Below the pieces are notes generated by a model. It was not told the DNA's origin and ran no database searches. It saw only the letters and a list, made by a program, of their open reading frames with translations. From Chitinophagaceae bacterium IBVUCB2 (GTDB lineage: Bacteria; Bacteroidota; Bacteroidia; Chitinophagales; Chitinophagaceae), in the NCBI GenBank assembly GCA_002127295.1, contig NFUV01000001.1, positions 1,426,001-1,490,000 on the forward strand: a stretch of 64,000 bases of DNA. The letters run 5' to 3'. Positions 1 through 64,000 of this stretch are shown piece by piece (the first letter of the stretch is position 1; every line of letters starts with the position of its first letter). The position numbers were made by a program, and so were the translations under genes.

Positions 1-1116
1 ATTGATTACCTCGAAAACTACCAGTCACGTTCCGTGGTGGCCAATGCAAAAGCCGGCGACCTTGATGTTTTCTATATCCTGAAAGAACTTGATACCGCTT
101 GGGTCAACTACCTGATGGTTAGAAGCGGAGCTATAATACAAACACAAACTAACAAAGTAGAAACACACCTTGATGAATCGGTGGAAGAAATTCTTAGTTT
201 TTCAATAGCTCAATTAAGAACCACATTTAATAGTGATGCAGGAGAAATTGTAGTCCCTTTTTTAATTGAATACCCCGAATCGGAAGTAAAGATTACTGTT
301 CCGGCAGGCGGTGATAGAAAAAAACTGCTCCAATTAGCAGAAAAAAATGTGCAGCACTTTATTGATGAGTTGAAAAATAAAGAGCGGCTCCGTCTTGACA
401 ATAAAAATGCTGATAAACTGGATCTGTTACTGCAAGTACAAAAAGATTTGCAATTACAAGAAATTCCTGCGCACATTGAATGCTTTGACAACTCCAATTT
501 CCAGGGAAGCTACCCGGTGTCTGCCATGGTGTGTTTTAAAGATGGAGTACCCAGCAAAAAAGATTACCGGCATTTTAATGTAAAAACGGTGGAAGGCATT
601 AATGATTTTGCTACGATGAAAGAAGCTGTTTATCGCCGCTACAAAAGACTACAGGCGGAAGAGCAGCCATTCCCTCAATTAGTTATTATTGATGGTGGAA
701 AAGGTCAATTAAGTGCCGCTATGGAAGCCATAGATGAATTGGAAGTTGGAGGAAGGACGACTTTAGTAGGGCTTGCCAAAAACGAAGAAGAAATATTCTT
801 TGCCGGTGACCAGGAATCGCTAAAGCTACCTTACAATAGCAGTAGCCTGAAGTTTATTCGGCGTATAAGAGATGAAGTACATCGGTTTGGAATTACTTTC
901 CACCGGGCTAAAAGAAGTAAAGGGACATTCCAAAACGAATTGGAAGATATTCCCGGCATTGGCAGTTCTACGGCCGACCAATTATTAAAAGAGTTTAAAT
1001 CCATAAAAAACATCAGGGAAGTTATTCGGGAGGGAAAAGGTGAAATAGAGATGGGAAAGTTGATTGGCATCTCCAAAGCCAAGCTGGTAGTGAAGTATTT
1101 TAGCGATAAATCTTAA
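1..1116 (+). CDS. uvrC: UvrABC excinuclease subunit C, 5' part cut by window edge
   Basis: UvrC is the nuclease subunit of nucleotide excision repair and makes both incisions around a lesion after UvrB has loaded. The frame is open from base 1, so the gene starts outside the window and the GTG at 34 is not its start. About 370 residues remain of the usual ~600; the GIY-YIG domain and most of the UVR motif are missing. The RNase H-like domain is present: CFDNSN, IDGGKGQ and RDEVH carry the expected D, D and H catalytic residues (about 152, 220 and 283 counted from base 34). A helix-hairpin-helix segment follows (LEDIPGIGSSTADQLL). The gene faces gldN and is followed by two terminator-like hairpins. 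Confidence 0.97.
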   Translation: MDYLENYQSRSVVANAKAGDLDVFYILKELDTAWVNYLMVRSGAIIQTQTNKVETHLDESVEEILSFSIAQLRTTFNSDAGEIVVPFLIEYPESEVKITVPAGGDRKKLLQLAEKNVQHFIDELKNKERLRLDNKNADKLDLLLQVQKDLQLQEIPAHIECFDNSNFQGSYPVSAMVCFKDGVPSKKDYRHFNVKTVEGINDFATMKEAVYRRYKRLQAEEQPFPQLVIIDGGKGQLSAAMEAIDELEVGGRTTLVGLAKNEEEIFFAGDQESLKLPYNSSSLKFIRRIRDEVHRFGITFHRAKRSKGTFQNELEDIPGIGSSTADQLLKEFKSIKNIREVIREGKGEIEMGKLIGISKAKLVVKYFSDKS

Positions 1117-1163
1117 AGAGGAAATCTTTTGCCCAGATTATGGTGTAAACTTGACCAGTAAGC

Positions 1164-1204
1164 AAAAAAAATGGGGCCAGAATAGAAATTCAGCCCCGTT
1201 TTTA
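1164..1204 (+). terminator. Terminator-like hairpin after uvrC
   Basis: GGGGC at 1173-1177 pairs with GCCCC at 1193-1197. An A-run lies before it and a T-run after it (1199-1203). It lies about 50 bases after the uvrC stop and would work as a rho-independent terminator on the + strand. The rest of the 1117-1378 gap holds no gene that I can support. Confidence 0.6.
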
Positions 1205-1320
1205 AAATCCAATATCCTATGAAAAACCGAGACGAAAATACGACAATTATCCAATTATCCTATAGGACTTTTACGTTTTTCAAAAGTTTTTTTATGGATT
1301 AGCTCTTAAATAATTAGGCA

Positions 1321-1353
1321 TTAAAAAAGCCCCTGAAATTGGGGCTTTTTTAA
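1321..1353. terminator. Bidirectional terminator between uvrC and gldN
   Basis: A perfect 13-bp stem (1321-1333 with 1341-1353) has a 7-nt loop, a GC core (gcccc/ggggc) and A/T runs on both sides, so it has terminator form on either strand. It sits 25 bases past the gldN stop and is probably the end of the gldKLMN transcript. It also backs up uvrC termination. Confidence 0.85.
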
Positions 1354-1378
1354 TATGACTATATCTTCTCGGATTTCT

Positions 1379-2410
1379 TTAATAAGACCATAAATCCTGC
1401 TCAAAATTGAAGATTTTCTCTTTAATATTATCTCCTTCTAATAAACCTAGAATTGGGTCTTTGATATAGTTTCTGATCATCTTATTAGCCGGGTTATCCA
1501 AAGTAGATTTTACTACATAGCTGCTGAACATGCGGCTTTCAAAAAGCTCTTCCCATGTCATTCTGCTTTGACCCATATTCTTAGGGTTGTAAACTTCTGC
1601 TTTAGCCAGCATAGGCCTTAGATCAGGATAATAAACCCAGAACAAGTTAGATGTACCTCTTTCTTTTGTAGTATTTGGAAAATACTCAGTTTTAAGTAAG
1701 CCGATACCTAGTATGCGAACAAACATTCTGCTTGACTCTCTGTCAAAAACCCATTCCTCTTTTAAGCGGATTTTTGTAACAGTTTTGGGATCGAAGCTTG
1801 ATCTTGTAACAACATAACCAACTATTTTATCAATTTGCTTAATATCATACTTGGCAACGGTATCATTTTTACCTGAAGTCAATTGCTGTACATCAGCCAC
1901 TAACATAGGAGTGGTAAATCTGTCATCAGAAAATGCAGTTACTTCTCCTTTCTGTACAGCATTCATCAACATGCTAACAAAAATCTGGCTTCCATTATCA
2001 TCTATGGCCTCATACATGAATGTTTTATTCATTTTTTCACGGAGGTCTAATTCTCTCCATACTTTTTCAGCATAGAGGGCATCGTCCCAACGCAAATGCT
2101 CGTAAGGCAATGGAACCCGTTGAGTAAGATTGCCTTTATCAAAGGCATTATCATTCCTCAAAGATTTTTTCAACGTATTATCCGTTCCGGTTGTATCATA
2201 CTCAATCGGTAGATTGGCGTATGGGTCATAACCTGAAGGCTGCTGATTATTATTATTCTGCTGCTGCTCAGTGTTACCCGGAGTAGGATTAGTTGTAGGT
2301 TGCGTACCGCCTGTATTTCTTTTTCTCGGTGTACGCTGTGCATTAGCATCTGCAGTCAAAAGACCCGCAAAAACCACACATAAGCCTATTTTTAAAAAAT
2401 TCATTTTCAT
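1379..2410 (-). CDS. gldN: Gliding motility / type IX secretion protein GldN
   Basis: GldN (PorN) is a periplasmic protein that forms, with the lipoprotein GldK, ring structures under the outer membrane as part of the type IX secretion and gliding machinery. The 343-residue product has a signal peptide with a likely cut at ADANA-Q (residue ~24). A Pro/Asn/Gln-rich linker (~28-62) follows, then the conserved GldN domain with RVPLPYEHLRWDDALYAEKV and later VWRELDLREKMN. It is the last gene of gldKLMN, 8 bases after gldM, and is followed by a strong terminator. The identification rests on sequence and gene order. Confidence 0.96.
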   Translation of the reverse strand: MKMNFLKIGLCVVFAGLLTADANAQRTPRKRNTGGTQPTTNPTPGNTEQQQNNNNQQPSGYDPYANLPIEYDTTGTDNTLKKSLRNDNAFDKGNLTQRVPLPYEHLRWDDALYAEKVWRELDLREKMNKTFMYEAIDDNGSQIFVSMLMNAVQKGEVTAFSDDRFTTPMLVADVQQLTSGKNDTVAKYDIKQIDKIVGYVVTRSSFDPKTVTKIRLKEEWVFDRESSRMFVRILGIGLLKTEYFPNTTKERGTSNLFWVYYPDLRPMLAKAEVYNPKNMGQSRMTWEELFESRMFSSYVVKSTLDNPANKMIRNYIKDPILGLLEGDNIKEKIFNFEQDLWSY

Positions 2411-2418
2411 ATCACAGG

Positions 2419-3951
2419 TTATTTAATATAGTAAACGAGAGAAGGGGCCTTTGTAGTACGTCCGTCAGGACCTTTTACACGGATTTCATCAATAGTTACC
2501 ATTCTGCCAGCTGAAACATGCTGACTCATTGCATTTCTTACGGCCCCGGAAAATGCGGCACCTTGTACAGGAATAGAAACAATATCATCATCCGTATCGC
2601 AGGTAAACGTAAAGCTTACTACGTTGTATTCCAACTCAAAAGGAAAATTCTTGATACCAGCACCCACACCGCCTTGAGCTTTAAATGCACCGGCAGCTAT
2701 GTTGGCACCGCTTGGTTGACCACCCACATAAGCTTGTGCTTCCGGAATAGTACGAACCCTGAATTGAGAAGCTCCAGCTACTTTTCCTTCCACATTAACT
2801 GTAATACGAGCATCATCAGTTACACTATTAACACGGGCAATATATTTACCGTTGCCAACTCGTGTAAGGCTTCCACCACCACCGGTAATTGTAGCTTGTA
2901 CTTTATCATCACCACCACCACTGGCAGCAATTGATACCGGATTATCTACACCGATATAAAGCACATTCATTTTATCTAATGCTATAGAAGCATTAGCAGA
3001 ACCTACTGTATATTCAACCGGTATTGTTCTTGTTTGTGGATTACCATCCTGATCGGTAAAGGCAACAGTTACATTGATTGTATGTGAACCTACACCACCT
3101 GCAGCTGCTTTGTAGATTGCCTGACCTTTTTCATTTAAGGCAACCCCTGTACCATTAACTGATACTTGTGGCAGTTTAGTTTTACTAAATGCCCCAAGAC
3201 CGGCGGTAATTTCAATTTCCTGTCCAGGCATAAGGTATTTGGAATTTTGACCCACTATTGCTTCGAAACTATCAAAACGAAGTTCAACTTTACCTACCTG
3301 CTCGTGGCAATAAGTTACCAGTTTGTTTTCTGAAGTCTTAATGTCATTCTGAAATTTACTAAGGATACTCAATGTACCTACTGAAGGAGCCATATAGAAA
3401 TAGGCTTCCTCCCAGGTCTTCTTTTTGGAATTTTGAGACTTAGGCATTGCCAGATCTACCTGTAAGGAATTTTTAAAAGCAATTCCCATAGCAGTATCTA
3501 TTGCCAATACTTTAGTTACATAATCTTGAAGTTTTTGATATAATGCTTTGCCTTTTCCACCTTTTACCAAAACCCTGGTAGAAGCATCCTGGTCGTCTTC
3601 TTTGAATTTTGTATTAGGATCGTTAGGATCTCCGCCAGCTTCTTTGATAATTTCTTTCTTAAGGCCGTCAATAAAATTATATGCATCTGCAGATAATTTC
3701 ATTACCTGATCAGCTTTGGGCTGCCAGATAGCTGCTTTTGCTTGTGTAGCGGGATCAGCCATTTTCTCTGTTAATGATGCAAAAATTTGAGTTGATGAAG
3801 CATTAACGGCAGTATTGGTTTTTTCCAGGCTATTGTTGATGGTTTTAAAGGCATTGAGGATCTCAGCCGAGATATTAATAGCCAAGAGGGCTGTTAATAC
3901 CAGGTACATGATATTGATCATCTTCTGCCGGGGCTCTTTAGGTAAAGCCAT
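2419..3951 (-). CDS. gldM: Gliding motility / type IX secretion motor protein GldM
   Basis: GldM (PorM) spans the inner membrane once and reaches across the periplasm as a dimer. With GldL it forms the proton-driven motor that powers type IX secretion and gliding. The start is canonical: PRQKMINIMYLVLTALLAIN, a basic stretch leading into a single membrane helix (about 10-30). About 470 periplasmic residues with repeated Ig-like domains follow. The length (510) is normal. It lies between gldL and gldN in the usual order. The gldL-gldM gap of about 100 bases contains an unexplained open frame (see 3954-4046). Confidence 0.97.
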   Translation of the reverse strand: MALPKEPRQKMINIMYLVLTALLAINISAEILNAFKTINNSLEKTNTAVNASSTQIFASLTEKMADPATQAKAAIWQPKADQVMKLSADAYNFIDGLKKEIIKEAGGDPNDPNTKFKEDDQDASTRVLVKGGKGKALYQKLQDYVTKVLAIDTAMGIAFKNSLQVDLAMPKSQNSKKKTWEEAYFYMAPSVGTLSILSKFQNDIKTSENKLVTYCHEQVGKVELRFDSFEAIVGQNSKYLMPGQEIEITAGLGAFSKTKLPQVSVNGTGVALNEKGQAIYKAAAGGVGSHTINVTVAFTDQDGNPQTRTIPVEYTVGSANASIALDKMNVLYIGVDNPVSIAASGGGDDKVQATITGGGGSLTRVGNGKYIARVNSVTDDARITVNVEGKVAGASQFRVRTIPEAQAYVGGQPSGANIAAGAFKAQGGVGAGIKNFPFELEYNVVSFTFTCDTDDDIVSIPVQGAAFSGAVRNAMSQHVSAGRMVTIDEIRVKGPDGRTTKAPSLVYYIK

Positions 3952-3953
3952 GA

Positions 3954-4046
3954 CTATTTACGTTTAATTTGATTAGTAATGATGACTTGTCTTTCAATCA
4001 CCGGTACATTATTACCTGCACCGGTACTATTAAAACGAACAGGGTT
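3954..4046 (-). other. Unexplained protein-like open frame between gldL and gldM
   Basis: After the gldL stop, another frame reads 30 protein-like residues starting NPVRFNSTGAGNN and ending ITNQIKRK, with its stop two bases before the gldM start. No ATG, GTG or TTG lies upstream of it in that frame before the previous in-frame stop. The same frame is open back into the last codons of gldL. It could be the former C-terminus of a longer GldL separated by a frameshift, a sequencing or assembly indel, or chance. The DNA also contains two copies of TACCGGTG. Confidence 0.3.
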
Positions 4047-4054
4047 CAGCTTTA

Positions 4055-4828
4055 TTAGCTGCGGCCCTGCATGGCTGTTAACATATTTCCATATATCCCG
4101 TTCAGGCGGCCCAGGTTAGTAGCGAGGTTACCGATTTGTTCCTGAACTTTCTTAGCATCTTCAGCACTGTTCAGCATAGAATTAGATGTCTCAGAAAGTT
4201 TACCATAGAAAGCATTCAATGCCTTCAGGTGGTTGTTACTTTCTTGTAACTCCAATTCGTAAATAGTATTTAAAGAAGAGAGATTTTTTGTCAATACCTG
4301 TATCTGCTCGTGGAATACTTTAGCGCCTTCTGTAGCCTGGTTAAATGCACCTACTGAAGAAGCTGCTGTAGTATAAGCATCTTTTACTTTTTCCAATTGG
4401 CCGGTAACCTCTCTTGTTTTAGCAGTAAAATCTGTTGTAGCACTAATAGTATCACCGATACCATTCATACCCGTAACAGTTGTATTTAATTGTTTGAAGC
4501 CTTCGCCCAAACGCTTCATAGTATCAGGAGTAATATCTGCTTCAACAAGCATTTTATCCATTGCACCAAAAGTGGCTCTTGACTTGGCGCCAGCTACAGA
4601 GAATTGCTCTTCATCGTGAGAAGCATCCTTTACTGCAGGATATACTAGATAGAGAATACCGTACACGGCAAAGATGATGGCTTCGGTAGTAAGACCTATC
4701 CACAACCAGGTATCTGCATCTGGCTGGTGGGTGATTTTTCTGAGTGCTCCCCAGATAACAAGGGCTGCACCAAAAGAAACGAATACGTCTACGTACTTAC
4801 TTACTTTGGATGGAATAGCTGCTGCCAT
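4055..4828 (-). CDS. gldL: Gliding motility / type IX secretion motor protein GldL
   Basis: GldL (PorL) is the inner membrane partner of GldM in the type IX secretion/gliding motor and carries the proton path. The 257-residue protein has two membrane helices near its N-terminus (about 13-30 and 41-63; the second is WLWIGLTTEAIIFAVYG and contains a glutamate). A long cytoplasmic coiled-coil-like region rich in Asn, Thr and Leu follows. The second helix and its Glu match what is known of the family's ion-conducting segment. An intergenic hairpin lies upstream. The C-terminus may have been shortened (see 3954-4046). Confidence 0.95.
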   Translation of the reverse strand: MAAAIPSKVSKYVDVFVSFGAALVIWGALRKITHQPDADTWLWIGLTTEAIIFAVYGILYLVYPAVKDASHDEEQFSVAGAKSRATFGAMDKMLVEADITPDTMKRLGEGFKQLNTTVTGMNGIGDTISATTDFTAKTREVTGQLEKVKDAYTTAASSVGAFNQATEGAKVFHEQIQVLTKNLSSLNTIYELELQESNNHLKALNAFYGKLSETSNSMLNSAEDAKKVQEQIGNLATNLGRLNGIYGNMLTAMQGRS

Positions 4829-4879
4829 AATTGGATTTTTTAAGAGGTTTTAGGTGAATTTTAATTAAGAGAGAAAGAA

Positions 4880-4909
4880 GAGAGGACAGGTTCGTTTTGC
4901 TGTCCTCTC
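4880..4909. other. Stem-loop between gldK and gldL
   Basis: A perfect 10-bp stem (GAGAGGACAG at 4880-4889 with CTGTCCTCTC at 4900-4909) encloses a 10-nt loop in the 116-base gldK-gldL gap. On the minus strand it is followed by a pyrimidine-rich stretch but not a clean T-run. It could partly terminate, or act as an RNA-processing or stability element that sets different levels for gldK and for gldLMN. Confidence 0.6.
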
Positions 4910-4944
4910 AAGATTATTATTTCGTAGTTGAAAATATTATTTTA

Positions 4945-6255
4945 TTAACGGCGACCTTTTGTCGGCGCTGCAGGTAAGTCAATCACACAACGGAAGCCTA
5001 CATAAGATTTGGTTGAATCCTGGTACTCGTAAGTACTGGTACCTGTTTGCAGGTAATAACCTACATCTTTCCAGCTACCACCACGGATAATTTTACGCTT
5101 CATTAAAGGAGGGTCGTCGTCTTTTGCATTCCAGCGAACATCCGGGTTCATATCATGCTGGAAATTATTTCTTCCTTCATAGTAGATAGAAGATGTCCAC
5201 TCTGCTACATTACCACTCATACAATACAAACCGTAATCATTAGGCCAGTATGCGTCGGCACGAACAGTGTAGAAACCGCCATCTTCAGGATAGTTACCAC
5301 GACCAGGTTTAAAGTTGGCCATCAAACATCCTTTTTTGTTACGTAGATAATAGTTACCCCAAGGGAACATTGATTGAGAACGACCGCCACGGGCTGCATA
5401 TTCCCATTGTGCCTCTGTTGGCAGACGGAAATCTGACTCTTGTGTTCTCTTTTTAGAATCTAGATATGAATTAAGCAAATGGGTTCTCCACTCACAAAAT
5501 GCTGTTGCTTGTTTCCAGTTTACACCAACTACAGGATAGTTACCGAAGGCTGGGTGAGAGAAATATCTTTTGGTCATTGGCTCGTTGTAAGAATAAGCGA
5601 AGTCACGAATCCAAGCCAACGTATCAGGATAGATTGCTACATCCTTCTTTATGATAAAAGCAGAACGGGGTTTACCTGCATTTTCTCTCTTTGCATTCTC
5701 TTTTAAATCGAATACTTCAGAGTGAAATATAATTTTACTTGGGTCAATTTCTTTTTTACCGAAAATCCTGTCATCCGGAGGAAGGATGATATCTGTACTG
5801 CTAAGCTGCTCCATTACTTTAGGATCTCCCCATTTCATGGTTTTCATTTTAGCCCAATCCACATATTCGTTACCATCAGACCCTGCTTTTACATAACCCA
5901 TTTTACGGGCTATCACAGAGTCACGAACCCACTGCACAAACTGGCGGTATTCGTTGTTAGTAATTTCGGTGGCATCCATCCAGAATCCGCTAATAGAGAC
6001 AGATCTGTTACGGGCACTAAATGCATAAGCAGGATCCTCATCACTGGGACCCATGTGAAAAGTTCCTTGAGGAACATATACCATGCCCGGAGGCTTCGGT
6101 AAGGAATACTTTCCCGCCGGAGCAACGCCATGTACTTGTCCATCATTCGGAAGACTTCCGCCTTTGCTGTTTTTCTTCCCCAGAATACCGCAACTGGCCA
6201 GTAAAAACATACAAGCGGCTGCGCTGAGGGTGTAGTTAAGGTTTTTCATTTTCAT
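4945..6255 (-). CDS. gldK: Gliding motility / type IX secretion lipoprotein GldK
   Basis: GldK (PorK) is an outer membrane lipoprotein that forms the periplasmic ring with GldN. I start it at the ATG at 6255: this gives a clean lipoprotein signal peptide ending LLASC, and a promoter -7 box lies at 6275-6282, so the longer frame starting at 6306 would begin upstream of the promoter. A shift to the ATG two codons later is possible. The body is an FGE/sulfatase-modifying-factor fold, with RLPTEAQWEYAARGG, PWGN, GNVAEWTSS and IIRGGSWKD, which GldK proteins use as a structural rather than catalytic domain. It is the first gene of gldKLMN. Confidence 0.95.
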   Translation of the reverse strand: MKMKNLNYTLSAAACMFLLASCGILGKKNSKGGSLPNDGQVHGVAPAGKYSLPKPPGMVYVPQGTFHMGPSDEDPAYAFSARNRSVSISGFWMDATEITNNEYRQFVQWVRDSVIARKMGYVKAGSDGNEYVDWAKMKTMKWGDPKVMEQLSSTDIILPPDDRIFGKKEIDPSKIIFHSEVFDLKENAKRENAGKPRSAFIIKKDVAIYPDTLAWIRDFAYSYNEPMTKRYFSHPAFGNYPVVGVNWKQATAFCEWRTHLLNSYLDSKKRTQESDFRLPTEAQWEYAARGGRSQSMFPWGNYYLRNKKGCLMANFKPGRGNYPEDGGFYTVRADAYWPNDYGLYCMSGNVAEWTSSIYYEGRNNFQHDMNPDVRWNAKDDDPPLMKRKIIRGGSWKDVGYYLQTGTSTYEYQDSTKSYVGFRCVIDLPAAPTKGRR

Positions 6256-6274
6256 ACACTTAAAGGGTATTGGG

Positions 6275-6308
6275 CAAATATAATGTTTTGAGTTATTCTC
6301 TAGCACAA
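6275..6308 (-). promoter_or_regulatory. Predicted gldKLMN promoter
   Basis: Read on the minus strand, TATATTTG (6282-6275) matches the Bacteroidota -7 box TAnnTTTG exactly. TTG at 6308-6306 lies 23 bases further upstream, at the long end of the accepted spacing. The implied transcript start, near 6268, leaves a leader of about a dozen bases before the gldK ATG at 6255. Confidence 0.55.
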
Positions 6309-6403
6309 CGTTAAAATTTATTTTTTTTAAATCAAAGCGTACTTTCCGAGGTAAAATTTCAAACGATAGCCGGGTCTGCTTTATTGTATTAACTTAAAAT
6401 TAA

Positions 6404-8458
6404 TTACCCATTTTGGGGTCTGTTTATCAGGGATATAAGTTCTTTTGCAGAAAATACTGGATTAAGGCAAGTGTAACTACGGCAAAGGTAAATAGTACTT
6501 TTTTCACCCCCTCCTTTTTCTACGAGTAATGGGAACGAGGGCATCGCACTATTTGACGCCATCAAAATCTTATGAGGAAGATAATAAGTCAAGATTTCTT
6601 GCTTTACATCATCATAATCATCCCCAACTACTACTATTTCATTCGTTCCCGACACCATTTCTTGCAGCAAGCAACCCCAAATTCCGAAAGAGGTGGGATA
6701 CCGGGTTATGGCATTACCCAGGGAGGATACCATTTTAATGCTTCTTTGCTTCCAATCCGGCAGGTCGAAAAAGATTGAAAGATGATACAGATTATAGGCC
6801 ATTACGGCATTACCGGAAGGCACCGCCCCGTCATACACTTCTTTTTTGCGAACGATAATATCAGTTTGACCAACAAGTGTATAAAAGAAAAACCCAGTAT
6901 CCTCTTCGCTAAAATTATCCAGTACAAATTCGGTGATAGATTTTGCTTTTGTCAACCAGTTAGTATCAGCAGTTATTTCGTGTAGATGAATTAATGCTTG
7001 TATCAGATATGCATAGTCATCTAAAAAAGCAGGATATTTTGCAATGTCATTCTTCCAGGTATGATAAAACTCGTTTTGTCTTTTTGATGCAAAATGTTTT
7101 AGGAGAAAATTCATATTATCAATCGCCAACTGCTGGTAGTGTTCGTTTCCCGTTGCTCCGAAAGCCTTGCTAAGGGCTGAATTCATTAAGGCGTTCCACC
7201 CAAGCAAAATTTTGTCATCTAATAAAGGCCGTACTCTCTCAGTCCTTTTTTCTAACAGCCTCTTTCTTCCATCAGCTAAAATTTTTTCAAGCTCTTCAAG
7301 GGAAAGATTTTTTTCTGTGGCAAAAATTTCTAACGGTTTTTTTACCCGCAAAATATTTGTTTCTTCCCAATTACCCTGAGTGGTAATATCATAGTACTCA
7401 CAAAAGATTCCTGCATGTTTTCCGAGTAATGTTGTTACTTCTTCCAAAGCCCACACATAAAATTTGCCTTCAACTCCTTCGCTGTCGGCATCTAATGCCG
7501 CATAAAATCCATTCTGAGAATGCAATAATTCCCGCTGCACAAACTCCAGCGTTTCATCAATTACTTGTTTATATCGAAGCTTCCCTGTTAATTGAAACGC
7601 TTCGCTTAATACAAGTACTAACAATGCATTATCATAAAGCATTTTTTCGAAATGCGGCGCCAGCCATTCTGTATCTGTTGAATAACGGGCAAAGCCACCT
7701 CCTGCCTGGTCGTATATGCCGCCCTCTATCATTTTATCGAGAGAGAGAATTGCTTGTTGAAGGGCTTCCCCGTTATTTGTGATGTAATGATATCGCAGCA
7801 AAAATTGTATTGAAAATGTTTGCGGAAATTTTGGAGCTTTTCCAAAACCACCCCATTCTTTATCAGCGTTTTTCATAAGGTTCCGAAATGCCTCATCTAA
7901 TCTTTCAGTAGTAAAAACTTCTGTTTCTACTACTTTTTGTACTCCAAATGAATTGGATTGAGTAAGATGCTGCGTAAGGTTTTCTGCCTGCGCCTCTATT
8001 TCATGTCGCCTCTCGCCAAAAGCTTGCGAAACACTTAACAATGTATCCTGCCATGATGGACGGTTAAATGCTTTTTGTGGCGGGAAATAAGTTCCCCCAT
8101 AAAATGGTTTTCCATCAGGTGTTAAAAAAACATTCAAGGGCCAGCCTCCGCTCCCCGTCATTGCCTGCACCGCATCCATGTATATATGGTCTAAGTCTGG
8201 TCTTTCTTCTCTGTCAATTTTTATATTGACAAAATTTTCATTCATAATTTTTGCGGTAGCCTCATCTTCAAAACTCTCTCTCTCCATTACATGACACCAA
8301 TGGCAAGCTGAATAGCCAATACTCACTAATATTGGTTTATTCTCCTCCTTTGCTTTGTTAAGTGCTTCATTTCCCCAGGGAAACCAGTTCACCGGGTTAT
8401 GTGCATGTTGCAATAAATAGGGGCTTGTTTCATTTATTAGTTGATTGCTTTGCTTCAT
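6404..8458 (-). CDS. DUF255 / YyaL-type thioredoxin-fold protein
   Basis: This belongs to the family of YyaL and human SPATA20: an N-terminal thioredoxin-like domain joined to a six-hairpin (alpha/alpha) toroid like that of sugar epimerases. The biochemical role of the family is not settled. The product (684 residues) begins [20 protein letters not shown] and has the CHWC redox motif at residues ~52-55 inside [14 protein letters not shown]; the toroid follows from about 190. A longer frame to 8527 is rejected because it would include the terminator hairpin at 8495-8524. The gene appears to be transcribed alone. Confidence 0.9.
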
Positions 8459-8494
8459 TGTAAAAATGTAAGTTGATGCTAAGTTCGTACAAAA

Positions 8495-8524
8495 GAAAAA
8501 AGGACACCAATTCGGTGTCCTTTT
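8495..8524 (-). terminator. Terminator after hemD
   Basis: GGACACC (8502-8508) pairs with GGTGTCC (8514-8520) around a 5-nt loop. The stem is extended by A/T pairs, and a T-run follows on the minus strand. It lies 20 bases past the hemD stop and just upstream of the DUF255 start, so it separates the two transcripts. Confidence 0.85.
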
Positions 8525-8544
8525 CAAATATTTAAAATCAAATT

Positions 8545-9345
8545 CTATTTTTTCTTGAGTGTTGCCGCTAAAAACTGCTCCAATGCTGCCACCATACTTG
8601 GTGCTTGTGGAAGTGGTGCTTTTATTTCTAATTTAAGACCTGCTTCTTCAATTGCTTTTGAGGTGTTATTACCAAAAGCACCTAACACTGTACCGTTTTG
8701 CTTATACTTAGGAACGTTATCAAAAAGACTTTTTACGCCACTAGGTGTAAAAAAGCAAATGACATCATAATCAGTTTTAGTCAATATTTCTTTTACATCG
8801 CTGCTTACGCTTCTGTACATAAAAGCCAGCGTAAACTCACAGTTATTAGCTTTCAACCAGTTTACTATCTCATTATCCTGCTGGTTTTCCGAACAGACAT
8901 ACAGAAATTTTTCGTTAGCCTTATGCTTATTAATTACATCAAACATGCTTTTATTAGTACCATCGGCACCATAAAAAACTTTTCTTTTTCGGTAAAGGAT
9001 AAACTTTTGAAGATATAAGGCCACTGCTTCGGTGATGCAGAAGTACTTGGTGTCTTGCGAGACACTTACTTTCATCTCCTCACAGGTACGAAAGAAATGA
9101 TCGATGGCGTTCCTGCTGGTAAAAACAACACCTGTATAGTTCTGGATTTCAATCTTTTGTTTACGAAAATCCCTTGCAGGTATACCCTCAAGGCGTATAA
9201 AAGGATAAAAGTCCAGATCCACACTATATTTCCTGGACAGCTCAAAGTACGGAGATTTTTCACTCTCCGGCCTTGGTTGGGTAATCAGGATTTTTTGTAT
9301 TGCTTTGGCCTGAACGTCGGCCTTTTTAACCCCATTTTTAGTCAT
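8545..9345 (-). CDS. hemD: Uroporphyrinogen-III synthase family protein
   Basis: HemD closes and inverts ring D of hydroxymethylbilane to make uroporphyrinogen III, the branch point for heme and B12 tetrapyrroles. The product has the Bacteroidota form of the fold: [19 protein letters not shown] at the start of domain 1, [13 protein letters not shown], then [16 protein letters not shown] and [16 protein letters not shown] in domain 2. I use the ATG at 9345; the frame is open nine codons further to a TTG at 9372. It lies 39 bases downstream of the DUF4271 gene, a common pairing in this phylum. Overall identity in this family is low, so the call rests on motifs and context. Confidence 0.88.
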
Positions 9346-9384
9346 GTTCTCTTCAGCTAAAGTTGTGGGCAAAGGTAGGAACTT

Positions 9385-10335
9385 CTACTTAAAATATACT
9401 AACAACGCCTTGTAAATCAGCAAAAGAGGGGCTATTTCGAAAGCGCAGAGGTATAAAAAGAAATGAAAAGGATTGACTTTGACCTGATTACGAACAGATG
9501 CGTAAGTCAAAATAAATCGATATAAAATCAATCCTGCAACCAGACACCACGATAACACAAGACCTGCGGTGTAGACATTGCCTACACCAAATGCCAGTAT
9601 TGCTATAAATGGCAGCAGCAAAATGCCAATCATTTTATTGATAACAAATACTATGAAAATATAGGCATTGGCTGCCTCTACAGTATTAAAAACCCAGCCA
9701 GCAATTTTAAGAAAAACAAATTTTACAAAATAAGCTGCTGACAAACCAATACAACAATAAAAGAAGAGTAGCCAGAAATTCTGAACCGGGTTTATGTCAA
9801 AGTGTTTGAATAAAAGACTTACATATAAACCAGCACTTAAAATAAAAAAACCATTGAGTAAGAGTGAGGGTAACGGAGTCTGCATTAACTGCTCCCTAAT
9901 CTGACGTTGCTTTAATGTGGTTCTGAAGAAAAGGCGAAACAAATCGCTAAAATATTTTTGAAAAATTTGGCGCAACACAGCAAAAATGAGTAAGAGCAGG
10001 ATGATGACATAAAATAAAGACTCTTTCCCATTAATGCTTCGGATATTTTGTTGTTCGTTTTTTATTATAGATGAGCCAAAGCCAAAATAAGGATGTCGTT
10101 GTAACACTTGCCAGCTAAAGCCGGGTTGATTAATAGTACTAACCTGCCAGCTTGCAGGCTCTTTTGGTTTTTTAGATACCGAATCCTGCACTACTACAGG
10201 TAACACTGGATTTATAATAGTTGAATCAACAACAGTTGTTTTACCTGTAACAACAATAGAATCCGGCTGCGATTGAGCCGCACTATCCACTGCAACAATT
10301 AAAACGTATAATAATAAAAAGTAAACCTTGTTCAA
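9385..10335 (-). CDS. DUF4271 family membrane protein
   Basis: This is an integral membrane protein of a Bacteroidota-specific family with no assigned function. The 316 residues start with a signal-like helix (VYFLLLYVLIVAVDSAAQ) and a Ser/Val-rich periplasmic stretch to about 95. Roughly six to seven membrane helices follow, ending in the family hallmark FHFFLYLCAFEIAPLLLIY. Its first codon appears to be TTG; no in-frame ATG is available, and a TACTTTTG -7-like box at 10360-10353 fits this start. It sits immediately upstream of hemD, suggesting co-expression and a link to heme or the envelope, but this is not demonstrated. Confidence 0.85.
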   Translation of the reverse strand: MNKVYFLLLYVLIVAVDSAAQSQPDSIVVTGKTTVVDSTIINPVLPVVVQDSVSKKPKEPASWQVSTINQPGFSWQVLQRHPYFGFGSSIIKNEQQNIRSINGKESLFYVIILLLLIFAVLRQIFQKYFSDLFRLFFRTTLKQRQIREQLMQTPLPSLLLNGFFILSAGLYVSLLFKHFDINPVQNFWLLFFYCCIGLSAAYFVKFVFLKIAGWVFNTVEAANAYIFIVFVINKMIGILLLPFIAILAFGVGNVYTAGLVLSWCLVAGLILYRFILTYASVRNQVKVNPFHFFLYLCAFEIAPLLLIYKALLVYFK

Positions 10336-10389
10336 AAGCGAAAATTGTTTTGCAAAAGTATTGAAGGAGAAACGACTCGTTGCAGGATT

Positions 10390-12216
10390 TTAAAAATAGT
10401 TTACAAAGCCAAAATGAATTTTTGACTGACGCAAGTTGAACTCCGTATCGTTTCTTTTACCAACTGCCCAGGCCAGGTTAAAAATGCCAGCCCTGGTTTC
10501 AAAAGCAAGACCAAGTCCGGTTCCGAAATATGTATAATTGGCCTTTATTTGCTGGCTATTGTTTCTTCCCCATCCACCATCAGCCAATACATAAAAAAAG
10601 GAATTTTGTCCAACTAAATACCGAAACTCAACTGTAGCAATTGCAAAATGCGACAAGTATTGACTTTCCTCATCAAACCCACGAAGCAATTTATAACCGC
10701 CTATTTGAAAAAGCTCATTTCTAAAAATATTTCCACTCTGGAAAGCTCCTGCATTAATGGCTGTCTTAACCGTACTGCGCTGATTGCCTAATGGGAAATA
10801 TTTTGCAATGATTGCCCTTGCCCTAAACTGGTAAGATTTCAGTTTAATGGTATCGTAGAGTTTATCAAAATCGAATGATGGATCTCCGGGATCTTTTAGT
10901 GTAACGATCTCGTTATTCTTTTTTATTGTTTTTGTACCGATGGATGTAATGATCCTAAACTCATTTCCTTTCTTTGGATTGAAACGATAGTCAGTAGTAT
11001 TCAATTCATAATCTACGCCTATATTAAATGAACTCACATCTCCCACTTCCGGCAATTGCCTTGTTTGAATTATCTGCGCCTGGTTAATTGAACCAGAACT
11101 AATGAAAGTCTGTTGCCGCTGAATAAACAATTTACCCGACTGATTTGCATTCAATGTGTATTGTGCTCCTAATTGAAGGTTGATATTTACGAAGCTGCTG
11201 TCTTTGCGAAGAATATCAAATGTAAAATCAAGCCCAACAGGTGAATGAAAAAGATAGGGATATTGAAACAATAAATTTAACCGGGGCGATTTAACCTGTA
11301 TCTGCTGCCAGTTAACACCAATTGTTTCTCCGGAGCCTAAGGCGTTCTTCAATAAAATATTTGCTTCACCTGTCAGTAATAATTTTTTACTAGATAGCTG
11401 GTCATTGTTAGGTAAAAAGCCAACTAACACATTTATCTGGCTGCTCTTTTTTTGTTTGAGATATAAGTTTACTACGGAACCGGTACCAAGCATAGTAAGA
11501 TTGGCTGGCTGTTCTTCTTCAACATAAGTCAGTTCCCTTATTTTTTTACTGATAGCGAGCAGTTTTTCTTTACTGTAAATACTTCCATTTGGAATATCAA
11601 GATATCGCTGTAAATAATCACCTGAAATTTTAGCATTACCATAAACCCGGATACTATCAATCTTATACAGCGGTCCTTTTTTTACTTTGATAAGAGCAAA
11701 GACCTTTTCAGTTTCTACCTGTAAACTATCTAGGTAAACTCTTGCAAAAGGGTAACCTGTGTTTTCTAATTGAGTTAATAACTTATCCTGCCAAAGTTGT
11801 ACTTGCTTAAAATCCATGGGCTTATTTGCAAACAATTTTTCCCGCCAACCAACGGCATTCAATAAATCCGGTTCTACGGATTTTGCGTCCAACTGTGCCC
11901 ACCGGTAAAGCTGTCCTACAAATAATACCAATGACGCAGATAATGAATCCACTTTTAAACTATCGATAGAATTGGTGACATACCCTTTTGACTGAAGCAT
12001 TGCGGGTAGCTGGTTGATGTACTCCAAGCAAGTATTACGGGATGTAAAAGCAGTTTGTAAACCCAATTGAGATGTTACAAACGCAGCATCCTTATCTACA
12101 GAGCGGATGAAAAGCTGATAATTGCTTGTTTGCCTGTCAGGAAAGTTTTGTGCGGATAGATAAATACCCGGCAACAAAAAAACAAGAACCGATATTTGTA
12201 GTCTGAATAGTGACAT
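10390..12216 (-). CDS. Omp85/BamA-TamA family outer membrane protein
   Basis: This is an outer membrane beta-barrel of the surface-antigen/Omp85 family, whose members insert or translocate proteins at the outer membrane. The 608-residue product has a signal peptide (LLPGIYLSAQ) and POTRA-like repeats: GPLYKIDSIRVYGNAKI near 183 is typical of the last POTRA. The C-terminal barrel contains the family's LRGFDEES, equivalent to the VRG(F/Y) turn, and ends in phenylalanine. It is shorter than true BamA (~850), with fewer POTRA domains, so it is more likely a TamA-like or accessory Omp85. It is divergent from hemW. Confidence 0.85.
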   Translation of the reverse strand: MSLFRLQISVLVFLLPGIYLSAQNFPDRQTSNYQLFIRSVDKDAAFVTSQLGLQTAFTSRNTCLEYINQLPAMLQSKGYVTNSIDSLKVDSLSASLVLFVGQLYRWAQLDAKSVEPDLLNAVGWREKLFANKPMDFKQVQLWQDKLLTQLENTGYPFARVYLDSLQVETEKVFALIKVKKGPLYKIDSIRVYGNAKISGDYLQRYLDIPNGSIYSKEKLLAISKKIRELTYVEEEQPANLTMLGTGSVVNLYLKQKKSSQINVLVGFLPNNDQLSSKKLLLTGEANILLKNALGSGETIGVNWQQIQVKSPRLNLLFQYPYLFHSPVGLDFTFDILRKDSSFVNINLQLGAQYTLNANQSGKLFIQRQQTFISSGSINQAQIIQTRQLPEVGDVSSFNIGVDYELNTTDYRFNPKKGNEFRIITSIGTKTIKKNNEIVTLKDPGDPSFDFDKLYDTIKLKSYQFRARAIIAKYFPLGNQRSTVKTAINAGAFQSGNIFRNELFQIGGYKLLRGFDEESQYLSHFAIATVEFRYLVGQNSFFYVLADGGWGRNNSQQIKANYTYFGTGLGLAFETRAGIFNLAWAVGKRNDTEFNLRQSKIHFGFVNYF

Positions 12217-12269
12217 GGGGCTTTTCGCCGGGATATTCGGCTAAATTATTCATTAAATCGCAAATTAAG

Positions 12270-13367
12270 TTGGCCGGCATTTATATCCATATACCTTTTT
12301 GCAAACAAGCTTGCCATTATTGCAACTTCCATTTTGCTACATCGCTACATTATAAGAACGAATTGATAGCAGCTTTATTGAAAGAAATACCATTACAAAA
12401 AAACTACCTGGCAGATGAGCAAGTAGAAACGATCTATTTTGGAGGTGGCACACCCAGTCTTTGTAGTAAAGAAGAAATTGAAAGTATTATTTCCTCGATT
12501 CGTTCAACATTTAAAGTTGCAGACAGTTCAGAAATTACGCTGGAAGCAAATCCTGATGATATTACAGAAGATAAATTAATTGATTGGAAAACCAGCGGAA
12601 TAACCCGGCTTAGCATTGGAATTCAAAGTTTTTTTGAAGAAGATTTGCGTTGGATGAACAGGGCTCATAATGCAGAACAGGCAATAAATAATTTAAAACT
12701 TGCTCTGCTGCACTTTGACAATATAACAATTGACCTGATTTACGGAACACCACAATTGACCAATGAGAAATGGAAACAAAATGTTGATACTGCCATTTCT
12801 TTAAACATTCCACATTTGTCCTGCTATGCATTGACGGTGGAACCAAAGACTCCGTTGGATAAAATGATACAGCAACATAAAAGTTTGCCTGTTAATCCCG
12901 ACAAACAATCAGAACAATTTTTATTATTGATGCAATGGCTGGAAGATGCAGGCTATGAGCATTACGAGATCTCCAATTTTGCGAAGCCCGGTTGGCGCAG
13001 CCGGCATAACTCTTCCTATTGGCAGGGAAGTAAATACCTCGGGCTAGGTCCATCAGCACATTCATTTAATGAAAAAGAAAGACAATGGAATATTGCTAAT
13101 AACAGTATTTATATTGATTCAATTAATAAAGGCATTATTCCACTTGAAAAAGAAGTGCTGACAAAAACTCAACAGCTCAACGAGTATATTATGACTTCTT
13201 TGCGAACAATGGAAGGGACAAAACTCTCCATTACAGGAATTAGTTTAGTAGAGAAAAGTAAAAAATTTATTGATTCGGGTTTAATGAAACTGGAAAACAA
13301 TTCACTTATTCTTACAAAAGAGGGAAAGTTATTGGCTGATGGAATTGCGGCTGATTTGTTCTTTTAA
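12270..13367 (+). CDS. hemW: HemW-type radical SAM heme chaperone
   Basis: HemW is a radical SAM protein related to HemN that binds heme and delivers it to membrane respiratory enzymes; it is often mis-annotated as coproporphyrinogen oxidase. I start at TTG 12270 because the family begins (M)AGIYIHIPFC; the upstream GTG at 12210 would overlap the divergent Omp85 gene and adds non-conserved residues. C11, C15 and C18 form the CxxxCxxC [4Fe-4S] motif, and FGGGTPS lies near 55. HemN's extra N-terminal cysteine motif is absent, which supports HemW. The stop directly abuts the stop of the opposite small gene. Confidence 0.93.
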   Translation: MAGIYIHIPFCKQACHYCNFHFATSLHYKNELIAALLKEIPLQKNYLADEQVETIYFGGGTPSLCSKEEIESIISSIRSTFKVADSSEITLEANPDDITEDKLIDWKTSGITRLSIGIQSFFEEDLRWMNRAHNAEQAINNLKLALLHFDNITIDLIYGTPQLTNEKWKQNVDTAISLNIPHLSCYALTVEPKTPLDKMIQQHKSLPVNPDKQSEQFLLLMQWLEDAGYEHYEISNFAKPGWRSRHNSSYWQGSKYLGLGPSAHSFNEKERQWNIANNSIYIDSINKGIIPLEKEVLTKTQQLNEYIMTSLRTMEGTKLSITGISLVEKSKKFIDSGLMKLENNSLILTKEGKLLADGIAADLFF

Positions 13368-13565
13368 TTATTCAATCCAGCTTTTAATAGCTGAATAAAT
13401 TACCCAAGCGGCGAGAAGCGAACTAAAAATCATGCTCCATTTTCTAATTGGAAACTTCCTGGAATCTTCAGGCATTTTACTTCTCTTATATGACATTAAT
13501 GCCTGAATATTTACAACAATTACTAGTATAGCCAAGACCAAAAAAACTATCTGAAACCAATTCAT
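13368..13565 (-). CDS. Small two-helix membrane protein (paralogue of next gene)
   Basis: I do not recognise this gene. The 65-residue product has two predicted membrane helices (about 3-22 and 45-62) joined by a basic loop containing PIRKW. It resembles the neighbour at 13584-13790 along its whole length: an aromatic/Gln N-terminus, hydrophobic helix, Asn-Ile, Lys-rich loop, P-I-(R/K)-(K)-W, second helix. The two genes are 18 bases apart and probably arose by tandem duplication. Confidence 0.65.
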   Translation of the reverse strand: MNWFQIVFLVLAILVIVVNIQALMSYKRSKMPEDSRKFPIRKWSMIFSSLLAAWVIYSAIKSWIE

Positions 13566-13583
13566 ATTATAGGCTTTACTTAA

Positions 13584-13790
13584 TCAATCTTTACTGATCC
13601 AACCAATAATGATATTCATTACACAACCTACAGCAACCAATGAAGTGAGAATAAAATTGAACCACTTTATCGGATGTGGTTTTAAACTGCCTTCTTTTTT
13701 ACTTTCCTGCCACTTACTAAAATCAAGTATGTTCAATACGATCAGCACAACAGCGGCGATCAGGAATAAGACCTGGAAAAACTGGATCAT
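13584..13790 (-). CDS. Small two-helix membrane protein
   Basis: The 68-residue product has two predicted membrane helices (about 4-23 and 46-65) separated by a Lys/Ser-rich loop ending HPIKWFN. It is a paralogue of the gene that follows it (13368-13565). No function can be named. A third, shorter hydrophobic frame lies just upstream (13814-13924), so this may be a small operon of membrane peptides between gpsA and hemW. Confidence 0.65.
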   Translation of the reverse strand: MIQFFQVLFLIAAVVLIVLNILDFSKWQESKKEGSLKPHPIKWFNFILTSLVAVGCVMNIIIGWISKD

Positions 13791-13813
13791 GGGGCTTTTT
13801 TAATGCCTTGAAG

Positions 13814-13924
13814 TTATAGTTTTTGATGATTATGTTTCCAGTAATTGTATAATTGTTTTGCAGCGAGGCAAAGTACCATTACTAAAATGGCAGCGGGTGC
13901 AAATCCATGGTACGAGAGTGGCAT
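13814..13924 (-). CDS. Possible 36-residue membrane peptide
   Basis: An ATG frame of 36 codons in the gpsA-small-protein gap reads MPLSYHGFAPAAILVMVLCL and then a basic/aromatic tail (AAKQLYNYWKHNHQKL). One hydrophobic helix with a charged C-terminus is a common small-protein form. It runs the same way as the two small membrane genes and ends 23 bases before the next start. No homologue is known to me, and the evidence is composition and position only. Confidence 0.4.
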   Translation of the reverse strand: MPLSYHGFAPAAILVMVLCLAAKQLYNYWKHNHQKL

Positions 13925-13964
13925 AGGGTAAAATTTAAGTCATATAAAATATAGGTTTCAATCG

Positions 13965-15005
13965 TCAGACCAACACCTCTTCAATCCGTTTAAACCCCTC
14001 TGCGGGTTTAACATTTTCCCACAGTATTTTATAGACTGTTTCCGCTATCGGAATCGCTGCATCTACTGATTTATTAATATTATAGATGCATTTTGATGCG
14101 TTATAACCTTCGGCCACCATGTTCATTTCCTTCTTTATATCCTGAATGGATTTCCCGTTTCCGATCATTTTACCAAAAGCCCTGTTACGGCTATGCAGGG
14201 AATAGCAGGTTACCAGCAGGTCGCCAAGATAAACAGAGGCAGCATAATTGGGAGTTTTACGATGAGTGATTGGATCTTCTTTACCATCATGCTCACCTAC
14301 AGTAATATGCTCCACACCGAATTTTCGTAAGAAGCCCGCCATCTCATCCGCTGCGTTGGCAATATATACGCTTAAGAAGTTATCACCATAGTTTAATCCA
14401 TGAGCTATACCAGCACCGAGAGCATATATATTTTTCAGCACTGCTGCATACTGTACACCCAAAATATCATGATTAACAATAGTACTTATATAATCTGTAG
14501 TAAAATGAGACGCTATTTCTGAAGCGGTAATAATATCAGTACCGGAAAAAGTGAGGTAAGATAATTTTTCTTCTGCCACCTCTTCCGCATGGCAGGGGCC
14601 GAGCACTGCAAAATAATTTTCGAGTGGCACATTAAACTGCTGCTGCAAATAATAATTGAGCAAAATATTCTTTTCGGGAAGCAGACCTTTTATGGCTGAA
14701 ATAATTTTTTTGTCCTTCCAGTCTTCGGGAGTTAAGGCTGCGAGACTTTCTTCGGCATAAGCTGATGGAATAGCAATGACCAGCACATCCGATTTTGCTA
14801 CTACTTCCTTTATATTCGCAGACATGGAAAGCAATGAAGTGTTGAATGTTGCTCCCTTTAAATAATTAGGATTGCTGCTATACTTTTGTATATGATTGAT
14901 AGTATCGTTATTCCTTATCCACCAATTAATGGCATGTTTATTATCCGCCAGCATTTTTGCTAATGCTGTTGCCCAACTTCCACTTCCGATTATACCGAAC
15001 GTCAT
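13965..15005 (-). CDS. gpsA: NAD(P)H-dependent glycerol-3-phosphate dehydrogenase
   Basis: GpsA reduces dihydroxyacetone phosphate to sn-glycerol-3-phosphate, the backbone for phospholipid synthesis, in the cytoplasm. The 346-residue product has the N-terminal Rossmann motif FGIIGSGSWATALAKML and the substrate-domain signature AAVLKNIYALGAGIAHGL with its catalytic lysine. Later it has GLGDLLVT-equivalent VYLGDLLVTCYS and the RNRAFG segment. Length and order are normal. The upstream neighbour in the same direction is the HlyD-like adaptor. Confidence 0.96.
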   Translation of the reverse strand: MTFGIIGSGSWATALAKMLADNKHAINWWIRNNDTINHIQKYSSNPNYLKGATFNTSLLSMSANIKEVVAKSDVLVIAIPSAYAEESLAALTPEDWKDKKIISAIKGLLPEKNILLNYYLQQQFNVPLENYFAVLGPCHAEEVAEEKLSYLTFSGTDIITASEIASHFTTDYISTIVNHDILGVQYAAVLKNIYALGAGIAHGLNYGDNFLSVYIANAADEMAGFLRKFGVEHITVGEHDGKEDPITHRKTPNYAASVYLGDLLVTCYSLHSRNRAFGKMIGNGKSIQDIKKEMNMVAEGYNASKCIYNINKSVDAAIPIAETVYKILWENVKPAEGFKRIEEVLV

Positions 15006-15088
15006 TAGCTTTATAACTAAAGTTTAAAAAAAACTGTATATAGTATCCCGTCATCTCTTACTCCGGGCCCACAGTTAATATCTCCTCC

Positions 15089-16126
15089 TTATTCTTCAAA
15101 CAGCTTATCCTTCGCCACCACTTTCACCTTCATACCATCCTTGAGGCTTTTGCTAACAGCCGTATAAGGACCGATCACCACTTCTTCTCCCTCCTGTAAA
15201 CCAGATCTTATTTCTATATAATTAATATCTTGAATGCCCGATTGTACAATCTTCTTTTTAACGGTACCATCTTTTTGCAACACAAAAATCACCTCTTCCA
15301 ATTCGTCAACGGCCGTTGTTCCCGCAACTATTTCTTCTTCCTTCTTCTTCTCTTCATTTCTTTTATCTTCCATACTCTTGTCACTACCTTTTACTCTTGC
15401 ATTCACTGCTACGATAGGAACAGATAACACATTCTCTACCCGCTTAGTTCTTATCTCCGCACTGGCATTCATTCCAGGGCGAAAAGGAAAGTTATTTGCT
15501 CCCAGGTCTGTGTACGATGCTGAATCAATCCGTATGCGAACTTCATAATTCGTAACATCGTTATTACTCATGGAAGCCATAGAGCTTTTTGTAGTACTAT
15601 TAGCAATTTTTGTAACTATCCCCTTAAATTTTCTATTGTTATAAGCATCCACCGTTACATCCGCAGAATCTCCCACATTAATTTTTACAATATCATTCTC
15701 TCCCACTTCTGCTTTTACTTCCAATAACGACATATCAGCTACGGTCATCATTTCTGTGCCTATACTAAAACTATTGCCGGTTACACTTTCTCCTTTTTTA
15801 ATTTTCAGGGATAATATCACCCCGTCAATGGGTGCCTCAATGTTTATTCGGTTATTAATTCTTGCCAGTATCTGTCCTTTTTTTACATTGTCTCCTTCAG
15901 CTACTCTTAACTCCGTTACCTGCCCCGAAAAATCAGGACTTACTTTAATTTCTGTTTCGGGATAAATTTTACCACTGGTAGAAACCGATTCTATGATCGT
16001 TCGCTTCACTGCTTTTTCTACGGCTACTTTTTCGGTACTGCTACCGCTTCCTTTCATTTTCATGACTAAGAATACAACAGCTATAATGCCTACGATCAAC
16101 AAAATCCATTTTAATGACTTGCTCAT
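15089..16126 (-). CDS. HlyD/MacA-like periplasmic adaptor protein
   Basis: This is a membrane fusion (periplasmic adaptor) protein of the kind that links an inner membrane ABC or RND pump to an outer membrane channel. The 345 residues show an N-terminal membrane helix (LKWILLIVGIIAVVFLVMK) and a barrel-sandwich hybrid/lipoyl region (DFSGQVTELRVAEGDNVKKG ... IEAPIDGVILSLKIKKGE). A beta-barrel and a C-terminal membrane-proximal domain follow (GLQEGEEVVIGPY). The alpha-hairpin is very short, as in MacA-like adaptors without long coiled coils. A charged insert (KSMEDKRNEEKKKEEE) is unusual. No pump or TolC gene is adjacent, so the partner is unknown. Confidence 0.85.
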   Translation of the reverse strand: MSKSLKWILLIVGIIAVVFLVMKMKGSGSSTEKVAVEKAVKRTIIESVSTSGKIYPETEIKVSPDFSGQVTELRVAEGDNVKKGQILARINNRINIEAPIDGVILSLKIKKGESVTGNSFSIGTEMMTVADMSLLEVKAEVGENDIVKINVGDSADVTVDAYNNRKFKGIVTKIANSTTKSSMASMSNNDVTNYEVRIRIDSASYTDLGANNFPFRPGMNASAEIRTKRVENVLSVPIVAVNARVKGSDKSMEDKRNEEKKKEEEIVAGTTAVDELEEVIFVLQKDGTVKKKIVQSGIQDINYIEIRSGLQEGEEVVIGPYTAVSKSLKDGMKVKVVAKDKLFEE

Positions 16127-16200
16127 AATAAAGAGAATTTATACTTCCAATCCGGAACAAAAATAAATGAATTGAGTTCGTTGAAGATGAATTCTTACAA

Positions 16201-17364
16201 CTAACTAATCTTATCAAGAGCCTGTGATAAATCTGCAATCAAATAATCAGGCTCTTCCAGCCCCACATACATACGAATATACCGGTGCTCTTTATTCCCG
16301 GCATCAAAGTCCACTTCTTTTAACCCGGCACATTTAGGGATGATGAGACTTTCATGTCCGCCCCAGCTTACCGCCATCATTATATGTTGTAACGACTCGC
16401 TGAAACGAACTATGGAACTCATTTCCGTCGTTTTCAAAACAAAAGTGAAAAGTCCACATGCTGCTTTCATCTGTTGCTGGGCTAATTCAAATTGCGGGAA
16501 GGATTCATCACCAACAAATAAAACAGATTCAACTTTAGGGTGTTGCTTCATAAATGCTACTACGGTTGCAGTTGATTTGGTAATTCGTTCAATTCTTGCA
16601 GGCAATGTTCTTAATCCACGGATAAGCAACCAGGCATTGAAAGGTTGGATACCGCTGCCTATATTCAGATACTCGCTGTCGAATATTTTTTTAATCATGG
16701 CATGAGAACCACTTAGCACACCACCCAATGTATCGCTATGGCCGCCAATATATTTAGTTGCAGTTTGCATCGCCATATCAATTCCCATTTCAATCGGTTT
16801 TTGATAAAGCGGCGTGCAATAACTATTATCAATTAATGTAGTAATGTGTTTAGACTTCGCTAACGCTGCTACTTCCCGTATAGGTTGTATGGCAAAATCC
16901 CAGCTATTAGGTGATTCGAGATAATAAAATGTAGTATTATCTTTTGTAGCCTGGTGCCAGTTGGCAAATGTTGTTCCATCAATATAAGTAACAGTCACAC
17001 CAAAGCGGGGCAATATGACATCGAACATTTTTTGCACCCAGGTATATGGCTTTGCAACCGACACAATATGATCACCTGATTTTATATTTGCAAAGATGCC
17101 GGCAAAAATCGCCGCTGCCCCATTATTAAAAACTAAGCAATCTTCGGCACCATCCAGTGCTGCCAATTTTTTCCGGAGAATATCAACAGTTGGGTTCAAC
17201 CCCCTGCTGTATAGGTAACCACCCATTTCGTCCTCAAATGCTTTATGCAGATCAGCTACTTTTTTAAATGTAAAATTGCTGGTCTGTATGATAGGGGGCG
17301 CAACCGCATTAAAATAATTTTCCCTGTCTTCACCTAATTCATTTATGATTTGAGAGATATTCAT
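16201..17364 (-). CDS. PLP-dependent trans-sulfuration family enzyme
   Basis: This is a Cys/Met-metabolism PLP enzyme (cystathionine gamma-synthase/beta-lyase/methionine gamma-lyase superfamily). The 387-residue protein has YSRGLNPTVDILRKKLAALD, the aromatic YTWVQKMF region that stacks on PLP, and DNSYCTPLYQKP. The Schiff-base lysine lies in TATKYIGGHSDTLGG. The exact reaction cannot be fixed from sequence alone; a cystathionine beta-lyase or sulfhydrylase role is plausible. Its start lies one base past the stop of the upstream permease, so the pair is almost certainly one operon, pointing to import and breakdown or conversion of a sulfur amino acid. Confidence 0.88.
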   Translation of the reverse strand: MNISQIINELGEDRENYFNAVAPPIIQTSNFTFKKVADLHKAFEDEMGGYLYSRGLNPTVDILRKKLAALDGAEDCLVFNNGAAAIFAGIFANIKSGDHIVSVAKPYTWVQKMFDVILPRFGVTVTYIDGTTFANWHQATKDNTTFYYLESPNSWDFAIQPIREVAALAKSKHITTLIDNSYCTPLYQKPIEMGIDMAMQTATKYIGGHSDTLGGVLSGSHAMIKKIFDSEYLNIGSGIQPFNAWLLIRGLRTLPARIERITKSTATVVAFMKQHPKVESVLFVGDESFPQFELAQQQMKAACGLFTFVLKTTEMSSIVRFSESLQHIMMAVSWGGHESLIIPKCAGLKEVDFDAGNKEHRYIRMYVGLEEPDYLIADLSQALDKIS

Positions 17365-17365
17365 A

Positions 17366-18721
17366 TCAGGAATTTGTTTGTTCTGCGGGTTTTATAGCTT
17401 TTACAACAAAATACAATCCGATAAATCCTGCTAATACTCCCAATCCTATTAAGGATAATTTTGTTTCATTAATTAATAAGCTGATAGCTACAAAAGAATA
17501 AGCTGCAATAAAAATTATTGGCAGCAATGGATATAATTTCATACTGAATATGCCTGTTCCATTAAGATGTTTGGTTCTTTTCCTTATTATAAAAATACTT
17601 CCTGCTGAAAGCACCATTCCGAAGCAATCTAAAAATATAGTAAAGCTTAATAATGTATCAAATTCTTTTGCCCAGAAAACGATTATCGCAGCTAACCCTG
17701 CAAAAACGGTTAATGCCAATGTTAATGCACCCCGGCTATTTCTTTTTTGAAAAGCAGCAGGTAATATTTTGTCTTCACTCATGGCTACCATTACCCTCGG
17801 GTTACTTAATAACAAAACATTGATATAGGCCAATACACTCAGGAAGAGAAGCATCGATAAAATCCGTTCTGCATCCACTCCAAATATTTTTGATGCCATA
17901 ATAGCGGCGATATTCTTACTGGTTTTTAATTCCTCAAACCCTATCACATGAACATAGGCATAGTTAATAGTGAGGTATAAACTAATAATAATAAATATTC
18001 CCATGAAGATACCCCGGGGAATATTTTTGTTTGGCTTATCTACTTCCGACCCAAAATTGATGGTTTGCTGGTAACCACCATAGGTAAAACTTACTGCAAC
18101 CAAACCAATTCCAAATGCTTTGATGTATTCCATAAAGCCGGGGTCAATTGTTGAAGTAATCAATGAAGATGAAGTGGCTGCATTGCCCGAAGCAAAAAAT
18201 AATGGAGTAATTAATAATAGTACCAATCCTATTTTTATAACAGTAAGTACCGTTTGTGTTTTTGCACTAAGCCGGAGCCCTAGCATATTGATTCCATAAA
18301 AAATAACAATGGCTGCTAAAGCAATTGATATATGAACTGTTTGAATATAATCCGCATCCCTTGCATTGGGAATGATCACACTGGTGATATATTCACTCCC
18401 GACTAGTGCCACAGCCGCTCCGGAAGCAGCATTACTTACCAGAATGATGCAATTAATTCCGAAAGCAATAGATGGATGATACGCATAAGAGAAAACTTTA
18501 TAATAACCTCCCATTACCGGAAGACGGGATCCAATTTCTGCATAGGTAAGAGCACCACAAAGTGCCACTAACCCACCAGCAAACCATGCAATGAAAAAGA
18601 TAGCAGGGGTTGGTGATGCCGCCGCAACATTGGCGGGTGTACGAAAAATACCCATACCAATAACCAGACTCACCACAATCATTGTGAAGTCAAATAAACC
18701 TAATTTATTCTTTGCTGTCAT
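17366..18721 (-). CDS. APC-family amino acid permease
   Basis: This is a secondary transporter of the amino acid-polyamine-organocation family in the inner membrane. The 451 residues have about 12 predicted helices. Helix 1 is FTMIVVSLVIGMGIFRTPA, with the unwound GxGIF substrate-binding motif; LVALCGALTYAEIGSRLP (helix 2/loop) is also characteristic. Its stop almost touches the start of the downstream PLP enzyme, so the substrate is probably used by that enzyme. It is divergent from the TonB-dependent receptor at 18777, with 55 bases between. Confidence 0.9.
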   Translation of the reverse strand: MTAKNKLGLFDFTMIVVSLVIGMGIFRTPANVAAASPTPAIFFIAWFAGGLVALCGALTYAEIGSRLPVMGGYYKVFSYAYHPSIAFGINCIILVSNAASGAAVALVGSEYITSVIIPNARDADYIQTVHISIALAAIVIFYGINMLGLRLSAKTQTVLTVIKIGLVLLLITPLFFASGNAATSSSLITSTIDPGFMEYIKAFGIGLVAVSFTYGGYQQTINFGSEVDKPNKNIPRGIFMGIFIIISLYLTINYAYVHVIGFEELKTSKNIAAIMASKIFGVDAERILSMLLFLSVLAYINVLLLSNPRVMVAMSEDKILPAAFQKRNSRGALTLALTVFAGLAAIIVFWAKEFDTLLSFTIFLDCFGMVLSAGSIFIIRKRTKHLNGTGIFSMKLYPLLPIIFIAAYSFVAISLLINETKLSLIGLGVLAGFIGLYFVVKAIKPAEQTNS

Positions 18722-18776
18722 GGCTTGAAGATACTAAGAAAACAATCTAACTTGCTATGCCGCAGGTGGCTCAATT

Positions 18777-20852
18777 ATGCAAAAAAATATAGTCCTTTTA
18801 TATTCCTTATTCTGTTGTATAACTGCTTTTTCACAACAGGAAGAATCAGACTCATTACTAACCTTAGATGAGGTAACGATAAGAGCATTTGAACAAAACA
18901 GGAAAGCCAGTCTCACAGCATCTACCGTAAAAATAATAGACCGGAATGTTGCAGACATGCATAATAAGACCTCTTTCGTCCATGCATTTAATACTATAAC
19001 GGGTGTTAGAATGGAAGAAAGAAGTCCGGGTAGTTATCGGCTTAATATCCGTGGCAGCTCACTTCGTTCTCCATTTGGAGTAAGAAATACTAAAGTGTAC
19101 TGGAACGATCTTCCATTTACCGACCCCGGAGGCAATACTTATTTCAACCAATTTGCATATAACAATTTTTCAAGTATTGAAATATTTAAAGGCCCGGCTG
19201 GCAGCATGTATGGTGCCGGAACAGGCGGATTGATCCTGATAAATAATTTGGACCGCTGGCATCCGGGAGCCACTGTTGAGTACAACACCGGCAGCTATAA
19301 TCTTCATACCATATTTGGATCTGCAAGATTTGGAAGCGGACAAAATAAAAACCAATTTACGTATGCACATAATCAATCAGATGGGTATCGCATACAAACA
19401 AAAATGCGCCGGGATAATTTTTCCTGGATATCGCAATTAAAATTATCAAATAAGCAGCAACTCACTGCATCGGTTTTATTCAGTGATATGTATTACCAAA
19501 CACCCGGGGCTTTGACGCTGGCAGAGTTTATTGCTAACCCTAAAGCAGCTAGACCGGCTGGAGGTGGGTTTCCATCAGCCATAGATGCAAAAGCCGGCAT
19601 CTACCAAAAAAATATTACGGCAGGGTTCACTAATGTTTATGCTATTAATTCTTCATTTAAAAATAGTACAACTTTATATGGCGCATTTACACAAATAAAA
19701 AACCCGGCTATCCGTAATTATGAAAGAAGGAACGAACCAAGCTTGGGAGGAAGAACGATCTTTCGTTTCATTAAAAAATATGGACATCAAAAAGAATTGC
19801 AATTCATTGCTGGTAGTGAATTTCAACAAGGCTATTTCAACACACAGGTTTCTAGGAACAAAAATGGAAATCCTGATACATTGCAAACAAATGATGATAT
19901 TAATTATACAACCTATAATTTTTTTATACAAGGAGATTATAATCGAAATAATGATTGGATTATTAATGCAGGTATTAGTCTCAATAAAACGAAAGTTGAT
20001 TTTATACGATTAAGCTCATACCCAACTTCAAAACAAAGCCGCAGTTATCAAAATGAGTTAGCCCCAAAAATTTCAATGCGTAAAAAAATTACCGCTGATT
20101 TCTCCTTAAAGGCAACTTTATCAAGAGGATTTTCCCCTCCCACCATTGCGGAATTACTTCCTTCTACGGGACTTATCAGTACGGAGCTTGACGCAGAATA
20201 TGGCTGGAATTATGAGTTAACGGCCTCTTATTACCTTCTTAAAAACAGGCTACATATTGAAGCCACAGCATTCTATTTTAAATTAAACAAAGCATTAGTT
20301 CAACGACGTGATGTTTCCGGAGCTGACTTTTTTGTAAATGCAGGAGATGTAAAACAAAAGGGAATTGAATTATATACTAACTATTTGCTGATAAAAAATA
20401 CAATTAGTTTCATTGATCATTTAAATATCAAAGCAAGTTATAGCCGCAATCATTTTCGCTACGGTACGTTTATAAAAGGTGTGGATAATTTTTCTGGCAA
20501 AACTGTTCCATCCGTACCTGCATCTACTTTTTCTGCTGTTGCAGATCTACAATTTAAAAATGGTTTCTATTTTAATCTTACCTGGTATTCGGCTTCCCGT
20601 ATTTTTTTAAATGATGCAAATACAGCTACAGCAGATGCTTACCATTTGCTTGGCACCAAAATAGGCTGGACCAGATCTTTGCAGAAAAAATATAAGCTTG
20701 ATTTTTTTGCTGGCGCAGACAACCTGTTGGATGAAACTTATAGCTTAGGCAATGATATTAATGCAGCGGCCAATCGTTTCTATAATGCCGCCCCGAAAAG
20801 AAATTATTATGCAGGTGTTTCTTTCCAATGGACCAGAGTACCGAAAAAGTAG
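18777..20852 (+). CDS. TonB-dependent outer membrane receptor
   Basis: This is a TonB-dependent receptor for uptake of a scarce ligand across the outer membrane. The 691-residue product has a signal peptide (LLYSLFCCITAFSQQ), a TonB-box-like LTLDEVTIRAF and a plug domain with LNIRGSSLRSPFGVRN and IEIFKGPAGSMYGAGTGGLI. A 22-strand barrel follows, ending NYYAGVSFQWTRVPKK. It lacks the carboxypeptidase-like domain of SusC and has no SusD partner, so an iron chelate, heme or vitamin ligand is more likely than a glycan. No riboswitch lies upstream. It is divergent from the permease/PLP-enzyme pair. Confidence 0.9.
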   Translation: MQKNIVLLYSLFCCITAFSQQEESDSLLTLDEVTIRAFEQNRKASLTASTVKIIDRNVADMHNKTSFVHAFNTITGVRMEERSPGSYRLNIRGSSLRSPFGVRNTKVYWNDLPFTDPGGNTYFNQFAYNNFSSIEIFKGPAGSMYGAGTGGLILINNLDRWHPGATVEYNTGSYNLHTIFGSARFGSGQNKNQFTYAHNQSDGYRIQTKMRRDNFSWISQLKLSNKQQLTASVLFSDMYYQTPGALTLAEFIANPKAARPAGGGFPSAIDAKAGIYQKNITAGFTNVYAINSSFKNSTTLYGAFTQIKNPAIRNYERRNEPSLGGRTIFRFIKKYGHQKELQFIAGSEFQQGYFNTQVSRNKNGNPDTLQTNDDINYTTYNFFIQGDYNRNNDWIINAGISLNKTKVDFIRLSSYPTSKQSRSYQNELAPKISMRKKITADFSLKATLSRGFSPPTIAELLPSTGLISTELDAEYGWNYELTASYYLLKNRLHIEATAFYFKLNKALVQRRDVSGADFFVNAGDVKQKGIELYTNYLLIKNTISFIDHLNIKASYSRNHFRYGTFIKGVDNFSGKTVPSVPASTFSAVADLQFKNGFYFNLTWYSASRIFLNDANTATADAYHLLGTKIGWTRSLQKKYKLDFFAGADNLLDETYSLGNDINAAANRFYNAAPKRNYYAGVSFQWTRVPKK

Positions 20853-20934
20853 CTTTACCTAACCTTAAAACGTTTTTGTGCTAAATAAGGAAATATGCAG
20901 AATGCTCATCCGTGTTACTGCAGTACAAGGGTGA

Positions 20935-20971
20935 TTAATTTCTTCTCTTTCACTGGAAGAAAAGAAATTAA
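20935..20971. other. Strong stem-loop between TonB receptor and cobalamin riboswitch
   Basis: TTAATTTCTT (20935-20944) pairs perfectly with AAGAAATTAA (20962-20971). After one mismatch, six more pairs (one G-T) close a 3-nt loop. It lies about 80 bases past the receptor stop and has no T-run. It may terminate or stabilise the upstream mRNA 3' end. I see nothing else in 20853-21066. Confidence 0.45.
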
Positions 20972-21074
20972 CTGACCTGCGGTCGCAATAGAAGATGATA
21001 GTAGCAACCAGCTGGTTAAAAAAATTCTCCACCACTCTGTTGAAAACTCTTCTGGCAAAAAGAAGTACGGTGCT

Positions 21075-21082
21075 TACATTTG
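21075..21082 (+). promoter_or_regulatory. Predicted -7 box of the btuB transcript
   Basis: TACATTTG matches TAnnTTTG exactly and lies five bases before the first pairing strand of the cobalamin aptamer, so transcription would begin at the aptamer's 5' end (~21088). No good -33 TTG is present at the right distance. Confidence 0.45.
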
Positions 21083-21086
21083 CACC

Positions 21087-21250
21087 GATTTGGTTTTCCC
21101 GCTTCAAGCGGGAGATTAAAAGGGAAGTCAGTCAAAATCTGACGCTATCCCCGTAGCTGTAAGCTCCTTTTATGTTGTTTAATCTTCATGCCACTGTCAT
21201 AAGACGGGAAGGCATTGAACAACGGAGTAAGCCAGAAGACCTGCCACATC
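21087..21250 (+). ncRNA. Cobalamin (B12) riboswitch
   Basis: This aptamer binds adenosylcobalamin or another cobalamin and turns down expression of the downstream gene. The conserved parts are visible: GGT (21092-21094), a GC hairpin, then the core AAAAGGGAAG near 21118, CCCCGTAGCTGTAAGC (about 21150-21165), GCCACTGTCATAAGACGGGA near 21190 and AGTAAGCCAGAAGACCTGCC ending at about 21245. P1 can form from GATTTGG (21087-21093) with CCACATC (21244-21250), 6 of 7 pairs. It lies 111 bases before btuB; that spacer should hold the expression platform. Confidence 0.95.
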
Positions 21251-21361
21251 AGTTAACAACATTCAGCTTTCGGGTGAAAGGCATGAGATGTAAAAGTCGC
21301 AGGACGTTTATATTTCTATCTCTTATTTTCCGGAAGCAGTCACAACAAAATTTCATTTTAC

Positions 21362-23302
21362 ATGAAAAAACAATTTTTTGTAGTGGCTGCTCTAATTTTT
21401 GGCAGTCAGTTACAAGCACAAAAAGACACGACTTCATTAGACGAAGTGGTGCTTACAGCAAACAAGTATCCTAAAAAACAAAGTGAAACCGGAAAAGTAG
21501 TTTCCGTAATTAACCGGCAACAACTGGAAAAAAATGGCGGTAAAACATTAAGCGAATTGCTTAATACTGTTGTAGGAACAACTCTAATTGGGGCTAACAA
21601 TAATCCAGGCACTAATTTAACTGCGAGTATTCGTGGTGCATCGGCCGGAAATGTTTTAATTCTTTTAGATGGAATACCTGTTAATGATCCTTCTGTTATT
21701 ACCAATTACTTTGATTTGAATTTTATTAGTACTGACCAAATCGAAAGAATTGAAATATTAAAAGGAGGGCAATCAACCTTATATGGCTCTGATGCCGTGA
21801 TGGGAGTTATTAATATTATTTCCAGAAAAGCAACAGCTAATAAAATGAATGTGAACGGAAACTTTAGTGGGGGGAGTTATAATACACTAAAGCAATCGCT
21901 TGGTATTGGTGGCAAAAATAGTACTGTTGATTACTCATTAAACTATACACACCTTTCTTCAGATGGATTTTCTACTGCCACTGACAAAAACAAAACAGGC
22001 AGTTTTGATAATGATAATTACGGTCAGCATGTTGCAAACGGTCGTTTTGGTTTTGCTGCTGGCAAAAAATTAAAAATTTCATTATCCGGAACATATAGCA
22101 ATTACAATACAGAGCTTGATGCATCTGCTTTCAATGATGAAAGAGATTATTCTGTTAGAAATATTAATAAACAAGCCGGGCTTGGCATTTTTTATACTTT
22201 AAATAAAGGAACGATTCATGCCAATTACAACTTCAACCGTGCAGAAAGAGATTACTTGAACGATTCATTACACAAGCCAAATCCATATTCGGTTTATCAA
22301 AAAAGTAATTATATCGGCCGTACACATTTTGCTGAATTATACAGTGCCTGGAAATTTACTGAATGGGAGTTATTGATCGGTGGCGATTACAGATTTCATA
22401 ATACCAACCAAACGTACTGGTCAACGGGTTCATTTGGACCTTATAATCCTGCTCCCTTAATTGGAAAGATGGATCAAATAAGCCCTTACACATCTATTAT
22501 CTATAACAAGAAGGATTTTAATGTAGAGCTTGGGAGCCGTTTAAATTTTCATTCTGAATACGGCACTAACGTTACTTTTAGCTTTAATCCATCTTATCTT
22601 ATAAAAAATAAAGCTAAGATTTTTGCGAACCTTTATTCATCCTTCAAAGCTCCAACGCTTTACCAATTATTTGATGAATTTGCAGGCAATACAGACCTGA
22701 CAGCAGAAAAAGGTATTGTGGGGGAAGTTGGTACTGAGATATTGTCTATCAAATCATTTAAAACAAGAATAGTTGGGTTTTACAGAAATACAAAAGATGC
22801 CATTGTGTATACTTCAAACCCATCAACGTTTGTCAGTAAATATTTAAATGCCGCAAAACAAACTAACTATGGAGTAGAAATAGAAGCCAGTTATACAATT
22901 GGCCAACTCAACATTGCTTCTAACTATACCTATACAAATGGAGAAACTAGCGCTGCATTTGATGGAACCGGGGCTCCACTAACTAAAGACACATCGTATT
23001 TTAATTTATATCGAATTCCAAAACATGCTTTCAATCTAACCGCAGGATTTCAACTATCCAATGCTTTTTTTGTAAGTATGCAAGTTCATTCTGTAAGCAA
23101 ACGAGATGAATATGTGTATGCAGGTGCGCCAGAAATACTAAAAGGCTATACTACAATAGACTTGTATGGAGAATACAAATTCGCTAAAAAAGCAAAACTA
23201 TTTCTTGATTTAAAAAATATCTCTAACAAGCTCTATTTTGATTTTTTGGGATACAATACCAGACGATTCAACTTTACAACTGGTGTAAGTTTTCAATTAT
23301 AA
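21362..23302 (+). CDS. btuB: TonB-dependent cobalamin receptor BtuB
   Basis: This is an outer membrane receptor, inferred to take up cobalamin because a cobalamin riboswitch precedes it. The 646 residues have a signal peptide (FFVVAALIFGSQLQAQ), the TonB-box-like LDEVVLTANKYPKKQSE and a plug (ASIRGASAGNVLILLDGIPV ... IEILKGGQSTLYGSDAVMGV). A barrel ends RRFNFTTGVSFQL, with a short conserved aromatic end. The length fits BtuB (~600-650) rather than the larger SusC proteins. It is followed 10 bases later by the CWC protein and a terminator, so the transcript is riboswitch-btuB-CWC. Confidence 0.92.
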   Translation: MKKQFFVVAALIFGSQLQAQKDTTSLDEVVLTANKYPKKQSETGKVVSVINRQQLEKNGGKTLSELLNTVVGTTLIGANNNPGTNLTASIRGASAGNVLILLDGIPVNDPSVITNYFDLNFISTDQIERIEILKGGQSTLYGSDAVMGVINIISRKATANKMNVNGNFSGGSYNTLKQSLGIGGKNSTVDYSLNYTHLSSDGFSTATDKNKTGSFDNDNYGQHVANGRFGFAAGKKLKISLSGTYSNYNTELDASAFNDERDYSVRNINKQAGLGIFYTLNKGTIHANYNFNRAERDYLNDSLHKPNPYSVYQKSNYIGRTHFAELYSAWKFTEWELLIGGDYRFHNTNQTYWSTGSFGPYNPAPLIGKMDQISPYTSIIYNKKDFNVELGSRLNFHSEYGTNVTFSFNPSYLIKNKAKIFANLYSSFKAPTLYQLFDEFAGNTDLTAEKGIVGEVGTEILSIKSFKTRIVGFYRNTKDAIVYTSNPSTFVSKYLNAAKQTNYGVEIEASYTIGQLNIASNYTYTNGETSAAFDGTGAPLTKDTSYFNLYRIPKHAFNLTAGFQLSNAFFVSMQVHSVSKRDEYVYAGAPEILKGYTTIDLYGEYKFAKKAKLFLDLKNISNKLYFDFLGYNTRRFNFTTGVSFQL

Positions 23303-23312
23303 AAGATCATCC

Positions 23313-23528
23313 ATGTGCCAGCATGAAATCAAAAATTGTCCCCGTTGTAACAAAGCTTTTGAATGTAAGCCCGGAAATATTACACAATGCCAATGCTTTG
23401 GCATTATCATGACAGCAGAACAAAAGGCTTATATAGAACTTCGATACAATGAATGTTTATGCCGCAACTGTTTGACCCAGTTGCAAAACGAAGTCGAGCT
23501 GTCCAAAGAAAAGTTTATTTATCGATAA
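23313..23528 (+). CDS. Small cysteine-rich CWC-family protein
   Basis: The 71-residue protein has eight cysteines, in MCQHEIKNCPRCNKAFEC, QCQCFGI and ECLCRNCL, and matches the cysteine-rich CWC family, whose function is unknown. The CxxC pairs suggest zinc or another metal. It has no signal peptide, so it is probably cytoplasmic. It is 10 bases downstream of btuB and ahead of the terminator, so it is under the same B12 control. An accessory role in cobalamin handling is an inference from that position only. Confidence 0.85.
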   Translation: MCQHEIKNCPRCNKAFECKPGNITQCQCFGIIMTAEQKAYIELRYNECLCRNCLTQLQNEVELSKEKFIYR

Positions 23529-23533
23529 ATGCC

Positions 23534-23570
23534 ATAAGGCGGTAACAGAATGTTGCCGCCTTATTGTTTA
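23534..23570 (+). terminator. Terminator of the btuB-CWC transcript
   Basis: A 13-bp stem with one G-T pair (23534-23546 with 23552-23564, GC core AAGGCGG/CCGCCTT) and a 5-nt loop is followed by TGTTTA. It starts six bases after the CWC stop and ends the B12-controlled unit ahead of marC. Confidence 0.8.
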
Positions 23571-23599
23571 GCTTATACTATTTTTGCCAAAACTCTCTT

Positions 23600-24181
23600 A
23601 TGAGTATCGATTTAAATAAATTACTTACTGTAACCTTTACGCTGTTTGCAGTCATTGATATTGTTGGTTCTGTTCCCATTCTAATTTCTTTGAAACAAAA
23701 GATGGGTGGTATGAATGAGTTTAAAGCCACATTGATCTCCGGTGCATTGATGATCATATTCATGTTTATCGGTGAAGCTTTTTTAGGCATTCTTGGATTA
23801 GATGTAGGATCATTCGCTGTAGGTGGCTCCATTGTAATTTTTATACTTGGCCTTGAAATGGTATTAGGATTAGAATTTTTTAAAAGCGAACAAAATGTAA
23901 AAGCAGCCACGGTAGTACCTATTGCTTTTCCATTGATCGCTGGCTCTGGCACACTGACGACTATTATGTCGTTACGAGGAGCCAATTATGGAGAAACGAT
24001 TTTGCTTATTGCTATACTAATTAATCTCATTATTGTTTATGCAGTGCTAAAATCATTAGGCCCGATTGCCAAACTACTAGGTCCGGCAGGATTGATTGCA
24101 GTAAGAAAATTTTTTGGCGTAATATTGCTCGCCATTGCGGTGAAAATTTTCGCTACCAATGCACCGGGATTGATAAAATAA
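23600..24181 (+). CDS. MarC family integral membrane protein
   Basis: This is a six-helix inner membrane protein of the MarC/YhgN family; the transport substrate, if any, is unknown, and the family is not an efflux pump for antibiotics despite its name. The start MSIDLNKLLTVTFTLFAVID (ATG 23600) is chosen because the longer frame to 23564 enters the preceding terminator. Typical motifs are VIDIVGSVPILISLKQK, FPLIAGSGTLTTIMSL and GVILLAIAVKIF. It ends just before the tRNA-Arg gene. Confidence 0.92.
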   Translation: MSIDLNKLLTVTFTLFAVIDIVGSVPILISLKQKMGGMNEFKATLISGALMIIFMFIGEAFLGILGLDVGSFAVGGSIVIFILGLEMVLGLEFFKSEQNVKAATVVPIAFPLIAGSGTLTTIMSLRGANYGETILLIAILINLIIVYAVLKSLGPIAKLLGPAGLIAVRKFFGVILLAIAVKIFATNAPGLIK

Positions 24182-24194
24182 TTATACCCCATCC

Positions 24195-24266
24195 GGCCTC
24201 GTAGTACAATGGATAGTATAAGAGTTTCCGAAGCTCCAGATCCAAGTTCGATTCTTGGCGAGGCTA
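24195..24266 (+). tRNA. tRNA-Arg (anticodon CCG)
   Basis: The sequence folds as a full cloverleaf: acceptor GGCCTCG/CGAGGCT (G-T at the end pair), D arm GTAC/GTAT, anticodon loop TTCCGAA with CCG at 24228-24230, and T arm CCAAG-TTCGATT-CTTGG. The discriminator base A is at 24266. The anticodon stem has an A-C mismatch at its outermost pair. CCA is not encoded. A terminator follows five bases later. Confidence 0.95.
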
Positions 24267-24270
24267 CTGA

Positions 24271-24305
24271 AAGCCATCCACTTTTTAACGGATGGCTTTT
24301 TTATT
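24271..24305 (+). terminator. Terminator after tRNA-Arg
   Basis: AAGCCATCC (24271-24279) pairs with GGATGGCTT (24290-24298), followed by a T-run. It ends the tRNA transcript. Confidence 0.85.
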
Positions 24306-24353
24306 TTATGCGATATATTTTCTATCTTACTCATAACATCAAAATCAACTGAC

Positions 24354-24791
24354 ATGGCAACTACTTCACGCAAACCCTCCTCCTTTCTTATATTTCCCTG
24401 GGGGCTTCTTTCTATTGTACTTGTACTTGGATTAAACCTGACACTAAATAATGAATGGTTTAGCAAAAACTGGAGTTGGATAGCATTGGTACTGATAATT
24501 CCTGCTGCAATATTGGAAAACTTTAAAGTAGGATACTCCACCATGCGGATAATGTTTATGAAAGTAGTGTATTCGCTTATTTCTTTCCTGTTAGTTGGAA
24601 TGGCATTCGGATCGGCGCTAACCGGATATCATATTGAAAAATTTCAAAAAATTCAGGGAGTAAGAGTAATCAACCTTCCCTGGTATGTTCTGTTGGCGTT
24701 GATGGTGTTGTTGCTGATACAGGTAGCACAACTATTTAGTATGTTAAAAGCAGTGAAAAGGGAGTTTATGCAAATGGATCCCGACCAATAA
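24354..24791 (+). CDS. Four-helix membrane protein of unknown function
   Basis: The 145-residue product (start MATTSRKPSS at ATG 24354) has four predicted membrane helices (about 11-29, 38-53, 66-88 and 103-125), a short basic N-terminus and an acidic end (MDPDQ). I do not recognise the family. The frame is open upstream to 24255, but that would run through the tRNA and its terminator, so the internal ATG is the real start. It converges on crtY with four bases between the stops. Confidence 0.7.
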   Translation: MATTSRKPSSFLIFPWGLLSIVLVLGLNLTLNNEWFSKNWSWIALVLIIPAAILENFKVGYSTMRIMFMKVVYSLISFLLVGMAFGSALTGYHIEKFQKIQGVRVINLPWYVLLALMVLLLIQVAQLFSMLKAVKREFMQMDPDQ

Positions 24792-24795
24792 TTTT

Positions 24796-25950
24796 TTATA
24801 CCTGTTTTATAGCCGCTTTTAAAAAAGGCCAGGTGGGTAGTGATGAAATAATTTTCAACTCCTCCTGTAAAGAGCTTTCATTATCTAAAAACCTCAGCAC
24901 TTGTTGGGGTTTATTTTTTTTAAAGAGTTGCGAAAATATTTTATCGCCGGGGAGTTTATCATAAAAGAGAATATGCAGCAGTGTATTATCATAAAACCTA
25001 AACCTTGCCGGCGTTTGTGGGAGCTCATTTAATGATTTATTTGCGGCGAGATACTCGACAATCTCCATTGATTGCTTTTGAATGAATTGAAAAGTATACC
25101 CACTGGAGGATTTCGTTTGTCCACCCGCTGTTCCTATCATCCATGCATTATGCCCATTGAAAGTCAGCTTTTCGTTTGTCATTGGAATAACACCAAACTC
25201 CACTTCTTTAATTATATACTCGTCAATATTTAAAAAATCATTGATATAGGTTCTCAACTCTTTATCATACTCCTCATCATCCAGCATGGTTTTGGTGAAG
25301 AGAGTATACTCAATCAATGCGGATGTAGTGCTAAAGGGAAGTACATACGCAAACGTAGTACCATGTTGTTGATGTACCCGAAAGTCCATCATGGTAGCTT
25401 CCCCGGAATTAAAAGAAGGTTTTGCTGTTTCAATTACCCATCCTTTAAAATGTTGAAGTAATTTAATAACACCATTCCTGGGTGGAGCAGGTTTATAAAT
25501 TGAATTGAAAATTTGTGTACCTACATCAATCAACCTAAATTGCTTATCGTCTATCTTCAAAACGATTGCTTCATCTTCTTGTTCCCATCCTTTCACATCA
25601 CCATATACAACTTCTACATTCTTATTTTTATTTATTTCGCTAAAGCAGTAGTTGTAAAAATCGGCCCCTCTGATCATTTTATATTCATAGGGGTCTATAG
25701 CTAACCCAGAAGAAAAATCATTACTTAGAAAAGAAACCTTATCCCATCTTTTATAAACAATTTCATCAAAAAAGCCCTTCTCCCTTTCCCAATAGCACCA
25801 GGTCCTGTCATTCTTGGTTTTTACTTCTTTGTCGATGAGTAATATTTTTTTATTGGCCAGGCTTTTATTGCGGAGCATACGGAGTAAAAGGCTGAGCCCA
25901 GCACAGCCGGCACCACATATTATATAATCGTATGAGTTTGATTTAAGCAA
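24796..25950 (-). CDS. crtY: Lycopene beta-cyclase
   Basis: CrtY folds the ends of lycopene into beta-ionone rings, giving gamma- and then beta-carotene. The 384 residues show the FAD/NAD-binding start YDYIICGAGCAGLSLLLRM, LLIDKEVKTKNDRTWCYWE (family D-x-TW motif) and PRNGVIKLLQHFKGWVIE. Next come VLPFSTTSALIEYTLF and GVIPMTNE, then GTAGGQTKSSSGYTFQFIQ. The first codon seems to be TTG; there is no in-frame ATG close by. It is the last gene of the crt operon, 34 bases after crtZ. Confidence 0.93.
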   Translation of the reverse strand: MLKSNSYDYIICGAGCAGLSLLLRMLRNKSLANKKILLIDKEVKTKNDRTWCYWEREKGFFDEIVYKRWDKVSFLSNDFSSGLAIDPYEYKMIRGADFYNYCFSEINKNKNVEVVYGDVKGWEQEDEAIVLKIDDKQFRLIDVGTQIFNSIYKPAPPRNGVIKLLQHFKGWVIETAKPSFNSGEATMMDFRVHQQHGTTFAYVLPFSTTSALIEYTLFTKTMLDDEEYDKELRTYINDFLNIDEYIIKEVEFGVIPMTNEKLTFNGHNAWMIGTAGGQTKSSSGYTFQFIQKQSMEIVEYLAANKSLNELPQTPARFRFYDNTLLHILFYDKLPGDKIFSQLFKKNKPQQVLRFLDNESSLQEELKIISSLPTWPFLKAAIKQV

Positions 25951-25984
25951 CGGAAATTTTGAGCACTAAAGATAGTAGAATAGG

Positions 25985-26494
25985 TTAGTCGGCTTCCGGA
26001 GCATATGCAACTTTTCGACTTCCTGCCATCAATTTTTTATCCCGGCGTATTTTTTCCCAATACTTTTTGTGCACATATAGCATACCGAAACTTTCACCAT
26101 TATGTCTATCCAGATGTTTGTGGTGCATTTTATGGGCCCATCGTATTGTTCTTACATATGAGTTATTACTTCTTGTAAACCATTTGAACCGCTGGTGAAT
26201 AATTACATCATGTACTATAAAATAAGCAACTCCATATGCCATAATACCAAAACCAATGGCTTGCATCCACCACATTTTATCAAATGTGCCAAAATAAATT
26301 AATAACATACTTGGGATGGCGAATATGATAAAGAAAGCATCATTTTTTTCAAAAAAGCCCGGTTCAGTCTGGTGATGATCTTTATGGAGATACCATAAAA
26401 AGCCATGCATTATAAAACGATGAGTACACCATGTGATCCCTTCCATGACTATAAAAGTTCCCAGCAACACCAATATATATCTTAGAACATCCAT
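25985..26494 (-). CDS. crtZ: Beta-carotene hydroxylase
   Basis: CrtZ is a membrane di-iron hydroxylase that adds 3-hydroxyl groups to beta-carotene rings, making beta-cryptoxanthin and zeaxanthin. The 169 residues have about four helices and the histidine clusters of the fatty acid hydroxylase superfamily: THRFIMHG and HKDHH (near 25-42), HDVIIHQRF (near 94) and HKMHHKH (near 122). It lies 11 bases after idi in the crt operon. No CrtW ketolase is visible, so zeaxanthin rather than astaxanthin is the predicted end product of the genes seen here. Confidence 0.93.
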   Translation of the reverse strand: MDVLRYILVLLGTFIVMEGITWCTHRFIMHGFLWYLHKDHHQTEPGFFEKNDAFFIIFAIPSMLLIYFGTFDKMWWMQAIGFGIMAYGVAYFIVHDVIIHQRFKWFTRSNNSYVRTIRWAHKMHHKHLDRHNGESFGMLYVHKKYWEKIRRDKKLMAGSRKVAYAPEAD

Positions 26495-26505
26495 ATTACA
26501 ATATT

Positions 26506-27048
26506 TTAAACAGCTATTTTAACCTGGTAAGTCTTTGCCCACCACTTTTCTATTTCCGGGAAAGCTATATGAAACCAGGCAGTGAACTTTTCTGGTGTTT
26601 CCCGCAATGATAAGCGAATAGCCGGTATTTCCATGTAACAGCAACTCATCACTTCATCAGTATTAAAAAGTATTTCGCCATCATATTCTCCAACAAATAC
26701 ATGGTCGAATTCATGCTCCATAAGACCGTTTTCTAACTTTGCATTATATACGAAATCAAAAATTTTCTCAACAGATACCTGAAAACCCAGTTCTTCATTG
26801 AGCCTCCGCATGACAGCTTCTTCAGTTACTTCGCCCGGGAGTGGATGGCTACAGCAGGCATTTGTCCATAATCCCCCACTATGATATTTACCCAAAGCTC
26901 TTTGCTGGAGCAACATCTCTCCTTTTTTATTAAAAATAAAAACACTGAATGCCCGGTGCAATAATCCCTTAACATGAGCATCCATTTTTTCATGACTTCC
27001 CAAAGGATTGTCAAAGCTATCTACCAATATTACATTTTCCGTTTGCAT
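26506..27048 (-). CDS. idi: Isopentenyl-diphosphate delta-isomerase (type I)
   Basis: IDI converts IPP to DMAPP, balancing the C5 units for prenyl chain synthesis. This 180-residue Nudix-fold enzyme has the catalytic cysteine in TNACCSHPLPGE, the Nudix-like helix EAVMRRLNEELGF and the glutamates of LENGLMEHEFDHVFVG. It starts two bases after the crtB stop, so it is translationally linked to the carotenoid genes. Its place inside the operon suggests that C5 supply is raised together with pigment synthesis. Confidence 0.95.
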   Translation of the reverse strand: MQTENVILVDSFDNPLGSHEKMDAHVKGLLHRAFSVFIFNKKGEMLLQQRALGKYHSGGLWTNACCSHPLPGEVTEEAVMRRLNEELGFQVSVEKIFDFVYNAKLENGLMEHEFDHVFVGEYDGEILFNTDEVMSCCYMEIPAIRLSLRETPEKFTAWFHIAFPEIEKWWAKTYQVKIAV

Positions 27049-27050
27049 AG

Positions 27051-27887
27051 TTAGATTAATCGTAATTGGTTTTTTACCCCGGCTCTTAAAATAATTAATG
27101 CTTTACGGTAATTGGGTATACGTATTCTTTCTTCCAGTATCCTGGCGGGTTGCATACTTTTAATTTTTTTAAATAAAGAGAGATAATACTTGTAGGCTAC
27201 ATATACTCCAAATTTTGCCTTTAAAGGAAGATTTAAAATTCCCTCATAAGCTTCTTTAAAATCTGCATGTATCTCCTCTTCGATATCTCTTTTTTGCTGG
27301 GCTGTAAAATTATCAAAATCGCAACCGGGAAAATAAACTCTCGCCAGTCCATTATAATCTGCTTTTATATCTCTTAAAAAATTTACTTTTTGAAAAGCGG
27401 CCCCTAAAGCCCTTGCCGGTTTCTCTAATTTCTGATACATCTCTTTTTTTCCTTCACAAAAAACATACAGACACATTAGTCCCACTACTTCGGCAGAGCC
27501 ATATATATATTCAGTATAGCCTTGTTTATCATACTTTGTTTTGCATAAATCTAACTCCATGCTATGAAAAAAAGCATCAATGAGTTTATGGTCAATATTA
27601 TATTCATTGACTGTTCGCTGAAAGCTGTTTAAGACGGGATTAAGACTAATGCCTCTTTCAATAGCAGCGTAGGTCTCTGATTTGAACTGATCCAGTAATA
27701 CCGCTTTGTCAAAATCATGAAAAGTGTCAACTATTTCATCAGCAAATCTTACAAAACCATAGATATTGTAAACAGGAGTTTGCAAATCCGTATGGAGCAT
27801 TTGTATAGCAGATGAAAAAGAGGTGCTATAATTTTTGGTAATTATCCTGCTACAATCCTCACTGGTGGTATGAAATAACTTAACCAT
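27051..27887 (-). CDS. crtB: Phytoene synthase
   Basis: CrtB joins two geranylgeranyl diphosphates head to head into phytoene. The 278 residues carry both aspartate-rich Mg-binding motifs of the squalene/phytoene synthase family: DEIVD in YGFVRFADEIVDTFHDFD (near 48) and DIKAD in NFLRDIKADYNGLARVYFP (near 170). SFSSAIQMLHTDLQTPVYNI lies near the start. It is 17 bases downstream of crtI and two bases before idi. No GGPP synthase gene is in this window. Confidence 0.96.
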   Translation of the reverse strand: MVKLFHTTSEDCSRIITKNYSTSFSSAIQMLHTDLQTPVYNIYGFVRFADEIVDTFHDFDKAVLLDQFKSETYAAIERGISLNPVLNSFQRTVNEYNIDHKLIDAFFHSMELDLCKTKYDKQGYTEYIYGSAEVVGLMCLYVFCEGKKEMYQKLEKPARALGAAFQKVNFLRDIKADYNGLARVYFPGCDFDNFTAQQKRDIEEEIHADFKEAYEGILNLPLKAKFGVYVAYKYYLSLFKKIKSMQPARILEERIRIPNYRKALIILRAGVKNQLRLI

Positions 27888-27904
27888 AGTCGTAATTTAA
27901 TAAA

Positions 27905-29380
27905 TTATCGCAACGTTTTGATCACTTGTTTAGCTACTACCTCTCCACTTATCAAGCTTGGCGGAACACCCGGACCCGGAACAGTTAATTGTCCTGTAAA
28001 AAAAAGGTTTTTAACCTTTTTACTTTGACAAGAAGGCCGAAATATGGCAGTTTGCAGCAATGTATTGGCCAGGCCATACGCATTGCCTTTAAATGAGTTG
28101 TAATCATTTACGAACTCTGTTACTGAATAGGATTTTTTATACACGATAGAATCAAGAATAGATTCTCCCAGGTGCTTTTCCATTCTTTTGGCGATCTGAA
28201 CAAAATATTTTTCCCGCAGTTCTTCTGTATCACCTTCTAAACCTGAAGCAACAGGAATAAGAAAAACGATATTTTCATGTCCTGCTGGTGCAACAGATTC
28301 ATCAGTAAGTGAAGAAACACTCACATAAAATAATGGCGCAGTTGGCCATTTTGGTTGCTTATATATTTCTTTACCGTGTGCATCAAATGAAACATCAAAA
28401 AATAATGAATGGTGAACAGGCTGTTTTAGTTTTTTATTTAATCCAACATAATAAAGCAGGCAAGATGGAGCCATCACTTTTTTAGCCCAATAGTTATCAG
28501 TATATGTTCTATATTCCGGTTGCAATAATTTTGTTTCAGTAAAATGATAATCCGCCCCGCTTACTACCACATCCGCATCATAACTGCCTTTATTCGTAAT
28601 TACTTTTTTGGCGGTTGAATGATCAACAACAATTTCACTCACATTCTCATTAAAATGAAATTGCACCCCCAGCTCTGTTGCAAGCTTATGCATTCCTTCT
28701 ACGATTGCATACATTCCTCCTTCGGGATACCAGGTTCCTCCTTTAATATCTGCATAATTCATCAGGCTGTATAAGGCAGGTGTATCTTCTGGCAAAGCAC
28801 CTAAAAACAACACCGGGAACTCCATCATTTGGCGAAGCTTAGGATGCTTAAAATAATGATGGATATGTTTTTTTATGGAAGAGAAAACCTGCAATTTAAA
28901 AACTCCACTTATTGTCTCCCAGTCCATGAATTCAGTTAGCGACTGACCTGGTTTATAAACCAGTTTGTTAACTCCAACTTCATATTTATAGGCAGCACCC
29001 TTAAGATACTTTTCCAGTTTCGCCGCACTACCGGGTTCAATTGATTCAAAAATATTTTGTAAGGCAGCAAAATCAGCCGGCATATCTGTATGCCCGTCGT
29101 TCCAATAAATGCGATAGGAGGGATCCAGGCGATGAAGTGAATAATAATCAGCAACTTTTTTTCCGAATTGTGCAAAATAGCGTTCAAAAACATCCGGCAT
29201 CCAGTAAAAGCTTGGACCCATATCAAAAGTGAATCCGCTTTCTTTTAATTGTCTTGCCCTGCCACCCGGAGTTGAATTTTTTTCTATTACTGTAACATGG
29301 TAACCTTCTTTGGCTAAAAAAGAAGCTGCTGATAAACCGGCAAACCCACTGCCAATGACAATCACTTTTCTGTTGGTCAC
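27905..29380 (-). CDS. crtI: Phytoene desaturase
   Basis: CrtI is the FAD-dependent desaturase that turns phytoene into lycopene. The 491 residues start with the dinucleotide-binding fold VIVIGSGFAGLSAASFLAKE and PGGRARQLKESGFTFDMGPS, and end with the family signature NLFFTGQLTVPGPGVPPSL. The first codon appears to be GTG, with the ECF sigma factor stop 10 bases upstream. CrtI-like enzymes of this phylum usually make four desaturations (lycopene); the sequence does not contradict this. Confidence 0.96.
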   Translation of the reverse strand: MTNRKVIVIGSGFAGLSAASFLAKEGYHVTVIEKNSTPGGRARQLKESGFTFDMGPSFYWMPDVFERYFAQFGKKVADYYSLHRLDPSYRIYWNDGHTDMPADFAALQNIFESIEPGSAAKLEKYLKGAAYKYEVGVNKLVYKPGQSLTEFMDWETISGVFKLQVFSSIKKHIHHYFKHPKLRQMMEFPVLFLGALPEDTPALYSLMNYADIKGGTWYPEGGMYAIVEGMHKLATELGVQFHFNENVSEIVVDHSTAKKVITNKGSYDADVVVSGADYHFTETKLLQPEYRTYTDNYWAKKVMAPSCLLYYVGLNKKLKQPVHHSLFFDVSFDAHGKEIYKQPKWPTAPLFYVSVSSLTDESVAPAGHENIVFLIPVASGLEGDTEELREKYFVQIAKRMEKHLGESILDSIVYKKSYSVTEFVNDYNSFKGNAYGLANTLLQTAIFRPSCQSKKVKNLFFTGQLTVPGPGVPPSLISGEVVAKQVIKTLR

Positions 29381-29390
29381 TCGTATTTTT

Positions 29391-29891
29391 TTAGAATCTG
29401 CTGATTTGTTCTTTCAATAATTTGCGGGCAAAATGAATTCTGCTTTTAATAGTTCCCAGCGGTTCGTGTAGTACATCCGCTATTTCGTTGTATCTATACC
29501 CATCAAAATACAATAAAAAAGGGGTTTTAAATATTTCTGGTAATGCAAGAATAGCTTTCTTTATTTCTTTGATCCGCATTTCACTTTCCGCTGCATTCGC
29601 AACGATGGCCTGGTTTTGATTAAGCAGGTATTCGTTAGGGGTGTTATCGAAAATTGTTTTTTGCTTTGCCTTTCTCCTGTAATTATTAATAAAAATATTA
29701 CGCATAATAGTGAATAACCATGCTTTAATATTAGTACCAACATTATACTTTTCTCTATTGGCCAATGCTTTGTACAATGTTTCCTGGTACAGGTCATTGG
29801 CGGCCTCATTATCTCTTGTAAGGTTTATAGCAAATGGCTTTAAAAAGCTGGCATTACTAAGTAGCATTTCGTTAAACTCAAGTGTTGACAT
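29391..29891 (-). CDS. ECF-type RNA polymerase sigma factor
   Basis: This is a 166-residue sigma-70 family factor with region 2 (LTRDNEAANDLYQETLYKAL ... NIKAWLFTIMRNIFINNYRR) and region 4 (LPEIFKTPFLLYFDGYRYNEIADVLHEPLGTIKSRIHFAR, helix-turn-helix). It has no domain beyond these and no anti-sigma gene beside it. It is the first gene of the crt operon and is expected to direct transcription of this operon or other light- or stress-related genes (inference). The promoter in front carries the normal vegetative boxes and two inverted repeats. Confidence 0.92.
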   Translation of the reverse strand: MSTLEFNEMLLSNASFLKPFAINLTRDNEAANDLYQETLYKALANREKYNVGTNIKAWLFTIMRNIFINNYRRKAKQKTIFDNTPNEYLLNQNQAIVANAAESEMRIKEIKKAILALPEIFKTPFLLYFDGYRYNEIADVLHEPLGTIKSRIHFARKLLKEQISRF

Positions 29892-29897
29892 AGTATT

Positions 29898-29929
29898 TTG
29901 TTTAAATAATCTACGTCAAAGCTAAACAA
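29898..29929. promoter_or_regulatory. Inverted repeat O1 over the crt promoter
   Basis: TTGTTTA (29898-29904), an 18-base spacer and TAAACAA (29923-29929) form a 32-bp inverted repeat that overlaps the -7 box and the expected transcript start. It has exactly the arm sequence and spacing of the repeat at 29953-29984. A repressor bound here would block RNA polymerase; the adjacent B12-dependent MerR protein is the obvious candidate. Confidence 0.6.
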
Positions 29930-29945
29930 AAAGATTGCTGCCAAA
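29917..29945 (-). promoter_or_regulatory. Predicted crt operon promoter
   Basis: On the minus strand TAGCTTTG (29924-29917) is a perfect TAnnTTTG -7 box, and TTTG (29945-29942) lies 17 bases upstream as the -33 element. Transcription would start near 29910, about 20 bases before the ATG of the sigma factor gene at 29891. Confidence 0.65.
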
Positions 29946-29952
29946 GACATTT

Positions 29953-29984
29953 TTGTTTAATATTTTAATTAAATTATTAAACAA
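29953..29984. promoter_or_regulatory. Inverted repeat O2 upstream of the crt promoter
   Basis: TTGTTTAATA (29953-29962) and TATTAAACAA (29975-29984) are perfect 10-bp arms around a 12-base AT spacer. The shared 7-bp ends are TTGTTTA/TAAACAA with 18 bases between, as in the repeat over the -7 box, and the two repeats start 55 bases apart. It ends seven bases upstream of the -33 element. Confidence 0.65.
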
Positions 29985-30015
29985 TTATAAATCAATAAAT
30001 TACAAAGAGGGGAAA

Positions 30016-30894
30016 TTATAATGTAAACAGATATTCCATTACTTCTGAGAGTGATCGCTTAAAGTAGACATTCTCGGGAGTTTTCTTTTTATACTGTTGG
30101 GTTAAATAGCCAGAAATCAGTGTGGGAGTATTTCCAAAACGTTGCTGGATGTTTGCAAGGAATTTTTCAAAGTTGAAATGCGCTGCTGTGGCGGTAAGAT
30201 GTGTAAAAACTACGTCGGGCTTTTTGTAGTTAATAATATATTCCATATCCTTCATGGGCACATTTGCACCAAGATATATTGTTCTGGCACCACGGCTTTT
30301 TAGCAAATAATACATGAACAATAACCCAAGTTCATGGTGCTCACTTTCAGGTAAGAATAGTAAAAAAGTCTTATCAATTTTTACGGTAGATACAGTTGTT
30401 TCTATTCCTACAATTAGCTTCTGACGAATAATATTGGTTACCAGATGCTCCTGTACCGGGTTAATATGTCCTGTTTGCCATAGAATTCCAATTTTTTCAA
30501 GGAAAGGAAAAATTATTTGTACTACGGTTCTTTCAATCCCCTTTTCAGCGATGTATTGCGACAGAATTTTTTCAAAACTGTCAATATTGAGATCTGCCAT
30601 CTCCTGAACAAGCTCGTTAATTATTCGTTCCTGCACTATCTTAACATCGCCAAAAGAAAGTATCCGCTCCTTAATTTCCTGGGGCTGCATCTTATCTATA
30701 TGCGATATTTTATATCCATACTTATTAAGTAATGCTATGTTAAGTATGGTTTTTAATTCCTCGTTAGAATAATAACGAATATTAGTAGTTGTACGCTGCG
30801 GCTTCAAAAAATTATATCGCTGCTCCCATATACGTATGGTATGAGCTTTAATTCCGGATAAATTTTCTAAATCCTTTATTGTAAAGGCGTTCAT
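30016..30894 (-). CDS. MerR-family regulator with B12-binding domain (CarH/LitR type)
   Basis: This is a predicted adenosylcobalamin-dependent photoreceptor/repressor. The 292 residues have an N-terminal MerR helix-turn-helix (FTIKDLENLSGIKAHTIRIW, then QRYNFLKPQRT). A helical-bundle segment with the capping motif W139-x9-E149-H150 follows, then a Rossmann-like B12 domain with E185-x-H187-x-x-G190 supplying the lower axial histidine. CarH proteins bind operators as AdoCbl tetramers in the dark and fall apart in light, turning on carotenoid genes. Residue 140 is Gln where Thermus CarH has the His that binds cobalt after light exposure. It lies directly upstream of the crt operon, 124 bases away. 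Confidence 0.9.
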   Translation of the reverse strand: MNAFTIKDLENLSGIKAHTIRIWEQRYNFLKPQRTTTNIRYYSNEELKTILNIALLNKYGYKISHIDKMQPQEIKERILSFGDVKIVQERIINELVQEMADLNIDSFEKILSQYIAEKGIERTVVQIIFPFLEKIGILWQTGHINPVQEHLVTNIIRQKLIVGIETTVSTVKIDKTFLLFLPESEHHELGLLFMYYLLKSRGARTIYLGANVPMKDMEYIINYKKPDVVFTHLTATAAHFNFEKFLANIQQRFGNTPTLISGYLTQQYKKKTPENVYFKRSLSEVMEYLFTL

Positions 30895-30943
30895 AGCATA
30901 CTATTACAACCTGTTTTTAAAAAAGTTTGATAAGATCCAAATT

Positions 30944-31687
30944 TTATAGTTGGCTATTTCTGATTTTTCCAGTCTCTATTAATTTGGAAAGGCTATTGGT
31001 GATGGAGGGGTTTTTCAACGCTTCAAGATGGCGATGGTGGTGCAAGTCAGTTCCTACAAGATTATAATGTCCCTTTTTAATTAGATAGTTAGCAAGTTCC
31101 TGTACCGATTTTCCATAATAACCCGTCAATGCAAGAATATTTAGCTGAAACATGCAATCTATTTCCTTCAGTTCTTCATAAAATTCCTTGTTGTTGGCCA
31201 GGTAAATATATCGTTCAGGATGTGCAATGATTGGCTGATATCCTTTCATCTGCATTTCAAATAAAATATCTTTCAAGCTCATTGGTGCATGTGCCAATGA
31301 AAATTCTACCAATACCATTTTACCACTTACAGTTAGTAGTGGCTGGTTGGTTCGTAACAATTCCTCTACATGATCGTCCAAAAAATATTCTGCAGCCGCT
31401 TGTATTTCAACTGGTATACCTTCCTTATTTACCGCATCCTGCAACAACTCCAATTTGGCCAGTACTCCATCTCTTGTATTCCGGTACATATCCCACATTA
31501 TATGTGGGGTTGTGATAAGCTTAGTATATCCTAATGCAGCTAAGCCCCGGATTAATTGGAGAGAGGTTTCAATATCCGGAGAACCGTCATCTATGCCCGG
31601 AAGCAAGTGAGAATGCATATCAACCTTAACCTGGCTGAAATCAGTTTTCGTGGATTCCGGTTTGGAACGGGAGAATAATTTAAACAT
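30944..31687 (-). CDS. CpsB/CapC-type tyrosine-protein phosphatase (PHP domain)
   Basis: This is a manganese-dependent PHP-family phosphatase that dephosphorylates the bacterial tyrosine kinase controlling capsule/exopolysaccharide assembly. The 247 residues show VDMHSHLLPGIDDGSPDIE, with the first His/Asp metal ligands (H26 and H28), TTPHIMWDMYRNT, the later IAHPERY and GTDLHHHRH. It is the last gene of the polysaccharide cluster, while its presumed substrate, the tyrosine kinase at 59648-62056, is near the first. The MerR gene starts 49 bases further on in the same direction. Confidence 0.92.
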   Translation of the reverse strand: MFKLFSRSKPESTKTDFSQVKVDMHSHLLPGIDDGSPDIETSLQLIRGLAALGYTKLITTPHIMWDMYRNTRDGVLAKLELLQDAVNKEGIPVEIQAAAEYFLDDHVEELLRTNQPLLTVSGKMVLVEFSLAHAPMSLKDILFEMQMKGYQPIIAHPERYIYLANNKEFYEELKEIDCMFQLNILALTGYYGKSVQELANYLIKKGHYNLVGTDLHHHRHLEALKNPSITNSLSKLIETGKIRNSQL

Positions 31688-31747
31688 ACTTTAATCAGTG
31701 GCCTAAATTACTCATTTCTGTTGTGAATAAAGTTGTTGTGCGAAATT

Positions 31748-32410
31748 TTAAAAATTGGCTTTGGGAAGTGAAGGAAAGACTTTTGATACTAATTGACTTT
31801 GGGGAAATACAACATACCAGGCCGTAAGAAATAACAGCATGAAGTCGGTATAAAAATTCTGGTGTTGCTGGTACCATAGTTCGAGGGCACCTTTATGAGG
31901 AAGGATCACATCTCTATAGGTTTCTTCCGGAGATAATTTGCTTTGTGTAATTACCAGTTCTTCGTCCCGGAATACAATGGAACCAATGCCGGTAAGTCCA
32001 GGTCTTACATTGTACACTTTTTCTTTCATATCCGAAGAATAACGGTCAAACCCACTTTTCATGAGTGGCCGTGGGCCAACAAAGGACATATCACCGGTAA
32101 GAATATTGATCATTTGTGGTAGCTCATTCAATTTTGTTTTCCGCAAGAAACGACCCACGGATGTTACCCTTGGGTCGTTTCTTGTGGTTAGATCCTTTGA
32201 TCCCATATTTGGACTGTTCTTTAACATGGTCGCAAATTTGAGGATGCCGAATATTTTATTCTTATAACCTACCCTATCTTGTTTATAAAAAACTTCATGC
32301 TCTCCCGTAAGCAATAAAAGAATAATGATGGGAATAAAAAAAGGTAGCAGGATCATCAATGCTACCAGGGAAAAAAGAATATCGAAGAAACGTTTAATAA
32401 TTTTATACAT
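31748..32410 (-). CDS. Initiating sugar-phosphate transferase
   Basis: This bacterial sugar transferase (WbaP/ExoY/PglC family) transfers a sugar-1-phosphate to undecaprenyl phosphate to begin the repeat unit. I use the ATG at 32410 (MYKIIKRFFDILFSLVALMI), which gives the usual short form of 221 residues with one membrane segment. Conserved parts are FYKQDRVGYKNKIFGILKFATM, the RFLRKTKLNELPQMINIL catalytic stretch and DMSFVGPRPL. The longer frame to 32494 adds unrelated residues. It lies near the downstream end of the cluster. Confidence 0.94.
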   Translation of the reverse strand: MYKIIKRFFDILFSLVALMILLPFFIPIIILLLLTGEHEVFYKQDRVGYKNKIFGILKFATMLKNSPNMGSKDLTTRNDPRVTSVGRFLRKTKLNELPQMINILTGDMSFVGPRPLMKSGFDRYSSDMKEKVYNVRPGLTGIGSIVFRDEELVITQSKLSPEETYRDVILPHKGALELWYQQHQNFYTDFMLLFLTAWYVVFPQSQLVSKVFPSLPKANF

Positions 32411-32515
32411 ATTAATACGGGAGTATATTTTGCAAAATGCCGAATAATGATACGTAGTACAAGAGTGCGACGCAACAGGCGATGCTAGTAGCAATGCAGC
32501 CGGGTCAATAAATTC

Positions 32516-33526
32516 TTATTGAAACGTAATTTTATCCGGAACAGTTTTGCCTGAATCAAAGTAAGCATTGTACCAATTCACTGTTTCCTTAAGCCCCTCT
32601 TTCCAATCCACTTTTGCAATAAAGTTCAAATCCTTTTTTGATTTGGTGATATCCGGGCTTCGGCGGGAAACCGAACCGGGATAAGTTGGTGCATTGGTAT
32701 ACTCGCCTTGGAAGTTCATCAACTCTCCAGTGGCCCGGGTTAATTCTTCAATAGTAATTTCTACTCCAGTACCAAGATGATAGATTTCTCCATTAGTACC
32801 GGGTGTTTCCATTGCAAGGACAGTTCCTTCCACAGCATCGGTAATGTAACAGAAATCTCTTGTCTGGTCGTGACCATAAATCAAGTAAGGATTTTGTTTA
32901 TCCCTGAAACGAATAACCAGATGAGGGATAACATGATTGAACCCCATTCTAGGACCAAACACATTATGATAACGGATAATGGTAGTTTCAAAGCCCAACA
33001 TTTTTGCATAGTTAAGAAAGCCGGACTCGCCTAGTATTTTCGTTACTGCATAAGTAAAACGGGGATGCGCAATATTCTGAATGGTAAGCGGTACTTCTTC
33101 CGGCGTTGGAATGGCATATCCAAATGCGTCAACCGTGCCTGCATAATTTTCGCTGGTAGATGCAAAAACCACTTTCCTGATTTTAGAACGACGTATCCAC
33201 TCCAAAGTATAAAGTGCCAATGATGTATTGATGCGAATTACTTCATGTGGTTTTGAATTAGCATTGTCTACACCAACTAAAGCTGCCATCATATACAACT
33301 GGTCGTACTCAGTATCTAATTTTTCATACGCTTCAGGATAAGAGAAATCATCTTCAATCAGTTTTATATTATGCTTCGTTACAAGGGCATCAAAATCTCC
33401 GTCCCGGTTCTTCTTCATAAAATTATCGGCGATAGTCAATTCATAATCCCGGTTCTCTGCCAGATATTTGGCCAAATTAAAACCAATAAATCCTGCACCG
33501 CCTAATATCAAAACCTTTTTAGTCAT
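32516..33526 (-). CDS. NAD-dependent epimerase/dehydratase (SDR)
   Basis: This is an extended short-chain dehydrogenase acting on a nucleotide sugar. Starting at the ATG at 33526 it reads MTKKVLILGGAGFIGFNLA (NAD-binding GxxGxxG). ASTSENYAG and YAVTK (YxxxK) supply the catalytic Ser/Tyr/Lys. GPRMGFNHVIPHLVIRF and GVEITIEELT follow. The substrate cannot be named. It is 18 bases downstream of the nucleotide-sugar dehydrogenase, so the two probably act in one pathway, for example epimerisation or decarboxylation of a UDP-uronic acid (inference). Confidence 0.88.
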   Translation of the reverse strand: MTKKVLILGGAGFIGFNLAKYLAENRDYELTIADNFMKKNRDGDFDALVTKHNIKLIEDDFSYPEAYEKLDTEYDQLYMMAALVGVDNANSKPHEVIRINTSLALYTLEWIRRSKIRKVVFASTSENYAGTVDAFGYAIPTPEEVPLTIQNIAHPRFTYAVTKILGESGFLNYAKMLGFETTIIRYHNVFGPRMGFNHVIPHLVIRFRDKQNPYLIYGHDQTRDFCYITDAVEGTVLAMETPGTNGEIYHLGTGVEITIEELTRATGELMNFQGEYTNAPTYPGSVSRRSPDITKSKKDLNFIAKVDWKEGLKETVNWYNAYFDSGKTVPDKITFQ

Positions 33527-33550
33527 AGTCAATTTAAATTATTCGTATAC

Positions 33551-35062
33551 TTATAAATCTCCCCGGCCAATTACTTTAACCGTATGGCGGGTGGAAAGTG
33601 TTTTTATTTCTTCGTTAGTAAGCACTCCGATGGTATCATAAATAAATGTGGGAGTATGTGCCAGTAGTTTATCTATCAACTGCGGATTATTTTTATAATC
33701 CTTATGCCCGGTAGTGATAGTGATCAAATCGTATTGTTCTTTCAGCAACTCATCTAACTGTTGATTGATCCAAATATCTTTTTCTTCCCAATACAAAACA
33801 TGCGGATCATGTAGCGAGGTAATAGCCCCTTCTATTTCAAGATGATCGTAAAAACCTTCTACTGGGGTGTAACGAGTGTCGCCAACATCATTCAAATAAC
33901 TTACGCCCAGCAGTAAAACTTTTTTATCTTTTAAAGAACCATTAAACTGGGTTTGTAAATATTCAAAAGCATACAAAGGCATTTTATCGTTAATGCGAAC
34001 GCCTTTTTCACTTTGATGTAACCCTTCGCTACTTCCAAACAAATTCATTTTTGCCCAACTTGCCAATAACGGATCTTTTGTAAGACAGTATCCACCTACT
34101 CCTAATCCGGGCAACATGATATTTTTATGTGTGGGTCGCATACGAATTGCATTCACCACTTCATAAATATCAACACCGGCTTCTTCAGCAAAGCGGCTCC
34201 ATTCCACCATAAAAGCAATATTCATAGCCCGGAAAGAATTTTCCAGCACTTTCGCCATTTCTGTTGCGTTGGTATTACCCAATCTTGTTAATGGATATTC
34301 ATCTGTTTTAATAACTGTTCGTAAAAACTTTTCTGCTTCATTTGCACTTCTGTCATCTGTGCCTGCGAATACCCGGTAGAAATTTTGAATCGAATCAATG
34401 TATTTAGGGCCCGGCATTACCCTCTCATACGAGTGAGCCACTTTTAGCTCAGTAATCGGTAACCTCCTTTTTTGCAAACAGTCTTCCACCAATGGCCTTA
34501 CCACTTTTTCGGAAGTACCCGGTGGCACTGTTGTTTCTACTAACAGCAATACATCGGGGCGGCAATTATTACCAATACTTTCAATTGCTTTTTTGAACGG
34601 AGTAAGGTCAACACTATAATCTTCCAGGTTATTACCAGCTCCTGTTTGTTTTTTTACATCGAGGTTAATATCTACTACAACCACATCTGCTTTGCTGTAA
34701 ACATATGGGTCATAGGTAGCATAATAATTTTTTTTCTGCCTTGTGTTTTCGAAATAGATCGGAATTTTTGGATCACTAGCTAATATGGGAAACATCCCTT
34801 CATTGATGGAACATATTTTCCAGTAAGAAGCCGGTGTTGGCAGATCAATTCCAATAACTGCATATTCTTCTGTTAATGCATTCGCTACTACCAATCCCAT
34901 TACTGAACCTACAAATCCAAGTCCCTGTACTACTACTACTTTCTTACCAGGATGCAGAGCAATGAACTGATCGATTCCTTCTTTATCATTCGTAGTTGAT
35001 GGGATCGGATATTCTTTATTGGTGATCGGGCTACGGGAGATGTGTTGAATTGTTGTTTCCAT
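33551..35062 (-). CDS. Nucleotide-sugar dehydrogenase (UDP-Glc/GDP-Man family)
   Basis: This NAD-dependent enzyme oxidises C6 of a nucleotide sugar twice, to a uronic acid. The 503-residue product has VVVQGLGFVGSVMGLVVANA (Rossmann), TTVPPGTSEKVV and the lysine motif AKVLENSFRAMNIAF. The catalytic cysteine is in GVGGYCLTKDPLLASW. The length is on the long side (about 430-450 is usual), with extra sequence at the N-terminus. It implies that the polysaccharide contains uronic acid, matching the asparagine-synthase-like amidotransferase at 40683. Confidence 0.92.
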   Translation of the reverse strand: METTIQHISRSPITNKEYPIPSTTNDKEGIDQFIALHPGKKVVVVQGLGFVGSVMGLVVANALTEEYAVIGIDLPTPASYWKICSINEGMFPILASDPKIPIYFENTRQKKNYYATYDPYVYSKADVVVVDINLDVKKQTGAGNNLEDYSVDLTPFKKAIESIGNNCRPDVLLLVETTVPPGTSEKVVRPLVEDCLQKRRLPITELKVAHSYERVMPGPKYIDSIQNFYRVFAGTDDRSANEAEKFLRTVIKTDEYPLTRLGNTNATEMAKVLENSFRAMNIAFMVEWSRFAEEAGVDIYEVVNAIRMRPTHKNIMLPGLGVGGYCLTKDPLLASWAKMNLFGSSEGLHQSEKGVRINDKMPLYAFEYLQTQFNGSLKDKKVLLLGVSYLNDVGDTRYTPVEGFYDHLEIEGAITSLHDPHVLYWEEKDIWINQQLDELLKEQYDLITITTGHKDYKNNPQLIDKLLAHTPTFIYDTIGVLTNEEIKTLSTRHTVKVIGRGDL

Positions 35063-35098
35063 ACTATAGAATAACAGCTGATAAATTTTTTAATTGAT

Positions 35099-35731
35099 CT
35101 ATGATTGAGAAATGATCCGTGCAGGATTTCCCACTACAGTTGCACCATCCGGAATATCTTTTATGATAACAGTTCCTGCTCCAATTGTTACATTTTTTCC
35201 CACTTTTACTCCTTGCTTTATAACTGAATTGGCTCCTACAAATGTATTCTCTCCTATTGTAACATCGCCACATAAAACTGCACCGGGGGCAATGAAAGTA
35301 AAATCACCAATAATACATCCATGTTCAATTACACTTCCGGTATTACAAACCGCTGTCATTCCCAATTCTGTCAGTGCGTTGATGGATACATTAGCAGAAA
35401 TAAAATGCCCATGTTTCAATTTCACCGATGGTGATAGTACTGCTGAGGGATGAATAGCATTTACAGGTTCACCAAGAATAGGAGCTACTGCTTCATAAAT
35501 CTTCCGGCGTAGTGGATTGTTATTACCGACTCCAATGAAATAGTCGTAATACTTTAGCTTCTCTTGTACAGCAGGGTCATTTTCTGAGCCAAGATAAGTA
35601 AGGTTGAACGGGTTTAGCTCTTTTGCTTCATTATCACAATAAGCTTCTACGGTGTACCCGCTGGCAATTAATATGTCTACCCCCGTATGTGCATGGCCCG
35701 AATATCCAATGATAGCAATGGGTTTTTTCAT
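35099..35731 (-). CDS. NeuD/PglD-like sugar O- or N-acyltransferase
   Basis: The 210-residue left-handed beta-helix acyltransferase has an N-terminal Rossmann-like substrate domain (IAIIGYSGHAHTGVDILIAS), followed from about 95 by hexapeptide repeats. These include TAVCNTGSVIEHGCIIGDF with the catalytic-type His, and it ends TIGAGTVIIKDIPDGATVVG. This arrangement is that of NeuD and PglD, which acetylate sialic acid or UDP-amino sugars. It lies between the glycosyltransferase at 35773 and the nucleotide-sugar dehydrogenase. Confidence 0.9.
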   Translation of the reverse strand: MKKPIAIIGYSGHAHTGVDILIASGYTVEAYCDNEAKELNPFNLTYLGSENDPAVQEKLKYYDYFIGVGNNNPLRRKIYEAVAPILGEPVNAIHPSAVLSPSVKLKHGHFISANVSINALTELGMTAVCNTGSVIEHGCIIGDFTFIAPGAVLCGDVTIGENTFVGANSVIKQGVKVGKNVTIGAGTVIIKDIPDGATVVGNPARIISQS

Positions 35732-35772
35732 TTGCTCCTCTTTGTTTTGAAATTTGTCAAATGCTATTTGTC

Positions 35773-36930
35773 CTAATTTTTATTCAACAGTTCCATATAT
35801 TTTTCTTTCATAGAGCTGTGAAGGTACTGCTGGCTGAAATATTGCTCAATCTTTGCCCGCAAATTTGCCGCATATTTTTTCATTTCTCCGGGATGTGCCA
35901 ATGCGAATTCGAGGTTTTTAAGTAAATCCTCTGCATTGCGAGCCTCAAATAACAGACCTGTTTCCTTATGAGTAACAATATCCACACTTCCTTCAATAGC
36001 AGAACAAATAATCGGGCAATTCATGGCACCTGTTTGTAGCAATGTATTCGGGAAACCTTCTCGATAAGATGCATGGATCAATAAATGAGAAAGGTGCATG
36101 AAATATTCAACATGATCGCTCCAGTCTATATGAATTATCCCCGGATGAGTAGTTAGAATTTTCCTGGCTTCATCACTGATAGGATCAAGATCATCTTCAA
36201 AAGCACCCAAAACGATCAGTCGCAGTTTTGTATTTGCATCATATACTACACTAAAGGACTTCATTACTTCGTCAATTCCTTTGTCTTTTACAATGCGGCC
36301 CATATTTAGCAAATAACATAGGCTTTCATCATAATTCAACATTTGCTTTATTTCTTCCAACTTTTCCGGTTTCAATGCAGCAACAGAATAACGATTCAAA
36401 TCAACTCCATTGCTGGATCCATGTCCGATTACCTCCATTTTTTTTGGATGAACCAGTTTGTGTTCCATTATATAATTCATCAATGAATGGCTGTTTGGCC
36501 AAACATGATGCGCACATGTAGCAGTTAATTTTTCCATTGCTACCATGATCTTTCTTCCCATACCGGTTGCGGTCATAAACCGAAGACCGGCGATTGTATG
36601 TATCCGGATTTTTACACCGGCCATTTTTGCAGCGAGCATTGCCAGTAAACCAGCTTTAGGAGTATGAGAATGTACAATGTCTGGTTTTTCCTGTCTGAAT
36701 AATTTATACAACCGCCATAAGGATCCCAGATCAGTAAATGGTGTCATCTTCCTGGTCATATAAACTATACGGTGTGCACATTTTTCGTTAGCGATCAGGT
36801 CAGGCCATTCTTTTCCTTCACTGCTTACCATAATTACTTCAAACCCATTCTCGTTCATGTACTTCATTTGGTTTGACAGTAAATACTTTAATGACAAGGG
36901 AGCGGTGGTGATACGAATTAATTTGGGCAT
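35773..36930 (-). CDS. Glycosyltransferase, GT4-like
   Basis: This is a GT-B fold glycosyltransferase adding a sugar to the lipid-linked unit at the cytoplasmic face. The 385 residues contain the N-terminal domain (DIVHSHTPKAGLLAMLAAKM), GHGSSNGVDLNRY at the domain junction and LLNMGRIVKDKGIDEVM. The donor-binding segment ASYREGFPNTLLQTGAM, with its glutamate, and a C-terminal helix complete it. Donor and acceptor are unknown. It starts six bases after the polymerase-like gene, in the same operon. Confidence 0.92.
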   Translation of the reverse strand: MPKLIRITTAPLSLKYLLSNQMKYMNENGFEVIMVSSEGKEWPDLIANEKCAHRIVYMTRKMTPFTDLGSLWRLYKLFRQEKPDIVHSHTPKAGLLAMLAAKMAGVKIRIHTIAGLRFMTATGMGRKIMVAMEKLTATCAHHVWPNSHSLMNYIMEHKLVHPKKMEVIGHGSSNGVDLNRYSVAALKPEKLEEIKQMLNYDESLCYLLNMGRIVKDKGIDEVMKSFSVVYDANTKLRLIVLGAFEDDLDPISDEARKILTTHPGIIHIDWSDHVEYFMHLSHLLIHASYREGFPNTLLQTGAMNCPIICSAIEGSVDIVTHKETGLLFEARNAEDLLKNLEFALAHPGEMKKYAANLRAKIEQYFSQQYLHSSMKEKYMELLNKN

Positions 36931-36936
36931 ATATAA

Positions 36937-38349
36937 TTACAAACGTCTTGCAGGTCCCGCAGGAACTGCAAAGTCTAAAATTTTATTGAACCATTTCGGA
37001 TAAGCAAGATTTTCCTTACGATACATCAGTAAGATCATGATGAGGTAAAAGGGCATGCAGGGAATTTTATACCGGGATAAAGCCCCGAAATTAGCAGACG
37101 ATATTCCAACTGCAACAGCAAATACAAAAGCAAAAATAAAACACATTAGTATTCTCGGGTCTGAAAAAGGAACTTTAAAAAACTTTTTAATCCCTTTCCG
37201 GTAAATAAATAATACGGTCAACGCTAAAAAAACAAAAGACTCACTTGCGGATAAAAGTGCAATAGGAGAATTAACCTCCCAGGGAAATGGCCGGTAAAAG
37301 GTAGCGGTGATACCACCAAAAACCATCAGAAAAGGATTACTGGTATTGATGGTAAAATACGAGTCACTTCCGCCTGTACTTTGTGAAATATTCGAAAACA
37401 TCTCCCGCTGGTACTCTGCATTTCCAGCAATTTTATCTAACTGGTATTGCTGCGCATTCGCACCAGATGTTAAATACTGTAATATCAATAGCCCTACCCC
37501 AATACTTGCTAAAAAAGTCATCCCGGCAAAAATACTTCGGAGAGTTTTATTCTCTATTTGCTTGTTGAATTCAGCAAATTGCCAAATTAGTACCGCCATT
37601 ACCAGTACTAATAAAATATAAGGCTTTATTATGAAAAGTAAAAACCCACAACCCAGTATTAAAACTAAAGACATAAAAAATTTTGTCTTTTTGATAAAAA
37701 TATTCAAAAGTCCATAAGTGATATAACCAATGCAGCCGAAAGTAATCGGATCTTTTAAAAGCCCGGAGCTCCAGTAACATACGCTGGGTAAAAAGAGACA
37801 AGCAAATGCAAGCTCTCTATAATAAGTGGGATAGTAATGATAGAAGGTTTTAAACAATCTTATTGTACCTCCGAGTGCAAAAAAACCGAATATCAAACTA
37901 ATACATAAGTAACTGTTCCCAAAAATATAGGAGGGCAATAAGGCTAGCTTAGGAGGAGTAAAATTTTCCTGCGCCATCATATAGTTATAGGTCAAATCGC
38001 CTGTATACCCATCATAATAAAAATAATCAAAGAGGGGGCTTTTGTAAGTTAGCTTGGAGCTTTCTATTACTACCTGCAAATTTTTGGGATCATCCTTAAT
38101 AGCAGCCCTCAAATCTTGGGTGGCCTGGTAATATAATGCAGTGTCTCCTCCTTTAAAATAAAATTGTGTAAGCATTACAAATGCAAATACACAAATCAGT
38201 TTAAAGTAAAATGCCCGGAAGTAAAGCATTTTAATTCTATTATCCTTCTGGCTTCTTGCTTTTGCTCTAATTATAAAAAAAAGCAAAAGAAAACAGGCAG
38301 GAAAAATTGCCAGGTCAGTTAATGAAAAGAAGCTAGCTAAAAAAAACAT
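36937..38349 (-). CDS. Polytopic membrane protein, possible polysaccharide polymerase
   Basis: The 470-residue product has about ten to eleven predicted membrane helices and a larger extracytoplasmic loop near residues 60-130 (FKGGDTALYYQATQDLR, then YDGYTGDLTYNYM). This pattern, low conservation and a location among glycosyltransferases fit an O-antigen/Wzy-like polymerase, but no signature residue proves it. A flippase is less likely because the helix number is below 12-14 and the loop is large. The start is ATG 38349; GTG 38355 is possible. It is linked by six bases to the next glycosyltransferase. Confidence 0.6.
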   Translation of the reverse strand: MFFLASFFSLTDLAIFPACFLLLFFIIRAKARSQKDNRIKMLYFRAFYFKLICVFAFVMLTQFYFKGGDTALYYQATQDLRAAIKDDPKNLQVVIESSKLTYKSPLFDYFYYDGYTGDLTYNYMMAQENFTPPKLALLPSYIFGNSYLCISLIFGFFALGGTIRLFKTFYHYYPTYYRELAFACLFLPSVCYWSSGLLKDPITFGCIGYITYGLLNIFIKKTKFFMSLVLILGCGFLLFIIKPYILLVLVMAVLIWQFAEFNKQIENKTLRSIFAGMTFLASIGVGLLILQYLTSGANAQQYQLDKIAGNAEYQREMFSNISQSTGGSDSYFTINTSNPFLMVFGGITATFYRPFPWEVNSPIALLSASESFVFLALTVLFIYRKGIKKFFKVPFSDPRILMCFIFAFVFAVAVGISSANFGALSRYKIPCMPFYLIMILLMYRKENLAYPKWFNKILDFAVPAGPARRL

Positions 38350-38370
38350 ATTCACAAATTCGAAAAGCTA

Positions 38371-39432
38371 TTAAGTAAAAAGCTGTAAAAAAGCAGGAGT
38401 AGAGGATTTAACAGAATAATTATTTATTATTTTTTTTCTGGCTGCATTACCCATTACAGTTCTCAAGCTTGCATTGGTAAGTAATTGGTCAAGGCTGTTT
38501 GTCCAATCCTGAACAGAATCACATACGAATCCATCTACTCTATTTTCAACAATTATTGAGTTTACGCCTACCGGTGAAACAACAGCGGGAATACCTAATG
38601 CCATATACTGGATAGCTTTAAAACCACATTTTCCTTTTGAAATCTCATCATTAAACAAAGGCATCAAGCCTATATGAAAACGTAAGAGATCATTTGCTTC
38701 ATTTTCCCTGTTCCATTTTATGAACTGGTAATTTTTTAGGGGCAATTGGGGATCTTTATCTGCAATAACAATAAAATCAAAATCATATATCTTCTGTAGA
38801 TCCCCAAGGACAGGCATTACAATTTCTAAATAGGGCAATGTACTGAATGTGCCTGTCCAACCTATGGCCGGTCTGCCGGTAGTATGATCCTGTATTTTAT
38901 GATGGGTTGTTTCTGTATTTACAACTGTTGGTACAACGATGACGTTCTTGTTATACTGCCTTGCAAATGCAGCCAGGTATTCATTACCTACCGAGACCTT
39001 ATAAGACCAGGTGCATATTTTTGCAACTTTCCCAAAATTTTTTAACCCGGAAGCAGATTTATTATATGCTGAAGTATGTGGAATCCAAATGGCGTCATCA
39101 AAATCGTAAATGATCTTCTTACCAACCTTCGATGCGATCCATTCAAAAAAAGGAGGGCCGATTGGGGTTGCTTCCCGGTGTATATAAATAAAATCGTATC
39201 TGAATAATGAAAAAAGTTGGAATATCCGTTTTATAAAACCAAGACCAACACCCATTGCTTTACGAAAGTAATACCCCTTTTTAAAGAGTATCAACCATGT
39301 TGATTTGTCAAGAAATGGTTTATAGGAATAAGAAATATTGTTCCCCTCCAAATGACTCAAATAATGTTCGAGCCGGTAACGTTGTGATGGCGATTCATTA
39401 GCCGGGTAAGGAGCAATAAAAAGAATCTTCAT
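38371..39432 (-). CDS. Glycosyltransferase (GT-B, GT4-like)
   Basis: The 353-residue GT-B enzyme begins ILFIAPYPANESPSQRYRLE. It has the domain-linker region YDFDDAIWIP and VVPTVVNTE, then AIGWTGTFSTLPYLEIVM, GLMPLFNDEISKGKCGFKAI, which takes the place of the usual E-x7-E loop, and a PAVVSPVG donor-site strand. The start overlaps the stop of the next upstream gene as ATGA, so the two glycosyltransferases are translationally coupled. Specificity is unknown. Confidence 0.88.
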   Translation of the reverse strand: MKILFIAPYPANESPSQRYRLEHYLSHLEGNNISYSYKPFLDKSTWLILFKKGYYFRKAMGVGLGFIKRIFQLFSLFRYDFIYIHREATPIGPPFFEWIASKVGKKIIYDFDDAIWIPHTSAYNKSASGLKNFGKVAKICTWSYKVSVGNEYLAAFARQYNKNVIVVPTVVNTETTHHKIQDHTTGRPAIGWTGTFSTLPYLEIVMPVLGDLQKIYDFDFIVIADKDPQLPLKNYQFIKWNRENEANDLLRFHIGLMPLFNDEISKGKCGFKAIQYMALGIPAVVSPVGVNSIIVENRVDGFVCDSVQDWTNSLDQLLTNASLRTVMGNAARKKIINNYSVKSSTPAFLQLFT

Positions 39433-40646
39433 CCTATGATTTTCTTATAACTTTTTTCATATTCATCTGCCCCATTTTTCAAATCAAAATGCTTTTTGGC
39501 GGCATCATTTATTTTTCCGGGGGATACTTGCAATTGTAAAAGCTGATCTATGGCTGATTGATAAGATGCAGTTGAAAATGTATTCACTACAATACCTGCA
39601 TTTGATCCGGTAATAATCTTACCGGTATCCCCGATATCATTACATATTATCGGAATGCCCATCGCCATTATTTCTCCCTGCTTGGTGGGAGATGATGCTT
39701 TCTTGGAATAAAGATCCTTGATAAAAAAAATACTCCAGTCGCTTATGGATAAATATCCAGGCACTTCGTTTCGGCTGGCGGGTATTACCCGCATTGCATT
39801 TCTGTCAATTCCTTTTTGAATTCCCTTGTGGATAATCTGTTCTTTATTATCATGGGTGATAAATAAAAAAATACTATCGGGAATATTTTTTTTTAGCACT
39901 GCGAAAAATTCCAGCATCTCATCAGTCATATACCAGCCACCCAGTGAACCAAGGTAACTAAGTACCCTAGTTGCAGGATCAATACCAAGCTGTTCTTTGG
40001 TTTGTTCTTTATCCGAACTACTGATTTTGTTATAATCAAACAACTCCAGGTCAGCGCAACAGGGTATTACGGAAATTTTAGCGGCCGCTACCTTGTACCG
40101 GGTTATTAATTCTTCTTTCCCTTTTTCAGTAAGGGAGATGATATGTGCGGCAGATGAAAAATATGCTTGTTCCTTTTTCTTATATACCTTATAAAAATAC
40201 TTGTACAATGGATTTGACAAATTCCATAAACCGCTATCCACTCTTTCATCTACCCAAAAGCCACGCATATCAAATAAAAAGGGAATCGAAAATTTACGGT
40301 TTAAATGTAAACCAGTTGCTGCAGCTACATAACTGCGGCAATGAATTAAATCGAATTTTTCTTTTTTTTGTAATTGAATGGCTTTTTTATTTAGCTGATG
40401 CTGATCGTAGAGCTTGGATAATACTGGCGGACTCGATGTAAATAATAAGGTTTCCCAGGTAATTCCACTTTCCTGAAGAATGTTTCGAATCAGTGTGCCA
40501 TTCTTTTCGAGCCTTTCCTTTTTTTCAACACTTAGTAAAGTGAACTGATAACCTTGTTTAGTTAGTTCCCGTAAATAAGGAATTACTTGTGATTGACCTA
40601 AAGGATCTGTCATTCCATCATACGATATATATAATACCTTCTTCAC
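39429..40646 (-). CDS. Glycosyltransferase, GT4-like
   Basis: The 405-residue protein has the GT-B N-terminal domain (VLYISYDGMTDPLGQSQVIP, FDLIHCRSYVAAATG) and a donor domain with RVLSYLGSLGGWYMTDEMLE and SSPTKQGEIMAMGIPIICND, whose glutamate is the usual nucleotide ligand. The first codon appears to be GTG. It is 36 bases downstream of the asparagine-synthase-like gene and overlaps the following glycosyltransferase by four bases. The sugar it transfers cannot be told from sequence. Confidence 0.9.
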   Translation of the reverse strand: MKKVLYISYDGMTDPLGQSQVIPYLRELTKQGYQFTLLSVEKKERLEKNGTLIRNILQESGITWETLLFTSSPPVLSKLYDQHQLNKKAIQLQKKEKFDLIHCRSYVAAATGLHLNRKFSIPFLFDMRGFWVDERVDSGLWNLSNPLYKYFYKVYKKKEQAYFSSAAHIISLTEKGKEELITRYKVAAAKISVIPCCADLELFDYNKISSSDKEQTKEQLGIDPATRVLSYLGSLGGWYMTDEMLEFFAVLKKNIPDSIFLFITHDNKEQIIHKGIQKGIDRNAMRVIPASRNEVPGYLSISDWSIFFIKDLYSKKASSPTKQGEIMAMGIPIICNDIGDTGKIITGSNAGIVVNTFSTASYQSAIDQLLQLQVSPGKINDAAKKHFDLKNGADEYEKSYKKIIG

Positions 40647-40682
40647 TTACTTAATTTTCCTTCAACCTCAAAGAAGTGTTTA

Positions 40683-42581
40683 TTACATCCATCTTTTATA
40701 CCACATTTGAAACATCAGCAAATACCAAATTTTAGTATGGAGTTGTTCTTTACCATTATAAAAATCGGAATAAAGTTTCTTTATTTCTACCGGATTAAAT
40801 AATCCCTGTTGTTCTATAAAAGCAGGATCAGTAGACTGGTCTACAAATTCTTTCAATTCATTTTTTAACCAGCTTGCTATCGGTATTCCAAAACCCATTT
40901 TCGGCCGTTCCATCATTTGTTGCGGCACATATTTATGTACGATCTGGCGAAGTATATATTTCTTTATTCCATTGTGAAGCTTGTAAGAAGAGGGTAACTG
41001 TGCTGCAAATTCAATGATATGCTGATCAAGGAAAGGCTCTCTTCCTTCAAGACTTACACACATAGAAGCCCGGTCTACTTTTTGTAAAATATCATCCAGC
41101 ATGTAGGTTTGATAATCGATGGCCATCATATAACTGAGATCATCATGAAAGGCTGGTTGAAGCTGGTTGTCAAAATTAGAGGATAGCTGTCCCGGCTTTT
41201 GCCGGAACAGTTGATTCAGTTCATCCTGGAAATAAAGGCTGCTCATATTATGCAATAGCTCTTTCGCACTATTGTCTTTAAGCAAATGCATTATTTTTTT
41301 ATAGCGGGTAGTAAAGAGCGGTTTCTTATTAAAATATGGAATGCGATGCGCCGGCACTTGTTTCATTACAGAAGCAATTCCCTTTCTAACAGGGGCCGGT
41401 ACTTTATTGAGTTTATTTTTTACCCGTGTTACATAATCATATTTGTTATAGCCGCCAAATACTTCATCACCAGCATCCGCACTTATGGCCACTGTTACCT
41501 GTTGGCGGGCAAGCCTGCTGACCAATGTGGTGGGTATAGCACTGCTGTCAGCAAATGGCTCATCGTAATAAAAAGGCAAATCGGGTACTATCTCTAATGC
41601 TTCTTTGGTAGTACAATAATATTCTGTGTGATTAGTCCCTAAATGAGCGGCTGTTTCTTTCGCAAAGGGTGCTTCATTCAATCCTTTATCATGTACGCCA
41701 ATGGTAAACGTATTGATCTTTGTACTGGTATTTTTTTGTAATAATGCTGTAACACAAGTACTATCATAGCCACCGCTTAAAAAAACACCTACCGGCACAT
41801 CGGCTACCATCCGGTATTGAAATGCCTTTTCCAGGATAGTTTCTGTTTCATTGATCGCATCCGGAAGACTAATAGTAAGCTTGGGTTTATTGTAATGATC
41901 CAACACATCCCAATATTTCTCAATACTTATTTTTTGAGTAGTAAGATCGATAGTTAAGGTATGTCCGGGTTGTAATTTATGGCTGTAATTAAATATGCAA
42001 TGAGGTGTAGGCACATAACCATATTGCATAAAGGCCGCCACCGCTGCTGCATTTAATTCCTTTTTAAAGTCCGGATGTTGATGGAAAGCTTTTAGTTCGG
42101 AACCAAAAAGGAATAGACCTTCATGAAAATACCAGTTAAAAGGTTTTACACCAGCTCTGTCCCTGGCACAAAAAACAGTTTTGTTTACCGCATCATATAG
42201 TACAAAAGCAAACATACCTACAAATTTGTGCAGGCATTGTTTACCCCATTCCTGGTAAGCATGCAAAATTACTTCTGTGTCTGAATGAGTGGCAAACTGG
42301 TGGCCTTTCCCCATCAATTCATCTCTTACTTCGTTGTAATTATACATTTCACCATTGAAGATGATTTGCAAATTCCCGAATTGCATAGGCTGTGAAGCGG
42401 CATTACTCAAATCAATAATAGAAAGCCGGCGATGGCCCAGTCCTATGATATATTGATCTGTTTTATCGATATAATGTCCATCACCATCTGGTCCACGGTG
42501 CTGCATTATATGGGTCATTTTATGCAATACATCATCAGGAGTCTTCCTGTTGAAGTCAATAAATCCGGCTATACCGCACAT
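40683..42581 (-). CDS. asnB: Asparagine synthase-like glutamine amidotransferase
   Basis: The N-terminal class II glutaminase domain starts with the nucleophile Cys2 (MCGIAGFIDF), has RGPDGDG, LGHRRLSIID and FNGEMYNY, and releases ammonia from glutamine. The C-terminal synthase domain (from about 210) has the ATP pyrophosphatase loop FLSGGYDSTCV and the later VSLEGREPFLDQ. The 632-residue length and placement in a polysaccharide cluster match relatives thought to amidate sugar carboxylates (WbpS type) rather than free aspartate. With a nucleotide-sugar dehydrogenase in the same cluster, a uronamide is a reasonable inference. It is complete and looks functional. Confidence 0.93.
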   Translation of the reverse strand: MCGIAGFIDFNRKTPDDVLHKMTHIMQHRGPDGDGHYIDKTDQYIIGLGHRRLSIIDLSNAASQPMQFGNLQIIFNGEMYNYNEVRDELMGKGHQFATHSDTEVILHAYQEWGKQCLHKFVGMFAFVLYDAVNKTVFCARDRAGVKPFNWYFHEGLFLFGSELKAFHQHPDFKKELNAAAVAAFMQYGYVPTPHCIFNYSHKLQPGHTLTIDLTTQKISIEKYWDVLDHYNKPKLTISLPDAINETETILEKAFQYRMVADVPVGVFLSGGYDSTCVTALLQKNTSTKINTFTIGVHDKGLNEAPFAKETAAHLGTNHTEYYCTTKEALEIVPDLPFYYDEPFADSSAIPTTLVSRLARQQVTVAISADAGDEVFGGYNKYDYVTRVKNKLNKVPAPVRKGIASVMKQVPAHRIPYFNKKPLFTTRYKKIMHLLKDNSAKELLHNMSSLYFQDELNQLFRQKPGQLSSNFDNQLQPAFHDDLSYMMAIDYQTYMLDDILQKVDRASMCVSLEGREPFLDQHIIEFAAQLPSSYKLHNGIKKYILRQIVHKYVPQQMMERPKMGFGIPIASWLKNELKEFVDQSTDPAFIEQQGLFNPVEIKKLYSDFYNGKEQLHTKIWYLLMFQMWYKRWM

Positions 42582-42708
42582 AATAAATTAGTGAAAATTA
42601 AATAATCAATAAGAAGTTAAGAAAACCACTTATGCTTTTCTATCCTGCTGCAGATAAACAGCAACCACGAAGATTTACAAATTCCAAAAAATGAGTGTTG
42701 AATAATCT

Positions 42709-43644
42709 TTAAACCCGAAGCCCAAGGCTATTCTGATACTCTGGATAATGAGAAGAGCTTATTACTGGTTTCATCACGGGGAATTGAATAGCTTTTTTAT
42801 GAGCAGTTGCAAGGCAAAGTTTCTTGTATTTTTTTCGTACCCAGATAAAAGCTAACAAAAAGAAAGACCACATGGTATAAGAAAGAAATAAGGAAACTTT
42901 TTGAAACAAGATTGCCCTGGGTGCCGGAAATGTATTTACAGCACCATAAGTGTAGGTGGTAAATACATCCATTACATATTCTTTAGAATACTGTGGATAC
43001 GCTTTTTGCAAAATATCCGGATTTTGATTTAGGAAAGCTATACTTGGATTGTTATATGCTTTCAATACATTAACATCTGGTTCTTTATTGGGGTCGTTAT
43101 AATGCCAGGAACCATCATAAAATGTTTCAAATGTAAAATGCCCGGTTATTTTACCCGAGAAGCCAACGCTTCTTGTTGCGTACCCTTTATTTTGTAATAA
43201 TTTCATTAATACAATTGATTGCTGGCTACAGGCAGCAAAAGGATATTTTAATATATCATCAGGAACAACAATTGCACTTAGCCCGGGTATGCTCATTTTT
43301 GAAAGCGCCATGGCCATGTAGTTCTTATTTAGCCCGTATAATGAGTAACCATGATAAAATCTTTTTCGTATTACATCCGTAGCGATCTCCGGGTAAGAAA
43401 CCGAGTTGGAAGATTGCTGTTGCCCAACATCAAAAAGACTATCGCAATACGCTGTTAATTTGCTAATAGAATTTAACCTCCTGAGAGATGGATCGTATTC
43501 TTCCTGTGAATTGTAAACAGGATCGGCATATCCCAAACGTCCCATAGTGTCCGTTGAACTAACAAGCTGATATCCCGCCAACAACAGGAAAAAGTTGAAG
43601 ACAACAAAAAGAAAAAATTGTGCAGATAATAGCAGTTTTTTCAA
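42709..43644 (-). CDS. Membrane-anchored transglutaminase-like protein
   Basis: I do not recognise the family with certainty. The 311 residues have an N-terminal membrane helix (about 7-28), a soluble domain and a second helix near 250-272 (SYTMWSFFLLAFIWV) with a basic tail. The soluble part has the papain/transglutaminase order of residues: C139 in PFAACSQQSIVLMKLL, H169 in TGHFTFETFYDGSWHYNDP and D184 in NDP. The protein therefore probably faces the periplasm and acts on amide or amine groups, or only binds. Its start is TTG with its own promoter at 43684. It follows a GT2 gene and precedes the amidotransferase gene. Confidence 0.65.
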   Translation of the reverse strand: MKKLLLSAQFFLFVVFNFFLLLAGYQLVSSTDTMGRLGYADPVYNSQEEYDPSLRRLNSISKLTAYCDSLFDVGQQQSSNSVSYPEIATDVIRKRFYHGYSLYGLNKNYMAMALSKMSIPGLSAIVVPDDILKYPFAACSQQSIVLMKLLQNKGYATRSVGFSGKITGHFTFETFYDGSWHYNDPNKEPDVNVLKAYNNPSIAFLNQNPDILQKAYPQYSKEYVMDVFTTYTYGAVNTFPAPRAILFQKVSLFLSYTMWSFFLLAFIWVRKKYKKLCLATAHKKAIQFPVMKPVISSSHYPEYQNSLGLRV

Positions 43645-43683
43645 GGACTGGCTTTTGATTGGAATTGGATAAAAATTTCACTT

Positions 43684-43711
43684 CAAATATATTTATTAGC
43701 TGCAAAGTCAA
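43684..43711 (-). promoter_or_regulatory. Predicted internal promoter of the polysaccharide cluster
   Basis: On the minus strand TATATTTG (43691-43684) matches the -7 consensus and TTG (43711-43709) lies 17 bases upstream. The transcript would start near 43677 and serve the transglutaminase-like gene, the amidotransferase and the genes after them. Confidence 0.55.
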
Positions 43712-43774
43712 GAAATTCAATGTTATAAGCTTTTGAAAAAAGAGCACTAGTACGCTGCAGTTATCGTAAACTTT

Positions 43775-44737
43775 CTATTGTATAGTCGAAAAATTACCCG
43801 AATCAGACTTATTAACTACCGCTTTGATCCAACCCCAAAAAGTAGCGGCATCAATCACTACAGTTAAAAGAAGCACTGTAAAAAAAATGGCTGGATTAAA
43901 AATTGATTTTATTCCAAACTCATAACGATGTAAATAAATTCTTTTCATTACCCGGGCACACAACCATGCGGGTATCAGTATCCACCAAATCCAGGAATGA
44001 AAAATACCAAGCAATAAAAAAATAAATAGTAACCCATAGTGTTTTGCTACGCCATAATGCCAATTGGCCTGCCGTCCGGCCCATACATTATACATCGAAT
44101 ACAAGGTGAATTTCTTAAAAGTTGATCGGGTAGTTGGCCGCAGTTGCCAGTACATAAAAGCATCAGGAGCTTCTGTAACTATAGCTATTTTATCTGCATT
44201 CTCCATAAAAATCAAATCTTCTGCTGCCCGCCAATCGGGAAACCCACCCACCTTTTTCCACACTTCTTTTTTTAGTAAACACGATGCAATTGATTTGGTC
44301 CTGATTTTTCCGGGACGTAAAGGAGGTACATAGCTTATAGAAGCACATTTATCAAAAAATGTATTCAACTGAGGGGAAAAATTCCCATATATAAGTGTGG
44401 CTTCCGGTGTCTCCAACTTTTTTTTAACCAGGTTTTCCAGCCAGTATTTATCTAATTCAATTCCTGCATCTGTAAAAGCGATCCATGAATGCGTAGCAGC
44501 GGAAGCACCAATATTTCTGCCTTTTCCTGGCATAGCCCTCCCGGCTTCTATGACACTATAAGCAGGTTTATCTATAGTTAATTGTTTAATTGCCGAAACA
44601 GTTCCGTCTGTGGATCCCCCATCAACCAGTATAATTTCGGCGGGTTGAAAAGTTTGCTCATCAATAGTGCGAAGCAAACCGGCTATCGTTTGGCTTTCGT
44701 TATATACCGGAATTATCAAAGAGACCAAAACATTCAT
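43775..44737 (-). CDS. Family 2 glycosyltransferase with membrane helices
   Basis: The 320-residue GT-A enzyme has [36 protein letters not shown] and a FTDAGIELD segment in the place of the DxD metal motif. [11 protein letters not shown] follows. Two hydrophobic stretches near the end (about 235-257 and 281-305) suggest membrane attachment, as in many exopolysaccharide GT2 enzymes. Its start overlaps the stop of the upstream acetyltransferase gene by four bases. Donor and acceptor are unknown. Confidence 0.9.
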
Positions 44738-45333
44738 GCGGGTGCCTGTATTGTTTCGTTGCGCATTCGGATAATCTTAGCCGGGTTTCCCGCTACTACA
44801 GCATAAGGAGGAACGGGTTTTGTAACGATCGAACCAGCTCCCACAATAGCATCATGCCCCACATTTGCCATTACAATTGCACCGGCTCCAATCCATGCAC
44901 CGTTACCAATCTCAATAAATTGCTTGGGTTCATTTCCCTGCAACTTAATTGGAACATCAAGCTGGTCTGTTTTATGATGCTTACCTCCGGAAAGTAAAAT
45001 GGCATTGGGGCCTATCAATACATGATCTTTTATAATTACATAATCGAGATAGCTTCCGCTGCTGATCCAGACGTCTTTACCAAAAGCAGTACGCCGGTCT
45101 TCAATTTTAACTCCGTAATGCAGCACTACATCTTGAGGAATAGATGGTAACAGCTGGTGATAAACTGCCCGTCTGAATTTCCAGCCAAAAGAGAATGGAG
45201 CTCTTGAAATAAACTCACTAATAAAAGGAAAATAAAATAATTTCAACTTTAATCCAAGCCGAAAAAAACTTCCCCATAACCACCCAAAAAAATAAATGAT
45301 GGCATTCGGAATTGCAGCAAGTATTTTTCTCAT
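44734..45333 (-). CDS. Hexapeptide-repeat acyltransferase (WcaF-like)
   Basis: The 199-residue left-handed beta-helix acetyltransferase contains [40 protein letters not shown] and the repeat end [20 protein letters not shown], with [19 protein letters not shown] as family signature. The first ~45 residues are hydrophobic/basic and may associate with the membrane. It probably O-acetylates a sugar of the repeat unit. It lies 11 bases downstream of a GT4 gene and overlaps a GT2 gene by four bases. Confidence 0.9.
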
Positions 45334-45344
45334 GAATATTTTTA

Positions 45345-46469
45345 TTAGGAAATCATTTGCTGATAGATAGCCGTGTAAGCATCAGACACCGATCGGGCAT
45401 CCATGTATTCCAACAGGTAACGTCTGCCTTTCTTAGCATTCTCTTTTGCAAGATCCAGATTCTCTAGTGTATACAAAATCCCTTTCTCGAATTCAGCCGC
45501 ATTAGCAGGCGGAACAACAACTCCATACTTTCCATTATCCAGCGTATCACTTACCCCGCTGATGTCTGTGGCAACAATAGGTTTTTCCAGCATGATAGCT
45601 TCGATCACTGCAGAAGAAAGCGCATCTTCCAGCGATGGGTGCACAATTATATCTGCTGCAGACATGATCACAAGGGCATCATTTCGCCAGCCAAGAAATT
45701 TGACATTCTCCGTGATGCCCAATTCAGCAGCCAGCTTTTCCAATGTTGCCTGGTAAGGTCCAGGGCCTACAAGATAAAGTGTAGCGTTAAAACCCTTTTT
45801 TAATAAATTAGCAAAAGCTGTAAATAAATCGGGATGACCCTTCCGGTTAAAAAGACGGGATACACAAACCAGCGAAATTGTATTTTCCATGCATAACTCA
45901 TCTCGTACTGCTTGCACCAACTCCTTTGTTACGGCTGCAAATCTTGTTGTCGTCTGCCCGTAAGGTATCAATGACAGTTTTTCAACAGGAACATTTTCTT
46001 TCTTCATTAATATATCATACACCATACGGGATGGCGCAATGATATGATCAGATTTTCTATTGATATATTTTTCAAGCCATAGCCATATACTGCGTTTGAT
46101 ACCAAGCGGTAAAACATATAGTGCATCCGAATGATGACGGGTAAGTATTGTTTTCCTTTTTTGATTCTTTGCCGCGGTCAGTCCAATAAGACTTGGAATA
46201 AAAAGATGAGTATGAATTATGTCAGCATCAATTTTTTTTATCCGTCTTCCAACTTTGAATATGGCAGATAATTTACTAAAAATGCCATTAGCATTTATAA
46301 AATAAACCTTGCAGCCTCTTTCTTCCATCTGTTGAGTAAAGGAACCTGCCGGTCCGAAAGTAATAATAGAATATTCCAGTTTATTTTTATCCGAATAATC
46401 AATAAGGTTATTAAGATAATAATTCTCCGTATCTACATTTACAATATGAAGTATCTGGATCTTCCTCAC
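45345..46469 (-). CDS. Glycosyltransferase, GT4 family
   Basis: The 374-residue GT-B protein begins [20 protein letters not shown] and contains [20 protein letters not shown] and [38 protein letters not shown] and the donor-site [20 protein letters not shown], with the two glutamates of the E-x7-E motif, follow. The first codon appears to be GTG. It lies 11 bases downstream of an SDR gene in an unbroken run of polysaccharide genes. Confidence 0.93.
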
Positions 46470-46480
46470 AAGGGTAGTTT

Positions 46481-47422
46481 CTAGTTTTGACCTTTATAAA
46501 ATTGAACTAAATGATTTATTCCCTGCTCAAGACTCGTTAATTCTCTACCGAGTATTTCTTTCATTTTCGAGTTATCAGGGCACCTTCTTGTCATATCTCC
46601 TTCAGCCAGTGAAGGCAGGTGTTTTATGTCCGATTTTGAACCAGTTACTTTTATTATTTCCTGTGCTAATTCCAAAATAGACATTTCCCGGTCATGGCCG
46701 ATATTGATCACTTCATTTATACAAAGGTTATTGCTTAGAATTCTCTCAGTAGTTTCCAGGTTATCTTCAATATAGCAAAAGGTTCTTGTTTGTGACCCAT
46801 CTCCATATATACTTATAGGTTCATTTTTTAATGCTGCCCGTATAAAGCGTGGCAACACAAAATCATCGCTTTGCAGTTTACCATAGGTATTAAAAAAACG
46901 GAATATGGTATAATTCAGACCAAACTCTTTATGATAAGCTTTTACCATACTTTCAGCTAGATTCTTAACAATAGCATAAGGCAGTTTCGAATTAAGCGGT
47001 GTTGTTATTTCATGTTGTGGAAATTCAACTGGTTCCCCATATACTTCTGAGGAGGAGGAGAAAAACACCCTTTTAACATCAGTGTTCTTAGCCAATGAAA
47101 GTATATTTCTTATACCATCAATATCATCAAAAACCATAAGCGGATTATCCAACGTTCTTTTTACACCAACTACAGCAGCATAATGAAAAACACAATCAAA
47201 ATGATATTTACCAAATACGGGAGCTATATCCTGGTAGCTATTTACATTGGCTTTTATGAACTTCCAGTTGTCAAATTTTTTATCTGGCAACTTAGTTTCC
47301 TCTCCGGTTAAGAGGCTATCAACAATAACTACAAAATAGTCCTTGTTTTCTACAAGCTTTCTGGCCAGGCTACCGCCTACATTACCGGCTCCACCCGTAA
47401 TTAATATTTTTAAAGCTGACAT
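46481..47422 (-). CDS. NAD-dependent nucleotide-sugar epimerase (SDR)
   Basis: The 313-residue extended SDR has ILITGGAGNVGGSLARKLVE (NAD-binding), FFSSSSEVYG and PYAIVKNLAE (YxxxK). GDGSQTRTFCYIEDNLETT lies in the substrate domain. It resembles UDP-glucose 4-epimerases and UDP-glucuronate-type SDR enzymes; the substrate is not fixed by sequence. It lies 39 bases downstream of a GT2 gene and 11 bases upstream of a GT4 gene. Confidence 0.88.
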   Translation of the reverse strand: MSALKILITGGAGNVGGSLARKLVENKDYFVVIVDSLLTGEETKLPDKKFDNWKFIKANVNSYQDIAPVFGKYHFDCVFHYAAVVGVKRTLDNPLMVFDDIDGIRNILSLAKNTDVKRVFFSSSSEVYGEPVEFPQHEITTPLNSKLPYAIVKNLAESMVKAYHKEFGLNYTIFRFFNTYGKLQSDDFVLPRFIRAALKNEPISIYGDGSQTRTFCYIEDNLETTERILSNNLCINEVINIGHDREMSILELAQEIIKVTGSKSDIKHLPSLAEGDMTRRCPDNSKMKEILGRELTSLEQGINHLVQFYKGQN

Positions 47423-47461
47423 GTTTGTCGGAATTTATATTAAAAGTTTACTGGAAATATA

Positions 47462-48442
47462 TTATGATTCTTTCTCGAATTTTTTTAGGCCATCTCGTAT
47501 GCCGGCAAAAACAAATACACCGGCAAGTAACCGGTAGAGAGGAAATAATAGCCCGTCAAAGGGCAAGATTTTTTCAAAGGTAGTGGTCATTTTAAGTAAA
47601 AAATTTCGACTCCATTTTTGGGCAATAATACTTTTGAAGAATTTTTTCGTCCGGGTCTTCAAACTATCAGCCTTATCGATTCGTCTGTTTTGATAGTAAA
47701 GTTGCTGCAAGCTTGGATGCTCCACCGAATAAGGCACTTTGATGGAAACTTCAGCTATACCGATACCATATTTATATTCCTGCTTGCATTTATCATTGAT
47801 GGTTGCCGGCTGCAAATGCCAGCCTCTTATAGAAGAATTAAAATAGATATTCCTTTTTTGCTCGCTTAATCTCGCCATCAACTCAAATTCCTCTGCCACG
47901 GGAGTACGTAATGAACTTTTATAAAATTCCCCATCCGGAAACATAGTTTTTTCTACAGAAATATTGCCGCTCGCAATTGCTGTTGTTTTTACAAAGCCAT
48001 TATTATCATCATTCACCGATGCAAGCTTTTCCAGAAAACGATAGGCCGGAGTTGTCGTTGCCGGAACTTCGTAGGGACAATACCCATATATAATACTATC
48101 CGGGTAAAGCGTATGGCCTTCGATATGTTTTTTAACCATATCAGGGAAAGCCAGGATATCATCATCAATAAACAAGACAATATTGTGACTGGCATGTCGA
48201 AACCCATTATTTCTTGCAGCGGCAGGGCCCGAGTTTTCCTGTCTTATATACTTAAGACTAAACGGATCAACAACATTCTTGTCTAATAATAATTTTTCAG
48301 CAGAAAGTTTCGACCCATCATCAACTATTATTATCTCAGCTTGAGATAATAAACTAATGTCACTTTTTAAAAGTTCATCAATTACGTTGGATAACTGATC
48401 TGGTCTGTTATAAGTGGGAATTACGATACTAATTGAATCCAT
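47462..48442 (-). CDS. Family 2 glycosyltransferase
   Basis: The 326-residue GT-A enzyme shows SIVIPTYNRPDQLSNVIDEL, IIIVDDGSKLS and ENSGPAAARNNGFRHA, then FIDDDILAFPDMV carrying the DxD motif. VAEEFELMARLSEQ is in the place of the catalytic ED segment. There is no clear membrane helix except possibly at the end (LLAGVFVFAGI). It is an ordinary inverting transferase of a polysaccharide cluster. A 9-bp-stem hairpin lies between it and the upstream glycosyltransferase gene. Confidence 0.92.
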   Translation of the reverse strand: MDSISIVIPTYNRPDQLSNVIDELLKSDISLLSQAEIIIVDDGSKLSAEKLLLDKNVVDPFSLKYIRQENSGPAAARNNGFRHASHNIVLFIDDDILAFPDMVKKHIEGHTLYPDSIIYGYCPYEVPATTTPAYRFLEKLASVNDDNNGFVKTTAIASGNISVEKTMFPDGEFYKSSLRTPVAEEFELMARLSEQKRNIYFNSSIRGWHLQPATINDKCKQEYKYGIGIAEVSIKVPYSVEHPSLQQLYYQNRRIDKADSLKTRTKKFFKSIIAQKWSRNFLLKMTTTFEKILPFDGLLFPLYRLLAGVFVFAGIRDGLKKFEKES

Positions 48443-48465
48443 TAAATATTTATTACTGTCGGGCT

Positions 48466-48499
48466 AAAAATGAGATTAAACAAATTATTACTCATTTTT
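48466..48499 (-). other. AT-rich stem-loop inside the polysaccharide cluster
   Basis: AAAAATGAG (48466-48474) and CTCATTTTT (48491-48499) form a perfect 9-bp stem with a 16-nt loop in the 84-base gap between two glycosyltransferase genes. The low GC content makes it a weak terminator at most; RNA processing is another possibility. Confidence 0.35.
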
Positions 48500-48526
48500 C
48501 ATAATTCGCTGCTATACAAGTAATTT

Positions 48527-49534
48527 CTAGTCGTTTATCACATCAAGCACATACTTTATCCTATCGGTAAAAGTGTATCCAGACATTACTTTTTTATGGG
48601 CATTACTTGCCATCTCGTTTCTACGGGAAGGGTTATTCAATGCAAAATGAATTTTTTCTATCATATCGGCTTCAGATGAATAAGTCATTATTTCATCTGA
48701 AGTAAAGTTTTCAGAAATATATCCATTCTGATCCACCAATTGAAAGGCTTTGCTTCCTGAAATTTCAAAGAACCGCTGGTTAACGCCGAATTTGGATTGT
48801 GAATGATGAATATTCAAACAGAGTTTCGATTTGTTATACAACTCATTCACTTTTACAGGTGAAATATTTTTATTTAAAAAAACATGCTTATTGTTCCTGA
48901 ATAAATGATGAAGCGGACGCCGTAACGGAGAATAATAGTTGCCGTAAATTTTAATTTGCTTGTCCTTAAATTCTTCTGCAACTCTTCCAAGCATTTTCAA
49001 CCGGTGTTCGTAAAGTGCTCCTACAAACAGAATATCAATTTCTTGTTTCAATTCCATCGGGTAATACACTTTAGGGTCAACTGAAAGAGGCAAAAACCAA
49101 GAGTTTATTCCCGCTTCTATCCATAAAAATTCAATATCCGTTTTTTCAAAAAAGAAAACATAATCAACAGACCTGACGATAGGCCTTACCACTTTTCCTC
49201 TTGCCAAACTATCCATCATCCATAAAGCCTTTTTGCAATCCTGCATTGCAAGCATTGTTTCCGGAGATAAAACACTACCCTGGACAATGAATATAAGATG
49301 AGGTTTGAAACTATGATAGAGTCTTAATATCTCCTCATTTATGCTTTCTATTCGATTTTTAAAAAATGAATTTTTATCAGCGGCTAAATGATAACGAAAC
49401 CTTTCTCCTAACGAAGCCACAGTATCTATCGAGTATCCAACAACTTTGGTTTCAAAGCCAAGATTTACAAAAGCATCACTGATACTTAAATTATAATCAT
49501 AAAACTCCGGCCCGATTATTAAAACTTTTTGCAT
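48527..49534 (-). CDS. CgeB-like glycosyltransferase
   Basis: The 335-residue GT-B-like protein (start MQKVLIIGPEFYDYNLS, ATG 49534, preferred over the TTG at 49546) has LIFIVQGSVLSPETM, YVFFFEKTDIEFL, PLSVDPKVYYP, EIDILFVGALYEHRLKML and FGVNQRFFEISGSKAFQLVD, typical of the CgeB/Glyco_trans_1_2 type. These add sugars to spore coats, flagella or polysaccharides in other bacteria. It starts 17 bases after the upstream SDR stop. Specificity is unknown. Confidence 0.85.
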   Translation of the reverse strand: MQKVLIIGPEFYDYNLSISDAFVNLGFETKVVGYSIDTVASLGERFRYHLAADKNSFFKNRIESINEEILRLYHSFKPHLIFIVQGSVLSPETMLAMQDCKKALWMMDSLARGKVVRPIVRSVDYVFFFEKTDIEFLWIEAGINSWFLPLSVDPKVYYPMELKQEIDILFVGALYEHRLKMLGRVAEEFKDKQIKIYGNYYSPLRRPLHHLFRNNKHVFLNKNISPVKVNELYNKSKLCLNIHHSQSKFGVNQRFFEISGSKAFQLVDQNGYISENFTSDEIMTYSSEADMIEKIHFALNNPSRRNEMASNAHKKVMSGYTFTDRIKYVLDVIND

Positions 49535-49551
49535 AAAATTTGTCAAAAAAA

Positions 49552-50694
49552 CTATTTCAACATACCCTTCGCCTTCATTTCGGCAACAGAACTTTCAAAT
49601 TTACTTTCTGCTATTTCAAGAGAACTTACCCAGTCGACAAACTTACTGGTACCTGTTTCAAAATCAACAGTCGGAACAAACCCAAGAAGTTGCTTTATTT
49701 TAGCTATATCGGCATAATTATGACGAATGTCGCCAAGCCTGAAATTGCCGGTTATTGTAACCGGAACATCTATACCATATTTTTTAACTAACGTTGCCGC
49801 AACCGTTAAAACAGAAGTTGCAACACCTGTACCTACATTAAAAATCTCACCACTTGCTTTTTCATTTTCAATTGCAAGTATAGTAGCATTCACTACATCG
49901 TCTATATAAACAAAATCCCTGCTCTCATGCCCGTCCTCAAAAATATTAAGCGGTTGATGGTTTCTTATTAATGTTGAAAAGATGGATAAAATACCTGTGT
50001 AAGGATTTTTTAACGATTGACCCGGACCGTATACATTCTGATAACGTAATGCCACCGCATCAATACCAATTGATTTACAGACACACATTACCATCTGCTC
50101 CTGGTTCTGTTTGGTAATTCCATATACAGAGGAGGGATGAATTTTAGAATCCTCATCCGTAGCTACTAATTTCAACGGAGCAGTACAGCCGGGATACTTA
50201 ACATCAAAATCTCCTTTCTCCATTTCTTCCACACTGCGGTGATTGGGAAATACTACACCAGCTTCTTCTGAAATATATTTTCCTTCTCCATATATTGAAC
50301 GGGAAGAAGCAATGACTACCTTTTTTACGGGGTAACTTTTATTATTAGCAAGCAGGTCCAGCAGTAAAGATGTGCCACCAATATTGACATTAACATACTT
50401 ATCAATTTCATACATGGATTGGCCGGTACCCGTTTCTGCTGCAAAATGAACAACAACCTCGACCCCGGGTAATACTTTTTCCCAATCTGCTTTACTACAC
50501 ACATCTCCTTTTATAAAATCTACTTTACCTTTTATATTATTATATAAAGGAGATGTTTCTGCCGGGTTGTTTCCGTGGATTTGCTCGGAAAGATTGTCCA
50601 TCACTACTACTTCGTGGCCTTTTGCTAAAAGCTTCAATGCTAAATTAGAACCAATAAAGCCTGCTCCACCGGTAATTAAAATTTTTTTCAACAT
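49552..50694 (-). CDS. NAD-dependent epimerase, dTDP-rhamnose 4-epimerase-like
   Basis: The extended SDR (380 residues from the ATG at 50694, one base after the upstream methyltransferase stop) has ILITGGAGFIGSNLALKLLA and SSRSIYG, then an insert of about 50 residues with YPGCTAPLKLVATDE. SSVYGITKQNQE (YxxxK) follows. The insert and the P-x-S-x-Y-x-x-T-K-x-x-Q-E pattern resemble the WbiB-type dTDP-L-rhamnose 4-epimerase branch. That would fit dTDP-sugar synthesis from rmlA/rmlB in the same cluster, but the substrate is inferred. Confidence 0.85.
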   Translation of the reverse strand: MLKKILITGGAGFIGSNLALKLLAKGHEVVVMDNLSEQIHGNNPAETSPLYNNIKGKVDFIKGDVCSKADWEKVLPGVEVVVHFAAETGTGQSMYEIDKYVNVNIGGTSLLLDLLANNKSYPVKKVVIASSRSIYGEGKYISEEAGVVFPNHRSVEEMEKGDFDVKYPGCTAPLKLVATDEDSKIHPSSVYGITKQNQEQMVMCVCKSIGIDAVALRYQNVYGPGQSLKNPYTGILSIFSTLIRNHQPLNIFEDGHESRDFVYIDDVVNATILAIENEKASGEIFNVGTGVATSVLTVAATLVKKYGIDVPVTITGNFRLGDIRHNYADIAKIKQLLGFVPTVDFETGTSKFVDWVSSLEIAESKFESSVAEMKAKGMLK

Positions 50695-50695
50695 T

Positions 50696-51610
50696 CTATT
50701 TTTTTTTTGCAATTATAGAAATGCAATCCCCTGTTCGAAAGAGGTTTTCTATTTTAGAAAGATGAGTTGCAAAAAATGTCCAGATTAAAGATTTTGTTAG
50801 ATTACCATCATCTGCCATTTTACCATTGTTGCGATTTTTATAAATTTGAATACTTCCAAGGATACCCATCATATTTCCGCAATGAACTATTCTATTTATC
50901 TCAAACCCGTGTGTCTGAAAAAGCTTTTTTATATTCTTAGGAGAGTATAAAAAAGTATGAACGGGTTCTGTTAAATAGTACCAATACTTGCCAAATATTC
51001 TAGAATTCAGGCCACTATAGTTAGGTATTGACATTATTAACTCTCCGCCCTTTTTGAGAACTCTGTTTATCTCCTTCATTGTTTCATTTGGATTTGGAAT
51101 ATGTTCAAATGAATGACTAGAAATTATTAAATCAAATTCATTATCATTATAATTTGCTTCAAGTAAAGTTCCATTAAAAATATTCAACTCTTGCTTGTTT
51201 CCTATATCACTAGCTACCTTACTTGGTTCAACTCCTGAAACTTTCCAGCCTTTCTGCTTGTATTTAAATAAATCCCATCCGGTCCCACAGCCAATGTCAA
51301 GTACTTTTTTTTCCTTTGTTTCCTCAATATTATCTCGTTTAAAATCAAGCCAAAGTATTTGATACAAAGTATGAGTCCATTTTTTATCCTGCGTATTTTC
51401 ATAAGACTGATTAAATGCATAATAACTATCACTAGGATAGAATTTGGCAAGTTCAAAATCTGTAAACATTGGATTAAGGAAAACCAGATTGCAGTCATTA
51501 CATTGATTAAGTTCGAATTCGCCTTTATTTCCATAATGCCTGTCAATAACTTTTTCTTTAAACTTTATGCTTTTGCTATTACAAACAGCGCAGTAATCTA
51601 ATCTATGCAT
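50696..51610 (-). CDS. SAM-dependent methyltransferase with N-terminal zinc-ribbon-like motif
   Basis: The 304-residue class I methyltransferase has an N-terminal CAVC and CNDC pair (residues ~7-41) followed by LVFLNP, as in sugar-methylating enzymes of surface polysaccharide clusters. The SAM-binding motif is KVLDIGCGTGWDLFKYKQKG; FDLIISSHSFEHIPNP and RVLKKGGELIMSIPN complete the fold. It probably methylates a sugar. Because Wzt here has a C-terminal domain, a chain-capping methylation read by the exporter is one possibility (inference). Confidence 0.9.
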   Translation of the reverse strand: MHRLDYCAVCNSKSIKFKEKVIDRHYGNKGEFELNQCNDCNLVFLNPMFTDFELAKFYPSDSYYAFNQSYENTQDKKWTHTLYQILWLDFKRDNIEETKEKKVLDIGCGTGWDLFKYKQKGWKVSGVEPSKVASDIGNKQELNIFNGTLLEANYNDNEFDLIISSHSFEHIPNPNETMKEINRVLKKGGELIMSIPNYSGLNSRIFGKYWYYLTEPVHTFLYSPKNIKKLFQTHGFEINRIVHCGNMMGILGSIQIYKNRNNGKMADDGNLTKSLIWTFFATHLSKIENLFRTGDCISIIAKKK

Positions 51611-51705
51611 TTATAAAATAATTTTCTTTTAAACAAAAACTTAGTTTTAATGTGAAATGAGAGTATAAAATATTCATAAAAAATAAGGCGCTTTTTTGGA
51701 TTAGC

Positions 51706-52317
51706 TTAAGTAGTATATTTTATAATTTTTGCAGGATTCCCAGCCATTATAGCAAAATCAGGAACATCTTTAGTTATTATAGTCCCCGCCCCGATAATTG
51801 CGCCCCTCCCAATTCTTACTCCTTTCATTATTGTCGCATTAAATCCAATCCAAACGTCATCCTCAATTATTATGGGCTTTTCTAATATATCAAATTGCTT
51901 TTCGTTCAAAAGCCCTAATTCTCTCAAATTTTCCCAATCCTTCCTTCTTTCCAAATGATCTAATGGATGAGAATTATTATCAATAATATTTACATTATGT
52001 GAAATCAAAACCCCATTCCCGATTTTAATACTGCTCGCTGACCATATCTGCGAACTGTGACCAATAAAAACTTTATTTCCTATTTCTATTCTTCCACCAA
52101 ATCCATAAATAAGTAAATTCCCATGAATAATAGTATTACTTCCTATGATAATTTTAGATTTGTCATTTTGCGAATTTGTAATGTTAATTGCGGTCGAAAG
52201 AGTTACTGACGAATCAAAAGTTGCTATTTTTTTAAAATTAAACTGTTTAACATTGTTATTTGCAGTTTGAGTTAGTTTGACAATAAAAAGATAGATATAG
52301 TATTTTAGTTTATGCAT
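51706..52317 (-). CDS. Hexapeptide-repeat acyltransferase
   Basis: The 203-residue beta-helix acetyltransferase has [40 protein letters not shown] (with the active-site-type histidine), [20 protein letters not shown] and the end [20 protein letters not shown]. It is similar to maltose/galactoside or CatB-type O-acetyltransferases. It lies 51 bases downstream of wzt in the same direction. The local base composition is more AT-rich than that of neighbouring genes. Confidence 0.9.
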
Positions 52318-52368
52318 ATCTTAAAATGCTGATAGTTGTAAATCATTTTTCATGAGGCTTTTAATCAA

Positions 52369-53583
52369 TTATTGATATATCCAAGTAGTATTCAAAAAAA
52401 CATTTCCATAATCATGCTCTCTATATATCATAAATTTCGACCCATTATCGATAATAGAAAAATTACAGACATCGTCAAGCATATGTACAAACTCCACACC
52501 AGGGGAATGAATAAATGCATTAACCGAATAATCTCCCCGCACTAAAAAGTTTGGGCCAAATTTAATTGTCATTTTTTCTGCCAATCCCTGGCTTTCAGAG
52601 GAAGCTACCTTTCTTTTATATTGATCCAGGAGAGTAATAAACAAATTGTTTTTTTCTGATTTTTTATGAATAGCCAGTTCAAAATGTAAAACCATTTCTT
52701 CATCGTGGTTAAAAGTTGTTTTTAGCTCGCCTGCTGTATTGGTCAGGTATATCTTTTTTAATACGGCATCCTTTGATGTGTCAATATTCTTATTCTGATA
52801 AAAAGATTCAGCCTCTTTGTTCTTTAAATATTCGGAAACTACCAGGCTGCTTTCAGCATACTTGGCTACCTGTCCGTTTTTAAGCAATACACAGGTGGCA
52901 CAAAGTTGTCGTATGGCTGCAATATCATGGCTAACAAAAATTACCGTTCTCCCTTCGTTTTTACTTACCTCATTCATCTTGCCCAGGCATTTTTTCTGAA
53001 ACTCCGCATCACCTACAGCAAGTACTTCATCTACTACCAGTATTTCTGGCTCTAAATGAGCGGCCACTGCAAATGCAAGTCTTACATACATACCGCTACT
53101 ATATCTCTTTACTGGTGTATCCAGAAATTTTTCTACCCCGCTAAACTCAACTATCTCGTCAAATTTTTTTCTTATTTCCGCTCTGCCCATACCAAGTATG
53201 GCGCCGTTCAAAAAAATATTCTCACGGCCTGTTAATTCCGGATGAAACCCCGTTCCCACTTCAAGTAATGAAGCAACACGACCATTCATTTCAATACGAC
53301 CGGTGGTTGGCTCAGTAATTCTGCTCAGCACTTTTAACAATGTACTTTTGCCGGCACCATTTCTTCCAATAATGCCTACAGCCTGCCCTTTTTTAATTTC
53401 AAAGTTTACATCCTTGAGTGCCCAAAATTCCTCTTTAGGTGGCAATTGTTCTTTTTTCTTTAATACACCCTTCGCCTTATTACTGATTACATCCCGCAGT
53501 GCAGTGTAACTACCCGTTGGTTGTTCGTGGGAAATAATATACCTTTTCCCAAGCCCTTCTACTTTTATAATTGCATCACTCAT
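52369..53583 (-). CDS. wzt: Polysaccharide ABC exporter ATP-binding protein (Wzt-like)
   Basis: This is the ATPase of an ABC-2 type polysaccharide exporter. The Walker A motif is GRNGAGKS (73-80), the signature is YSSGMYVRLAFA and Walker B is PEILVVDEVLAVGD. The 404 residues exceed the ~240 needed for the ATPase. The C-terminal ~150 residues (from LKKIYLTNTAGELKTTFNHD) look like the beta-sandwich substrate-recognition domain of Wzt proteins that read a chain-end modification. It pairs with the permease immediately upstream (53655-54494). Confidence 0.93.
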   Translation of the reverse strand: MSDAIIKVEGLGKRYIISHEQPTGSYTALRDVISNKAKGVLKKKEQLPPKEEFWALKDVNFEIKKGQAVGIIGRNGAGKSTLLKVLSRITEPTTGRIEMNGRVASLLEVGTGFHPELTGRENIFLNGAILGMGRAEIRKKFDEIVEFSGVEKFLDTPVKRYSSGMYVRLAFAVAAHLEPEILVVDEVLAVGDAEFQKKCLGKMNEVSKNEGRTVIFVSHDIAAIRQLCATCVLLKNGQVAKYAESSLVVSEYLKNKEAESFYQNKNIDTSKDAVLKKIYLTNTAGELKTTFNHDEEMVLHFELAIHKKSEKNNLFITLLDQYKRKVASSESQGLAEKMTIKFGPNFLVRGDYSVNAFIHSPGVEFVHMLDDVCNFSIIDNGSKFMIYREHDYGNVFLNTTWIYQ

Positions 53584-53654
53584 GTAACTGGATCATTTAA
53601 AATCAGGATAACTTAACATTTATAATAATCAATTTTTTTACTTTTCTAATTTTT

Positions 53655-54494
53655 TTAAATCATATCCGCAAAGTTCTTCTCCATCTTCCGGAATTGATAA
53701 ATTGATAACCACACCAGGAAAAGCGTAACTCCTAAAGAAATATAAAATGGATAATGAAGCATAGGGTTAGGTGTGTCTTTTATAATACACCAGCGAAATC
53801 CATCTATTACTCCTACCATGGGATTCAGATAATACACCCATTGCCAATCTGAAGGAATTTTTTGCACCATCGTTTCTGTTGTAAAACCAACGGGTGAAAT
53901 AAATAAACCAAACTGAACGATGAAGGGAATGATATATCTAAAATCCCGGTATTTTACGTTCAACGCTGTAAGGTAAAGCCCCGGACCAAAAGAAGCCAGG
54001 AAAGCAAATATCCAAAACAGTGGCATATAAATTATTTCTACCGGAGGCATATAACCATATACAATAAATAATAGTATCAAAATGGCAAAGGAAATAAAGA
54101 AGTCGATGAAACTGGTGATAACAGAACTTGCCGGAATAATCATCCGGGGAAAATAAACTTTGGTAATAAGATTGGTATTCCCTACCAGGCTATTACTGCA
54201 CTCCGTAAGAGAGATAGAGAAAAAATTCCATGGCAACATACCGGCAAAAACAATGATAGCATAAGGTACTGTACTTTGAGCTCCCATGCCAGCCATTCTT
54301 CCAAATACAAACGTAAATACGATCATGGTTAGTAACGGACGTAATACTGCCCATACCACACCAAGTACTGTTTGCTTATATTTTACTTTTACATCCCGCC
54401 AGCTAAGTATATAAAAAAGCTCCCGGTAGCGCCACAGGTCTTTCCAGTAATTTTTTTCTGAACGTCCTGGTTCTATTATTATCCGATGATCCAT
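53655..54494 (-). CDS. wzm: Polysaccharide ABC exporter permease (Wzm-like)
   Basis: The 279-residue ABC-2 type integral membrane protein has six predicted helices. Its N-terminal amphipathic segment is followed by ILSWRDVKVKYKQTVLGVVW (family signature). GLYLTALNVKYRDFRYIIPF is characteristic of O-antigen/teichoic acid exporters. It moves undecaprenyl-linked glycan to the outer leaflet. It starts one base after the rmlA stop and is followed by wzt. Confidence 0.94.
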   Translation of the reverse strand: MDHRIIIEPGRSEKNYWKDLWRYRELFYILSWRDVKVKYKQTVLGVVWAVLRPLLTMIVFTFVFGRMAGMGAQSTVPYAIIVFAGMLPWNFFSISLTECSNSLVGNTNLITKVYFPRMIIPASSVITSFIDFFISFAILILLFIVYGYMPPVEIIYMPLFWIFAFLASFGPGLYLTALNVKYRDFRYIIPFIVQFGLFISPVGFTTETMVQKIPSDWQWVYYLNPMVGVIDGFRWCIIKDTPNPMLHYPFYISLGVTLFLVWLSIYQFRKMEKNFADMI

Positions 54495-54495
54495 A

Positions 54496-55356
54496 TTAGC
54501 TTATTAATTTTTGTAAATACTCCCCATACCCGCTTTTACGCAATGCCTCTGCAATACTCAGTAATTGCTGTTTATTTATAAAGCCATTGCGAAAGGCCAC
54601 TTCTTCAATACACCCGATCTTGGTGCCTTGTCTTTTTTCTATTACCCGTACAAATTCACTGGCATCGCTTAAGGAATCAAATGTTCCTGTATCTAACCAC
54701 GCAGTTCCTTTATCCAGTACCGCCACTTTTAATTTTTGATTTTGCAGGTACACTTTATTTACATCGGTAATTTCATACTCTCCTCTTGCAGAGGGCTTCA
54801 ATTCTTTTGCAATTTTTACTACTTCATTGTCGTAAAAATATAAACCTGGTACCGCATAGTTTGATTTTGGCGCTGCTGGCTTTTCTTCAATACTTACGGC
54901 TTTCATGCCGGCATCAAATTCTACCACGCCGTATCGCTCCGGATCACTTACCTGGTAGGCAAATACATAACCGCCTTCTACGCTGGCTAAACTTTGTAAT
55001 TGCTTATCAAGGCCAGTGCCATAAAAAATATTATCTCCCAGAATCAGTGCTACCTTCTCATTACCTATAAAATCAGCTCCAATTACAAATGCCTGTGCCA
55101 GTCCGTTGGGCTCTTCCTGTATGGCATATTCAAAGCGGCACCCTACCTGGCTTCCATCTCCCAGCAAACGAACAAATGACGCATTATCTTCCGGCGTAGT
55201 GATGATCAGAATTTCTTTTATCCCTGCCATCATTAATATAGCTAAAGGATAATATATCATCGGTTTATCATAAATAGGCATTAGCTGCTTACTGATAGCC
55301 TTTGTAATAGGATAGAGCCGTGTGCCGGATCCACCGGCAAGAATGATTCCTTTCAT
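54496..55356 (-). CDS. rmlA: Glucose-1-phosphate thymidylyltransferase
   Basis: RmlA makes dTDP-glucose from dTTP and glucose-1-phosphate. The 286-residue protein shows [54 protein letters not shown] and the late [11 protein letters not shown], all canonical. It overlaps the acyltransferase stop upstream by four bases, and wzm starts one base past its stop. RmlB is 2.3 kb upstream, but RmlC and RmlD are not in the window. Confidence 0.97.
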
Positions 55357-56462
55357 TGTTTATAAATGTAAGATTTGGAAGTAGGTGCATGTATTGATGC
55401 AACTCTTTCCTTTAATTTAAGAAAAAACTTCTCGAAAAAGAAGTAAGAAAACGTTGATATAGCAATGGTTAAAATAAAAATACTGCCAAACAATGTGAAT
55501 ATGCGGGACCTCTCGGATAATCCATTCATCTCAGCGTTAAACAATTTTGCAAAAAAAAAGATAACTAATGGATGGTATATGTAAAGCCCATAAGATATTT
55601 TTCCAAGATAGTTGAGAATTGCATTGTCAAGCTTCAAAAAGCTCTTAGGATTAAGTGCCACGTTTATAATAAGCAGTATAGAAACCACTGAAAATATTTC
55701 CTGATCTACTGCTACCGCAATTCTGAATTTGTTGACAGCTATCATCACAATTATCACCCATAGAATCAGTTGTGTTATACAATGTGTGGAACACTTCAGG
55801 AAAAAAATATTTTTTCTGAACAATAAAATTGCCCCTAATGCGCCAATTGCCATACAATGAAACCTCGTAATATGAATCATATTATAATAAATCGGGTTTC
55901 CTGTCTCTTTAAAAATTTGCCAAAAAATAAATTTGACAACTAAAAAAACGATAATGAAAGTGCTGACCCAGACAATCAATTTATTTACCTTACCGATGAC
56001 CCAAGGCCAAAAAAGATAAAACTGCTCTTCTACCCCCAATGACCAGTAATGTCCGGTAACAAGGTTATGAGCTCCATAGATAAAAGGTATATTAGCCAAT
56101 AAAAAAATGTAGTATATAAAATAACTATTGAGCAATTGTTCATCATAGAAGAAAAAAACAATTACTGCCATTAACAAGTATAAATAATACAAAGGCCAAA
56201 TTCGTAATATTCTGCGCAGGTAAAATTTTCGAATATTAACCCTTCCGAAATTTTGCTTTTCTTGTAACAGTAAATATGTAATGAGAAAGCCGCTCAAAGT
56301 AAAAAACATAGTAACGCCATAATTACCAGTTTCTAACAATTGCACTTGTTGTAAATTAAATAAACTAAAGCTTTGGATGATATGTGTAGCAATAACACTA
56401 AAAGCTGCCAAAGCCCTTATTCCATTCAGCCCTCTAAAATGAATACTTGTGCCATTACTCAT
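55353..56462 (-). CDS. Acyltransferase family 3 (OafA/YrhL-like) membrane protein
   Basis: This is a polytopic membrane O-acyltransferase of the type that acetylates surface polysaccharides. The 369 residues have about ten helices. Family motifs are [18 protein letters not shown] (with the catalytic-type His), [18 protein letters not shown] (R/K-x10-type motif) and [17 protein letters not shown]. It is a close paralogue of the next gene upstream (56515-57606). It lacks a C-terminal SGNH domain, so it acts alone or with another acyl carrier. Confidence 0.93.
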
Positions 56463-56514
56463 TATTTAATATAATATTAAATGGTAATCTCATTTTAAAA
56501 CCGATCTATATGGA

Positions 56515-57606
56515 TTAACCGGTTGCAGAACTCTTTACAGGTGCAAACTTATTCTTAATAGTTAAAAATCGTTTCTCAAAAAACTCATATGACAACCATG
56601 CAATAAGGATAGTGAGAATAATAACAAAGGATAACAAAGTGATATATTTCCCAGTATTACCCATGCTTTCTGTTACTCCCGTAATTGCCTTTAATGAAAA
56701 AAATAATACTATAGGATGATATATATAAAGCCCAAAAGAAATTTTTCCCAAAAAATCGAGTGGCTTAAAATCGAGTCTTACCAAAGTGTTTTTATTGGCT
56801 GCTACGTTAACAATGATCACAACTGTAATAGCTGCAACAATATCGTTGTCAATAACAGAAACTATATGAAATTTATTGATCGCCATTAAGATGATCACCA
56901 TCCATGCAACTAGCTGTGTAACGGGATGAAAGACTATTTTCAAAAACTGCTGTTTTTCCCTGTAAAAAAGAACAGCACCCAATGCCCCTATTGCCATACA
57001 CTCAAACCGGCTGACATGTATAGCTGAGTATGGCCATGCAATGCCAGTTTGTATCTGCAATATTCTGAAAGCAATTTTTAATAGTATGAATACACTTATA
57101 AAAACTACTAATACTTTTACAAGGTTGGTTGCTCTCTTTACTATCCATGGCCAAAACAAATAAAATTGCTCCTCTACCCCCAATGACCAATAATGCCCTA
57201 ACAAAGGTATATCAATGCCTAAAATGAATGGAATATTAGCTGCTAATATGAAATAATAAAACAAGGACCCTGGTAAATCATATAAGTCATATACCATAAT
57301 AATTACCACAGAAATGAAAAGGTAGAAAAAATACAACGGCCATATCCTCAATATTCTGCGCAAGTAAAATGCTTTAATATTAATGGCAGAAAACTTTTCT
57401 TTTTCTATCAGCAATAAATAAGTGATCAAAAATCCGCTTAATGCGAAAAAAATACTGACTCCAAATCCTGCAAGATCAATGCCCTTACTTTCCGGTAAAC
57501 CAAACGCTTTACTAAATTGCAGGGTATGTGATATAACAACAGCAAAAGCAGCAATGGCTCTTATTCCATTCAGCCCTTTTAAATGAACACTGTGGCCTTT
57601 ATTCAT
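56515..57606 (-). CDS. Acyltransferase family 3 (OafA/YrhL-like), paralogue of neighbour
   Basis: The 363-residue membrane acyltransferase has the same layout as the following gene: [56 protein letters not shown] and [18 protein letters not shown]. The pair looks like a tandem duplication that has since diverged, so two different positions or sugars may be acylated. Its start overlaps the rmlB stop by one base. Confidence 0.93.
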   Translation of the reverse strand: MNKGHSVHLKGLNGIRAIAAFAVVISHTLQFSKAFGLPESKGIDLAGFGVSIFFALSGFLITYLLLIEKEKFSAINIKAFYLRRILRIWPLYFFYLFISVVIIMVYDLYDLPGSLFYYFILAANIPFILGIDIPLLGHYWSLGVEEQFYLFWPWIVKRATNLVKVLVVFISVFILLKIAFRILQIQTGIAWPYSAIHVSRFECMAIGALGAVLFYREKQQFLKIVFHPVTQLVAWMVIILMAINKFHIVSVIDNDIVAAITVVIIVNVAANKNTLVRLDFKPLDFLGKISFGLYIYHPIVLFFSLKAITGVTESMGNTGKYITLLSFVIILTILIAWLSYEFFEKRFLTIKNKFAPVKSSATG

Positions 57607-58682
57607 TAATTCGAATACTGTTTCTTATAGTATTGTTGGTATGATCCGGATGTTACGTTTTCTAACCATTCTTTGTTTTCCAAATACCAGTCAATTGTTT
57701 GGCTCAATCCTTCTTCAAATGTTACCGAAGGTTTCCACCCCAGTTCTTTATTAATTTTTGAAGCGTCGATCGCATATCGCCTGTCATGCCCCGGCCTGTC
57801 TTTTACATAAGTGATCAATGTCTCGCTTTCACCGGATGCATTACCTAGTTTTTCATCCATCAATTTGCAAAGCAATTTAACAAGATCAATATTTTTCCAC
57901 TCGTTAAAGCCACCGATATTATACGTATCGCCATTTTCACCTTTATGAAAAACCAAATCAATAGCCACTGCATGGTCTTTTACAAATAGCCAATCCCTGG
58001 TATATTGTCCATCACCATAAACCGGTAATGATTTTTTAGTAATGATATTGTTGATAAAAAGCGGAATCAATTTCTCCGGAAAGTGATAAGGACCATAATT
58101 GTTGGAACAATTCGTAATAACCACCGGCAAGCCAAACGTATCATGATAGGCTCTTACTAAATGATCACTGGATGCTTTGGATGCACTATAGGGTGAATGC
58201 GGGTCATATTTTGTTTCTTCAGTAAAGAATCCTGTATCGCCAAGAGCTCCATACACTTCATCCGTTGATACATGGTAAAAGCGTTTAGATGTTGAGGAGT
58301 TTGGAGTTGAGGGGTTGAGGGCTGAAGACCAGTGTTGCTTTGCTGCATTCAACAGGTTGACGGTTCCTATTACATTCGTATACACAAAATCAAGCGGCGA
58401 AAGTATAGATCGATCTACATGGCTTTCTGCGGCAAGGTGAATAACACCATCCGGGTTGTATTGTGTAAATATTCTTTCTAACTCTGCAGTATCAAGAATA
58501 TTTACTTTTTCAAAAATATAGTTGGGTGCATTTTCAATATCCCGGAGATTTTCGAGATTACCTGCATACGTTAATGCATCAAGATTGATTATTTTATAGT
58601 CAGGGTATTTGTTTACAAACAGCCTTACTACATGTGAGCCGATAAAACCGGCACCGCCAGTAATGATAATTGCTTTTTTCAT
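57606..58682 (-). CDS. rmlB: dTDP-glucose 4,6-dehydratase
   Basis: RmlB converts dTDP-glucose to dTDP-4-keto-6-deoxyglucose. The 358-residue SDR has IIITGGAGFIGSHVVRLF, HLAAESHVDRSI, VSTDEVYG (~138-145) and PYSASKASSDHLV (YxxxK); NNYGPYHFPEKLIPLFI is diagnostic. Residues ~120-133 (ALNPSTPNSSTS) are a low-complexity insert before the TDE motif, encoded by repeated TTGAGG units. It abuts the upstream epimerase gene. No RmlC/RmlD is present, so the sugar made from this intermediate is unknown here. Confidence 0.96.
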   Translation of the reverse strand: MKKAIIITGGAGFIGSHVVRLFVNKYPDYKIINLDALTYAGNLENLRDIENAPNYIFEKVNILDTAELERIFTQYNPDGVIHLAAESHVDRSILSPLDFVYTNVIGTVNLLNAAKQHWSSALNPSTPNSSTSKRFYHVSTDEVYGALGDTGFFTEETKYDPHSPYSASKASSDHLVRAYHDTFGLPVVITNCSNNYGPYHFPEKLIPLFINNIITKKSLPVYGDGQYTRDWLFVKDHAVAIDLVFHKGENGDTYNIGGFNEWKNIDLVKLLCKLMDEKLGNASGESETLITYVKDRPGHDRRYAIDASKINKELGWKPSVTFEEGLSQTIDWYLENKEWLENVTSGSYQQYYKKQYSN

Positions 58683-59633
58683 TTAATTATGATCTTTATA
58701 CCAGTTGAATGTTCGCTGTAATCCATCCACTACTGAAATAGCTGGTTGATATCCCAGCATTTTCCTGGCCTTATCAATATTTGCCAGGCTGTGTTTTACA
58801 TCTCCCTTTCTTTCCGGGCCATGTATAGGTTTCAGGCTGCTATTAGCTTCCCTTTTCAATCCGTTGAATAATTGTAGCAAGGAGGTTTGCTCTCCGCAGG
58901 CAATGTTATAAACCTGATTAATAGCGTCTTTGTTATCTGTAAACAATGAAAGAATATTAGCCTCTACCGCATTGGCTACATAGGTAAAGTCACGGCTATG
59001 ACTTCCATCCCCGTTAATAGTGGGTGGCGTATTTTTTAATAAGGCTTCGGCAAAAAGAGGTATTACTGCAGCATACGGCCCATTAGGGTTTTGCCGCGGA
59101 CCAAATATGTTGAAATAACGAAGACCAATCAATTCGATGTTGTACAAACTTGCATACACATTGGCATACAACTCATTTACATATTTTGTAACTGCATAAG
59201 GGGATAGGGGTTTACCAATTGTATCTTCTACTTTGGGCAACCCGGGATGATCGCCATAGGTGGATGAACTGGCAGCATACACAATTCTTTTTACACCACT
59301 TTCTTTGGCAGCCGTAAAAATATTTAATGTACCTGTAATGTTTACCTCGTTAGTGGTAAGCGGATCATTGATTGAGCGGGGAACGGAACCGAGTGCTGCC
59401 TGGTGTGAAATGCGATCGATACCTGCGCAAGCTGCTACGCAGGCCTGATAATTTCTTATATCTCCTTCGATGAATTCAAACTTTTTATTCTCTAAAAAAG
59501 AACTGATATTCTGCAAAGAACCAGTGGCCAGGTTATCAAACACTCTTACCAATGTCACCCTTTCATCCTTCAGTAATGTTTCCACCAGGTTGGAACCAAT
59601 AAAACCGGCACCGCCGGTTACTAATATTCGCAT
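58683..59633 (-). CDS. UDP-N-acetylglucosamine 4-epimerase-like SDR
   Basis: The 316-residue extended SDR has ILVTGGAGFIGSNLVETLLK, HQAALGSVPRSINDP (typical of the WbpP/Gne/TviC branch that accepts N-acetylated UDP-hexoses), YAASSSTYGDHPGLPK and SPYAVTKYVNE. It probably makes UDP-GalNAc or its uronic derivative for the repeat unit. It sits between the tyrosine kinase and rmlB, with its stop one base before the rmlB start. Confidence 0.9.
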   Translation of the reverse strand: MRILVTGGAGFIGSNLVETLLKDERVTLVRVFDNLATGSLQNISSFLENKKFEFIEGDIRNYQACVAACAGIDRISHQAALGSVPRSINDPLTTNEVNITGTLNIFTAAKESGVKRIVYAASSSTYGDHPGLPKVEDTIGKPLSPYAVTKYVNELYANVYASLYNIELIGLRYFNIFGPRQNPNGPYAAVIPLFAEALLKNTPPTINGDGSHSRDFTYVANAVEANILSLFTDNKDAINQVYNIACGEQTSLLQLFNGLKREANSSLKPIHGPERKGDVKHSLANIDKARKMLGYQPAISVVDGLQRTFNWYKDHN

Positions 59634-59647
59634 ACTTATGCCTTAAG

Positions 59648-62056
59648 TTATTTTGTAGATTTCTTAAAAAAACGGCGAAAGTCCAGCCATGCCAATAACC
59701 TGTCAAGGAAATTCGTGGGAGGATGTTCTTCTTCATAATAGCTTCCGTAACCGTAGCCATAACCATAACCATAACGTCCGTAGCCGTAGTAACCATAACC
59801 GGCTTTCATTTTTACATCATTAATGATGATGGATACCTTTGGTAATTTCTTCTCCTGGTAAAACTCATCTATCAATACTACCTGCTTTTTAAACGTATGA
59901 CCCTGGCGCACCAGGTATAAAGTAGCATCGGCAAATTTGCTTAATGTTTGGGCATCACTAACCATACCCACAGGAGCGGTATCAATTATAACCACATCAA
60001 AATTGCTTTTGAGCCAGGCAAACATTTCATCAACCCTTGCTCCCAATAATAATTCAGAAGGATTAGGAGGTATGGGTCCGCAGGCCAATACAAATAAATT
60101 ATCCTGCCCCGGTACTTGGGCAATAAGCTCTTGTAAATTTTCTGATTTCCCTACTAAATAGTTTGTAATACCGGGTCTTTTCGACATTTCAAGTCCCGAC
60201 AATACTTTTGGCTTACGAATATCAAACTCAAGAATAACCGTTTTTTTACCCGCCAATGCTAATACAGCTCCAATATTCGTACTTACAAAAGATTTACCTT
60301 CTCCACTAAAAGAGGAGGTTATCAGCAATGTAAATTTTTCCGTTTTTCCAATAATATATTGCAGGTTAGAACGGACGATACGGAACTGCTCTGCCACCAT
60401 GCTACGGGTAGTTTTATTCACCATCAGCACTTTGTCAGAGTAAGAATGCCCTATTTCACCCAGGATAGGGGCTGTTGTAATTTTTTCAATATCGAAGCGG
60501 GTACTTACTTTATCATTTAATACTTCGCCGGCAAATACAAACAAAGCAGGAACGGCTATACCCAGTAAGATCGCCATGATCTGTATCGATCGTCTGTTAG
60601 GTTTTACGGGAGTATTTGACACATAGGCCTTTTCTACGATCTGCACATTTGCAATAGTTGAAGCTCTTGAAATGGCAGTTTGTTCTCTTTTTTCCTGCAA
60701 TACATTATACAATCCCTGCTTAAAATCGACCTGGCGTTTTAGTTCATAATATTCTTTTGCCTTGGGAGGCATTAATTTCAATTGTGTTTGTGCCTGCCCG
60801 CTATTTTGTTGCAAGGAACCAATTGTTTTAATGTAAGCCCTTTTAATATTGGAGAGGTTTTCTAAAATGCTCTGGCGGAACTGTTCTATCTGTTGTTTGT
60901 TTTCCTGGACCAAAGGATTACCATCAGGCACATTACCATCCTTTAGTTGTTGCCGCTGAATTTGCATGGCATTATACCCTGCTATCATTTCATTTAATGT
61001 GGCATCACTAAGGGAGAAAGAGGAGGGAACAATTACCTGGTCGAATTCGTTTCTTTTATTTCGAAGGTAGCCTTCAATACTCTCCGCAATCACTATTTGC
61101 ATTTGCTGCTCATTGATAGCTTTATCAGCAGAGCTAATATTATCAAAATAGCTGGCCGATTGCCGTTCAATATCAATCAGGTTATTGTTGATCGCATACC
61201 GGTGCATATTATTTTGTACACTATCCAGTTCCCTGCTAACTACTGTAAGACGACTGTCGATGAAATCTATCATCTGGTCGGCGGTCTTATTTTTCAGTTC
61301 TTTGGTATAGTCGCCATACTCGGCCATTAACTGGTTTACGATATCCGCACCCAGGCTTGGATTGGTACTTTGCAACCCGATATTTAAAATACCAGAACCT
61401 GCCGCTTTCGGAGAAATAATAATACCCCCGGCATATATTGCTGCTGCTGTAGCCAGTGGCTTGTATTCCACTACATAATCCTTACCTACTCCTCCAGAAG
61501 GATTTCGGATTAACCGAAAAGTACCATAGCTATTCTTAAAATATTTCCCGAAGGGGACAGTTGTATTATCATCATTTACCTTAAAACTAGAAGCATCAAC
61601 GAATTTAATTTTTAAGGCAAACGCCCTGTTAGAGTCGTTAAGTTGAGCTGCGTCAATTATAAATGGTCCATATTTATAGATATTGATGGTCTTAACCTTC
61701 CCTTTTACAAAATAGCTGTATTGAAGATTTTGTTTGGCAACCACTCTTTCCATCAACCCTTTTGATTTCAAGACCTCAATTTCGCTTTGAATATTTTGAG
61801 ATTTCCCTCCACCAAAAATATCTTCAAACTTGTCATTTCTTCCTGCCTGGTTTTCCGCTTTTATTACCAACGTTCCACCCGTACTATAAATTGAAGTAGC
61901 ATATCGTAAGTACGCATAGGAACCCAGCAAAGCCACAGCTACTGATAGAATAAAGATGGGTAGAAACCGGACATATTTATAAAACAAATCCCGAAGACTT
62001 AAACTCCAGAGTTCGCTTCGATGATTATTACTTGTGCTGTTTGCCTGTTCTTCCAT
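59648..62056 (-). CDS. wzc: Polysaccharide co-polymerase / tyrosine autokinase (Wzc-like)
   Basis: This inner membrane chain-length regulator and BY-kinase controls polymerisation and export. Of its 802 residues, the N-terminal helix (~31-50) and a helix near 490-510 flank a large periplasmic Wzz/coiled-coil domain. The cytoplasmic kinase has Walker A SGEGKS (584-589), Walker A' VILEFDIRKP (D612) and Walker B VVIIDTAPVG (D692). The C-terminal tyrosine cluster is a Gly-Tyr repeat with 11 tyrosines at 754-774, followed by 28 more residues. Autophosphorylation there is expected to be reversed by the PHP phosphatase at 30944. Wza is the next gene upstream. Confidence 0.95.
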   Translation of the reverse strand: MEEQANSTSNNHRSELWSLSLRDLFYKYVRFLPIFILSVAVALLGSYAYLRYATSIYSTGGTLVIKAENQAGRNDKFEDIFGGGKSQNIQSEIEVLKSKGLMERVVAKQNLQYSYFVKGKVKTINIYKYGPFIIDAAQLNDSNRAFALKIKFVDASSFKVNDDNTTVPFGKYFKNSYGTFRLIRNPSGGVGKDYVVEYKPLATAAAIYAGGIIISPKAAGSGILNIGLQSTNPSLGADIVNQLMAEYGDYTKELKNKTADQMIDFIDSRLTVVSRELDSVQNNMHRYAINNNLIDIERQSASYFDNISSADKAINEQQMQIVIAESIEGYLRNKRNEFDQVIVPSSFSLSDATLNEMIAGYNAMQIQRQQLKDGNVPDGNPLVQENKQQIEQFRQSILENLSNIKRAYIKTIGSLQQNSGQAQTQLKLMPPKAKEYYELKRQVDFKQGLYNVLQEKREQTAISRASTIANVQIVEKAYVSNTPVKPNRRSIQIMAILLGIAVPALFVFAGEVLNDKVSTRFDIEKITTAPILGEIGHSYSDKVLMVNKTTRSMVAEQFRIVRSNLQYIIGKTEKFTLLITSSFSGEGKSFVSTNIGAVLALAGKKTVILEFDIRKPKVLSGLEMSKRPGITNYLVGKSENLQELIAQVPGQDNLFVLACGPIPPNPSELLLGARVDEMFAWLKSNFDVVIIDTAPVGMVSDAQTLSKFADATLYLVRQGHTFKKQVVLIDEFYQEKKLPKVSIIINDVKMKAGYGYYGYGRYGYGYGYGYGSYYEEEHPPTNFLDRLLAWLDFRRFFKKSTK

Positions 62057-62090
62057 TTAATGGTCTTTCTTTTTATGAAGCAGGATGCGA

Positions 62091-62861
62091 TTAATTTTTT
62101 ATAAAAATGTTGGCTAAAGTAGCAGCTACCGTTACCAAGGTAAAAGCGAATGCTATTTTTTGAGCTGTTCTTGCCTGATCTGCATCTTTTAGCTTTTGTT
62201 TGGTTGGTTCCACTATTATCAAATCGTTCTGCACCAGGTTATAATAGGGTGATTCAAATATATCTTTTGAAGAAAGATCAATGATACCTGTTTCTCTTTT
62301 ACCATTGGTTTCCCGCACTATTTTGACACTATTTCTTTTGCCAAAATCTGTTACACCTCCGGCTAAACCAATAGCCTGTAAAATAGTAAGACTTTCTCCG
62401 GGAACAGTTAGAATGCCTTGCCTGGAAACTTCTCCGAGCATATTTACACTAAAGTTCAAAAAACGAATGACTACCGTTGGATCGGAAAGCAACTCCACAG
62501 GCTGGCTCAGCCTTTTCTTAATTTCTGCTGCTAGCTCCTGCTTGGTTAATCCTTCTGCATGAATGGTACCCAACCGATGATGATCAATATTGCCCTCCGC
62601 ATCTACTAAATAGCCTGGAACGCCGCCACCTGTAGCCGGGGTTTGATTAAAAATCAGATCTGCTTCTGGTTTTGTACTCAAACTGGATATCTGAATAGAG
62701 ATCAAATCGTTTTTCTGAATTTTCAATGAGGTCGTTTTTACATCTCCTTTACCGGTTGAGTCGTTTACATTTTCCAGGTAGTATGGAATTTTTTGCTGTG
62801 TGCGGCAGGAAAATAAATAAAGGGGTAGTGCAAACAATAACAAAATCCGGGTGAACTTCAT
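62091..62861 (-). CDS. wza: Outer membrane polysaccharide export lipoprotein (Wza-like)
   Basis: The 256-residue product has a lipoprotein signal (LLFALPLYLFSC, Cys19). The polysaccharide-export domain contains KIQKNDLISIQISSLSTKPE, YLVDAEGNIDHHRLGTIHAE and GLTKQELAAEIKKRL. An SLBB domain (VNMLGEVSRQGILTVPGESL) and a C-terminal hydrophobic helix (IAFAFTLVTVAATLANIFI) follow; Bacteroidota Wza-like proteins often have the latter. It forms the outer membrane pore partner of the kinase/co-polymerase 34 bases downstream. Confidence 0.93.
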   Translation of the reverse strand: MKFTRILLLFALPLYLFSCRTQQKIPYYLENVNDSTGKGDVKTTSLKIQKNDLISIQISSLSTKPEADLIFNQTPATGGGVPGYLVDAEGNIDHHRLGTIHAEGLTKQELAAEIKKRLSQPVELLSDPTVVIRFLNFSVNMLGEVSRQGILTVPGESLTILQAIGLAGGVTDFGKRNSVKIVRETNGKRETGIIDLSSKDIFESPYYNLVQNDLIIVEPTKQKLKDADQARTAQKIAFAFTLVTVAATLANIFIKN

Positions 62862-62912
62862 TGATACATCTTTAGTTAAAAAAGCAATAATGCTTTTGAA
62901 TAAGGTTCTTTT

Positions 62913-63419
62913 TTACCTCGGCTGTGCCGAAGTTAATTTACTTCTGTCAAAATAGGCCACCAAAATATACCCAAGACTGTCAATAGCAATCTTGGCAGTT
63001 TTATGCCTTATATCCAGTACTTTTCCTTCCTGGTCCATCATACTACCATTGGTAATACGTACCCGCTGGTTTACTTTTAACTCCACGGGTCTTGCTTCCA
63101 CGTTTTCATATTCATTCAAAAAACGCTTAATGGCATTTATTTCTTTTTCTTTTATAATGGCCGGCTTACCATCCCAATAAACAAAATTAATTGCACCCGC
63201 TGTCATCCGCACAGCAGCACGGTCACCGTCACTCACTTTTACAAAAACATAGGATTTGAATAATGGCTCTTCCACCACTTTAACTCTATCACTCCACTTT
63301 CTTCTTACTTTATTAAGGGGACAGTAACTTTCGACTCCCTTCTCTTGCAAAAGCTGGTTTACTTTTTTTTCCCAACGTGGCCGGGTATACACGGCTAGCC
63401 ATTTACGGGGTTGTGCCAT
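62913..63419 (-). CDS. UpxY-family transcription antiterminator (NusG-like)
   Basis: This is a specialised NusG paralogue that, in Bacteroides, binds elongating polymerase at the head of a capsule operon and keeps it going through the long operon. The 168 residues have the NGN domain (WLAVYTRPRWEKKVNQLLQE, LFKSYVFVKVSD) and a KOW domain (VNQRVRITNGSMMDQEGKVL). It is the first gene before wza/wzc, with a leader of about 110 bases containing an AT-rich palindrome. It is expected to govern the cluster down to 30.9 kb. Confidence 0.92.
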   Translation of the reverse strand: MAQPRKWLAVYTRPRWEKKVNQLLQEKGVESYCPLNKVRRKWSDRVKVVEEPLFKSYVFVKVSDGDRAAVRMTAGAINFVYWDGKPAIIKEKEINAIKRFLNEYENVEARPVELKVNQRVRITNGSMMDQEGKVLDIRHKTAKIAIDSLGYILVAYFDRSKLTSAQPR

Positions 63420-63453
63420 TTAGTTTTACGGATAGCTTCGCCATCTCAATCAC

Positions 63454-63468
63454 ATAATAATTTATTAT
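63454..63468. promoter_or_regulatory. AT-rich palindrome in the upxY leader
   Basis: ATAATAA (63454-63460) and TTATTAT (63462-63468) form a 15-bp palindrome 35 bases upstream of the upxY ATG, inside the predicted leader. It could be a protein binding site or a weak RNA hairpin; its composition makes chance possible. Confidence 0.3.
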
Positions 63469-63537
63469 ATGACTGGTTTTCATTGAATTAGACTAAAGAA
63501 TAAGGGCAAATGCTGAGAACACCCCTAATTTTGCTTG

Positions 63538-63545
63538 CAAATATA
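63538..63545 (-). promoter_or_regulatory. Predicted -7 box for upxY and the polysaccharide operon
   Basis: TATATTTG on the minus strand is an exact TAnnTTTG match and gives a transcript start near 63531. No TTG is present at the -33 position, so the promoter may need an activator or another sigma factor. Confidence 0.4.
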
Positions 63546-63614
63546 GGGGAAGATGTGAGTGGTAAAAGAATAAAATGTGCAGATTTTGAAGGATTTACCC
63601 CCAAGAGTTGATAA

Positions 63615-64000
63615 CTAACTGAGTAGCTTCACGACGTTTTTTTCTAATATATAAAGCTCACTGGTCTCAGGACATTTTGCGGTATTTGCTGTTTCAAAAT
63701 TTAGTTTAATTCCTGCTTTACTTACCCAGCCGGTCCGTTTTCCGGGATTGCCGGTTATTAAAGCATAGGGAGGAACAGATTTAGTAACTATTGTTCCCGC
63801 ACCGATCAGGGCGTAGTTTCCAATTTCTATGCCACACAAAATTGTTGCATTGGCACCAATCGTTGCTCCTTTTTGTATTACGGTTTTTTTGAATTCTGTC
63901 TTTCGCTCAATAAAACTACGGGGATTGATAACGTTGGTGAAAACCATTGAAGGACCGAGGAAAACATCATCTTCAATAATTACCCCGTTATAAACAGAAA
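63615..64000 (-). CDS. WbpD-like sugar N-acetyltransferase, 5' part cut by window edge
   Basis: The frame is open to the right edge, so the ATG at 63947 is internal. The visible ~127 residues read GVIIEDDVFLGPSMVF, NVINPRSFIERK, IQKGATIGANATILCG, IGAGTIVTKSVPPYALITGN and WVSKAGIKL, with a cysteine/proline tail. This pattern is that of WbpD/WlbB acetyltransferases, which acetylate a UDP-3-amino-uronic acid on the way to 2,3-diacetamido sugars. It implies that related genes (aminotransferase, dehydrogenase) lie beyond the window. It is separated from upxY by 195 bases containing a promoter. Confidence 0.9.
   Translation of the reverse strand, partial: SVYNGVIIEDDVFLGPSMVFTNVINPRSFIERKTEFKKTVIQKGATIGANATILCGIEIGNYALIGAGTIVTKSVPPYALITGNPGKRTGWVSKAGIKLNFETANTAKCPETSELYILEKNVVKLLS

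Follow-up and report, generated by a model that had tools for sequence, protein, structure and literature searches.

Paired inverted repeats at a carotenoid promoter of a Chitinophagaceae bacterium as a candidate operator of a CarH-type photoreceptor

Background

Which protein reads the two inverted repeats of identical geometry that lie just upstream of a carotenoid gene cluster in Chitinophagaceae bacterium IBVUCB2? The window (the whole stretch of DNA analysed here; 64,000 nucleotides of contig NFUV01000001.1, assembly GCA_002127295.1, positions 1,426,001 to 1,490,000) holds two exact copies of TTGTTTA-N18-TAAACAA, with equivalent positions 55 bases apart, in a 124-base gap between a gene for a MerR-type regulator with B12-binding domains and a sigma/carotenoid gene cluster. 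A first-pass annotation, made from the letters alone, had reported both copies and had proposed them as the operator of the neighbouring regulator. We confirmed the coordinates of both (Table 1) and of the gap (29892-30015), and here we weigh the proposal against alternatives, using the regulator's sequence and modelled fold, the promoter that the repeats overlap, and the behaviour of the repeats (hereafter dyads) in related genomes.

Results

A CarH-like regulator and a carotenoid gene cluster

The regulator is CarH-like, by sequence and by predicted fold. Its Pfam domains (MerR_1, B12-binding_2 and B12-binding) include the helical and the Rossmann B12-binding domains; its closest solved relatives by sequence are the Thermus CarH/LitR entries, with which the Wx9EH motif and the axial-histidine motif ExHxxG align; and the first PDB matches of its structure model (mean pLDDT 90) are full-length Thermus CarH (5c8d and 5c8e, TM-score 0.5-0.6). 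The NCBIfam CarH equivalog NF052513 is the best family for the protein, yet it scores 100 bits against a cut-off of 400, and because this falls so far under the cut-off we regard the regulator as a distant CarH. Among 80 named relatives (defined below), Wx9EH is present in all 80 and the two motifs together in 79, and among 40 carH loci of other families Wx9EH is again universal (40/40), with the strict ExHxxG in 26 of 40 and the shortfall mostly due to a differing last G. The same genome encodes a second CarH-like protein (L063:7976-8875; G000:C1:183975-184832), 35% identical, with Wx9EH kept as judged by eye, at a place away from carotenoid genes; a near-match to the dyad upstream of this second gene was rejected as an operator because it falls inside an adjoining open frame. 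At another locus (L298), where carH stands by a sigma gene, the axial-histidine motif reads EMQEL and dyads are found only with one mismatch; B12-based light sensing has possibly been lost there.

The genes around the gap run in tandem on the minus strand, in the order CpsB, MerR/B12 regulator, gap, sigma, crtI, crtB, idi, crtZ-like and crtY (Table 1), a point of orientation that clarifies the earlier description. Given this tandem order, the gap, which extends from the 3' end of the regulator gene to the sigma start codon, would hold the promoter of the sigma/crt genes and not that of the regulator. For the crtZ-like gene, searches of Pfam and NCBIfam gave no match, and its name is presumed from gene order. 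The CpsB/CapC-type phosphatase gene (window positions 30944-31687) directly precedes carH, and a homologue lies within the fetched stretch in 34 of the 80 named loci.

Table 1. Positions and supporting evidence of the features at the carotenoid locus (window coordinates)
Feature	Positions	Strand	Basis
CarH-type regulator, MerR DNA-binding domain and two B12-binding domains	30016-30894	-	Wx9EH and ExHxxG motifs, Pfam, structure model
Distal operator dyad (putative)	29953-29984	-	Left arm 55 bp from that of the proximal dyad; sequence and relatives
Possible -33 element, TTTG	29942-29945	-	17 bases before the -7 box; sequence
Proximal operator dyad (putative), TTGTTTA-N18-TAAACAA, coding strand TTGTTTAGCTTTGACGTAGATTATTTAAACAA	29898-29929	-	Contains the -7 box; sequence and relatives
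-7 box (predicted), TAGCTTTG	29917-29924	-	Overlaps one arm of the proximal dyad; sequence, same offset in relatives
ECF sigma factor, first gene of the presumed operon	29391-29891	-	Gene order and domain matches
crtI, phytoene desaturase	27905-29380	-	NCBIfam CrtID
crtB, squalene/phytoene synthase family	27051-27887	-	Domain match
idi, isopentenyl-diphosphate isomerase	26506-27048	-	NCBIfam/domain match
crtZ-like hydroxylase (presumed)	25985-26494	-	Gene order
crtY-type lycopene cyclase	24796-25950	-	Domain matches

Two dyads within one gap

The two exact matches to TTGTTTA-N18-TAAACAA in the window compare with 0.01 expected, and they are also the only two in the whole 4.0 Mb genome, in which a backward control gave none. 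With six-base arms (TGTTTA/TAAACA) at exactly N18 the genome holds five places against one for the backward control, the three beyond the gap all lying within open frames, and at N19 it holds none. Allowing two mismatches gave 546 forward matches against 614 for the control, and since the control count exceeds the forward count this search is uninformative on a wider regulon here. The distal dyad is situated just behind the stop codon of the regulator gene and is 94% palindromic across its 32 bases. In a word-free control, 227 of 20,000 dinucleotide shuffles of the AT-rich gap (about 1%) yielded some pair of 7-mer inverted repeats of equal geometry, and none of the 2,048 other 124-base windows of the 64 kb did so. 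As about one shuffled gap in a hundred holds a comparable pair, the window taken by itself is suggestive, short of conclusive.

The dyad is conserved in relatives

We collected 80 named loci solely by protein homology of their products to the regulator; they are the best 80 of 137, and most belong to Chitinophagaceae or other Bacteroidota. In these loci, 750,805 bases in all, TGTTTA and TAAACA stand as an inverted pair 56 times with a spacer of 18 bases and 59 times with one of 19, and no other spacer between 0 and 60 gives more than three cases; among control arms, a spike of TTGTAT-N14-ATACAA (seven cases) was traced to conserved codons within the sigma gene and discarded. A dyad (at most one mismatch in the 12 arm bases) precedes the ECF sigma gene in all 71 loci that hold one, 28-46 bases from the sigma start (starts estimated by alignment); in the remaining nine of the 80 the fetched stretch contains no sigma gene, and they are left out of the 71. 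The suggestion that related carotenoid clusters be searched for the repeats was thus borne out, with the amendment that the spacer may be 18 or 19. A second dyad lies further upstream in 39 of the 71, its left arm at a pitch of 55 bases from that of the first in 27 loci, 56 in seven, 57 in three and 54 in two. The earlier picture of paired sites changes in this respect, the conserved unit being the single dyad. Before carH itself a dyad is found in 26 of the 80. In both dyads and before carH the arms are nearly invariant across the named loci and the spacer letters variable; in the nearest relative (L064, whose CarH is 100% identical over the match) both spacers have changed and the arms have not.

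Beyond the family, we took 40 carH neighbourhoods that represent 30 further families of the class (which, from the named records, we infer to be Bacteroidia), picked among the listed matches with the pattern unseen. In all 26 that have a sigma or crt neighbour, carH, sigma or crtI is preceded by a dyad at a distance of 20-170 bases, and so it is in four of the 14 that have neither. The spacer is again sharply defined (33 exact pairs at N18, six at N19, and none or one at every other spacer up to 40), and the distance between two dyads is mostly 33-64 bases, with 33-36, 42-43, 53 and 62-64 found besides 55 and a few values beyond (88, 121). At additional loci the dyad was present (at most one mismatch) in 13 of 13 with crt neighbours and absent from two without them, and in Persicobacter (Cytophagales) two exact dyads lie about 150 and 250 bases before carH. 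In four relatives from outside the class the CarH-like proteins are distant and tblastn found no crt neighbours; none of the four has a dyad near carH, and the one match among them, with one mismatch, lies about 1 kb upstream of carH in L310.

The proximal dyad overlaps the predicted core promoter

Placing the promoter from the -7 box consensus, which we take to be TAnnTTTG, we find that the proximal dyad overlaps the predicted core promoter of the crt genes. As first described, the -7 box lies within the proximal dyad, and the distal dyad ends seven bases upstream of the TTTG that may serve as the -33 element, a tetranucleotide that is not clearly conserved among the named loci. The box is better kept: TAnnTT[TC][GA] occurs within the proximal dyad in 70 of 71 loci (13% expected from shuffled spacers), and the full TAnnTTTG in 36 of 71 (2% expected), of which 35 are at offset 4. 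The looser box is found in 3 of 39 distal dyads and in 17 of 26 dyads before carH. In other families, 25 of the 49 dyads nearest to the gene contain the looser box (13% expected) and 18 contain TAnnTTTG, the latter mostly at offset 15 (11 cases; loci L270-L327), that is, 11 bases or approximately one helical turn beyond offset 4. In either layout, occupation of the dyad would cover the -7-like box where one is present.

A known half-site in an unfamiliar arrangement

The part of PMC9304148 drawn on here describes the CarH site as tandem 11-bp direct repeats of nnnnTnnACAn; Thermus has three of them and Bacillus megaterium four. By the same account, DR1 and DR3, the first repeat and the third, are contacted in Thermus by one CarH dimer in head-to-tail form, and thus lie 22 bp apart. 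The same part of that source relates that two inverted repeats were first proposed for Myxococcus xanthus CarA, and suggests that direct repeats are recognised instead. The first-pass annotation had noted that the arms differ from TGTACA-type sites of Thermus CarH; this view has to be revised, because TAAACA fits the half-site TnnACA (consensus as given in that part of PMC9304148), and what differs is the arrangement, with arms inverted and 24-25 bp apart (18 or 19 bases between them) as against 11-bp direct repetition. Tandem 11-bp triplets were found in 0 of 152 promoter regions and doublets in 5 of 152 (3.3%, against 2.4% in shuffles), and the same script applied to the carH promoter of Thermus HB8 (L330), as a positive control, found the triplet and no dyad. 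With the half-site present and the tandem arrangement absent from these regions, the sequences point to an operator arrangement that is new for this known family of regulators.

These observations also bear on a reading in which CarH binds here much as in Thermus, through one good TnnACA and degenerate tandem repeats adjacent to it, so that the inverted appearance is misleading. We think this improbable, while allowing it a real chance. Both arms are held at a fixed spacing of N18 or N19, TnnACA is not enriched +-11 or +-22 bases from either of them, and the triplets that the control recovers in Thermus are missing; small clusters of TnnACA appear at other offsets only (for example, -17 in 8 of 71 loci and +44 in 17 of 71).

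The dyads follow carH and not the sigma gene

Since sigma genes and dyads mostly occur together, and an arm of the proximal dyad overlaps the -7 box, the dyads might instead be the sites of a different regulator that accompanies the cluster, such as the ECF sigma factor if it acts on the promoter of its own gene. We searched 244 genomes of the family for crtI and carH, and from the listed crtI matches picked by eye 20 genomes that were missing from the carH table (carH-negative being defined as having no carH match at 1e-30). Seven of these, in five genera and with related genomes among them that are not independent, keep sigma-crtI, and none of the seven has the dyad there; several retain a -7-like box, for example TAAATTTG. 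The remaining 13 have crtI and no sigma gene, and show no dyad near the start. In this carH-negative set one match with a single mismatch, about 310 bases before sigma (L190), was left uncounted, and for three loci (L204, L199 and L197) the upstream stretch was only 0.3-1.5 kb long. Six more genomes with crtI and no carH match (G003, G005, G022, G037, G057 and G035) have no dyad at up to one mismatch.

Where carH is present and unlinked to sigma-crtI, the exact dyad is found in nine of nine genomes, carH counting as unlinked if it lay on a different contig or at a distance of at least about 200 kb, so that contig breaks could mask linkage in some. These nine come from 13 genomes with carH that were chosen as not in tandem with crtI; the others are G096, in which carH is divergent and nearby (dyad present; kept outside the 9/9), and G235, G086 and G228, in which sigma adjoins carH and the dyad is there. 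A Fisher value of 5e-5 took 10/10 (G096 included) and ignores relatedness. In four same-genus genomes with carH on another contig (G030, G002, G013 and G016) both dyads are kept with at most one mismatch, and among sister species of one genus the two with carH (G143 and G271) have the dyad and the two without it (G219 and G315) do not. Where carH is next to crtI with no sigma gene between, dyads (at most one mismatch) precede carH, crtI or both in nine of nine genomes, three of which were picked with pattern matches in view. It is because of these three counts (0/7 without carH, 9/9 with carH unlinked, 9/9 with carH-crtI and no sigma) that we conclude that the dyads follow CarH and not sigma; together with a half-site that matches that of CarH, they make the sigma factor, or any other fellow traveller, a distinctly unlikely owner.

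Twenty distant regions were drawn from the crtI and carH lists (G317, G062 and G232 with pattern matches in view), and in a further 20 regions all 19 that have carH and sigma have the dyad, the last region having neither gene. The expectation that the repeats persist wherever the regulator-crt arrangement persists held with a single exception, G168 (L239), in which carH, sigma and crtI are present and there is no dyad at up to one mismatch, the other 19 of the set of 20 regions to which it belongs having one; L239 is a place where the half-site may have changed. At the promoter of carH itself the dyad is less regular: this window lacks it there, and among the unlinked genomes only 2 of the 12 regions on the carH side have one. 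The exact N18 pattern occurs somewhere in 136 of 394 family genomes, so the pattern alone is unspecific: among 30 loci kept from the N18 search, 14 are by carH, sigma or crtI, eight lie within open frames of at least 379 codons and eight are elsewhere. One such match in a carH-negative genome (L036, G085), 30 bases before what by eye is an efflux-pump-like gene, was taken as chance.

The position of the distal dyad, directly past the regulator's stop codon, and its almost complete palindromy would suit RNA hairpins (a terminator behind the regulator and a leader structure). We consider this very unlikely in view of arm letters that are nearly fixed beside a spacer that varies, in both dyads and in those before carH, the overlap of the proximal dyad with the promoter, and the absence of dyads where carH is absent. 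Chance symmetry of an AT-rich gap, which the shuffles would grant about one time in a hundred, is excluded by the comparative evidence (a dyad in every one of the 71 related sigma-gene promoters) and not by the window statistics, and is scarcely credible.

Discussion

A predicted light-controlled operator

We hold it very probable, judging from the compared sequences, that both dyads form the operator of the adjacent CarH-type photoreceptor, through which it would repress the sigma-crt genes in the dark and release them in the light. Comparison supports the candidate put forward by the first-pass annotation on four points: that the sites are there, that they are conserved, that they depend on carH and not on the sigma gene, and that they overlap the -7 box. 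Binding, dark occupancy, light release, cooperativity, the operon and one dimer per dyad are what we infer beyond these, as follows. In the dark, CarH charged with adenosylcobalamin would bind the inverted TnnACA half-sites; on the proximal dyad it would cover the -7 box and keep RNA polymerase off the promoter of sigma-crtI-crtB-idi-crtZ-crtY, the distal dyad serving as a second and probably cooperative site. Light would break the cobalt-carbon bond, upon which CarH would fall apart and come off the DNA, and production of the sigma factor and of the carotenoid enzymes would follow; the sigma factor may then amplify the light response. Because the arm distance of 24-25 bp is close to the 22 bp between DR1 and DR3, each dyad would be occupied by a single CarH dimer of two-fold symmetry, one of its DNA-binding domains being turned round relative to the Thermus complex.

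We lean, with moderate confidence, towards the broader statement that throughout the class (presumed Bacteroidia) CarH reads its usual half-site in inverted pairs, one symmetric dimer per dyad. If this is true, the polarity of the operator has switched within the family with no change of half-site, fold or light chemistry, and the bacteria studied here really have the inverted arrangement that was once put forward for CarA of Myxococcus. The half-site would thereby be separated from its arrangement in a structurally well-studied photoreceptor, and whether the DNA-binding domains of CarH work in inverted order is testable on one 124-bp fragment. For a large group of environmental bacteria the dyad is a concrete predicted operator for B12-dependent light control of carotenoids, and it could serve as a green-light switch part.

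One related genus has the same dyads at other places as well: at L047 upstream of a gene pair made up of a small gene and, behind it, a photolyase gene, and at L328 and L046 in the interval that separates pterin genes (PTPS, FolE) from a gene for a SOUL heme-binding protein. The photolyase and FolE dyads would fit a light regulon, since the light-inducible genes under Pseudomonas LitR relatives include phrB and folE, according to the portion of PMC9758184 used here. The combination of dyad and gene-start position therefore indicates further candidate light-controlled genes (photolyase, pterin and SOUL), at present within that one genus.

Comparison with known systems

An inverted-repeat CarH operator is not described in the parts of PMC9304148, PMC9758184, PMC7064467 and PMC5045206 that we drew on, and no such operator was found among open-licence papers on CarH/LitR in Bacteroidota, as covered by their titles and the beginnings of their abstracts. 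The class II LitR of Pseudomonas is likewise a light-controlled repressor of the same family (PMC9758184, in the portion used), and Pseudomonas PmlR2, as far as that account goes, is freed from DNA by an illuminated LOV partner protein, unlike the CarH model proposed here. The crt operator of Myxococcus xanthus (about 55 bp), with its proposed inverted repeats upstream of and overlapping the -35 element, has a similar layout (PMC9304148, in the part drawn on); those repeats are given there as degenerate in relatives, whereas in the named loci studied here the arms are nearly invariant and no direct repeats were found. The CarH proteins of Thermus thermophilus and Bacillus megaterium are alike to the present regulator in protein family, in the half-site TnnACA and in an operator set on a carotenoid core promoter, as well as in fold for Thermus, in which carH also adjoins a phytoene/squalene synthase gene, a likeness to the carH-crt linkage seen here. 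They differ in the build of the operator, which in the accounts drawn on consists of three or four tandem direct repeats over the -35 or -10 element, and here would consist of inverted pairs over the -7 box.
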